Source of the DNA: Sulfurovum sp.
Lineage (GTDB): Bacteria; Campylobacterota; Campylobacteria; Campylobacterales; Sulfurovaceae
DNA length: 40,216 nt
Direction: 5' to 3'
NCBI GenBank assembly: GCA_021647715.1
Contig: JAKIUE010000007.1
Coordinates: 1 to 40,216 of the forward strand
The notes beneath the pieces are model-generated. The model was not told the origin of the DNA. It searched no databases and worked only from the letters and a program-made list of their open reading frames with translations. How positions within the stretch are numbered: the stretch's first letter is position 1; each line of letters starts with the position of its first letter. The translations under genes and the position numbers were made by a program. Below, one piece after another: positions 1 through 40,216 of the stretch.

Positions 1-126
1 ACAAATACAAATACAAATACAAATACAAATACAAATACAAATACAAATACAAATACAAATACAAATACAAATACAAATACAAATACAAATACAAATACAA
101 ATACAAATACAAATACAAATACAAAT
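1..126. repeat. ACAAAT hexanucleotide microsatellite, 21 perfect copies
   Basis: The window opens inside an uninterrupted tandem array of ACAAAT with 21 identical copies and may continue to the left. No frame of the array contains a stop on either strand. On the plus strand it could encode (Thr-Asn)n ending at a TAG at 136-138, (Gln-Ile)n running to a TAA at 161-163, or (Lys-Tyr)n ending at 126-128. It could therefore be the 3' end of a gene off the left edge, or purely intergenic. A hexamer cannot shift a frame, but copy-number change would alter promoter or operator spacing, or the length of a protein repeat. Confidence 0.97.
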
Positions 127-135
127 AATATTTTA

Positions 136-157
136 TAGTATTAGTATTAGTATTAGT
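136..157. repeat. TAGTAT short tandem repeat, about 3.7 copies
   Basis: Three full TAGTAT units plus TAGT follow the ACAAAT array by 9 bp. It is a different hexamer with the same 6-bp period, so the region looks prone to slipped-strand expansion. No gene covers it. Confidence 0.9.
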
Positions 158-204
158 CAATAAAACAAGTATGTTTTTAAAGGAGACACGAGTAAGGCAC
201 TAGA

Positions 205-342
205 GAACATTTGTTCATACTATAAATAACATAAAGATATTCATATGAACAAATGTTCATAAATAAAGAATATAGTCAATTAAAATAAGAACGTTTGTTC
301 ATTAATTAATATAATCAAAACTTGACATAAGAACATATGTTC
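205..342. promoter_or_regulatory. Array of four GAAC-N4-GTTC operators at exact 42-bp spacing
   Basis: Four 12-bp inverted repeats lie at 205-216 (GAACATTTGTTC), 247-258 (GAACAAATGTTC), 289-300 (GAACGTTTGTTC) and 331-342 (GAACATATGTTC, a perfect palindrome). Start-to-start distance is 42 bp each time, which equals four turns of B-DNA. The sequence between the sites is not conserved beyond a following CA, so this does not look like a recent tandem duplication. The sites are most likely bound by the TetR-family protein encoded immediately downstream. The fourth lies between the -35 and -10 hexamers, a classic repression position. The binding protein is an inference; the repeats and spacing are read directly. 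Confidence 0.9.
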
Positions 343-350
343 ACTATAAT
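322..350 (+). promoter_or_regulatory. Near-consensus sigma-70 promoter of the TetR gene
   Basis: TTGACA at 322-327 and TATAAT at 345-350 are separated by exactly 17 bp, and the spacer contains the palindromic operator 331-342. An AGGAG ribosome binding site at 359-363 precedes the ATG at 369. This is strong for a phylum in which the -35 box is usually weak, and would suit a promoter kept silent by its own repressor. Confidence 0.88.
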
Positions 351-368
351 TAGTATATAGGAGTTAAT

Positions 369-1022
369 ATGAACGATGACAGAGTCACTTCCCTACCTAG
401 TAAAGGAAGTAAAACGAAAGATAAAATACTAAAAGTGGCTCTAACGCTTTTTGCAACTAAAGGATATAAGGCAACAACAGTGAGAGACATATCTGGGGCT
501 ATGGGAGTGAAGCAAAGTGCACTTTATAATCATTTTAAAAACAAAGATGAAATACTTGAAACACTTATAAGTAACCTCACCTCTTCAGCCATTGTGACAC
601 TATTTGAAGGGAAAGATGCACAGATACTCCATAAGCAGGGTAAATCACTTTTGGCAGGGATTGCTACTACTTTTAAACTTATAGGCTTTGATGGGCAAAA
701 TGAGGCTCTTTATAGGCTACTTATGCAAGAGATATTTAGAAATGAAAGAATTAGAGAAATATACAGTGAACATTTCTACCAGGAAAATGTAAAAAAACTC
801 TCTGGTATTTTTTTTGCAATGATGCAAGAGGAACTTATAGTCTCTTCCGATCCTTTGTTATTGGCAAATGAGTTTCTTTCACCCCTATTCTTTTACCAGA
901 TGCAAGTGACTCTATTGAAACTTGATGATAAATCTACCTCTTCTGTAGTCTCTATGTTTGAGAAACATGTAGATTTGTTTTGGGATCATGTCAAAACAGA
1001 AAAGCAAGCGACACTCTTTTAG
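369..1022 (+). CDS. TetR/AcrR-family transcriptional regulator
   Basis: This 217-aa protein has the usual TetR layout. An N-terminal three-helix DNA-binding domain spans about residues 15-62, with the helix-turn-helix around VRDISGAMGVKQSALYNHF and the family signature F/LYNHFKNKDEIL. An all-alpha ligand-binding and dimerisation domain follows, of a length normal for the family. The ATG is chosen because AGGAG lies just upstream and the promoter ends 19 bp before it. Four palindromic operators upstream, one within the promoter spacer, indicate autorepression. The likely targets are this gene, the methyltransferase and DUF2238 gene behind it, and perhaps a gene left of the window. The inducer cannot be read from the sequence. 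Confidence 0.93.
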   Translation: MNDDRVTSLPSKGSKTKDKILKVALTLFATKGYKATTVRDISGAMGVKQSALYNHFKNKDEILETLISNLTSSAIVTLFEGKDAQILHKQGKSLLAGIATTFKLIGFDGQNEALYRLLMQEIFRNERIREIYSEHFYQENVKKLSGIFFAMMQEELIVSSDPLLLANEFLSPLFFYQMQVTLLKLDDKSTSSVVSMFEKHVDLFWDHVKTEKQATLF

Positions 1023-1118
1023 TATATATTTTATAATATTATTATGCTTGCTTTTTAATATATAAAAATATTAATATATCTTTATATATTAAAATTAAAA
1101 AATATAAAAAGGAAAAAA

Positions 1119-1730
1119 ATGTCAAAAGATTTGTTTTTTCATAAATCAAAATCATGGGATATGAACTCTAAAAGAGTCAAAAATGCACGTAGTATTGCTG
1201 AATTAATAGTAAAAAATATAAAATTAAAATCTACCATGGAAATTATGGATTTTGGAGCAGGAACAGGATTGCTTTCTTTTTTTGTAGCACAAAAAGTAGG
1301 CAAAATTATAGCGGTAGATAACTCCCCTTCTATGTTAGAAGAGTTTAAAAAAAAGTCTCCAGAGTTTGACTGTAAAACTGAAATCATAGAAAAAGATTTA
1401 AGTATAGAGTCACTTGATAGTAAATTTGACGGTATTATATCATCCATGACTATACATCATTTAGAAGATACAGCTGCCCTATTTTCTAAGTTTTATACTA
1501 TGTTGAACGATGGTGGTTTCATAGCAATTGCTGACCTAGATAGTGAAGATGGAAGCTTTCATTCGGACAATACAGGGGTATTTCACTATGGTTTTGATAG
1601 AAAAGAGCTTGAAAAAGTGGCTTTAGAGGCAGGATTTAGGAATATCAAGTTTGAAACGGCTTCTAAGATAGAGAAACCACATCAAACTTTCACGGTATTT
1701 TTAATGACAGCAGAAAAAAAGATAGGTTAA
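1119..1730 (+). CDS. Class I SAM-dependent methyltransferase
   Basis: This 203-aa protein has a Rossmann-type methyltransferase fold. The SAM-binding motif I is DFGAGTG at about residues 45-51, followed by an acidic end of strand 2 (IIAVDNSPSML) and a post-motif region SSMTIHHLED. This resembles small-molecule methyltransferases of the Methyltransf_11/25 group; the substrate cannot be inferred. AAGGAAA lies just before the ATG. The 96-bp gap from tetR is extremely AT-rich and could hold another promoter. The next gene starts 2 nt after its stop, so the pair is co-transcribed. Being behind an autorepressed TetR gene suggests induction by a compound this enzyme might modify, which is inference only. 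Confidence 0.88.
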   Translation: MSKDLFFHKSKSWDMNSKRVKNARSIAELIVKNIKLKSTMEIMDFGAGTGLLSFFVAQKVGKIIAVDNSPSMLEEFKKKSPEFDCKTEIIEKDLSIESLDSKFDGIISSMTIHHLEDTAALFSKFYTMLNDGGFIAIADLDSEDGSFHSDNTGVFHYGFDRKELEKVALEAGFRNIKFETASKIEKPHQTFTVFLMTAEKKIG

Positions 1731-1732
1731 AT

Positions 1733-2332
1733 ATGAAATATCTATGGTTAATTAGTTTTATCGTAGTGTTAGCATGGTCAGGGCTAAATCCTAAAGATCA
1801 ATTTACATGGTTTTTAGAAGTAGTGCCTGCTTTGATTGGTTTTGTATTGATAGTTTGGACATATAAGAAATTCCCCTTAACACCCCTACTTTATACGCTG
1901 ATACTCATACATATGATTATTCTGATGGTAGGTGGACATTATACTTATGCAGACGTACCACTGTTTGATACAATTAAAGCGTTTTTAGGACAAACACGTA
2001 ATAACTATGACAAGGTAGGTCATTTTGCACAAGGTTTTGTCCCTGCCATACTTGCACGTGAACTGTTAATACGTAAAGATATAGTTATTACAGCATCAAA
2101 AGTGTGGCTAAACTATATTATAGTGAGTCTTGTGCTGGCATTTTCTGCGTTCTATGAACTGATAGAGTGGTGGGTAGCACTGGGCACAGGTGAAGATGCT
2201 GAAGAATTTTTGGGAACACAAGGGTATGTGTGGGATACACAGTCAGATATGATGTATGCCCTCATAGGAGGAATATGTGCATTGGTCCTGTTAAGTCATT
2301 GGCATGATAAACAGCTCAAAAAATATCTATAA
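1733..2332 (+). CDS. DUF2238 (YjdF-type) inner-membrane protein
   Basis: The 199-aa product has about five or six hydrophobic segments: near residues 3-20, 30-47, 52-70, 100-112, 122-145 and 172-190. It contains the conserved polar stretches of DUF2238, namely GGHYTYADVP near residue 67, a YDKVGHFAQGF motif near 93, the FYELIEWW motif near 143 and TQGYVWDTQSDM near 159. E. coli YjdF is a member; no biochemical function is established as far as I know. It begins 2 nt after the methyltransferase stop, within the TetR-headed unit. The conserved His, Glu and Asp residues lie in or beside membrane segments, which could mean metal or proton handling, but I do not assign a role. Confidence 0.85.
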   Translation: MKYLWLISFIVVLAWSGLNPKDQFTWFLEVVPALIGFVLIVWTYKKFPLTPLLYTLILIHMIILMVGGHYTYADVPLFDTIKAFLGQTRNNYDKVGHFAQGFVPAILARELLIRKDIVITASKVWLNYIIVSLVLAFSAFYELIEWWVALGTGEDAEEFLGTQGYVWDTQSDMMYALIGGICALVLLSHWHDKQLKKYL

Positions 2333-2343
2333 ATTTATAAACT

Positions 2344-2919
2344 TTAGTGTTTTTCTATCTCTGCAACAATGACACCTCTAAGTGTCCCTACTTCAAACTG
2401 CATAGCTTTATCATCTGGATAGGCATTTTGTATTTTTTCTTTGAGAGCACTATCCACCTCTTTTCCATGACATTTAAGACATACAGGCATAGTGATTAAT
2501 GGCTTGTATACTCTTGTGACATTCCCCTCTTCTACTACTCTTATATCTTTTGGTGTAAATGTTTTAGCTACAATGGCAGCTTCATACTCTTTCATAATAT
2601 TTTTATCGATGAGATCAGCATGATTGTCTCGGTTATTTCTAAGTTTTAAAGCTGTTCTTCTTACTTTTGCATAATTTGGAAGTTTTTTATTGACATCTTT
2701 CGTTAGTGTATTTGCTTTTGATATACAAAAGGTTAATGCACTTTCCCCTGATGTATCTTGGTGCATTTTTGCTTGGAGTTCTTTTTTTAAAGTACCCCCT
2801 AACATTTTGATATATTTGATGCCTTCTTGTTTGACTGAAAGTTCTTGGGTCACGTTATTTTCAGAAGCAAAGCTTAGTATAGAAAGTGAGATTAAAGCTA
2901 ATGGTAAATTTTTTATCAA
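2344..2919 (-). CDS. Periplasmic Tll0287-like (DUF3365) c-type haem protein
   Basis: The 191-aa product starts with a cleavable signal peptide (about residues 1-19) and carries one CxxCH haem-attachment motif (CLKCH, residues 147-151), preceded by the KPLITMPVC segment typical of Tll0287-like/DUF3365 domains. An export signal plus one haem c site fits a small periplasmic redox or haem-sensor protein. The domain often occurs as a sensor module; here it stands alone. The start is TTG with AAGGAAAATAG upstream; no ATG lies nearby in frame. It is last in a minus-strand run behind a methyltransferase and a small membrane protein, and converges on the DUF2238 gene with 11 bp between stops. Confidence 0.85.
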   Translation of the reverse strand: MIKNLPLALISLSILSFASENNVTQELSVKQEGIKYIKMLGGTLKKELQAKMHQDTSGESALTFCISKANTLTKDVNKKLPNYAKVRRTALKLRNNRDNHADLIDKNIMKEYEAAIVAKTFTPKDIRVVEEGNVTRVYKPLITMPVCLKCHGKEVDSALKEKIQNAYPDDKAMQFEVGTLRGVIVAEIEKH

Positions 2920-2967
2920 CTATTTTCCTTATATTTTATATTGTTTTGAATTATATATAAAGAAAGA

Positions 2968-3888
2968 TTAACCTATCTTTGTCGCAGTTAAAAATATATA
3001 TTCTTTCCCTGTAATGGTTACTCTATATTTTTTTTGTTGTAGGTACTTCTTGCAGAATATAACATCAGAAAAGAGATGTCCTAGTTCACTGAAAATGTAG
3101 TTTGGTACTTTTGCACCATAAATCATTTCTCCTCCCATCCATCTACTGTTTGGAAAACCTAATATTATTGCAGCATCTTTTTTAAGGTATTCTTGAACAA
3201 GCTTCATAAAAAAAGGTTTAAAGTTTATTCTAGGACTTTGTAGTGTCCCTATACTAATGAGTAGATCAAAATTACCTAATGATAATGCATCAAGATAGTT
3301 TATATCATGTATATAAAAAGTAACATTATCTTCAGTAAAAGTATCTTTCGCATAGTTAATAGCACTTTGAGAATGGTCAATTCCGACCAAGTCCATACGT
3401 TGATATTCTTTAGTATCTAGTTTGTCTTTTATTATTTGAAACTCATCTCCCCTATTTATGCCAAGATTTAAAATCGATCTTCTATCTTCTATCTTTATAT
3501 TATCTAAGGCTTGGTTATAGTAGTAAAAAAATGCAGGTTCTTCCATTTTGTTTATTTTGAAAAATAGAGAATCTGAACCATACTTTTCATTGTTTCTATT
3601 TTCAGTATGGAAAGAGTCATTTTTTAGTTTTCTAAATGTGAGCGTAATGAGTGGATAAGTATTTTCTTTAGGGGTTAGCATTTTACATTGTAGTAATTCA
3701 GCTAACTCTACCCATGATTTATAACCTCTATACAGATAAGTACATTTCTCTATTGTAATAGTTGTACCTGCATAGATATCTGTTTGGATATCTGGGTTTA
3801 ATATGCTAAAACTTATAGTATCTTTTGTTTCTAGTGCTTTTTGTAGTATGGGAAGTATGGTTTGCATTTTATCTGTTGTAAATGTCAT
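2968..3888 (-). CDS. SAM-dependent methyltransferase domain protein
   Basis: In this 306-aa protein the C-terminal half, from about residue 138, looks like a class I methyltransferase. It has a diverged motif I (ILNLGINRGDEF), an acidic strand-2 end (MDLVGIDHSQSAI), then FYIHDINYL and LLISIGTLQSP. The GxGxG glycines are reduced to GINRG, so catalytic competence needs testing. The N-terminal 130 residues are unfamiliar to me and may bind substrate. It lies 48 bp upstream of the haem protein and 37 bp behind the small membrane gene, so all three probably share a transcript. The substrate is unknown. Confidence 0.75.
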   Translation of the reverse strand: MTFTTDKMQTILPILQKALETKDTISFSILNPDIQTDIYAGTTITIEKCTYLYRGYKSWVELAELLQCKMLTPKENTYPLITLTFRKLKNDSFHTENRNNEKYGSDSLFFKINKMEEPAFFYYYNQALDNIKIEDRRSILNLGINRGDEFQIIKDKLDTKEYQRMDLVGIDHSQSAINYAKDTFTEDNVTFYIHDINYLDALSLGNFDLLISIGTLQSPRINFKPFFMKLVQEYLKKDAAIILGFPNSRWMGGEMIYGAKVPNYIFSELGHLFSDVIFCKKYLQQKKYRVTITGKEYIFLTATKIG

Positions 3889-3925
3889 ACTTTCCTTACA
3901 ATAAAGCGGTTATATTTATAGAATC

Positions 3926-4156
3926 TTATACAAAATTATCTACTTGATGCATAAACATACTATGTTTTTGAACCATATTCATTTGCATATACTTAGATAT
4001 TATAAAGGGAAGTATACTCGAGAGTAGATAAATACTTACAATGTCACTTCCATATTGATTGATTTCATTACTTAATAGTACATAGGTCAAACTTAATAGT
4101 CCCATAGAAGTAGTGATAAGTAGCCATAATGTTGTCCAATTTATTTCTTGTCTCAT
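3926..4156 (-). CDS. Small two-helix membrane protein
   Basis: From the ATG at 4156 this encodes 76 aa beginning MRQEINW, with two hydrophobic helices (about residues 8-29 and 40-54) and a short tail rich in Met and His. The ATG at 4156 is preferred over a longer reading from 4210 because ATAAGGAATT sits directly before it and the extra 18 residues have no ribosome binding site. It is first in the minus-strand run with the methyltransferase and haem protein. I do not recognise a family. The divergent flavoprotein gene starts 111 bp away, so that spacer must hold promoters for both directions. Confidence 0.65.
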   Translation of the reverse strand: MRQEINWTTLWLLITTSMGLLSLTYVLLSNEINQYGSDIVSIYLLSSILPFIISKYMQMNMVQKHSMFMHQVDNFV

Positions 4157-4267
4157 TTTTAATTCCTTATGATTTGATAAGGTAGAATAACCCAATATTT
4201 GATTTATCATAAAAAGTATGTCAAATTGTCATATTTTTTGTTATGATTACATTTGAAAAGGAATTTT

Positions 4268-5506
4268 ATGTCTAAAAGGTTTGATCTTATTGTTGTTGGT
4301 TCTGGGCCTGCAGGGATGATGGCTGCTATTACTGCAGCGCATATGGGTAAATCTGTGTTACTTTTAGAAAAGCTTTCAAGAATAGGTGCAAAACTAAAAG
4401 CCACAGGCGGTGGACGCTGTAACCTTACCAACACACTTTCTAATGAAGAGTTTATGTCTCGTTTTGGACGAGATGGACGCTTTATGTCCCCTGCCCTTGA
4501 TGATTTTGATCACAAAGCTCTTATGGTATTTTTTTTAGATATAGGCGTGGAGAGTCATGCACCTGATGGATATAGAGTTTTTCCAATTACACACTCCTCT
4601 TCTACTATTATTAATGCGATGGAATCAGAGATGTGCAGACTAGGAGTGGATGTTCAGTGCTCTCAAAAAGTAAAAACCTTAGAGCATGATGGTACAAAAA
4701 TACTTGGTGTTCAAACGCTAACGGATACCTTTTATGCAGATGCAGTAGTTATTGCTACAGGTGGCATGGGGTACCCTGTACTTGGTGCAGAGGGCGATGG
4801 TTACCCCATGGCCGAATCAGTTGGTCATAAAGTTACAGATTTATATCCAGCGATGATGCCTCTTAAAGTAAAAGAAAAATGGGTAGAAAACTGTAGGGCA
4901 GATACTATAGCTAAGGTACATATGTACGTTAATATGAAAAAATATAAAAAACTTTCAGCCAAAGGCGACCTTATCTTTACAAAAGGTGGTATTCGAGGTC
5001 CAGTAGTACTAGATTTCTCACGTGAAATCACCCCACTTTTAACGAAGTTTGATGAAGTACCAGTACTCGCTAATCTTACTAAAGGAATGAACGAAGAGCA
5101 GATACGGCAACACATTAGACAAGAGCTAGAGAATAATCCCCACCAAAATACTTTAGAGCTTTTAAAAAGCCTGCTGCCTGAGTCTGTATCCTTGGAGCTT
5201 TGTCGTTTAGCTGAAGCAAACCCAATGTTACATTTAAATAAACTTTCTGGTCAGATTAGAGATGATCTTATTCGACTTTTGGTCTGGACGCCTCTTACCA
5301 TAAATGGACATGATGGTTTTAAAATGGCGATGATAACAAGAGGAGGTATAGACCTAAAAGAGATTGATCCTTATACTATGCAAAGTAAAAAGTTAGAGAG
5401 GTTGTACTTTTGTGGAGAAGTGATGAATATCGATGGACCTTGTGGTGGATATAATTTACAATGGAGTTTTGCTTCTGGAAAATTAGCAGGACAATTAAAA
5501 ACATAA
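4268..5506 (+). CDS. HI0933/YhiN-family FAD-dependent oxidoreductase
   Basis: This 412-aa flavoprotein begins with a dinucleotide-binding motif (VVGSGPAGMMAA), followed by the family signatures KLKATGGGRCNLTN, VIATGGMGYP and, at the C-terminus, FCGEVMNIDGPCGGYNLQ. These define the HI0933-like (BaiN/YhiN) group of predicted NAD(P)/FAD oxidoreductases; most members have no demonstrated substrate. Length and domain order are normal. A TTG 15 nt upstream is also in frame, but AAAAGGA falls between the two, so the ATG at 4268 is the real start. It is probably monocistronic, with a 49-bp gap before the SulP gene. Confidence 0.9.
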   Translation: MSKRFDLIVVGSGPAGMMAAITAAHMGKSVLLLEKLSRIGAKLKATGGGRCNLTNTLSNEEFMSRFGRDGRFMSPALDDFDHKALMVFFLDIGVESHAPDGYRVFPITHSSSTIINAMESEMCRLGVDVQCSQKVKTLEHDGTKILGVQTLTDTFYADAVVIATGGMGYPVLGAEGDGYPMAESVGHKVTDLYPAMMPLKVKEKWVENCRADTIAKVHMYVNMKKYKKLSAKGDLIFTKGGIRGPVVLDFSREITPLLTKFDEVPVLANLTKGMNEEQIRQHIRQELENNPHQNTLELLKSLLPESVSLELCRLAEANPMLHLNKLSGQIRDDLIRLLVWTPLTINGHDGFKMAMITRGGIDLKEIDPYTMQSKKLERLYFCGEVMNIDGPCGGYNLQWSFASGKLAGQLKT

Positions 5507-5555
5507 ACTATTATGGTAAAATTCCACGCATATATATTTAGTGTAAGGAAACACC

Positions 5556-7136
5556 TTGTTTAACATACAAAACTACTCAACCCAAAATATTAAAAATGAT
5601 GTACTCTCTGGAGCATTAGTTGCTGTGGCACTTGTGCCTGAAGCCATAGCTTTTTCATTCATTGCAGGAGTTTCTCCTGTAGTTGGTCTCTATGGGGCAT
5701 TTATTATAGGTCTTATTACTGCCATTCTTGGTGGAAAACCAGGGATGATATCCGGGGCTACGGGTTCAGTAGCTGTGGTATTTGTGGGGCTTGGACTCTC
5801 TGTCAAAAATATGTACCCTGACCTAGATACAGAGGCTTTGAGTATGATGGTCTTGCACTATATTTTGCTTACATCTATTATTGCTGGTCTTATACAGATA
5901 GTGATAGGGGCACTTAAAATGGGTAAGTTTATCCGTCTTGTGCCTCAACCTGCACTCTTTGGATTTGTAAATGGATTGGCTATAGTTATTGCCATGGCAC
6001 AACTCACTTTTTTGGCACCTTCTAATGTGGAACAGTATAGCTCATGGTTAGATGTAGTGAAAGCTAGTTTTTCAGAAAATTACATCATGTATATTATCAT
6101 TATTATTACAATGGCAACTATGCAGTTCTTACCTAAACTTTCAAAAGCAGTTCCGGCTGGACTAGTTGCCATTGTAGCTATTACTTTAGTAGTATATTTT
6201 GGTGAGATAAATACAAAAACAGTGGGTGATTTAGCGGATCTTTCAAATGTCTCTATGCCTAGCTTTATGATGCCTTTTTCTGAACTCTTCTCCTTGTCTG
6301 CTATGATGGTGATTTTGCCTGTGGCTGTCATTGTTGCGTTGGTAGGATTGATAGAGTCACTTCTTACGCTTTCAGTACTTGATGAGATGGGTGGTGAGCG
6401 TGGAAGTGGAAATAAAGAGTGTATTGCTCTGGGTGTAGGAAATACGACTTCAGGACTCTTTGGTGGTATGGCTGGATGTGCGATGATTGGACAATCTGTG
6501 ATTAACTTTACTTCAGGTGGACTTGGACGTCTATCTTCTTTTACTGCAGCGGTACTACTTATCATTTTGGTAGTTAGCTTCTCTGAAGTTATTGCAGCAA
6601 TTCCTGTTGCCGTTCTTGTTGGGATTATGTTTATGGTAAGTATTGGTACTTTTGAATTTTCTTCTGTTAGACGTTTGAAACACATGCCTAGAGCTGATGC
6701 ATTTGTACTTATTGTTGTGACGATTATTACAGTACTTGAAGACTTAGCTGTGGCAGTTATCGCTGGGATTATTATCTCTGCTCTTGTTTTTGCGTGGGAG
6801 CATGCAAAAATAATTGCTAGAACTAAAGAGACTAATGGCAAAAAGATTTATGAATTAGATGGACCATTGTTTTTTGGGTCTGTTACATCATTTAATGAAC
6901 AATTTGATGTTCAAAATGATCCTTCTGAAGTTATTATTGACTTTAAAAATGCTAGAGTAATGGACTCTTCTGGTGTTGAAGCCATAGATGGTATTACTGA
7001 AAAATATAAACAAGTTGGTAAAAAACTCACCTTAAGACATCTTTCTATTGATTGTAAGAAAGCATTGAATTCTGCAGGACCATTTTGTAGTTATGAAGAA
7101 GATGACCCTACATATAAGGTTGCTAAAAATGTATAA
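5556..7136 (+). CDS. SulP-family anion transporter with STAS domain
   Basis: This 526-aa protein has the SulP/SLC26 architecture. The membrane domain (about residues 15-415) has many hydrophobic helices and the family stretch GGKPGMISGATGSVAVVF. A cytoplasmic STAS domain follows (about 430-520), with FKNARVMDSSGVEAI around its phosphorylatable-loop region. Family members exchange or co-transport sulfate, bicarbonate, chloride or dicarboxylates, so the substrate is open. The start codon is TTG at 5556 with AAGGAA 5 nt before it. A periplasmic rhodanese gene follows by 72 bp, which weakly favours a sulfur-related role. Confidence 0.92.
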   Translation: MFNIQNYSTQNIKNDVLSGALVAVALVPEAIAFSFIAGVSPVVGLYGAFIIGLITAILGGKPGMISGATGSVAVVFVGLGLSVKNMYPDLDTEALSMMVLHYILLTSIIAGLIQIVIGALKMGKFIRLVPQPALFGFVNGLAIVIAMAQLTFLAPSNVEQYSSWLDVVKASFSENYIMYIIIIITMATMQFLPKLSKAVPAGLVAIVAITLVVYFGEINTKTVGDLADLSNVSMPSFMMPFSELFSLSAMMVILPVAVIVALVGLIESLLTLSVLDEMGGERGSGNKECIALGVGNTTSGLFGGMAGCAMIGQSVINFTSGGLGRLSSFTAAVLLIILVVSFSEVIAAIPVAVLVGIMFMVSIGTFEFSSVRRLKHMPRADAFVLIVVTIITVLEDLAVAVIAGIIISALVFAWEHAKIIARTKETNGKKIYELDGPLFFGSVTSFNEQFDVQNDPSEVIIDFKNARVMDSSGVEAIDGITEKYKQVGKKLTLRHLSIDCKKALNSAGPFCSYEEDDPTYKVAKNV

Positions 7137-7169
7137 AGTATATTATATCTATTGATTTTGTATACTTTA
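7134..7169 (+). terminator. Inverted repeat after the SulP gene
   Basis: TAAAGTATA (7134-7142, including the SulP stop) and TATACTTTA (7161-7169) form a perfect 9-bp inverted repeat around an 18-nt AT-rich loop. No clear U-tract follows, so termination is tentative. A promoter for the next gene probably overlaps the region. Confidence 0.35.
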
Positions 7170-7208
7170 AGTGTTTGTGTACTATAGTATATCTATAAAG
7201 GATGAACA

Positions 7209-7892
7209 ATGTATATTAAATATATTTTTATTTTACCACTTCTATTATTGGCATCAAATCAGGAATTTGAATATATAGGCGTAGATGTAAATGTTACTTT
7301 GCCGAATAAAGCAGTTAAAACATTGACTGTAAAAAGAGATATTCCAGATGTGTGTAAGAAAGTGCTTATCACAAATAAAAACTTGTGGACAGGAGACTTT
7401 GCACATGCCTCTGTGCCAAAAGTATGTAAGTCTACTTTTGTGCATACAAAAGGTAAACTTTTGGCTATGACCTTGGATGATGATATTGAAACATATGGTG
7501 AGCTAGAAGTCCTTGTTTTTATTAAAGAGATGCAAAAAGATAGTAATCTTTTACTTATTGATGGTCGTACGGAGCCATGGTATGAGTATTTTACTATACC
7601 TGGAGCAATAAATATACCTTTTGTACATATAAAACGTTCTAAAGAATATGAATTTGAATTTGAAGATGCGTTAAAAAAATTTGGTGTGAAGATTCTTAAA
7701 GAAAATGAGTATGACTTCTCCAAGTCAAAAACACTTCTTATCTTTTGTAATGGTCCGTGGTGTAGTCAGTCTCCAGATATGATATTTGCACTTTTAGAAC
7801 TTGGGTATCCTGCTGAAAACTTAAAATGGTATAGAGGTGGAATACAAGACTGGTTAAGTGCGGGGATGACTACAACTTTGGATGTTAAATAA
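7209..7892 (+). CDS. Exported rhodanese-domain sulfurtransferase
   Basis: The 227-aa product has an N-terminal hydrophobic segment (residues 1-15, probably a signal peptide), then a region of about 80 residues with two cysteines (49 and 73), then a rhodanese domain from about residue 95. It shows LLIDGRTEPWYEYFTIPGAINI, and the active loop FCNGPWC places the likely catalytic Cys at 180 with a second Cys at 185. The CNGPWC loop recurs in periplasmic rhodaneses of sulfur bacteria. It probably moves sulfane sulfur in the periplasm. AAAGGATG precedes the ATG. It follows the SulP gene and converges on small minus-strand genes, overlapping the 49-aa ORF by 8 bp. Confidence 0.87.
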   Translation: MYIKYIFILPLLLLASNQEFEYIGVDVNVTLPNKAVKTLTVKRDIPDVCKKVLITNKNLWTGDFAHASVPKVCKSTFVHTKGKLLAMTLDDDIETYGELEVLVFIKEMQKDSNLLLIDGRTEPWYEYFTIPGAINIPFVHIKRSKEYEFEFEDALKKFGVKILKENEYDFSKSKTLLIFCNGPWCSQSPDMIFALLELGYPAENLKWYRGGIQDWLSAGMTTTLDVK

Positions 7893-8034
7893 AAAATATT
7901 CCTACAGTAAACAATAAAAAAGGAAAGCAATACCAAAGATTAATTTTCTTTTGTGTTTGGGTTGTTTTATAAATACCGAAGAAAAATGAGATAAGTGTAG
8001 AGATAAAAAGTATAAGTACAAAGAGATTTGTCAT
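7885..8034 (-). CDS. Small 49-aa single-pass membrane protein
   Basis: The minus strand reads ATG at 8034 to TAA at 7885-7887. The product has a strongly hydrophobic N-terminus (residues 4-20), a polar loop YKTTQTQKK and a second hydrophobic stretch (36-49). GGAG lies 8 nt before the ATG, inside the end of the preceding 69-aa gene, and the ATG follows that gene's stop by 1 nt. This tight coupling and the membrane-like composition support a real gene at the end of the mog operon. I do not recognise the family. Its last 8 bp overlap the convergent rhodanese gene. Confidence 0.6.
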   Translation of the reverse strand: MTNLFVLILFISTLISFFFGIYKTTQTQKKINLWYCFPFLLFTVGIFFI

Positions 8035-8035
8035 A

Positions 8036-8245
8036 TTACTTCTCCAAACTTTCTTCTGCTAGAGTATTAACCATCTTAATACTCTCAAGCGCATTGGTAA
8101 GTATTTTTTTTGTAGAAGTCAGTGGCTTCATACGTAAATTTGTTTGTTTTTTATCTAAGCTCTCATCCATTAATACAACCATCACTTCTTTTTCTAGCTC
8201 TTTGATAATCTCATTCAGATTACTTTCAATAAAAACTATATCCAT
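8036..8245 (-). CDS. Small conserved-looking helical protein, function unknown
   Basis: The 69-aa product is mostly charged and predicted helical, without signal or membrane segments (it begins MDIVFIESNLNEIIKELEKE). Its ATG at 8245 immediately follows the mog stop codon, with AAAGGT in the end of mog as ribosome binding site, so it is translationally coupled to mog. I do not recognise the family. Position suggests it is made together with molybdenum-cofactor synthesis, but no motif supports a specific role. Confidence 0.75.
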   Translation of the reverse strand: MDIVFIESNLNEIIKELEKEVMVVLMDESLDKKQTNLRMKPLTSTKKILTNALESIKMVNTLAEESLEK

Positions 8246-8779
8246 CTATTTTACCTTTGGTCTAAAAACTTTAATAAACTTTTCATCTGCTTCCATATAA
8301 GATCCACCTATAAGGTCTATACAGTATGGAACGGCAGGAAACACTGCATCTAAACATTCACGTATGGATTTTGGTTTACCTGGTAAATTTATAATAAGTG
8401 AACCATTACAAATACCTGCCGTTTGGCGTGAAAGTATGGCTGTTGGAACATATTGTAAACTCACCGCCCTCATCTGCTCCCCAAAACCAGGTAAAAGTTT
8501 TTGACAGACATTTTCTGTTGCTTCTGTTGTGACATCTCTTTTTGCAGGTCCAGTTCCCCCAGTAGTCACTATAAGGTCACAATTCTCATCACGTGCTAGT
8601 CTTACAAGCGTTGTCTCAATCAGGCTTTGTTCATCAGGAATACATTTATAAATATACTCACACTCATTTAAAAGATACTCTTTCATACTATCCATGATAG
8701 CTACACCAGAAATATCTTCATAGATACCTTGAGAAGCCCTGTCACTTGTTGTTACTACGCCAATTTTAATTTTATCCAT
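8246..8779 (-). CDS. mog: Molybdopterin adenylyltransferase MogA
   Basis: This 177-aa protein belongs to the MogA/MoaB fold. It has the N-terminal KIGVVTTSDRASQG, the core signature VTTGGTGPAKRDVT near residue 75, and near residue 125 the segment ICNGSLIINLPGKPKSIREC. MogA adenylates molybdopterin before molybdate insertion, in the cytoplasm. Length is normal. AAAAAAGGATAA precedes the ATG. Two small genes follow without gaps. Molybdenum or tungsten enzymes such as nitrate reductase or formate dehydrogenase are expected elsewhere in the genome. Confidence 0.93.
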   Translation of the reverse strand: MDKIKIGVVTTSDRASQGIYEDISGVAIMDSMKEYLLNECEYIYKCIPDEQSLIETTLVRLARDENCDLIVTTGGTGPAKRDVTTEATENVCQKLLPGFGEQMRAVSLQYVPTAILSRQTAGICNGSLIINLPGKPKSIRECLDAVFPAVPYCIDLIGGSYMEADEKFIKVFRPKVK

Positions 8780-8840
8780 CTATAATTTTATCCTTTTTTG
8801 TACATACTATATCTTATGTTTTATAAATTTTATATTTTTG

Positions 8841-8849
8841 TGCTAGAAT
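8841..8849 (+). promoter_or_regulatory. Extended -10 promoter of the riboswitch and cyclase
   Basis: TGCTAGAAT gives an extended -10 element (TGN plus TAGAAT, hexamer at 8844-8849), preceded by T-rich sequence as usual in this phylum. No strong -35 is present. Transcription would begin near 8856, just before the riboswitch aptamer. Confidence 0.6.
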
Positions 8850-8870
8850 GTTAGTCTATTGTAAAACGTT

Positions 8871-8938
8871 ATAGCCAAACTAACTGTGAATTTAGGACGG
8901 AAAGCTATGGGTCTCTTGTGAGATTGCCAAGTTGTATT
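8871..8938 (+). ncRNA. c-di-GMP-I (GEMM) riboswitch
   Basis: The 5' leader of the cyclase gene carries the GEMM core. GCCAAAC (8874-8880) is followed by a hairpin CTAACT (8880-8885) / ATTTAG (8890-8895) closed by a GTGA loop, a GNRA tetraloop. Then come GGACGGAAAGC (8895-8905), GGGTCTC and a second hairpin TCTC/GAGA (8912-8923), and TTGCCAAGTTG (8924-8934). The usual GCAAAC/GACGCAAAGC core differs here at two places (C in GCC, G in ACGG) that should pair in the known fold, so the change looks compensatory. The position matching G20 of the Vibrio Vc2 aptamer is G, favouring c-di-GMP over the cGAMP variant. I found no strong outer P1 stem by eye. TTGCC (8924-8928) can instead pair with GGCAA (8942-8946) beside the ribosome binding site, a plausible translational switch. 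Confidence 0.8.
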
Positions 8939-8956
8939 TAAGGCAAGGTAGTCAAG

Positions 8957-10042
8957 ATGGAAAAAGAGATAAACATATTAGATCATATCAAATCTTTTTT
9001 AGTGTATATAAGTGGTGGTTTTTTTAGCCATGAGAATGTTGAGGAGTCTCTAAAGATATATCTTATTTATACTTTTAGTATAGTTAGTTTTCTTTTTGTT
9101 TTTTTTCTTGGTCTCTTTAGCCTTTCTTCTTTAAGCTATGAATTAAATACCATTTTACTGGGTGCAGCATTTTTTCTCTTCATTAATGTTACGTATTTGA
9201 AATTAACAGATAATCACCATTATGCAGGATACATCATGCTTTACTTGGCATTTGCATTGATATTGTATCTTATATATTCAGGTGGGTATGATAATACGGG
9301 TCCGTTATGGATCTTTATTTTGCCACCGTTAGCACTTTTTATACATGGATTAAAAAAAGGTCTTGTAGATATTGCTATTTTTATGATTATTATACTCTTT
9401 ATGTTTTTTTATCCTCATAATTATCTTTTGGATGCTAGTTATACTATGGCTTTCAAAATACAAATTTTATTGTCATTTTTACTTCTTATTTTTCTCTCTG
9501 CTTTGTATGAATACTCTAAAGAGAGATCTCTAAGAAAAATGAAAAAAATTCAAAGTGATTTAGAGTTTTTTTTAAAAAGAGATCCTTTGACGGGTTTATA
9601 CAATAGACGGGGTTATCATGATAGTATTGATGATATTAGTGGAAAACATGGTGTAATGCTTATGTGTGATATTGATCATTTTAAAAAGATAAATGATACT
9701 TATGGTCATGATGCAGGTGATTTTGTAATACAAGAAGTTGCTCAGTGTATAAGAGAGAATGTAAGAAGAGAAGATGTTGCTATTAGGTGGGGAGGAGAAG
9801 AATTCCTTATTTTCCTTTCTAATACAAATATAAAGAATGGATACCTTGTTGCAGAAAAGTTAAGAGAGTCTATAGAACGCCTTACTTTATTTTACAAGGA
9901 AGGCATAACGATTAGAGTGACTTTAAGTATGGGTATCTCTTTAATTAGCAATGAAGTTCCACTAGAAGAAGCTATACGAAATGCAGATAATGCTATGTAT
10001 GTATCAAAAGCTTCTGGACGTAACCAGATATCTAAATATTAG
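8957..10042 (+). CDS. Membrane-bound GGDEF diguanylate cyclase
   Basis: The 361-aa protein has six hydrophobic segments in residues 35-182, a short linker, and a complete GGDEF domain from about 200. This domain contains RDPLTGLYNRRGY, CDIDHFKKINDTYGHDAGD and the active-site variant GGEEF at 279-283. An RxxD inhibitory site (R270-D273) lies five residues before it, so product feedback is expected. It should make c-di-GMP from two GTP at the inner face of the membrane, with the N-terminal domain sensing an unidentified signal. The ATG lies about 18 nt after a c-di-GMP-I riboswitch, so expression probably responds to the enzyme's own product. The 3' end overlaps the convergent SDR gene by 4 bp. 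Confidence 0.93.
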   Translation: MEKEINILDHIKSFLVYISGGFFSHENVEESLKIYLIYTFSIVSFLFVFFLGLFSLSSLSYELNTILLGAAFFLFINVTYLKLTDNHHYAGYIMLYLAFALILYLIYSGGYDNTGPLWIFILPPLALFIHGLKKGLVDIAIFMIIILFMFFYPHNYLLDASYTMAFKIQILLSFLLLIFLSALYEYSKERSLRKMKKIQSDLEFFLKRDPLTGLYNRRGYHDSIDDISGKHGVMLMCDIDHFKKINDTYGHDAGDFVIQEVAQCIRENVRREDVAIRWGGEEFLIFLSNTNIKNGYLVAEKLRESIERLTLFYKEGITIRVTLSMGISLISNEVPLEEAIRNADNAMYVSKASGRNQISKY

Positions 10043-10854
10043 CCGAGCTTAAGTAGTATTTTATCCAGTAAAGAGGTACTTAAAACCCTTTTTAAATAAC
10101 CAAGAAGATAGGTTGCAGTTGTAATGTAATACCTTGGTTTAGGTTTTTCAGATAATAGTATATGATGCACAATTGATGCTACAGCATCTGCTTCTTTATT
10201 AAAAGGCACTTTTTTATGATTTCCTTTTACGTTTTCAATATATTTTTCTTTAAATATAGAATTTTCAAATTCTATATTTTCTTCAAGTTTTTTCATTGCA
10301 GTTTTACGAAAGTTACTTGTAATAGGTCCTGTGTTAAGTAGTACCGGATAAATATTTGTATCTTTGAGTTCTAAGCGTAAAGTATCAGTAAGACCTTCTA
10401 TTGCATATTTACTAGCATTATATGCCCCTCTTCCAAAAAGAGAGACAATTCCTAATACAGATGAATGTTGTATAATTTTACCATATCCTTGTTTTCTCAT
10501 TATAGGTATTATTTGACGTGTACATTCATGAAGACCAAATACGTTTATTTCAAATTGCTCTTTTAGTACCTGTGTTTTTATATCTTCTAGTGCACCTGCT
10601 TGTCCATAACCAGCATTATTAAACCAAACATCAATTTTAGAATCTATACTTAATACTCGCGTAATGACCTCTTTAATTTGAGCACTATTTGTGACATCCA
10701 GTTGCATAGCATGTTCAAATCCTAATGACTTTAATTTATCCACATCTTTTTTATTCCGTGCAGTGGGATAGACCTTAACAAATCTTTCTTTTAGATATAG
10801 GGCAGTATCTCGTCCTATGCCCGTACTACATCCTGTTATTATGATATTCATCAT
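10039..10854 (-). CDS. Short-chain dehydrogenase/reductase
   Basis: This 271-aa SDR has the cofactor motif TGCSTGIG (residues 7-14), NNAG (79-82), the catalytic Ser132 and the YNASK motif (Tyr145, Lys149). Arg33 after strand 2 (YPTARNKKDV) suggests NADP(H) preference. It is of the classical length with a C-terminal extension ending in a hydrophobic stretch. The substrate is unknown. Its ATG overlaps the bioV stop in an ATGA arrangement, so it is translated with that gene. As the last gene of a long minus-strand operon it might act in fatty-acyl or cofactor metabolism, but this is guilt by association. Confidence 0.88.
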   Translation of the reverse strand: MMNIIITGCSTGIGRDTALYLKERFVKVYPTARNKKDVDKLKSLGFEHAMQLDVTNSAQIKEVITRVLSIDSKIDVWFNNAGYGQAGALEDIKTQVLKEQFEINVFGLHECTRQIIPIMRKQGYGKIIQHSSVLGIVSLFGRGAYNASKYAIEGLTDTLRLELKDTNIYPVLLNTGPITSNFRKTAMKKLEENIEFENSIFKEKYIENVKGNHKKVPFNKEADAVASIVHHILLSEKPKPRYYITTATYLLGYLKRVLSTSLLDKILLKLG

Positions 10855-11366
10855 GTATATTCCTTTAATAGATGTCCTGCACCGTGTATCATATATGTAT
10901 TTAAAAAAGAAAAAAAGTTATTGACTTGGACACTATCAATAATCTTATCTTCACTACCTAGAAAAACTTCAATACTGATACCCCTATTTATTATTTCATC
11001 TATTTTATCTTTACTCCATTGGTAATTTAATAAGGAGGTTAATTCTTGGTAAGTACCTTCTTTTAGGTATGTAGATATATCGATTGTGGAAGGAGACGTA
11101 CTATTTATCAAAAATTGTTTGATATAATTCTTTTGGTTTGACTCAAAGTAATGCAATTGCATACGTTTAAAACTTTTTGTTTTATTTTGAAAAAAAGCAG
11201 GAGAGAGTAAAATGAGTCTATCAACACGGTTTTCTGTTTCATAAGCATAGTCAAATGCTTTTTGTGCACCATATGAGAATCCAACTACAGTGGTATCACT
11301 ATTACAAATGTAGTTTTTAAACAACGTCTCCTCATTTTGAAGAGAAAATCCACTAAAATATTTCAC
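10851..11366 (-). CDS. bioV: Pimeloyl-ACP methyl ester esterase, BioV type
   Basis: This small alpha/beta-hydrolase is 171 aa from GTG at 11366. It has the nucleophile elbow GFSYG (Ser31), a likely acid Asp in GSEDKIID (Asp140) and a catalytic His near the C-terminus (HGAGH, His165). The opening VKYFSGFSL and the stretch GFSYGAQKAFDYAYE match what I remember of Helicobacter BioV, which cleaves pimeloyl-ACP methyl ester in biotin synthesis. A longer reading from ATG at 11405 adds 13 residues. The GTG is preferred because family proteins begin at the FSGF segment, though neither start has a strong ribosome binding site. It overlaps the ftsH-like gene by 14 bp, so it is translationally coupled. 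Confidence 0.78.
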   Translation of the reverse strand: MKYFSGFSLQNEETLFKNYICNSDTTVVGFSYGAQKAFDYAYETENRVDRLILLSPAFFQNKTKSFKRMQLHYFESNQKNYIKQFLINSTSPSTIDISTYLKEGTYQELTSLLNYQWSKDKIDEIINRGISIEVFLGSEDKIIDSVQVNNFFSFLNTYMIHGAGHLLKEYT

Positions 11367-13032
11367 GTAGTATTTCTTGGCATTCTTTTTGTGAAATATT
11401 TTCATACTTTAAAAGATATTCTGACGTTTTCTTGGTTGCAGGTGTCACAGACTTAAGTAGTGTGCTAACATCTATGAAAGCTTTTTGTAATAGCTTTTCT
11501 TCTTCCTGTGCATCAATGATAAAGTTTTCACCCATTGCATACTCATAAATAACTTTATGTACTAGTTTTTTTGCTTCTGAGATATCTGTATATGCATTAC
11601 TAAATTGCTCATTATATTCTAGTTGTGTGGCAATACTGCCAGCAAGATGAAATTTTATTTTATTCATCATATGTGATTTGGAAAGTATTTCATGCTCTTG
11701 GCTAGTCAGTATAGTGTTAACAATACCAATTTTATCAAACTCTAAGTCTAGCCATGTAGCTATAACTGCCTTGGCACCCTGATATACAGCCTGTATTTCC
11801 CGTTCTTGCTCTGTAAATGAGAGTATTTTACGTTTACCTGAGAGTACTTTTTCTTTTACTGCATCAAAATCAGATGTTTCAATGACTTTTCGTCCATTTC
11901 TCATAGTGTACAAGGCTGCCTCATTTGTGAGTGTATCAAGTGCTGCTGAGTTAAACCCTACGGTCATACGTGAAACTTTTTCTATGTCGATATTGTGTTG
12001 TTTTTTAGAGAGATAGAGTTCTAATGTTTTTGCTCTATCTTTAAAATTAGGTAAAGAAATATGGATACGTCTATCAAAACGACCAGCTCTCAGTAACGCT
12101 TCATCAAGCATATCTACTTTATTTGTAGCACCTATTACAATAACACCTGAACTATCTTCAAATCCATCCATCTCTGTGAGTAGTTGGTTTAGTGTAGCTT
12201 CTCTCTCATCATTTCTAGATTCACCACGGCTTTTACCTACTGCATCTATCTCATCAATAAAAATAATGCTAGGTGCCATTTGTTTTGCTTTGTTAAACAG
12301 TTCAGAGACTCTTTTTGCCCCCATACCTACATAAATATGTACAAAACTAGCACCTGATTGATAGAAAAATGGTACACCGGCTTCACCTGCAACTGCCTTA
12401 GATATCAGAGTTTTTCCTATACCGGGAGGTCCTATAAGTAGTAGACCTTTAGGAAGTCGTATGTCTAAAGCATGGTATTTTTGAGGATCTTTTAAAAAAT
12501 CTATAATTTCTTCTAGCTCTTCTTTTACCTCTTCTATTCCTGCAACATTATCAAAGGTAACATTTGATGTAATCGCTTGGATACTTTCATTGGCTGTTGA
12601 TATATCTTCTGTCTTTGACATTGGGTGAAGTTTTTTGAATGGCTGCTGTCTATTTTGACGGATTAAAACATATATAAGGATACAAATAGCAATTAGCATA
12701 ACTAAGTATAATATATCATATATGTATGAATTTTCTTTCTTAACTTCTACAGGATACTTGGAATAAAAAGTGTCTTTATTTATGGCATTTTTGTATATCT
12801 TATACGTTTTTGTTTTTGTTTGTAAGTGTATATATTCTCCATCAAGTATTACTTTTTTAATTTGATTACTTGAATAAAGTTTGTTTGCCTGTGTATGTGT
12901 AATCAGCTTATCTGTATCTCTTAATAAGGTAAAAAAAAGTAAACTAATCAATAAAGTGAGAAGTAGAAGTATTATTTGAATATTTTTTTTATTTAAATGA
13001 TTAGGTAAAAAATTTTGCTTTATTTCCAACAT
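11353..13032 (-). CDS. FtsH-like membrane AAA+ protein lacking the protease HExxH motif
   Basis: In this 559-aa FtsH paralogue two membrane helices (about 19-37 and 106-124) flank a short periplasmic domain. A full AAA+ module follows with Walker A GPPGIGKT (201-208), a pore loop FVHIYVG (230-236), Walker B IIFIDEID (255-262) and arginine fingers in LLRAGRFDRR. The C-terminal M41 region is recognisable, but the zinc motif HEAGH is replaced by YQGAK (417-421), so it cannot hydrolyse peptides by the usual mechanism. The third-ligand region (AYTDISEAK) remains. It is probably an ATP-driven unfoldase, a chaperone, or a subunit mixed with active FtsH. The ATG at 13032 follows GGAGG by 6 nt; GTG at 13035 is too close to it. 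It starts inside the end of mtaB. Confidence 0.9.
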   Translation of the reverse strand: MLEIKQNFLPNHLNKKNIQIILLLLTLLISLLFFTLLRDTDKLITHTQANKLYSSNQIKKVILDGEYIHLQTKTKTYKIYKNAINKDTFYSKYPVEVKKENSYIYDILYLVMLIAICILIYVLIRQNRQQPFKKLHPMSKTEDISTANESIQAITSNVTFDNVAGIEEVKEELEEIIDFLKDPQKYHALDIRLPKGLLLIGPPGIGKTLISKAVAGEAGVPFFYQSGASFVHIYVGMGAKRVSELFNKAKQMAPSIIFIDEIDAVGKSRGESRNDEREATLNQLLTEMDGFEDSSGVIVIGATNKVDMLDEALLRAGRFDRRIHISLPNFKDRAKTLELYLSKKQHNIDIEKVSRMTVGFNSAALDTLTNEAALYTMRNGRKVIETSDFDAVKEKVLSGKRKILSFTEQEREIQAVYQGAKAVIATWLDLEFDKIGIVNTILTSQEHEILSKSHMMNKIKFHLAGSIATQLEYNEQFSNAYTDISEAKKLVHKVIYEYAMGENFIIDAQEEEKLLQKAFIDVSTLLKSVTPATKKTSEYLLKYENISQKECQEILREIF

Positions 13033-14254
13033 CACTTACCTCCACATCGTTAATAGTAACCCAATTTGAGCTTAGATCTTCATCACTTAGTACTTCAACT
13101 TTATTGAAGTATTGATCAAAACCAGAATAGATGCCACTTTTACCTTTTTCAAGTAATACTTCAAGATTTGAAGTATGTTCACGTCTAAATACGTAATTTT
13201 TTGCTTGAATAATTTTAGTAAGTTCTCTGTGACGGTCTTTTGCTATGTTTCCTCGTATTTCTGGTTTCATAGTAGATGATGCTGTGTTATCACGCTTGGA
13301 ATATGAAAATGCGTGGACATGAGTAAGAGGAAGTTCTTTTACTCGAGAAATGGCTTTTGACCATTCTTTATCATCTTCTCCTGGGTGTCCGACTATGAAG
13401 TCCGTACCCAAAGCATAGCCTTTAGAAGCAATTGTTTGGAACATTTCTAAGTCTGACTTAAAGTCATTTCTTCTGTTCATAATTTGTAGCATTTTATCTG
13501 AGGTGTGTTGCAAGGCTATATGTAGTTGTTTTGCCATCCAAGGCTCTTTTAGCAGCTCCATAAATTCATCATCTATCTGTATAGGTTCTAAACTCCCTAT
13601 GCGAATGCGCCGAACACCACGTATTTGACTCATTTTTTTTATGAGTTTAGCCATGGATGTATTGTGGTCCTTTCCATAAGATCCGACATTTGTACCTGTT
13701 AAAATGAATTCGCCAAATCCATTGCTGGCAAGTTTACTTATCTGTTCTAAAATAGTTTCTTCTTTATGTGAACGTGCCGCACCTCTTACTTGTGGGATAA
13801 TACAGTAGGAACAAGCAAAGTCACAGCCCTCTTGTATCTTGATAAATGCTCTACTCTTACCTACAAATTCTTCTACGATAGTGGTATCAATATGCTCCAA
13901 ATCACCTATTTGGTAAAAGGCTTCCTTATGCTTGAGTATTGTATTTATATTTTCTTTTTCAGAGTGACCCATCACTCCAAAAACCTTTTTGTCTTCAAAA
14001 AGACTTTCTCCCTTGGAGTGTGAACCACAGCCTGCAAGTATCACTTTTGCATTTGGATTTTTACGATGCATAGATGAAATATAATTGCGGACTGATGAGT
14101 CTGCACCATTGGTTACCGTACAAGAGTTTACTACTATAAAGTCTGAGTGAAGTTCATCATCAGTGAGTTCATAGTCTTTGAGTTTTGACATCATTACTTG
14201 CGTATCAAATTGGTTTGTTCTACAACCAAAAGTTTTAAAATAGACTTTTTGCAT
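13001..14254 (-). CDS. mtaB: tRNA (N6-threonylcarbamoyladenosine(37)) methylthiotransferase MtaB
   Basis: This 417-aa radical-SAM enzyme of the MiaB/MtaB family has an N-terminal UPF0004 domain with cysteines 11, 45 and 76 for the auxiliary 4Fe-4S cluster. The radical-SAM motif CDFACSYC (Cys144, 148, 151) follows, with IGSLEP and a C-terminal TRAM-like part. The pattern FGCRTNQFDTQ favours MtaB over MiaB or RimO. It thiomethylates t6A37 in ANN-decoding tRNAs. Its start overlaps the mscS stop by 1 nt (TAATG) and its 3' end overlaps the ftsH-like gene by 32 bp. Confidence 0.9.
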   Translation of the reverse strand: MQKVYFKTFGCRTNQFDTQVMMSKLKDYELTDDELHSDFIVVNSCTVTNGADSSVRNYISSMHRKNPNAKVILAGCGSHSKGESLFEDKKVFGVMGHSEKENINTILKHKEAFYQIGDLEHIDTTIVEEFVGKSRAFIKIQEGCDFACSYCIIPQVRGAARSHKEETILEQISKLASNGFGEFILTGTNVGSYGKDHNTSMAKLIKKMSQIRGVRRIRIGSLEPIQIDDEFMELLKEPWMAKQLHIALQHTSDKMLQIMNRRNDFKSDLEMFQTIASKGYALGTDFIVGHPGEDDKEWSKAISRVKELPLTHVHAFSYSKRDNTASSTMKPEIRGNIAKDRHRELTKIIQAKNYVFRREHTSNLEVLLEKGKSGIYSGFDQYFNKVEVLSDEDLSSNWVTINDVEVSDVGNKAKFFT

Positions 14255-15894
14255 TAGAGTAATGTCCCCTGTATGAGTGCATCATCTAAAATAGGTTCAG
14301 GTTTAGGCACAGTTTTATCCATATAAATTGATTGTGTAGGAAAGGCAAGGTGAATCTTCTCTTCAGCTTGAATACGTGTAATGATTTCTATAGATATGGT
14401 ACTTCTTAATGTCATAGTGGCAAAGGAGTTTGTAAGATACCAGACAGAGACTTTCATACCGTAAGGTTCAATATGGGTAAATATTCGTGGCTCAACATTG
14501 GTATTTCGAATACCATATTGACTTCTAAGTTTATTGAGTTGTTTTCGTGTGATATCTGTATATCCTTTAGAATACTTTTTAGATATCTCTTTAGCAATAA
14601 GTGTTGCTTTATGTACATCTGAATCAAAGGTTACGACAAAGTCTATACCATCCCAAACAGTTTTTAGACCTGCGTGAGAGTAGTTAGATATCATGTCGGT
14701 AAAAATAAAGTTATTAGGTATAAACACCATACGCCCTGCTCTTCTATTTACCATGAATGTGGTTAACGTAATGTCTTCATGCATGGTCATACGAAGCAAA
14801 GAAATATCAACAATATCTCCAACATATTCTACACCATCACGGACAAACCTCACTCTGTCTCCTACATGTATGGCTCCACCTAAAACAATAGTAAACCAAC
14901 CCATAAGTGACATAAACCAATCTTTCATTGCTATGGCAATACCTGCTGATGCAAACCCAAGGATGGTGACCAAATAGGAGACATTTTCAATATAAGCAAA
15001 GAGAAGTATAACTAATAAGATAGAAAAGAAAGAGATATTTAGTGCTTTATTGATGGTGTAAAACCGCTCATTATTTGACATATATCTACGTACTAAATAT
15101 TTACCAAAAAAGAGAACAAAAAGGAAAAAGAGAATAATCGCACCAATTATCATAGCTTTTTGTGCTTCACGTTTTATATCATGTTTAAGTTTTAATTCTA
15201 TTTCATCTATTTTTTTCGTGTAAACACTTTCTGTTGTATTAAAAATTTCTAGTACAGGTTTAAATGTTTCGAGTCGATTTTGGGTATCTATCAGTACGCT
15301 AAGATATTCTTCATTTTCAGGATCTGATTTTAGAAGTTTTAATAGTATTTTTTCTTTTTCTATATGTTTGTCAACAATTGTTTTTAAGGATAGATACCTA
15401 TTGTCATACTCTGTTTGCTCAGAGCGCAATTTTTCTCTATAGGATAAGGCTCCTATTATCGCAAAGGGATTTTCTACATGTGGTACTTCAGAAATAATGG
15501 GTGGTGTTAAAAATTTTTTGAAGGGTTCACTTTCATATTCTTGAAGCAGTCCTAGTTTACCTGTAAGTGTTTTTATAGTTGATTGTAGTTTTTCAAGTTC
15601 TTTTTTTTCTTTTTTTGAAAGTTGATTGCTTCTTTGAAGTTGAGTTATCTTTTCTTCAATGGTTTTCTTTTGTTTTTTTAATTCTTGATAGGTGTGGTAA
15701 TTACTATATATTTTAGACCAAATATTATTTTCTGATAACTCTTTATTGATGGTGCTTTTTTTGTTTAGAAGTGTTTGAATATTCTGAGTATTTTTTGAAA
15801 TATTATCTTTAATACTCTTTTCTGTATCTATTGCATATGTAGTAGTAAATAGTACTGATACGAGTAGTATATTAAAAAAAAGACGCATAATCAT
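14254..15894 (-). CDS. MscS-family mechanosensitive channel with coiled-coil periplasmic domain
   Basis: The 546-aa product starts with a signal peptide (about 1-22), then a 220-residue Lys/Glu-rich region with strong coiled-coil character, then three hydrophobic helices (about 247-265, 283-305, 305-330). The MscS core follows, with its glycine/alanine-rich pore helix segment (ILGFASAGIAIAMKDWFMSLMGW) and beta domain (GDRVRFVRDGVEYVGDIVDI). The large exported N-terminus marks an MscK-like subtype. It probably releases solutes on hypo-osmotic shock. GGAG lies 7 nt upstream, inside the aroB end, and the start overlaps the aroB stop by 1 nt. Confidence 0.88.
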   Translation of the reverse strand: MIMRLFFNILLVSVLFTTTYAIDTEKSIKDNISKNTQNIQTLLNKKSTINKELSENNIWSKIYSNYHTYQELKKQKKTIEEKITQLQRSNQLSKKEKKELEKLQSTIKTLTGKLGLLQEYESEPFKKFLTPPIISEVPHVENPFAIIGALSYREKLRSEQTEYDNRYLSLKTIVDKHIEKEKILLKLLKSDPENEEYLSVLIDTQNRLETFKPVLEIFNTTESVYTKKIDEIELKLKHDIKREAQKAMIIGAIILFFLFVLFFGKYLVRRYMSNNERFYTINKALNISFFSILLVILLFAYIENVSYLVTILGFASAGIAIAMKDWFMSLMGWFTIVLGGAIHVGDRVRFVRDGVEYVGDIVDISLLRMTMHEDITLTTFMVNRRAGRMVFIPNNFIFTDMISNYSHAGLKTVWDGIDFVVTFDSDVHKATLIAKEISKKYSKGYTDITRKQLNKLRSQYGIRNTNVEPRIFTHIEPYGMKVSVWYLTNSFATMTLRSTISIEIITRIQAEEKIHLAFPTQSIYMDKTVPKPEPILDDALIQGTLL

Positions 15895-16943
15895 TATTTT
15901 TCTCCAAAGTTAAAAAGTATTTTCTTGACAATATTTTCATCTATATTGTTTAGCATTTTATGCCCACCTATACTATGAGGTAATATAAATTTAATGTTAC
16001 CCTTAGAAGACTTTTTATCTAAAAAGAAATGCTCATAGAACTGATCTATATCTTTAATGATATATTTAGTAGGTAATGAGACTTTTGTTAAGAGTTTTGT
16101 AATTTTATTTGCTTCTTCTTGGGAAAGTAGTTTAAGTTCTACGGCTAGTGCATTTGCCATGATTATCCCAATGGCTACAGCTTCACCATGTAAATATTTT
16201 TTATAATCTGTTTCATTTTCTACTACATGCCCAAAGGTATGTCCATAATTTAGTACTGCACGTATACCAGCTTCTTTTTCATCTTGGTTCACTACCCATG
16301 CCTTAAGCTCAATAGATTTACGAATAATCTCTTTAATCGTATCTACATTATCAAAATCAGCGTTTTGTAAATATGAAAAAAAATCTTCATCAAACATCAC
16401 TGCCATCTTAACCACTTCTGCAATGCCTGCTGAAAATTCACGTGGAGGAAGGGTTTCTAAAAATGAAGGGTCAATATAGACCGCTTTAGGTTGATAAAAT
16501 GCACCTATTAGATTTTTACCATATGCATTATTGACACCGGTTTTTCCTCCAACTGAGGCATCCACTTGGCTTAGAAGAGTGGTTGGAACCTGAATAAAAT
16601 CAATACCTCTTTGGTAAAGACTTGCGGTAAATCCTGTCATGTCACCTATTACACCACCACCTAAAGCAATGAGCAGTGATTTTCTATCTAATTTATGTTC
16701 GAAACATTGGGATAATATATCCTCAACTGTTTTAAGTGTTTTATACTCTTCTCCATCCGGTACTGTAACAACATGAAGTTTATGAGCATTAATTTTTGTG
16801 CGTAATGTTTCAAGGTGGTACTTTGCAACTGTGGGATTTGTAACGATGACAACAGAGGTATCAAATGATAGACTGGGTAAAGTATCTATAGTCACGTTAT
16901 AGTTTATAGTGTTTGTATTTTTTAATTCTATTGGAACTATCAT
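15894..16943 (-). CDS. aroB: 3-dehydroquinate synthase
   Basis: This 349-aa AroB has the NAD-binding segment PDGEEYKTL, the glycine-rich ALGGGVIGDMTGF, the QVPTTLLSQVDASVGGKTGVN stretch and zinc-ligand regions (AEVVKMAVM, NYGHTFGHVVE, LHGEAVAIGI). It converts DAHP to 3-dehydroquinate, the second step of the shikimate pathway, in the cytoplasm. Length and motifs are complete. It is separated by 100 bp from the TrkA-like gene upstream and coupled to mscS downstream. Confidence 0.96.
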   Translation of the reverse strand: MIVPIELKNTNTINYNVTIDTLPSLSFDTSVVIVTNPTVAKYHLETLRTKINAHKLHVVTVPDGEEYKTLKTVEDILSQCFEHKLDRKSLLIALGGGVIGDMTGFTASLYQRGIDFIQVPTTLLSQVDASVGGKTGVNNAYGKNLIGAFYQPKAVYIDPSFLETLPPREFSAGIAEVVKMAVMFDEDFFSYLQNADFDNVDTIKEIIRKSIELKAWVVNQDEKEAGIRAVLNYGHTFGHVVENETDYKKYLHGEAVAIGIIMANALAVELKLLSQEEANKITKLLTKVSLPTKYIIKDIDQFYEHFFLDKKSSKGNIKFILPHSIGGHKMLNNIDENIVKKILFNFGEK

Positions 16944-17043
16944 TCAGAGATACCTTGTTGTATGATATAAATCATTTTTTACTTGTATTTATATTATCTC
17001 AATTGTGGTTAAATTTTGTTGTATATTAAGTCTATATTGTTTT

Positions 17044-18486
17044 CTAGCTTTGTTCTTTGAATTCACTGAGTTCAAAAGGAACAAGAAGTTTAGGATGTTT
17101 GGTTACACTCAAGACTAAATCTTGCATTTTTGTAGAAATTAGTCTTATGAAATTATTTGTATTTAATTCTTTTTCAAAAGGAAGTACTTGTAGTATTTCG
17201 TTCATTGAAGAGAGTTTACGTATGGGATTACTGACTTTTTGTTCAATTTCAATTTCTATATTAAAAATTTGTGAGAGTGTTTCAAAATGTTCAATGGTAA
17301 TTTTTTTCTCTTCAAACTCCCCTTCTGGGTCATAATCACCTAATAAGAGATTTAAACCAAGTGATTCAGATATTTCAAAAGCAGTCGCAGATATAGATTC
17401 CATTTTATTATTCTCACTCATAAGTACTATACATTTCTTTATATTATAAAGATGTCTATCTCCAAAAAGATACACTAGTTTTTTCAAATTATAGAGTATC
17501 TCTTTATGATTATCTACTTCAAATGATTCTTTACCTATGAGTACCAAACCAATATCGTGTTCATGTAAATCATATTCTATTTGCTTGTCAATATCATCAC
17601 TATCATAAGAAATAGATATACTAACTTTATCGGATTCAAACTTTTTAAGTTTCTCTAGTAGATTAAAGTCATTTGGGAAGAATACACGTATAAAAAGTGA
17701 TTTATTTTCTAGTTTATCTAATAGATAGATAGATTCCCGTAGGTGCATTAATATGTTTTCATTATCAAAACGCATATCTATCATAAAATATAAATTTTTC
17801 CCAAAAGGTTCTGGAAAAAGACCTGTACGTTTATTTATAGTTTTATATACACTATGAAGTACACGAGGTTTACCTACAACTAAGAGTGTATCATTAGGTT
17901 GAATCATTGTCGCAGGTGTAGGGAGAATTTGCATTTCATCACGGTAGAGTGCTGCTATTTTCCATCTACGTTGTAAAACAGACCCAACATGTCTATATGC
18001 ATAAGAAGAACCAAATGGCACATGAATCTCCATAATTTCACCACGACCTAGTCCTACATTTTGTGCGACCAAAGGAACATTAGGTAAATGATCGTAGAGG
18101 TGTGCAGCCATCAGTTCATCACTGTAAAATATGGTTATGTTTTTACACGCTTTACCCATCTTTTTATCATCCCATTGGTTTACAAATACGGTTCTTGTGT
18201 TGGGATTTATAAGTGCAATGTTTTTAAGTGTATATTCTGCATCTTCTTTATCTTCTAAAATGACAAAGACATTTGCAAATTTCGTGTTGGTGATTACATG
18301 GTTAAGTTTGGAAAAGCTTGTAGGGTCTATATCTAATAATGTGATATTTTTTCCCACTTTTTCAGGCAAGGTACCCTCTTTATAGTTAGTGACATAATAA
18401 TGGTTGTCCGCAACACGTTTTTTGTCTACCCAGTCTATAAAGTGTTTAGCAACACTACCACTTGCTAAAATAAGTATATTTTTCAA
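17044..18486 (-). CDS. TrkA-N/TrkA-C domain protein (RCK-like)
   Basis: The 480-aa cytoplasmic protein opens with a Rossmann-like segment (MKNILILASGSVAKHF) resembling a TrkA-N/RCK nucleotide-binding domain. About residues 130-215 look like a TrkA-C fold (EIMEIHVPFGSSYAYRHVG, then LPTPATMIQPNDTLLVVGKP). The second half may be another, more diverged, RCK-like unit. Members gate potassium channels or transporters, but no channel gene is adjacent. The start is TTG. I recall a similar gene between tgt and aroB in H. pylori. It heads the minus-strand operon and diverges from tgt. Confidence 0.75.
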   Translation of the reverse strand: MKNILILASGSVAKHFIDWVDKKRVADNHYYVTNYKEGTLPEKVGKNITLLDIDPTSFSKLNHVITNTKFANVFVILEDKEDAEYTLKNIALINPNTRTVFVNQWDDKKMGKACKNITIFYSDELMAAHLYDHLPNVPLVAQNVGLGRGEIMEIHVPFGSSYAYRHVGSVLQRRWKIAALYRDEMQILPTPATMIQPNDTLLVVGKPRVLHSVYKTINKRTGLFPEPFGKNLYFMIDMRFDNENILMHLRESIYLLDKLENKSLFIRVFFPNDFNLLEKLKKFESDKVSISISYDSDDIDKQIEYDLHEHDIGLVLIGKESFEVDNHKEILYNLKKLVYLFGDRHLYNIKKCIVLMSENNKMESISATAFEISESLGLNLLLGDYDPEGEFEEKKITIEHFETLSQIFNIEIEIEQKVSNPIRKLSSMNEILQVLPFEKELNTNNFIRLISTKMQDLVLSVTKHPKLLVPFELSEFKEQS

Positions 18487-18511
18487 ACTATTGCCCTGTT
18501 ATGATTTTAGA

Positions 18512-19707
<1,196 letters not shown>

Positions 19708-19709
19708 TA

Positions 19710-19820
19710 TTAGACTTGAGGGTCTAAATTATTTGTTGCTTTAATTGTGAGAGCAATGATGATGACTTCTAAGACCATGAATAGTCCTAATGCACTGGTT
19801 ATTTCTGTATAAAATGACAT
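19710..19820 (-). CDS. Very small 36-aa membrane protein
   Basis: The minus strand reads from ATG at 19820 to TAA at 19710-19712, behind an AAAAAAGGATAAGT ribosome binding site at ideal distance. The product begins MSFYTEITSALGLF and has one hydrophobic helix (about residues 8-27, with VLEVIIIALTI) and a polar tail ending DPQV. This looks like a genuine single-pass microprotein. Its stop lies 2 bp from the tgt stop, and the hairpin TTAGAC/GTCTAA (19710-19727) at the junction may end both transcripts. I do not recognise a family; short cytochrome-oxidase or transporter subunits have a similar shape. Confidence 0.6.
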   Translation of the reverse strand: MSFYTEITSALGLFMVLEVIIIALTIKATNNLDPQV

Positions 19821-19899
19821 ACTTATCCTTTTTTGGAGCAGAAGTATACAGAAATAAAATTAATTGAATATTAATTAGTATTAAAACAATGAAAATTGT

Positions 19900-20790
19900 C
19901 TATTTTTTGTAAGGCACTTTAGCAGATGGTGTCTGTTTTGAAGTATGTTCTAAGTGCGTATCTTGGTCATCAAAAAATATGTCAGCCCCAAAAGCTTTAA
20001 TCACTTCATATTTTTGAACTCCCCCTTGAAAAAAAGCTTCATCTACACGTACACCCCACCCTTCAAGGGTACCTAACACTCTCTCATGTGTTGAAAAGTT
20101 CCTGGCAGTGACTAAAGCTGTACGTATGGGTGAAGACTCCATGGGAAACTTGTCTTGTATTTCTGAAATCGTTTTTAAAAACTTGAAAAAAGGCCCTTTA
20201 CTAAGTGGGTTTTTTGCATGTTCTTTTTCATGGGCGATAAAGGCATCTAGCCCTCTCTCTTGATAGACCTTTTCACTTTCATCTCCAAAGAGTACGGCAT
20301 CTCCATCAAAAGCTATCTTAACGATATCAGACTCTTCTGCTGTGATGGGAGTATGGGGCAAAATCGTTGCAGCAGCTACACCAGAGTTTACAGCTTCTTC
20401 TACATCAGGGGTATGTACTGAGAGAAACAAATCAACCTTAAATGCTTCTAAGTATCGTGATACGGGTGTACCTGCTGTCCATCCTGTACGTTCTATGTCT
20501 AAAGCATAGTGTTCTATGGAGCGGCCTATACGCAGTCCTGTAGCTGCATTGTTACGTGAGAGTATGATGACTTCTATGAGCTTGTTGTCAAATTTTTTGT
20601 TTATGGAGAGTAAGTTTTGTATAAATCTAAAGGCAGAACCACGTTCGAGTGGTTTTTCAAGGTTTTCTAATTGGTGTGCATAATAGCTCTCTAGACCTTC
20701 AGTATCATAAATAGTATTCTCTTCTTCTAAATTAAAGAGTGCACGTGAGGAGATAGCAATAACAAGTTTGTCTTGAAGAGTATAAGCCAT
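19900..20790 (-). CDS. Cytosolic 5'-nucleotidase, cN-I family
   Basis: This 296-aa protein matches the 5-nucleotidase family of cN-I type (PF06189). It has an N-terminal LVIAISSRALFNLEEEN, a central AFDGDAVLFGDESEKVY segment carrying the phosphatase acidic residues, and the later RTALVTARNFSTHERVLGTL and EAFFQGGVQKYEVIKAFGADIFFDDQ stretches. It should dephosphorylate nucleoside monophosphates in the cytoplasm. The ATG has AAAAAAGG upstream. It diverges from lemA with 68 bp between starts. Confidence 0.88.
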   Translation of the reverse strand: MAYTLQDKLVIAISSRALFNLEEENTIYDTEGLESYYAHQLENLEKPLERGSAFRFIQNLLSINKKFDNKLIEVIILSRNNAATGLRIGRSIEHYALDIERTGWTAGTPVSRYLEAFKVDLFLSVHTPDVEEAVNSGVAAATILPHTPITAEESDIVKIAFDGDAVLFGDESEKVYQERGLDAFIAHEKEHAKNPLSKGPFFKFLKTISEIQDKFPMESSPIRTALVTARNFSTHERVLGTLEGWGVRVDEAFFQGGVQKYEVIKAFGADIFFDDQDTHLEHTSKQTPSAKVPYKK

Positions 20791-20821
20791 AGATAATTAA
20801 CCTTTTTTAGTAAGTATAACG

Positions 20822-20830
20822 TGCTATAAT
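20822..20830 (+). promoter_or_regulatory. Extended -10 promoter of the lemA operon
   Basis: TGCTATAAT is a consensus extended -10 element, 28 bp before the lemA ATG. AAAGGAT precedes the start codon. No good -35 is visible. Confidence 0.7.
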
Positions 20831-20858
20831 TAAAGCAATAGATACACAAAGGATAAAA

Positions 20859-21422
20859 ATGAGTTTTGGAAATATAGTATTATTGATAATTGTAGCTGTA
20901 GCTGGATATTTAATCATTATATATAATAAGTTTGTATCTTTACGTGCAGGCATAGATGCTTCATGGTCAGATATAGATGTACAGCTTAAGAGACGTTATA
21001 ATCTTATACCAGCTCTTGTTGATACAGTAAAAGGCTATAAAGATTATGAGGCAGAAACACTTGAAAAGGTGATTCAAGCTAGACAACAAGGACTCAGTGC
21101 TGGTAATATGGATGAAAAAGCAGCAGCAGCAAATATGCTTTCTGGTGCATTAGGAAAATTATTTGCACTCTCAGAAGCGTATCCTGATTTAAAAGCAAAT
21201 ACAAACTTTTTAAAATTACAAGATGAATTGTCGAGTATAGAAGATGCCATACAAAATGCAAGACGTTATTATAACGCAATAGTAAGAGATTATAATGCTA
21301 AGTTAGAGTCATTTCCTGATCTCTTTGTTGCGCAAAAGTTTAACTTTACTGGTCGTGAGTATTTTGAACTTGATGCAAGTGAAGCAGATGCTGCGAAAAA
21401 GATGCCAAAAATAGACTTGTAA
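20859..21422 (+). CDS. LemA family protein
   Basis: This 187-aa LemA protein has one N-terminal membrane helix (residues 5-23). The conserved segments are YNKFVSLRAGIDASWSDIDVQLKRRYNLIPALVDTVKGY, AYPDLKANTNFLKLQDEL and the C-terminal ARRYYNAIVRDYNAKLESFPDLFVA. It is normal in length. LemA proteins are inner-membrane proteins of unclear function, often paired with DUF2207 or TPM-domain proteins, as here: the DUF2207 gene starts 3 nt after the stop. Confidence 0.95.
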   Translation: MSFGNIVLLIIVAVAGYLIIIYNKFVSLRAGIDASWSDIDVQLKRRYNLIPALVDTVKGYKDYEAETLEKVIQARQQGLSAGNMDEKAAAANMLSGALGKLFALSEAYPDLKANTNFLKLQDELSSIEDAIQNARRYYNAIVRDYNAKLESFPDLFVAQKFNFTGREYFELDASEADAAKKMPKIDL

Positions 21423-21425
21423 ACT

Positions 21426-23288
21426 ATGCAAAAAGTCCTTTTATCACTTTTTCTTTTTTGTTTATCTACTCTCTTTATTTATGCTGAAAAAATAGCTAGC
21501 TATGATATTAATGTAAGTGTTAAACAAAGTGGTGAACTTTTTATCTTCGAAACGATACAGTATGATTTTGAAGGTGAAACTAAACATGGAATCTATAGAG
21601 ACATTCCTTTTACTATAAAAATAAATAATCGTATAAAAGATATAGGTTTATCTGATTTTGATGTGAAAATAAATAACAGGTATGTACCGTGGACAAAGTC
21701 TACTATGAAGTCAGCGCATGCTGGAAAGATTGTTCGATTAAAAATAGGTGACGCATCTACATATGTAACGGGTAAAAAGATTTACAACATAACATATCGT
21801 GTAAAAATGGGTGTATTTCCTTCTTCAAATAATGAAAAAAATGATGCTATTCGATGGAATATTATAGGCACGGGGTGGGACGTTCCTATAGAGAATATTA
21901 AAGCAAACTTTTTTCTTCCAACAACGCTTACACAAAATATTGTTTCTGTATCTAGTTATACGGGAGCATATGGTGAAAAAGATTCTACAGCTAATATCAA
22001 GTGGGTTAATCCTCAACATATATTTGCAACTGTAGAACAACTTAATCCTCATGAAGGTGCAACAGTAGAATTGTCTTTTCCCACTGGAATACTTGATCAA
22101 AGTGGTGTTGAAAATCTTGAGCCTTCTACAATGGACTGGTTTTTAGAAAATTGGTTTTGGGGAGTTTTAGCAGGATTTTTACTCTATTTTAGCACTATGT
22201 ATAAACGGTATATTGGATTTGAAGATAAACGTTCTATAGCTGTGCAATATGAAGCACCAAAAGGCTTAAGTGTTTTGCAATCAGGGCTTATTTTAGATAA
22301 GTTTGCAGATAATGAAGACTTTTCTGCGGCTATACTAGAACTTGGGTATTTAGGTTATCTCACCATTGAACAAAAAGATAAAAGGTATAACCCTGTACTA
22401 AAAAGAACAGATAAAAATGCAGATACACTCACAATGGATCAACAATATCTGCTTGATCATATACTATTTAAAGCATCAAGTACTTTTATTATGTCTGAAA
22501 AGTCAGAAGACAAAGCGCAAACTTTATTGTCAGGGTTTAGTTATATTAATGATAATCTTTATGATTGGTCTGTGAGTGATGGATATATGACAGATAATCC
22601 CAAACGTATTCGCAAGAATTTTTTATGGAAAAGTATCTTATTTTTATCTCCTGTCTTTGCTTTAATGATTTATACATATGTGGGCCCAGGAGAGTTGATG
22701 GGGTTGATCTTTTCTATTATTTTTGGAACTATAGGTTTTCGCACACTTATGAATGAAAAGTCATGGATTAGCAGATTTGTTGGATTTATTTTTCTAAACT
22801 TTGGATTAGCGTCCTTGTATGCATTATTTGATAGCGGTATTGATATACTATCTTTGTTACTAGGACCTCTGGGTGTTTTTATGGTACTCATAGGGTTACT
22901 CTATTTTCTTTATAAAAAAATAGGTCCATTTACAAAAAAAGGTGCGTATACTTCTTCACATCTTTTAGGGCTTAAAACGTATATTTCTCGTGTAAAAGAA
23001 GATGAGATAAAAAGGCGTTTAGAAGAAGATTCTTTGTATTTAGAAAAACTTCTTCCTTATGCAGTGTTGTTTAAAGAGAGTAAACATTGGCTCTCTTTTT
23101 ATGATTTACTTAAGGTAGAAACTCCACATTGGTATATGGGTAGTGTACATAATATAGAGTCTTTCTCTTCTTCTGTAGATAACACGGCCACCCCACCCTC
23201 AACAAGCGCAAGTAGTGGTGGAGGATTTTCAGGTGGTGGTAGTTTCTCTGGTGGTGGAGGCGGCGGTGGTGGTGGAGGTTCTTGGTAA
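21426..23288 (+). CDS. DUF2207 membrane protein with Gly-rich C-terminus
   Basis: This 620-aa protein has a signal peptide (1-20), an extracytoplasmic beta-rich DUF2207 domain (about 22-230, including the GIYRDIPF motif), a membrane helix near 238-254 and a cytoplasmic segment. Two to four more helices lie at about 400-500, and the tail consists of Ser and Gly runs ending in GGSW. Gly/Ser tails of this sort are characteristic of the DUF2207/TPM group. It is co-transcribed with lemA and the two are presumed partners; the function in the family is unresolved. The G-rich 3' end also creates a long antisense Pro-rich frame that is not a gene. Confidence 0.9.
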   Translation: MQKVLLSLFLFCLSTLFIYAEKIASYDINVSVKQSGELFIFETIQYDFEGETKHGIYRDIPFTIKINNRIKDIGLSDFDVKINNRYVPWTKSTMKSAHAGKIVRLKIGDASTYVTGKKIYNITYRVKMGVFPSSNNEKNDAIRWNIIGTGWDVPIENIKANFFLPTTLTQNIVSVSSYTGAYGEKDSTANIKWVNPQHIFATVEQLNPHEGATVELSFPTGILDQSGVENLEPSTMDWFLENWFWGVLAGFLLYFSTMYKRYIGFEDKRSIAVQYEAPKGLSVLQSGLILDKFADNEDFSAAILELGYLGYLTIEQKDKRYNPVLKRTDKNADTLTMDQQYLLDHILFKASSTFIMSEKSEDKAQTLLSGFSYINDNLYDWSVSDGYMTDNPKRIRKNFLWKSILFLSPVFALMIYTYVGPGELMGLIFSIIFGTIGFRTLMNEKSWISRFVGFIFLNFGLASLYALFDSGIDILSLLLGPLGVFMVLIGLLYFLYKKIGPFTKKGAYTSSHLLGLKTYISRVKEDEIKRRLEEDSLYLEKLLPYAVLFKESKHWLSFYDLLKVETPHWYMGSVHNIESFSSSVDNTATPPSTSASSGGGFSGGGSFSGGGGGGGGGGSW

Positions 23289-23346
23289 CCTCTAAGACTT
23301 AAATAACTTATGCTAAAATCCATCAAAAATAAGGTCTAACTACTAA

Positions 23347-23697
23347 ATGTATACACTTTTTGTCTACGGAACACTCATGCCAAACTGCCCTAATGGGCAT
23401 GTGTTAGAAAACATTGTAGGCAAGTTTGTACCTGCTACAGTCACGGGAGAACTCATAGGTGCAGGATGGTCTGCAGGTATGGGTTATCCTGGGATAAAGC
23501 TCGACTCTGATGTTGACACCGTTCATGGTTTTTTATTTTACTCACATAACCTAGAAGACAATTGGGAGTATCTCGATGCTTTTGAGGGAGAAGAGTTTAT
23601 ACGTTTGCCTGTAGTGGTTGAGCGTTATGATGAACTTGACGTTGATACCTATATTTATGCATTAAAAGAGAACAAAGAATCACTAGAAGACCAATAA
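23347..23697 (+). CDS. Gamma-glutamylcyclotransferase-like (AIG2/BtrG fold) protein
   Basis: The 116-aa protein begins with the fold's substrate-loop signature (YTLFVYGTLM), continues with GYPGIKLD and has LDAFEGEEFIR, whose Glu is the expected general base. This is the small single-domain form. Members cyclise gamma-glutamyl peptides or related amine adducts; the exact substrate is open. It lies 58 bp after the DUF2207 gene with little visible promoter, so it may be read through. Confidence 0.88.
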   Translation: MYTLFVYGTLMPNCPNGHVLENIVGKFVPATVTGELIGAGWSAGMGYPGIKLDSDVDTVHGFLFYSHNLEDNWEYLDAFEGEEFIRLPVVVERYDELDVDTYIYALKENKESLEDQ

Positions 23698-23755
23698 ATA
23701 TGACAATTTGACATCTTTTTCATAGCATTTTATTTTTTCCAATATACTAGCGCCT

Positions 23756-24097
23756 ATGTATACTAAAAAGAAAGAACGGTTTTATATCTGCGATATACTC
23801 GAAGACCCAGCCGTCACGTACCCCTCATACTATATACTGAGTAGTTCTATGTTTAAAAATGAGATGCTTCACGCTGCGCTTATAGACTTACATAGTTTTG
23901 ATTTTTCTTACTATGAAGTAGCAACATCCTTTGATGATATATTTGCCATGTTACATACAGGGACATTTCCTATCTATAAAGAGAAGTACATTATAGGGTA
24001 TTTTGGTAATAAAATGATGTATCTGGAGAGTAATGGTTGGAAGGGGTTGCCTGCTACGGAGGATATTTTTAGGTTAGAACATTGGTTGGTGTGCTAA
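23756..24097 (+). CDS. Hypothetical 113-aa protein
   Basis: This soluble, aromatic-rich 113-aa protein (many Tyr and Phe) has no signal peptide or membrane helix, and I recognise no family. The reading frame uses typical local codons and ends at a hairpin. There is no ribosome binding site before the ATG, while a TATACT box (23743-23748) ends 7 nt before it. The mRNA could therefore be leaderless. A later start is less attractive because the first in-frame internal Met is about 32 residues on. Confidence 0.6.
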   Translation: MYTKKKERFYICDILEDPAVTYPSYYILSSSMFKNEMLHAALIDLHSFDFSYYEVATSFDDIFAMLHTGTFPIYKEKYIIGYFGNKMMYLESNGWKGLPATEDIFRLEHWLVC

Positions 24098-24121
24098 GAG
24101 GTACCATATTTAGCACCTCTT
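24091..24121. terminator. Two overlapping inverted repeats between convergent genes
   Basis: GTGCTAA (24091-24097) pairs with TTAGCAC (24110-24116), while AGAGGT (24097-24102) pairs with ACCTCT (24115-24120). The two stems exclude each other. They sit between the convergent 113-aa gene and the lipoprotein gene and probably act as a bidirectional terminator, although the U-tract is short. Confidence 0.45.
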
Positions 24122-24135
24122 ATCCTACTATTATA

Positions 24136-24756
24136 TTACTTGACTTTTACTTCTATATTCTTAATGAAAAGCGTTGTATTTGCATCTGCATGTATGATGA
24201 AGTAAGCATTCTCTGGTATGTCTTCTGGTAGGTCAAAGTTCATATAAGTTGTGCCTTTACCAGTTTTCAAATAAACAATTTCCCAGTTTAACATATCTCC
24301 AGCAGAACGAACATAAGTGTTTTCAGGTATATCACCAACAACTGTGATCCCAATCCTTTTCCCAGCAGGTAGTTTTTCTGTTAATCCAAAGTCATCTGCT
24401 TTAGGATCTACTCTTACAAATAGTTGTCCTGCATCTTTAAAGGTATATTTGATACCTCCATTTTCTCTTGTCGATGTAGTAGTTCCACCTTGGTTCAATC
24501 CAAAATTCTCTTCATAAGGTTTTGCAATATTCTTAGAATAATTCCCTTTCGAACCTGAAGACTCAGCGTATTCTTTATCTGTACCTGGCTTGTCAGTGTT
24601 TGGTTTGTCTGTACCTGATGTGTTTGCATCTGGTCCAGTTGTGACTGAATCCTGATTTGATGGTACTTGTTTTGTGGGTTCTTTACTATCTGTACCACAT
24701 CCTGATAATGCTAAAATAGCAGAGAGTGCCAATGTTGTTAAAAGTGTTTTCTTCAT
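24136..24756 (-). CDS. Secreted lipoprotein with Thr/Asp/Lys-rich linker
   Basis: The 206-aa product has a lipoprotein signal peptide with lipobox LSGC (Cys20). A low-complexity linker follows (about 21-75) with repeated TDKP/GTDK units, then a globular beta-rich domain (about 80-206) that I do not recognise. That domain contains FVRVDPKADDFGLTEKLPAGKR and ends KNIEVKVK. It could be a carbohydrate-binding-like sandwich, but there is no firm motif. AAAAGGATA precedes the ATG. The promoter side (24757-24918) holds a TACAAT box on the minus strand and a 15-bp palindrome (ATATTGT-T-ACAATAT, 24852-24866) that might be an operator. Confidence 0.8.
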   Translation of the reverse strand: MKKTLLTTLALSAILALSGCGTDSKEPTKQVPSNQDSVTTGPDANTSGTDKPNTDKPGTDKEYAESSGSKGNYSKNIAKPYEENFGLNQGGTTTSTRENGGIKYTFKDAGQLFVRVDPKADDFGLTEKLPAGKRIGITVVGDIPENTYVRSAGDMLNWEIVYLKTGKGTTYMNFDLPEDIPENAYFIIHADANTTLFIKNIEVKVK

Positions 24757-24918
24757 ATTTCTATATCCTTTTGTATTTTTGTACTGTTATTGTATTCTAA
24801 TTACTCTTATATGTTATTCTTTTTAGTAGACTATCTATGACAACTAGTATGATATTGTTACAATATTACCCAAGTATTACCTATGGTTACTAAGTCTTTG
24901 CCATTTACAAGGTACATT

Positions 24919-27492
24919 TTACGAGATATGTACTTCTATCTCATCATCTACGACATCAAAACTTACATTTGCACCTTCTACTACTTTATCTTCTAAAATA
25001 AGCTCAGCCAGTCTGTCCTCTACTACCTCATAGAGTGCACGTTTAAGTGGCCTAGCCCCATAGACTGGATCAAACCCTGCTTCTGCTATGTATGCTTTGG
25101 CATTATCTGTTAGTGTAATGATTATGTCACGTTCAGCTAATTTCTTCTGAATATCTTTAAACAAGATATCTACAATACGTGTAATTGCTTCTAAATCTAA
25201 TGGATTAAAGATGACTTGTTCATCTAAACGGTTTAGGAACTCTGGCTTGAAATTACGTTTGAGTTCTTCGTTTACTGCGACTCTACGTTCTTCTTTATCT
25301 GTGATCTCCATGATTTTATCAGAAGCGATATTTGATGTCATGATGATGATGGTATTTTTAAAGTCTACTGTCACACCTTTATTATCGGTAAGACGTCCAT
25401 CATCAAGCACTTGTAAGAGTGTATTAAATACATCAGGATGGGCTTTTTCTATCTCATCAAAGAGCACGACTGAATAAGGTTTTCTTCTTACTGCTTCAGT
25501 GAGCTGACCGCCTTCTTCATAGCCTACATAGCCAGGAGGCGCACCCACAAGCCTAGAGGCTGCATGTTTTTCCATGTACTCAGACATGTCTATACGAATA
25601 AGTGCCTTTTCTGTATCAAATAAAAATTTCGCCAATGTTTTTGCTACCTGTGTTTTACCCACACCGGTAGGTCCTAAGAACATAAAACTCCCTATAGGTC
25701 TGTTCGTATCACTAAGCCCTGCTTTGTTACGTTTAATCGCACGTGCTACAGCTTTAAGTGCTTCATCTTGCCCTACAACCTCTTCTCGTAAGATACTTTC
25801 GATGGCAAGTATTTTCTCTTTTTCGCCTTGAAGCATTTTATTGACTGCTATACCTGTCCAACGACTCACTATGCTTGCTATCATCTCTTCATCTACAGAG
25901 TTTTTAAGCAGTGTACCGTTTTTCATCATTTGCGTCCACTTGACTTCTATCTCTTCTAACTTTGTCTCTTCAGCAGGTATTTGCCCGTATTCTATCTCAG
26001 CTGCTTTGTTGAAGTCTCCTTCACGTTTGACTTGTTCTGCTTTGGTTTTTAGAGTGTCTATGGTCGACTTTATAGTAGCTATCTCATCAAAAACATGCTT
26101 TTCATTGTCAAACTGACTTTGTAGTGCCATACGTTTTTCTTCAAGGTCGGCTATCTCTTTTTCTATCTCTTCAAGACGAGAAGTGTTTTTCTCTAAACTT
26201 TCCATCTTTAGAGCTTCTTTTTCTACCTGAAGTGTGCTTATCTCACGTTTTGCTTTGGCTAGATCTGTAGGTTCAGACTCTATCTGCATTTTTAGTTCAG
26301 CTGCTGCTTCATCTATGAGGTCTATGGCTTTGTCTGGCAAAAATCTATCGGTAATGTAACGGTCAGAGAGCTTTGCAGCAGCGATGAGTGCAGCGTCAGT
26401 GATGTTTACATTGTGATGTGCCTCTAGCTTGCCTTTGATTCCTCTAAGGATTTGCAGTGCTTCATTAATGCTAGGTTCGTCTACCTTTACTGGCTGAAAA
26501 CGACGTTGAAGTGCTGTGTCTTTTTCAAAGTACTTTCTGTACTCTTTAAGTGTCGTAGCCCCAATGGTATGTAACTCTCCACGTGCTAGTGCAGGTTTTA
26601 GGATATTTGCTGCGTCATTACCACCCTCGCTTGCACCTGCTCCTACGATAGTATGTATCTCATCTATAAACAAGATGACATTGGCAGACTCTTTGACCTC
26701 GTCTATCACAGACTTCAGTCTGTCTTCAAACTCGCCTCTATACTTTGCTCCAGCTATGAGTCGGTTCATATCTAAGCTCATTACGCGCATGTTTTGTAAG
26801 CTTAAAGGCACTTCTTTGTTTACGATGCGTTGTGCAAGCCCTTCCACGATGGCTGTTTTACCAGTCCCTGGTTCTCCTATGAGTATGGGGTTGTTTTTGC
26901 TTTTACGAATGAGGATTTGCATCATACGTTGCACCTCTTCATCACGCCCAATGACTGGGTCAAGCTTACCATCTAGTGCCATTTGGTTTAGGTCATCAGC
27001 GTACTGAGCCAAGGCTTCTAGTGTCTCATCCCCAGATTGTGAGTCTATCTGCTTGCCACCTCGTATGCTCTCCAATGTCTTTTTAAACTCAGATATATCT
27101 ACATACTTACCCATAGTGTCTTTGATGAAAGGTTCATCTGCATTTGCTAGTAACCATGCATCTACTGCTAAGTACTGGTCACCATTTGCTGTCATCACAC
27201 CTTCTGCATTTTGTAAGGTGCGTACGAGATTTTGCCCTAGTTTGATGCTTTCTTTGGTTACGCTTGATACCGTTGGCAGTTTATTTGCGATGCTTTTTGT
27301 TTCTAGCTCTATGGCAGCTTTGTCTACATTCATCTTGTTCAATGCTTGATGCAAGATGCTACCACTGTTAGTAAGTAACGCCCACATGAGGTGTACAGGT
27401 TCTACTTCTTGGTTTTTGTTGTGTAAAGCAAGAGACACACCAGACTCGATGGTACCTTGCATTTGGTTGGTTAGTTTTTCTAATATATTCAT
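24919..27492 (-). CDS. clpB: ATP-dependent disaggregase ClpB
   Basis: This 857-aa Hsp100 protein has the full ClpB layout: an N-terminal Clp repeat domain (1-140), AAA1 with Walker A GEPGTGKT, a coiled-coil M domain (about 400-520, Glu/Lys-rich) and AAA2 with GPTGVGKT. The arginine-finger segment and the C-terminal D2 small domain are also present. The M domain and the lack of an IGF/L ClpP loop separate it from ClpA and ClpC. It rescues aggregated proteins with DnaK. Length is normal. The GGAG site precedes the ATG, and a strong sigma-70-like promoter lies 33 bp upstream. Confidence 0.97.
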
Positions 27493-27524
27493 ATCTGACT
27501 CCTGAAAATGGTTTAATTAAGATA

Positions 27525-27554
27525 ATTATACAACCTTTAGTCATTTGTTGTCAA
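27525..27554 (-). promoter_or_regulatory. clpB: Promoter of clpB
   Basis: On the minus strand, TTGACA (27549-27554) and TATAAT (27525-27530) are 18 bp apart. Both are perfect hexamers. No CIRCE or HspR (HAIR) operator is visible nearby, so the heat-shock control of this gene is unclear. Confidence 0.75.
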
Positions 27555-27662
27555 GTTTATTTAGTAAATTTATGAATATATGATTGATACTTAACATTTG
27601 ACATAATTTGACATTTTTTTATTAGAATCATCATATATTTAAATATCTAAAGGGTAACTTCC

Positions 27663-28727
27663 ATGAAAAATGACCTAATAAAAATACCATTTATAGTATT
27701 GAGTCTATTGAGTATATCAGTCTATGCTGGTGACTTTGCGGATGCAAAAAAAGCATATGATTCGAAGGATTTTGAAAAATCTGTGGCACTTTGGCAAAAA
27801 ATATCTAATGAGGGTGATACTTTGGCACAATATAACCTTGGGGTTATGTATTACAATGGTCAAGGAGTGAAGCAAGATTATAAGAAAGCTTTAGAACTCT
27901 GGCAGAGTGTATCTAAAAAAGAACAACCTTTGGTGCAAGTTAATTTTGGGCTTCTCTATGAACATGGTAATGGCGTAAAGCAAGACTATGTAAAAGCTGC
28001 AACACTGTACAAAAATGCAGCCAAACAGGGAAATGCTAAAGCACAAGTTAACCTTGGTGTTTTGTACGAATATGGTGACGGGGTGGAAAAAAACTATGTG
28101 AAAGCTCTTGAACTTTATAAAAAAGCAGCCAAACAAGGAAATGCCAAAGCACTTATTAATCTTGGGCATATGTATAGATATGGAAAAGGCGTGAAGCAGA
28201 ATTATTTTAAAGCGGTTTCACTTTACAAAGAAGCAGCAGATTATGGTGATGCTTTTGCACTAGTTAGTCTTGGGCGTATGTATAAATATGGTGAAGGTGT
28301 AGATAAAAATTATTTTAAAGCTGTAGAACTTTGGAAAAAAGCTGCGGACAAAGGGAATGCTAAAGCACAACATAACCTTGGGGTCATGTATAGTAAAGGA
28401 AAAGGTGTGAAGCAAAATGATTTGAAGGCTGCGGAACTTTGGCAAAAAGCAGCAAATCAGGGCTATGCTTCGTCACAATATAACCTTGGGCTTATGTACT
28501 ACAATGGTAAAGGTGTGAAGAAAGATTATAAGAAAGCTGTTTCACTTTATAAAAAAGCAGCCGATCAAGGGGATGATTTAGCACAAGTTAATCTTGGACT
28601 TATGTTTTATAATGGTCAAGGGATGATGCAAAGTAATCTAAAGGCTAAAGAGTTGTTTGGGAACGCTTGTGACCATAATGGAAATGCCAATGGATGTAGT
28701 GGATATCTTGTTTTAAATAATATATAA
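27663..28727 (+). CDS. Exported Sel1-like repeat protein
   Basis: The 354-aa protein has a signal peptide (about 1-22), then eight tandem Sel1-like repeats of 36 residues with the pattern AxxxLGxMYxxGxGVKxxxxKAxxLxxKAA. The repeats are very similar to one another, and at the DNA level form an obvious 108-bp periodicity that could recombine. SLR proteins are alpha-solenoid scaffolds for protein binding. Cysteines in the last 20 residues (NACDHNGNANGCSGY) recall the cysteine-rich Hcp proteins of Helicobacter, but each repeat here lacks the paired cysteines. AAAGGG precedes the ATG. The gene diverges from clpB. Confidence 0.9.
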   Translation: MKNDLIKIPFIVLSLLSISVYAGDFADAKKAYDSKDFEKSVALWQKISNEGDTLAQYNLGVMYYNGQGVKQDYKKALELWQSVSKKEQPLVQVNFGLLYEHGNGVKQDYVKAATLYKNAAKQGNAKAQVNLGVLYEYGDGVEKNYVKALELYKKAAKQGNAKALINLGHMYRYGKGVKQNYFKAVSLYKEAADYGDAFALVSLGRMYKYGEGVDKNYFKAVELWKKAADKGNAKAQHNLGVMYSKGKGVKQNDLKAAELWQKAANQGYASSQYNLGLMYYNGKGVKKDYKKAVSLYKKAADQGDDLAQVNLGLMFYNGQGMMQSNLKAKELFGNACDHNGNANGCSGYLVLNNI

Positions 28728-28764
28728 CAAAGTATACTTTTTTTGATGAAGAAAGTATACTTTG
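28728..28764. terminator. Bidirectional hairpin between the Sel1 and DUF350 genes
   Basis: CAAAGTATACTTT (28728-28740) and AAAGTATACTTTG (28752-28764) form a perfect 13-bp stem with an 11-nt loop between convergent genes. Each arm is itself a 12-bp palindrome, so two direct copies at 23-bp spacing are also present. A terminator is the simplest reading; a paired protein site is possible. Confidence 0.6.
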
Positions 28765-28787
28765 TAGAGAAATTGTATACGCGTAAT

Positions 28788-29186
28788 TTAATAACTCATA
28801 GAACCCGCATTAATAAGCCCTATAGAGATAGACAAAAATGCCATCAATATACCCATAGGAATATTGTTTTCTTGGATGTTTTTTGCAAAATTAAATTTTC
28901 CTTCTCTCTTTGTGAGTGCATATACAAGCGTGAGCTGTATAAGCGTAGCTACAAAAGCCCAGACTATAAAGTCAAAATAGGATACAGAAGAGATAAGAGC
29001 AGAATAAAGTGGTATGCTAAGTCCTAATATCGCTCCACCTAAGCCTATGGATGCTGCTATATTTTTCTCTTCCACTATAAGCTTATAGTCATCATAGGGT
29101 GTGACTATGGCATAAGTGTAAAGAAAGAACGCAATAATAGCAATAGCGGTTATAAAGAAAAGTAGAAATAAGAAAAATGAAGTCAT
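28788..29186 (-). CDS. DUF350 (UPF0719) inner-membrane protein
   Basis: This 132-aa protein has four hydrophobic segments (about 3-25, 44-66, 69-91 and 110-128) and the DUF350 pattern NIAASIGLGGAILGLSIPL plus the C-terminal NIPMGILMAFLSISIGLINAGSM. Family members such as E. coli YjfL are small membrane proteins without a settled function. AAAAGGATA precedes the ATG. It diverges from the MoxR operon, and the 79-103-bp spacer holds a perfect palindrome. Confidence 0.85.
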   Translation of the reverse strand: MTSFFLFLLFFITAIAIIAFFLYTYAIVTPYDDYKLIVEEKNIAASIGLGGAILGLSIPLYSALISSVSYFDFIVWAFVATLIQLTLVYALTKREGKFNFAKNIQENNIPMGILMAFLSISIGLINAGSMSY

Positions 29187-29225
29187 GGATGTATCCTTTT
29201 GTTTTAGCTATTGTAGTTAAAATAG

Positions 29226-29248
29226 ACTTATATCTTTGTGATATAAGT
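29226..29248. promoter_or_regulatory. Perfect 9-bp inverted repeat in the DUF350/MoxR divergent spacer
   Basis: ACTTATATC (29226-29234) and GATATAAGT (29240-29248) are separated by TTTGT. Lying between two divergent genes, it could be an operator shared by both promoters or overlap their -10 boxes. No regulator gene is adjacent. Confidence 0.5.
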
Positions 29249-29289
29249 TTGATGACACAGATCTCATGAAATTTTGCTACACTTTCACT

Positions 29290-30213
29290 ATGAACTACAC
29301 TATATCTCCAGAATTCATACCCATTATAGACGCGATAGAAGTGCACCTCATAGGTAAGAGAGAAACTATAGCCCTTTCCATGGCTACTTTTTTTGCAGGG
29401 GGACACCTACTTTTAGAAGACATACCTGGGGTGGGTAAAACCACTTTGGCTAAGTACCTTTCAGTAGTACTGGGTCTAGACTTTGGGCGCATACAGTTTA
29501 CTTCAGATATGTTGCCATCGGATATACTAGGTATCAACTACTATAATCAAAAGGAAGGGAGTTTTGTCTTTAAAAAAGGTCCTATTTTTAGTTCTTTTTT
29601 ACTCGCAGATGAGATAAACCGTTCTATGCCTAAAACACAGTCTGCCCTACTCCAAGCTATGGAAGAAGGCGTGGTAACTATAGATTCTGTCGCTTATACT
29701 TTACCTCAACCGTTTTTTGTTATAGGTACACAAAACCCTCATGAAGAGGTAGGGACATTTGTTTTGCCTAACTCTCAGTTAGACAGGTTTATGTGTTCTT
29801 TTGGCATAGGGTACCCTGATAAAAATTCTGAACGTATTATACTTCAAGGCATCAAAGATGAATCTACAGGTAAGATAAAATGTATGCTTACAAATGAAGA
29901 GATAAAAATGTATATGAAAAAAGCTTCTATGGTTACGTTAAGTGATATGCTTTTGGACTTTTTACAAGATATTATTACGTACACAAGAGAAAGTGGTGTT
30001 TTTGAATATGGTCTGTCCATGCGTGGTGCTTTGGCACTTGTTTCTATGGTTAAATCTTGGGCCATGATGCAGGGTAGAACTTATGCCACTGCAGATGATG
30101 TACAAATGGTTACTTCTTTGGTATGTGCGCACAGACTGGTATTTAAAGAGGGTAAGACCTCACCTAAACGTATATATGATGAAATCTTTTCTACAATTCA
30201 TTCAGATACATAA
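29290..30213 (+). CDS. MoxR-family AAA+ ATPase
   Basis: This protein of about 307 aa has Walker A (LLLEDIPGVGKTTLA), Walker B and sensor regions (ADEINRSMPKTQSALLQAMEEG) and FVIGTQNPHEEVGTFVLPNSQLDRF, all diagnostic of MoxR ATPases. MoxR proteins act as chaperones that mature partner proteins, usually with a DUF58/VWA-containing partner, as here. The start is uncertain: an upstream ATG at 29266 adds 8 residues and neither start has a clear ribosome binding site. The ATG at 29290 begins closer to the conserved region. It is followed by the overlapping DUF58 gene. Confidence 0.9.
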   Translation: MNYTISPEFIPIIDAIEVHLIGKRETIALSMATFFAGGHLLLEDIPGVGKTTLAKYLSVVLGLDFGRIQFTSDMLPSDILGINYYNQKEGSFVFKKGPIFSSFLLADEINRSMPKTQSALLQAMEEGVVTIDSVAYTLPQPFFVIGTQNPHEEVGTFVLPNSQLDRFMCSFGIGYPDKNSERIILQGIKDESTGKIKCMLTNEEIKMYMKKASMVTLSDMLLDFLQDIITYTRESGVFEYGLSMRGALALVSMVKSWAMMQGRTYATADDVQMVTSLVCAHRLVFKEGKTSPKRIYDEIFSTIHSDT

Positions 30214-31051
30214 ATCTGTCAAACAACATGCCACACGCTTTTCTGCTGTGGTAGTTGTACTTCTATTTGGACTTTTTTTGCAAGCGTATATGCATGATTT
30301 TAATTTAGTCTATATTACGTTGTTTTTTGTATTTTCTTTTGCATTTTCTGCGGGTCCGATAGGTGTGTTAAATATAGGTAGTCTTAAAAGTACATTTTTA
30401 AAACAGGGTCGATTTTTTGCTGAAGTTGAAGGTAAAATACCTTTACAACTATATAATCCTTCAAAATCAACAGCATGGGCCATAGATATATTTTATGATA
30501 AAGATACTTTTTTGCCTTTAGAGAAATTAGAATCAGACACTTCAACGATACTACAACTTCCTTATACACCGAATAAGAGAGGTCACTTCACATATGAGGG
30601 AGTTTATTTGGAGAGTAAATACCCTCTTTCTACTGCTAGACTTACTAAACTCGTAAAGGAGATTTTTACTGCTCTTGCGTATCCTCAACCTAAAGGTAAA
30701 TCACTAAACTCTTTTTTGAGTGAGGATGAAAGCCATTATGGTGAAGAGAAAGAATTTGACGGGTTAAGGGATTATGATGGTTCTCAAAAACTCTCTCATA
30801 TACATTGGGCGAGTGTGGCTAAAGGTGAACTGTCTGTTAAGACATTTGTAAAAGAACATCAAACACAAAACTTGTTGTTTCATTTTTTTACATCAGGTAG
30901 TGATGATGAAGCAAGATTGTCGCAGTTATGTTTATGGGCGCTTAGTTGTGAAAAATTACATCTTACTTTTGATATACAAATGCCACAAAAAAGACTCAGT
31001 TCCAATAAGGAGAGTATCGATGAAATTCTTAGTTACCTTGCAAAATACTAA
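30179..31051 (+). CDS. DUF58 domain protein
   Basis: The protein of about 290 aa has two adjacent membrane helices near the N-terminus (residues 18-60) and a cytoplasmic part ending in a DUF58 region. The conserved motif there appears as GLRDYDGSQKLSHIHWASVAKG, the counterpart of YxxGDxxRxIxW. The start is the ATGATG at 30176-30181, inside the 3' end of moxR; the longer frame from 30083 only covers moxR sequence. DUF58 proteins are MoxR partners. The 3' end overlaps the transglutaminase gene by 32 bp. Confidence 0.85.
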   Translation: MKSFLQFIQIHKSVKQHATRFSAVVVVLLFGLFLQAYMHDFNLVYITLFFVFSFAFSAGPIGVLNIGSLKSTFLKQGRFFAEVEGKIPLQLYNPSKSTAWAIDIFYDKDTFLPLEKLESDTSTILQLPYTPNKRGHFTYEGVYLESKYPLSTARLTKLVKEIFTALAYPQPKGKSLNSFLSEDESHYGEEKEFDGLRDYDGSQKLSHIHWASVAKGELSVKTFVKEHQTQNLLFHFFTSGSDDEARLSQLCLWALSCEKLHLTFDIQMPQKRLSSNKESIDEILSYLAKY

Positions 31052-32987
31052 ATTTTCTTCTTTAGTACTTCTAGACTTAGCGTATGTGGTGGTATTGGCA
31101 CCTTTACTGCTTATGCTAAAAGTACCTATGCTTGTTTTTGTTGTATTGGTAGTTGCTATTTTAGTGTTCTCATCTAAGCCTGCAAAGTCTTGGCTTATTG
31201 TTGTTATCTTTATGCTTGGTGGTATTGCCATCTATTTATCACTCTATGGAGCCTTTTCTTTTCGTGGTCTTTCACGTTTAAAACTATTCCTTGAATTGCT
31301 TATTTATGTACTTATCGTGGTAGTAAGTATGCAAAGACTCACACGTGAAATAAACATCTATTTGTTGCTATCACCTTTTTTCTTTTTGGCGCTTTCTTTA
31401 TTTTTCTTTTATGGTATGCTGATGCTTATTTACGTCATTTTTGAAGTTTTCTTTTTACTTTGGATGATACTCTCTCATCGTATGCAAGGAGATATATTAG
31501 AGGGGTTCAGAGCTTCTATGGTGATGTTTATGTATTCTTTGCCTTGGGTGGTTGTGCTGTTTATTTTCTTCCCTCGTATCTCTTTTGAACATGCTAGTTA
31601 TGGGTTTAAGGGTGAGACGGTGCAACGTATGGGGCATGATGGTACTATGTATTTAGATAACAAAGCATTACTCGTACCTTCTGACCGTATAGTCATGGAA
31701 GTAGGCTTTGAAAAAAAGATACCTGCTTCGCACCTACTTTACTTTAGAGGGAGTATGTTGTATATAGATAAAAAAAATCACTGGGAGCCCATACCAAGTT
31801 TTGTGAAGCGAAAAGAAGGGTTAGTTGAGCATAAGGTAAATAATGAAAAAACCCATTACTCTGTTACCCTTTACCCTACACAAAAGAAATGGCTGTACTT
31901 GTTAGATATACCTACACAAGCAGCAAAGGAAAGCAAATTAGATAGGGACTTAATAAGTACAGTAAAACGTAAGATACGAGAACCTATGCATTATGCTGCA
32001 ATATCTACTTTACGTTCAAAGTTTTATGATACTTTGGATGATTATACACTCAAAATTTCTACGGCTGTTCATGTGAATCATAACCCTAAAACCCTAGAAG
32101 AAGTATTGAAAATACAAGAGATACATCATACAGAAGCAAAGAGAGCCAACGCACTTGTAAAGTTTTTTCAATCACAGTCACTTACTTATACACTTAAACC
32201 TGAAGCCTTAGATATAAACCATACAACAGACAGTTTTTTATTTGATACAAAAAAAGGCTATTGTGTACATTTTGCTTCTTCTTTTGTGACTATGGCACGT
32301 ATGCTTGGTATTCCTGCACGTCTAGTGACTGGGTATAAAGGAGATATAAGTAATGGTCTTAAAAACTATTTGGTGATAAAAGAACGTGATGCACATGCTT
32401 GGGCTGAACTCTATATAGACAAACATTGGGTACGGTATGAGACTACTTCTACAGCATCTCATATAGAAACACAAGCACACAGTAATCAGACTAAGGATAC
32501 TCAAAATAGTATGTCAAGTCCACTGATGAAAAAAATAAATCTTTACCTTATGTATGCAAAATATCAAGTAGAAACATGGATATTGTACTACTCTAATATA
32601 CGACAAAAGCAACTCTTAGGATATTTAAAAGAGAATCCGAAATTTATTTTTATATTCATCAGTAGCTTTATTACCTTGGTGTTAGTAACACTAATATTTA
32701 CTGTTTATTTTAAAAGAAAGGTTTATGACAATAAAGCATTGGAAAGTGTACAAGCTATTTTAAAGATTTTACAAGAAAGAGGTTTTATACGTAAAAAGAA
32801 TGAAACTTTACACCAATATTTTTTACGTTATTGTGAAGAAAATGTAGACAAAGAAGCAGGGACAAGGCTCATTACTCAATTAGATGATAGCTATGAGAAA
32901 CTTGTATATGCTGATAAACCTACAAACTTAGCGTTAAAAGACTTTAAGAAGCTTGTAAAAAAAGCAACTAAATTTAAAACTTATTAA
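31020..32987 (+). CDS. Membrane transglutaminase-like protein (TgpA/DUF3488 type)
   Basis: The 655-aa protein has five to six N-terminal membrane helices (about 10-190). A large extracytoplasmic transglutaminase-core domain follows, with Cys415 (GYCVHFASSF) and His459 (RDAHAWAELY). The third catalytic position is Glu474 (VRYETTS) rather than the usual Asp. After that come one helix (about 537-558) and a cytoplasmic tail. A strong AAGGAG 5-10 nt upstream fixes the ATG at 31020. With MoxR and DUF58 it forms the common moxR-DUF58-tgpA module, thought to act on cell-envelope proteins or peptides. The Asp-to-Glu change may still allow catalysis. Confidence 0.88.
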   Translation: MKFLVTLQNTKFSSLVLLDLAYVVVLAPLLLMLKVPMLVFVVLVVAILVFSSKPAKSWLIVVIFMLGGIAIYLSLYGAFSFRGLSRLKLFLELLIYVLIVVVSMQRLTREINIYLLLSPFFFLALSLFFFYGMLMLIYVIFEVFFLLWMILSHRMQGDILEGFRASMVMFMYSLPWVVVLFIFFPRISFEHASYGFKGETVQRMGHDGTMYLDNKALLVPSDRIVMEVGFEKKIPASHLLYFRGSMLYIDKKNHWEPIPSFVKRKEGLVEHKVNNEKTHYSVTLYPTQKKWLYLLDIPTQAAKESKLDRDLISTVKRKIREPMHYAAISTLRSKFYDTLDDYTLKISTAVHVNHNPKTLEEVLKIQEIHHTEAKRANALVKFFQSQSLTYTLKPEALDINHTTDSFLFDTKKGYCVHFASSFVTMARMLGIPARLVTGYKGDISNGLKNYLVIKERDAHAWAELYIDKHWVRYETTSTASHIETQAHSNQTKDTQNSMSSPLMKKINLYLMYAKYQVETWILYYSNIRQKQLLGYLKENPKFIFIFISSFITLVLVTLIFTVYFKRKVYDNKALESVQAILKILQERGFIRKKNETLHQYFLRYCEENVDKEAGTRLITQLDDSYEKLVYADKPTNLALKDFKKLVKKATKFKTY

Positions 32988-33097
32988 CTTTTATATAGAA
33001 TTCAGAGTGTATATTCTATGAAAGACGTAAAAAAGCAACCTCTTAGACGTTTTTAAATAAAATTATAAAATTAATTCTCAATGGAGAGACTAAACAA

Positions 33098-34489
33098 ATG
33101 ATTAAAAAAAGTAAAAAAGTAATACTCGCAGGGTTTTTATCTACTTTAACCGTAGCTTACCTTTTTGGTTCTTCTGCTGTAGCAAAAGATACAAATATCA
33201 AAAAGTATAAACCTTCAACAGCAAAAGAGAAAATGGATGCGTACATTAAATTTACACAAATACTTAATGTCATAGAGAGTCAATATGTGGACGATATCAA
33301 TACTTCTGCACTTGTAGATAAAGCACTTAAAGGTCTTATGACTAACCTTGATGCACACTCTACCTTTATGGATACAAAATCATTTAAAGATCTTTCTGTA
33401 CAAACCAAGGGTGAATTTGGTGGACTTGGTATCTCTATAGGTATGAAAGATGGTGCACTTACTGTCATCGCACCGATTAAAGATACTCCGGCATATAAAG
33501 CTGGTATAAAAGCAGGTGACATTATTTTAAAGATAAATAAAAAAGTCACCCTTGGTATGACGATAGATGAGTCTGTTAAGCTCATGCGAGGAAAACCAAA
33601 AACCTCACTTGTCTTGACTATTATCAGGAAGAAAGAACTTAAACCTCTTAAAATAAAAATTGTTCGTGATATTATTAAAATACAATCAGTCTATGCTAAA
33701 AAAATCGATGATAATATACTCTACCTTCTTGTAACCTCTTTTGATCAAAAAGTTGTAAAAAGTGTAAAAAAAGCCATTGCAGAACATAATAACACGAAAG
33801 GAATTGTGTTAGATTTAAGAAACAATCCTGGAGGTCTTTTGGATCAAGCAGTAGGATTGGTAGACCTTTTTGTTGATAAGGGAGATATTGTTAGTCAAAA
33901 AGGAAAACTTAAAGGTGAAAATTTAGCTTATAAAGCACACAAGATAAATTCTGATCTAAATACACCTATAGTTACACTTGTAAATGGAGGCTCTGCTTCG
34001 GCTTCTGAAATTGTCTCTGGTGCGTTGCAAGATTTTAACCGTAGTATAGTTGTGGGTGAAAAAACATTTGGAAAAGGCTCGGTACAGGTAGTGATGCCTA
34101 TAGGGAAAGATGAAGCACTAAAACTTACTGTTGCACGATATTATTTACCTAGTGGACGTACCATCCAAGCTATAGGGGTAACACCAGATATTACGGTACA
34201 CCTAGGAAAAGTAGAGTATGAAGAAGAGACACTTTCCATTAAAGAAAGAGATTTAAAAAAGCATCTTGAAGAAGAACTTACGAAATTAGATGAAAAAATT
34301 ATAGATGCAGTTGATATGAATGTTACTAGTTCAGTGAGTAAGAGTTCAGATAGTAATAGCTCTGGTGAGAACAATGAAACTAAAGTAGACGATACTATTA
34401 TTACTGAAAAACAACTTTATAAAGATATACAATTAAAATCTGCGGTAGATATACTGAAAGCACTTATTATTACAAATAAAGGAAAGTAG
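33098..34489 (+). CDS. ctpA: C-terminal processing peptidase (S41), CtpA/Prc type
   Basis: The 463-aa product has a signal peptide (about 1-29), an N-terminal helical part, a PDZ domain (about 103-180, with GEFGGLGISIG) and an S41 protease domain with the Ser/Lys dyad Ser301 (NGGSASASEI) and Lys326 (EKTFGKGSVQ). The acidic, Ser-rich C-terminal tail (about 400-440) is a linker. It acts in the periplasm on C-termini of envelope proteins. GGAGAG precedes the ATG. The gene follows the transglutaminase by 110 bp, a gap containing a 7-bp hairpin (ATAGAAT/ATTCTAT, 32995-33019), and purC starts 3 nt after its stop. Confidence 0.94.
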   Translation: MIKKSKKVILAGFLSTLTVAYLFGSSAVAKDTNIKKYKPSTAKEKMDAYIKFTQILNVIESQYVDDINTSALVDKALKGLMTNLDAHSTFMDTKSFKDLSVQTKGEFGGLGISIGMKDGALTVIAPIKDTPAYKAGIKAGDIILKINKKVTLGMTIDESVKLMRGKPKTSLVLTIIRKKELKPLKIKIVRDIIKIQSVYAKKIDDNILYLLVTSFDQKVVKSVKKAIAEHNNTKGIVLDLRNNPGGLLDQAVGLVDLFVDKGDIVSQKGKLKGENLAYKAHKINSDLNTPIVTLVNGGSASASEIVSGALQDFNRSIVVGEKTFGKGSVQVVMPIGKDEALKLTVARYYLPSGRTIQAIGVTPDITVHLGKVEYEEETLSIKERDLKKHLEEELTKLDEKIIDAVDMNVTSSVSKSSDSNSSGENNETKVDDTIITEKQLYKDIQLKSAVDILKALIITNKGK

Positions 34490-34492
34490 TAC

Positions 34493-35206
34493 GTGGAAAA
34501 AACAACACTTTTATATGAGGGGAAAGCAAAAAAGATTTGGAAAACAGAAGATGATAATTTGCTTATTTCTGAATTTAAAGATTCATTGACTGCCTTTAAC
34601 GGTGAAAAGAACTCATCTGAAGAGGGCAAAGGTGCTTTAAACAATCAAATTTCCACAGAACTCTTTAAGTTTTTAGAAGAAAAGGGTATCCCCACTCATT
34701 ATGTAGATACCATAGATAACAACAATATGTTACATAAGGCTGCTGAGGTTATCTTACTTGAAGTGATAGTGAGAAACATTGCTACGGGTTCATTAAGTAA
34801 AAATTTAGGTATAGAAGAGAAGACTGTACTCCCTTTTACTTTGGTTGAGTTTGACTATAAAAATGATGCATTAGGTGACCCAAAGTTGAATGATCAACAT
34901 TGTCTTATTTTAAATCTTGTACAAAATACTGATGAATTAGACTATATACGTTTTATGGCTAGACGTATAAATACATTGCTTACAGAATTTTATGATGAGT
35001 TAGATATCAAGGTTGTTGATTTTAAATTAGAATTTGGTAGAGATAAAAATGGAAATATTATACTTATAGATGAGCTAAGCCCAGATAATTTTAGACTTTG
35101 GGATGCTAAGACTGATGAAAAATTAGATAAAGATAGGTTTAGACAAGGTCTAGGTGGACTTACTGAAGCTTATAGACAAGTATTGGATAGAATTCAAAAT
35201 AGATAA
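34493..35206 (+). CDS. purC: SAICAR synthetase
   Basis: This 237-aa PurC has [15 protein letters not shown] at the start, the [18 protein letters not shown] loop, [29 protein letters not shown] and [14 protein letters not shown], all hallmarks of the ATP-grasp-like SAICAR synthase. It joins aspartate to CAIR in purine synthesis. The start codon is GTG at 34493, behind AAAGGAAAG at the end of ctpA. It is separated from purS by a 148-bp spacer with several hairpins. Confidence 0.96.
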
Positions 35207-35223
35207 CAACTATATGACACATT

Positions 35224-35294
35224 ATGAGCAAAGCTCCTAATACTACGTTGTCACTGTGACTACTTCAGCAGTAGGCTCATACGACTAGTCGTAT
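35224..35294 (+). other. Structured spacer between purC and purS
   Basis: The spacer holds several nested inverted repeats. ATGAGC (35224-35229) pairs with GCTCAT (35275-35280) as an outer stem; GTCA/TGAC around 35250-35260 and CTACT-TCAGC-AGTAG (35260-35274) form inner hairpins. A perfect 16-bp palindrome ATACGACTAGTCGTAT (35279-35294) follows. GAGC (35226-35229) can also pair locally with GCTC (35233-35236), so two folds compete for the outer stem. A probable promoter (TATTAT-like box near 35315) follows, then AAGGA before purS. It could be an attenuator, a small RNA or an operator; I match it to no named family. Confidence 0.6.
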
Positions 35295-35354
35295 TGGTAG
35301 GTTATATGTAATTCTATGATATTATAAAAACATAAACAAATAAGGAAATGAATA

Positions 35355-35594
35355 ATGACAGCGACAGTAAACGTATTTTTAAAAGATGGCGTACTTGACC
35401 CACAAGGTAAAGCAGCACACCATGCACTAGACTCTTTAGGTTTTGATGGTGTAGCCGATGTACGTATTGGTAAACAGATTATTATTAACCTTGAGACAAA
35501 CGACAAAATTAAAGCTGAAGCTCAAGTCAAAGAGATGTGTGAAACCCTCCTCGCAAATACAGTCATTGAAGATTATAGTATAGAGATCAACTAA
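35355..35594 (+). CDS. purS: FGAM synthase subunit PurS
   Basis: This 79-aa PurS has the family pattern VNVFLKDGVLDPQGKAAHHALDSLGF and the conserved RIGKQI segment. It is the small bridging subunit of the PurLQS complex that converts FGAR to FGAM. AAGGAAATGA precedes the ATG, and purQ starts 1 nt after its stop. purL is not in the window. Confidence 0.96.
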   Translation: MTATVNVFLKDGVLDPQGKAAHHALDSLGFDGVADVRIGKQIIINLETNDKIKAEAQVKEMCETLLANTVIEDYSIEIN

Positions 35595-35595
35595 T

Positions 35596-36267
35596 ATGAA
35601 AGTAGCTGTATTAAGATTTCCTGGGACTAACTGCGAATTTGATACCCAGTATGCATTTGAGAAATTAGGCCATACTACTGAACTTGTCTGGCATGAAGAG
35701 GATAAATTGCCCTCTAATATTGACTTGGTTGTTGTACCTGGTGGATTTTCTTATGGTGACTACCTACGTTCTGGCTCTATTGCTAGATTTTCTCCTATTA
35801 TGAAGGCTGTAACAAACTATGCAAATAATGGTGGCAAAGTACTAGGTATTTGTAATGGTTTTCAAATCCTTACAGAAGCTGGACTGCTCCCTGGTGCACT
35901 AAAGCGTAATAATAATCTGCATTTCATCTCCAAACATCAAAACCTCTGTGTCATTAACAATGACAATGCATTTTTAAATAAATGTAAAAGAGGTGAAGTA
36001 CTCAATATCCCTATTGCACATGCAGATGGAAACTACTATATCGATGATGAAGGTTTTAAAAAGATAGAAGCCAATGGACAAATACTCCTTCGTTATTCTG
36101 ATGACAAGGGTGAACCTGTGGTGGTCAATGGTTCTGTTACTTCGATAGCAGGTGTATGTAATGACGCTAAAAATGTTTTTGGTCTTATGCCTCATCCTGA
36201 ACGCGCGTTAGAAGCTATATTGGGGAGTGAAGATGGTGTGCGTATGCTTGAAGGATTTTCAGCCTAA
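35596..36267 (+). CDS. purQ: FGAM synthase glutaminase subunit PurQ
   Basis: This 223-aa class I glutamine amidotransferase has VLRFPGTNCEFDT at the start, the nucleophile elbow GICNGFQIL (catalytic Cys near residue 86) and a C-terminal His/Glu pair in MPHPERALE. It delivers ammonia for FGAM synthesis together with PurS and PurL. Its stop overlaps the next gene's ATG by 1 nt (TAATG). Confidence 0.97.
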   Translation: MKVAVLRFPGTNCEFDTQYAFEKLGHTTELVWHEEDKLPSNIDLVVVPGGFSYGDYLRSGSIARFSPIMKAVTNYANNGGKVLGICNGFQILTEAGLLPGALKRNNNLHFISKHQNLCVINNDNAFLNKCKRGEVLNIPIAHADGNYYIDDEGFKKIEANGQILLRYSDDKGEPVVVNGSVTSIAGVCNDAKNVFGLMPHPERALEAILGSEDGVRMLEGFSA

Positions 36268-37304
36268 TGTATCTACTTCGTTCAGTTTTATTTGTAGTAG
36301 TACTGCTTTTTACCTTTGTAAATAGTGTGTATGCTCAAACTGAATATAAATACAGCTATTTACCTAAGAAGGTTTATGAAAATCAACTTTTTCCCGTGAC
36401 TGTTGTTGGAATAAGCGAGACAGAGACTCCTGCATTGACTTACGATAGATCTAGCCCTATACAACCTTTATTTACTACACCTTTACAAGTTAAGAATGGC
36501 AATGATGTATTTTATACTTTTTATTTTAAAGCAGGAAAAACAGATTTACGCTTGCCGTTACTTTTTATTTCATCTTCTTCATTAGAAGTGACATTAGAAA
36601 AAGAATATATATCTTTGGATGTACTTAAAGAGAGGCAAGACTTTTCTGGTGTTTTGGGTGCAGAGATGAAAATAAAAAATTATCAAGTTTCTAATTTTGA
36701 TGGAAAAAATCATATTGTCAATCTTTCTATAGAGGCATATGAAGCAAATATAGAGGATATGATACTTAGTGGACTAAGTGACTATGGTATCGAAAATGTT
36801 AAACGTGAAAATGCGAAGGTCACTGCAGAATTTTATGCGGTGCTTCCTCGTACACAAAAAGTGTTAAAATTTACCTATTTTAATACACTTAAACAACGTT
36901 ATATTCCTATTGAACTATCTATAGAGGTCATGGACGCTTCTGTAACAACGCAATCTGATCTTAATCCTAAAGTAGATGCTTTTGATCGTTTAAAACGTTA
37001 TGCCTTAATGTTCTTTTCCATTTTTTTTATTGTAATGTTTATCTGGAAACGTGATTTTTTGTATTTAGTTTTAGGTATTATTTCTGTGGTCACTCTACTT
37101 ACTTTTTATATACCGCATAAAAAAATATGTGTCAAACAAGGTGCACCACTTTATATATTGCCAACAGAAACAAGTACCATTGGAACAAGGGTTGAGAATC
37201 AATTAGATACAATGATACTTAATGAACATGGAAAATATACTAAAATAGAGTATAAAAAAGGCGTTATAGGATGGATAATTGATGAAGATATTTGCGACAA
37301 TTAG
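36267..37304 (+). CDS. Exported membrane-anchored protein with C-terminal SH3-like domain
   Basis: The 345-aa product has a signal peptide (1-23), an extracytoplasmic beta-rich region (about 25-240) and two membrane helices (about 247-280). The C-terminal SH3b-like segment (about 285-342) reads CVKQGAPLYILPTETSTIGTR and ends KGVIGWIIDEDI. The layout resembles BatD-type or SH3-domain membrane proteins seen in Campylobacterota, but no firm family is assigned. It is coupled to purQ by a TAATG overlap and to plsC by a 23-bp overlap. Confidence 0.78.
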   Translation: MYLLRSVLFVVVLLFTFVNSVYAQTEYKYSYLPKKVYENQLFPVTVVGISETETPALTYDRSSPIQPLFTTPLQVKNGNDVFYTFYFKAGKTDLRLPLLFISSSSLEVTLEKEYISLDVLKERQDFSGVLGAEMKIKNYQVSNFDGKNHIVNLSIEAYEANIEDMILSGLSDYGIENVKRENAKVTAEFYAVLPRTQKVLKFTYFNTLKQRYIPIELSIEVMDASVTTQSDLNPKVDAFDRLKRYALMFFSIFFIVMFIWKRDFLYLVLGIISVVTLLTFYIPHKKICVKQGAPLYILPTETSTIGTRVENQLDTMILNEHGKYTKIEYKKGVIGWIIDEDICDN

Positions 37305-37992
37305 GTTTTATTGGGGCTCTTTTGTAATCTCTTTTAATACTGCTGTGCTTATGATTCCTGCTTTGATGCTTTTTGGTAAATACAAAAGTACTATTGTACA
37401 TCATATTAATTCTTTGACCCTTTGGATGATGGGTGGGATTGCACTTAAAAAAGGTAAAATTGACAAAAGTGCTGATATGTATGTGATGAATCATCAGGGT
37501 ATTGTAGATATTATTGGTCTTGAAGCTGTGCAAAATAACCATGTACGTTGGGCAGCTAAAAAAGAACTTTTTGATACGCTATGGTTTGGTAATTTACTTG
37601 TACATGCAGAACAAATCTCTATAGATAGAGGAAGTAAATCTTCTTTAAGAAAATTCATAAAAGATGTTGAGTATTCTCGAGATGTACTTAAACGTCCTGT
37701 AGCTATTTTTCCAGAAGGTACAAGAACGGATAAACAAGCATTACTCAACTTTAAAGGTGGTACAAAATTAATCGCCGATAAACTAGGTCTTAAAGTGCAA
37801 CCCATCGTTATTACAGGCAGTAAAAAACTTCTTAATGAACACAATAAAACAGCGCATTCTGCTATAGTACATTACCGTTTTTTACCTACTATTGATGTGA
37901 GTAAAGCAGATAAAGACTGGTATAAAAAACTTCAAGATGATATACAGAAGGTAATAGATGATGAGTTCACTCACAATAATCGCAGTCGCTAG
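37282..37992 (+). CDS. plsC: 1-acyl-sn-glycerol-3-phosphate acyltransferase
   Basis: The 236-aa PlsC has an N-terminal hydrophobic segment (about 9-30), the acyltransferase motif I NHQGIVD (HX4D), motif II around ISIDRGSK and motif III FPEGTRT. It acylates lysophosphatidic acid to phosphatidic acid at the inner membrane. The in-frame TTG at 37279 is rejected in favour of the ATG at 37282, which has AGGA 10 nt upstream. Its end overlaps the fluC gene. Confidence 0.94.
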   Translation: MKIFATIRFYWGSFVISFNTAVLMIPALMLFGKYKSTIVHHINSLTLWMMGGIALKKGKIDKSADMYVMNHQGIVDIIGLEAVQNNHVRWAAKKELFDTLWFGNLLVHAEQISIDRGSKSSLRKFIKDVEYSRDVLKRPVAIFPEGTRTDKQALLNFKGGTKLIADKLGLKVQPIVITGSKKLLNEHNKTAHSAIVHYRFLPTIDVSKADKDWYKKLQDDIQKVIDDEFTHNNRSR

Positions 37993-38347
37993 TGGTGGTG
38001 CCATTGGTGCAACACTTAGACTACTTATAAATACTGCGGTCAATAAGAATTTTCTACATGCCCTTCCTCTAGGTACATTAGTTGTGAATTTAATTGGCTC
38101 ATTATTTATAGGTATGCTTTTTGCCTATTTTCATTTTAACACTACGCTCTCCCCTCACCTAAAAACCTTTATGGTGACAGGTATTTTAGGAGCATTAACC
38201 ACATACTCTACCTTCGCGATAGAGAGCTTCTTTCTGCTAGAAGCTGGGCATTATACACAAGCTTTTGCCAACATGGCACTCAATGTATTTGGTACTATCC
38301 TCTTCGCAGGCATAGGATATATACTTATATTAAAATTAGGAAATTAA
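37958..38347 (+). CDS. crcB: Fluoride ion channel FluC/CrcB
   Basis: The 129-aa product has four membrane helices and the Fluc signatures GGAIGATLR, GTLVVNLIGSLFIG (with the conserved Asn) and GILGALTTYSTFAIE. It forms a dual-topology dimer exporting fluoride. It starts at ATGATG, 35 bp inside plsC, behind AAGGTAATAG. No fluoride riboswitch is present, so it is expressed with the operon. Confidence 0.96.
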   Translation: MMSSLTIIAVASGGAIGATLRLLINTAVNKNFLHALPLGTLVVNLIGSLFIGMLFAYFHFNTTLSPHLKTFMVTGILGALTTYSTFAIESFFLLEAGHYTQAFANMALNVFGTILFAGIGYILILKLGN

Positions 38348-38608
38348 TTGTTAACACTTAGCACAGAAATAGAAAAACATATCAAGAAACTTGTAAACCC
38401 TTTAAAAGATGAAGACGAACTAAAAGAAGCCCTAAAACTAAAACTCACTAAAAAAGAGCTAAAACTTCTTAAAGCATGGGCTGAAGGTACAGATACCCAA
38501 GAGATACAAAAGAGTCTTAGTCTAGATGTTGAGCGTTATGGTGAACTCTCAGCAAAACTCATAAAAAAGCTTAACCAAGAGAAGATAAAACAGGCTATTT
38601 GTATTTAA
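38348..38608 (+). CDS. Small helical protein with possible HTH, function unknown
   Basis: The 86-aa product is rich in Lys, Glu and Leu and predicted all-helical. Residues 34-80 (from LTKKELKLLKAWAEG) have the spacing of a LuxR/sigma-4-like helix-turn-helix, but the match is weak. The TTG start follows the crcB stop directly with TAGGAAA upstream. It is last in the plsC/crcB run and overlaps the convergent arsR by 4 bp. No family was recognised. Confidence 0.7.
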   Translation: MLTLSTEIEKHIKKLVNPLKDEDELKEALKLKLTKKELKLLKAWAEGTDTQEIQKSLSLDVERYGELSAKLIKKLNQEKIKQAICI

Positions 38609-38922
38609 CGTATAGAGCACTTCTGAAGTCTATTTAAAAGCTTTTCATTTATTTGACATATATCCAAATAGTGCTGTAATAAATGAGATTTATTTTGAGT
38701 TATCACGTACATAACCCATTTACCTTCTTTATAAGAATCCAAGACATTTGCATTTTTCAACTGCTTTAAATGTCTAGATACTAGAGGCTGTGAAAGTGCT
38801 AGTGTGTCACATATTTCACATACACACACCTTTTTATCTCTTTGTATAAGTGTGACTATTTTTACCCTATTACTATCACTCATGGCTTTTGATAGTACTG
38901 CAATTTCCTCAAAAATATCCAA
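38605..38922 (-). CDS. ArsR-family metal/metalloid-responsive repressor
   Basis: This 105-aa winged-helix ArsR/SmtB protein has the CVCEIC motif (Cys at about 32, 34 and 37), in the position of the classical ArsR ELCVCDL metal site, and a recognition helix SQPLVSRHLKQL. The TTG start has AAAGGA upstream. It lies divergent to a metal permease with a 28-bp palindrome between them, so it most likely represses that permease and itself. The cysteine arrangement fits As(III) or a soft metal such as Cu or Zn. Confidence 0.93.
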   Translation of the reverse strand: MDIFEEIAVLSKAMSDSNRVKIVTLIQRDKKVCVCEICDTLALSQPLVSRHLKQLKNANVLDSYKEGKWVMYVITQNKSHLLQHYLDICQINEKLLNRLQKCSIR

Positions 38923-38944
38923 TTAAGTTCCTTTAAAGCCATAT

Positions 38945-38972
38945 TAACATATAACTAAATTGTTATATGTTA
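38945..38972. promoter_or_regulatory. Operator palindrome for the ArsR-family repressor
   Basis: TAACATATAAC (38945-38955) and GTTATATGTTA (38962-38972) form a perfect 11-6-11 inverted repeat centred in the 78-bp spacer between arsR and the permease gene. Its place would block both promoters. The permease ATG has AAAGGA at 38990-38995. Confidence 0.85.
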
Positions 38973-39000
38973 TCATTAATATGATAAATAAAGGATTATT

Positions 39001-40128
39001 ATGGAAATCACTCATTTTTTTGAAGCACTTTGGCAACTGAGCCTTGCCATGGCTCCTTATATACTCTTTGGACTTCTTTTTGCCGGACTACTCCATGAGT
39101 TAGTGCCAGACAGTATAGTCACTAAGCACCTTGGTAAAGACAACATCTCTTCGGTTGTGAAGTCTACAGTTTTTGGCATCCCTCTGCCTGTGTGTTCTTG
39201 TGGTGTCATACCCCTTGCAACATCCATTAAAAAGTCTGGGGCATCTAAGGGTGCTACACTTTCCTTTCTTATCTCTACACCCATTACTGGGGTAGATTCT
39301 ATACTGGCTACCTATGGTATATTTGGTTGGATATTTACTGTATATCGTGCTATTACCTCTATGATCATTGCGATGGTGGCGGGTATATTGACAAATATAT
39401 TTGATAATGATGAGATAGAAGAAGTCAAAAAACCTGCCTTTTCTGCTGTGGCACAGCAATCTTCTAGTAGTTTTACTATGCATGCCCCTCAAAGTGACAA
39501 GTCATGTGGTACAGGTGAAGGCTCATGTTGTGCTAGTTCCAGTGACGAGAAGAAAAAATTTTCATTTATGGCAGCTATGACGTATGCTTTTGGTACTTTG
39601 CTTGGAGACATCGCAAAGCCACTGTTTTGGGGTCTCATCATCGGAGCACTCATCACTGTAGCCATACCTGACAACCTAGCCCAACTCCTCTCTGGCAATG
39701 CATGGTTAAGCTACCTACTTGTCATCATCATAGCAGTACCCATGTATGTGTGTGCCACAGCTTCTCTTCCCATAGCAGCGGGGCTTATGCTTTCAGGGGT
39801 CAGTGCTGGAGCAGCGTTTGTGTTTCTTTCTGCTGGACCTGCTACGAACACGGTGACTATAGGTGTGGTAAAAAAGATGCTTGGCACAAAGTCACTCATC
39901 ATTTACCTAGGAAGTATCATCATAGGTAGCATACTCTTTGGACTTGGTCTTGACTACATCTTCGACGCCTCAGCCATAGACCCTGCTTCCCTCATACACA
40001 TGGATGAAGAAGGTGGCATCATAGCTACTGTTTCTTCTGTGATACTTTGGGGACTTGTGTTGTTCTATATGGCAAAGCCGTATTTTGAGAAAAAAGACAC
40101 CTGTAGTGGTGGGAGTTGTTGCTCATAA
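39001..40128 (+). CDS. SO_0444/ArsP-type permease, predicted metal(loid) efflux
   Basis: This 375-aa member of the DUF318/ArsP permease group has about eight to ten membrane helices, the conserved cysteine motif PVCSCGVIPLA and SFLISTPITGVDSI in the first half, and a mirrored ATASLPIAAGL plus SAGPATNT in the second. A soluble loop holds CGTGEGSCC, and the C-terminus ends CSGGSCCS, both likely metal-binding. Relatives are called SO_0444 Cu/Zn efflux transporters or ArsP organoarsenical permeases. With the divergent ArsR gene and operator this is a metal-inducible efflux unit; the substrate is undecided. Confidence 0.88.
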   Translation: MEITHFFEALWQLSLAMAPYILFGLLFAGLLHELVPDSIVTKHLGKDNISSVVKSTVFGIPLPVCSCGVIPLATSIKKSGASKGATLSFLISTPITGVDSILATYGIFGWIFTVYRAITSMIIAMVAGILTNIFDNDEIEEVKKPAFSAVAQQSSSSFTMHAPQSDKSCGTGEGSCCASSSDEKKKFSFMAAMTYAFGTLLGDIAKPLFWGLIIGALITVAIPDNLAQLLSGNAWLSYLLVIIIAVPMYVCATASLPIAAGLMLSGVSAGAAFVFLSAGPATNTVTIGVVKKMLGTKSLIIYLGSIIIGSILFGLGLDYIFDASAIDPASLIHMDEEGGIIATVSSVILWGLVLFYMAKPYFEKKDTCSGGSCCS

Positions 40129-40133
40129 ACTCC

Positions 40134-40216
40134 CTAACTCATAGATGGCACATCAGAATTGATTGTCATCTTCTTTGTGCTATTTGTCTCTGTACTGTTT
40201 TTATCTGTTGATTTTG
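40134..40216 (-). CDS. Possible 3' end of a gene running off the right edge
   Basis: On the minus strand one frame is open from the window edge to TAG at 40134-40136 and would encode a polar, Ser/Thr/Lys-rich tail ending NSDVPSMS. It is short and another frame is open for 16 codons, so the call is weak. If real, it converges on the permease gene with 5 bp between stops. Confidence 0.3.
   Translation of the reverse strand, partial: KSTDKNSTETNSTKKMTINSDVPSMS

Follow-up and report, generated by a model that had tools for sequence, protein, structure and literature searches.

The gene for a 217-residue TetR-family protein at the start of this Sulfurovum contig is preceded by four palindromic operators arranged on a single face of the DNA helix, and these almost certainly constitute an array selected for its phase rather than a fortuitous cluster. 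In related genomes of three bacterial families, the corresponding arrays lie beside dif, the site at which Xer recombinases resolve chromosome dimers. The best explanation overall, to which we give an even chance, is that the array is a dif-linked, autoregulated nucleoprotein site. The evidence is comparative sequence analysis, with relatives represented mostly by metagenome assemblies.

The window (the whole stretch analysed, 40,216 bp) carries exactly four matches to GAACNNNNGTTC (GAACN4GTTC), starting at 205, 247, 289 and 331 and thus separated by steps of 42, 42 and 42 bp (Table 1). The first-pass annotation had reported these positions and this spacing, and both are correct; the motif is found nowhere else in the window. 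Chance would be expected to provide 0.41 matches and no shuffled sequence yielded four, which, along with the permutation test on step phase given below, leads us to reject a chance origin. The last operator falls within the 17-bp spacer between the -35 hexamer TTGACA (322-327) and the -10 hexamer TATAAT (345-350), as had also been annotated. The genome of 2.15 Mb (166 contigs) has six matches besides the array, all of them intragenic, so that no intergenic perfect site exists apart from the array itself and a wide regulon is rejected for this genome. The half-degenerate pattern TAACANNYGTTC gives 7 matches in the genome versus 10 for the reversed control, and hence no excess.

Table 1. Positions of predicted elements and genes in the window
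Feature	Position	Strand	Remarks
ACAAAT hexamer run, ~21 copies	1..126	.	contig start, between array and expected dif
Operator 1 (predicted)	205..216	.	GAACATTTGTTC
Operator 2 (predicted)	247..258	.	GAACAAATGTTC
Operator 3 (predicted)	289..300	.	GAACGTTTGTTC
Operator 4 (predicted)	331..342	.	GAACATATGTTC; within promoter spacer; equivalent site conserved in Sulfurovaceae
tetR promoter, sigma70-type, TTGACA-17-TATAAT	322..350	+	nearly invariant in relatives
Ribosome binding site AGGAG	359..363	+	AAAGGAG in relatives
tetR, 217 aa, presumed to bind the array	369..1022	+	ATG at 369; Pfam TetR_N
SAM-dependent methyltransferase	1119..1730	+	downstream neighbor of tetR in most Sulfurovum-type loci, but not so in Sulfurimonas or Nitratiruptor; non-core
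DUF2238 membrane protein	1733..2332	+	next in line and co-oriented in many Sulfurovum-type loci; non-core

Close relatives of the TetR protein are present in about 60 genomes, mainly Sulfurovum-type. In nearly all of these, tetR is preceded by three or four operators spaced in 42- or 43-bp steps, typically at positions -164, -122, -80 and -38 relative to the start codon. Paired GAACN4GTTC sites were recovered by a pattern search in 46 of 397 Campylobacterota genomes, and among the 108 arrays compared, 88 have four sites and 14 have three. Where the spacing is exactly 42-42-42 (24 arrays), the operators hold about 2 bits per base and the centres of the spacers about 0-0.5 bits, while the promoter hexamers, the operator between them and the ribosome binding site are nearly invariant. 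The earlier statement that the intervening sequence is not conserved therefore holds. Its corollary, that the spacing was selected rather than copied, is borne out by nearly invariant operators set among unconserved spacers, and we reject descent of the array from copies of a 42-bp unit for the same reason.

The steps themselves vary in a restricted manner. Over the 108 arrays they measure 21, 22, 24, 31-34, 41-43, 45, 64 or 86 bp, and none is 25-30 or 35-40 bp long. Most are near 22, 32 or 42 bp, corresponding to two, three or four helical turns. The step phase has a resultant length of 0.947 at a period of 10.5 bp (permutation p=3e-5 when each distinct step value is counted once). A tree of 106 TetR proteins requires at least 17 changes of turn class (at least 6+8+3), all of approximately one or more whole turns, and some close pairs of loci are one turn apart (42-42-43 in L013 versus 42-32-42 in L038; 32-31-32 in L111 versus 43-31-32 in L112).

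More distant branches use other combinations. The Sulfurimonas branch, whose TetR proteins are about 39-48% identical, has four operators at 31-33 bp, and TATAAT directly follows operator 3 in most of these loci, so that the array, as seen from the promoter, is displaced downstream by one site. Other Sulfurovaceae mix steps within single arrays (e.g. 43-32-43, 22-33-42 or 33-21-32), and Nitratiruptor-type genomes, a third family associated with difH, have steps of 22-22-22 or 32-32-33. GAACN4GTTC was not found near two Bacillaceae homologs of 33-35% identity (L075, L076). Separately, pairs of the motif at 42 and 31 bp occur at L091 (G330) and L093 (G007), where there is no close tetR ortholog and no dif nearby.

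Judged from these alignments, the exact 42-bp step is a lineage-specific trait and a whole number of turns is the conserved feature. Because steps change by whole turns and the spacer sequence is unconserved, selection has acted on the number four and on rotational phase, not on 42 bp. The first-pass annotation had named orthologous regions without the spacing as a refuting outcome; the comparison made here does not refute it, as the phased spacing is kept, but 42 bp itself is not. With distances that change while the register is maintained, the arrays offer a natural experiment on helical phasing, repeated many times over.

We infer that dimers of the TetR-family protein bind the four palindromic operators, all of which would then sit on one face of the DNA. 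Assembly is likely to be cooperative and phase-dependent, with in-phase bending, wrapping or short loops rather than contacts of fixed length. The annotation had proposed a cooperative filament, loop or wrap. Phase-dependent bending, wrapping and short looping fit the whole-turn variation in the steps, but a contiguous filament of fixed geometry is unlikely because steps of 21-24, 31-34 and 41-45 bp are all in use, sometimes in one array. Since operator 4 is embedded in the core promoter, its occupancy would most simply repress tetR, and such autorepression, which we regard as very probable, would adjust the amount of protein to the site. Activation of the class I type, with sites at about -62 and -104, is unlikely given the downstream displacement of the Sulfurimonas array.

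The main point, which the first-pass annotation missed, is the location of the array. In about 96 tetR loci (89 with classical dif, 7 with difH), a chromosome-dimer-resolution site precedes the array by 27 bp to 3.5 kb. This count of sites within 3.6 kb comes from a scan of tetR loci with the dif consensus and may include a few genomes twice. Nearly every tetR locus with enough flanking sequence has such a site, and most of the remaining loci have only short upstream sequence; no dif was seen within 3 kb upstream of L058, L060 and L065. The same scan gave no comparable match at other loci of the window's genome or in most 20-kb flanks. Classical dif is on the same side of the array and nearly always in the same orientation in these loci. 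The gap between them has no phase of its own and ranges over 27-1846 bp in the flanks read, reaching 3.5 kb in one genome (G289). In three Sulfurimonas genomes the array is far from dif (12 kb in G386, 17 kb in G379 and 80 kb in G311), and contact with dif is thus not strictly required.

A published survey places dif of Sulfurovum NBC37-1 at 1,186,929 in its 2,562,277-bp genome (PMC2731167). In G264, taken as this strain, the array starts at 1,187,525, about 580 bp after dif. In all 10 single-contig or nearly closed genomes whose array contig also carries dnaA, the distance from dnaA to the array is 0.46-0.54 of the chromosome, and in the two genomes examined for GC skew (G264 and G326) its sign switches at the array. 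Symmetric inversions preserve the distance of a gene from the origin, so the position relative to dnaA is weak evidence. The adjacency to dif through changed neighbors is the stronger argument: dif is the sole neighbor common to all families, and the others differ.

The association extends across two recombination systems, as the module occurs both with XerCD/dif and with XerH/difH. In Nitratiruptor-type genomes (G053, G057, G029), a Xer-type recombinase gene is followed by difH, the array and tetR, with the recombinase gene and tetR divergent. In Nitratiruptor SB155-2, xerH is 52 bp from difH (PMC2731167). The Nitratiruptor-type loci L217, L218 and L226 each form one compact divergent cassette of recombinase gene, difH, array and tetR.

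Among relatives devoid of the array, nine lack tetR altogether and a tenth, G204, retains just a broken copy. A search for dif in seven of these ten genomes returned no match with two or fewer mismatches in five and only poor matches in the other two. The paired absence of array and dif is suggestive, but a fixed search pattern could miss a diverged dif. G204 is a small Sulfurovum-type genome of 1.5 Mb in which tetR (L254) is apparently broken into several fragments and neither array nor dif was found.

The dif of the window itself is not seen because the contig begins 204 bp before operator 1, and we expect it to lie beyond the contig end. In L011, the nearest relative, dif lies 479 bp upstream of operator 1. 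The ACAAAT run at the contig start is probably the reason for the break in assembly. Only one weak dif-like sequence was found elsewhere in the assembly, in an AT-rich stretch (L229, G000:C141:5454-5474); it may be a relic or be carried by an element. In the interval that separates dif from the array, Sulfurovum loci L011-L052 have a second AT-rich palindrome resembling TTAATATTTATTAGTATTA, which the window has at about 127-160; it often occurs twice, about 90-100 bp apart.

The persistence of the module beside dif even where the Xer/dif system differs suggests that the complex would most likely serve the terminus, not one recombinase. In two of the three families, moreover, tetR seems to control little besides itself and dif is the sole constant partner, which again argues for action on the terminus. 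The TetR complex may mark or organize dif DNA so that dimers can be resolved, chromosomes segregated or the terminus coupled to division. We consider the chance that its function is tied to dif or the terminus to be about even.

The explanation that competes best is that the protein is a ligand-responsive autorepressor with an elaborate cooperative promoter, whose adjacency to dif reflects conserved gene order without functional meaning. We judge this to be rather unlikely, despite several features in its favor. The core promoter holds an operator in Sulfurovaceae, and the sequences of Sulfurimonas (site 3) and of G057 (site 4) read the same way. The TetR_N domain, the TetR fold and a palindromic operator overlapping the protein's own promoter are all present in the window. 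The 217-residue product matches Pfam TetR_N (PF00440, E=1.6e-15) and no other Pfam family, and its AlphaFold model (pLDDT 84.9) has an ordinary all-helical TetR fold that most closely resembles Lmo2088 and EthR (VIA Z 18.6 to 5ztc). Under this explanation the methyltransferase and DUF2238 genes, which follow tetR in most Sulfurovum-type loci, may also be under TetR control. However, the gene downstream of tetR in Sulfurimonas and Nitratiruptor is convergent and unrelated (in Sulfurimonas, a 2-oxoacid oxidoreductase subunit gene, identified by reading its translation). There is no obvious regulon in these genomes, leaving the protein little but itself to regulate. The lack of any other intergenic perfect site in the window's genome points in the same direction, and the linkage to dif persists through both Xer systems and the replacement of all other neighbors. 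The earlier reading is supported in its helically phased, selected array and its operator-embedded promoter, but taken purely as a device for a steep or graded regulatory response it leaves out dif and does not account for the convergent gene and missing regulon in Sulfurimonas and Nitratiruptor.

Alternatively, the array might be an accessory sequence of dif in the manner of cer and psi, where a wrapped TetR complex would impart topological selectivity to Xer recombination. Phase-locked subsites suit a wrapped complex, and the adjacency to dif or difH in the roughly 96 linked loci, with classical dif on a constant side and in nearly constant orientation, also speaks for the idea. We nevertheless find it improbable, as the array keeps no short or phased distance from dif, in contrast to the compact cer and psi, and chromosomal dif normally depends on FtsK (PMC5357621).

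About equally improbable is a division regulator like SlmA or RefZ that binds both the array and scattered chromosomal sites. RefZ is the best NCBIfam match of the protein (NF037937) and SlmA is matched also (NF007015), but the scores of 60 and 31 bits are far under the cut-offs of 180 and 120, and we reject identity with either. The modeled fold has nothing specific to division proteins in the structural comparison, and neither name appears among the 50 structural matches listed, which does not imply the exclusion of either. Extra perfect GAACANNTGTTC sites are present in the Sulfurimonas-type genomes G326, G009, G343 and G333 (L166-L185) and in G252. All 20 of the 20 inspected are intragenic, mostly in the origin-proximal half of the chromosome, and some are at orthologous positions, in ftsH, a gamma carbonic anhydrase-like gene, rpsE and a recD-like gene. 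A check of synonymous codons at the ftsH site is only suggestive, and it is not phylogenetically independent. The motif is almost confined to the array in Sulfurovaceae, which have no excess of scattered sites; G221, G264 and G058 each have one compact array and at most one or two further sites. Hairpins of the form TAACCTGAGTTC...GAACTCAGGTTA found in G515 (several), G533 and G407 (e.g. L129, L139) are unrelated to the TetR array.

Least probable of all is control of a xer gene, and hence of dimer resolution, by the TetR protein: difH and the array do lie between divergent xerH and tetR in the Nitratiruptor-type genomes, but the arrangement in XerCD lineages would have to be a relic, and there the array is well conserved with xerC and xerD far from dif in Sulfurovum and Sulfurimonas (PMC2731167).

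The dif-linked, autoregulated nucleoprotein site that we favor can be compared with several known systems. TetR-family autorepressors such as TetR, QacR and EthR share with it the fold, the palindromic operator and the placement of an operator within the promoter. Their operators number one or two, or form a single compact composite element. To our knowledge, no TetR-family autorepressor has four phase-locked sites conserved across families, or a linkage to dif. We also know of no MatP, SlmA or ZapT in the Sulfurovum, Sulfurimonas and Nitratiruptor branches. In the literature searched, neither this array nor a TetR protein at dif is described. We therefore tentatively propose, at somewhat less than even confidence, a previously undescribed terminus system of Campylobacterota in which a TetR-family protein and a single phase-locked four-site array by dif, independent of the type of Xer system, link the terminus with the resolution of dimers, with segregation or with division. 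Such a system would single out a particular DNA-binding protein located at dif, in bacteria whose terminus organization has hardly been studied. One protein, one 140-bp DNA and a few cultured strains of Sulfurimonas or Sulfurovum would suffice to test these claims.

SlmA and RefZ are TetR-family DNA-binding proteins with a role in division or the nucleoid (PMC6657595). Unlike the TetR protein considered here, they act at scattered chromosomal sites (SBS for SlmA and RBM for RefZ) with no dif-linked array. SlmA has many sites, richer near the origin, and the near-confinement of the Sulfurovaceae motif to the terminus array is not SlmA-like. The cer and psi sites of Xer-resolved plasmids likewise have protein-binding DNA adjoining the Xer site (PMC5357621). 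Those elements are bound by PepA, ArgR or ArcA and reside on plasmids in a compact, fixed position by the Xer core site, whereas the array is chromosomal, is presumably bound by TetR and stands at a variable distance from dif (27-1846 bp, 3.5 kb or 12-80 kb).

Parallels at the terminus are MatP, which binds matS in enteric bacteria and Vibrio, and ZapT of Caulobacter, a MerR-type member of a regulator family that acts at the chromosome terminus (PMC7188993). Each is a DNA-binding protein of the terminus, a role that we propose for this TetR protein, and ZapT, like TetR, comes from a family annotated as transcription regulators (PMC7188993). MatP and ZapT belong to different protein families, and the only Pfam match and the fold found here are those of TetR. 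Finally, MatP and ZapT occupy many sites spread across the terminus region, whereas the TetR protein is predicted to occupy one compact, four-site phased array at its own promoter beside dif.
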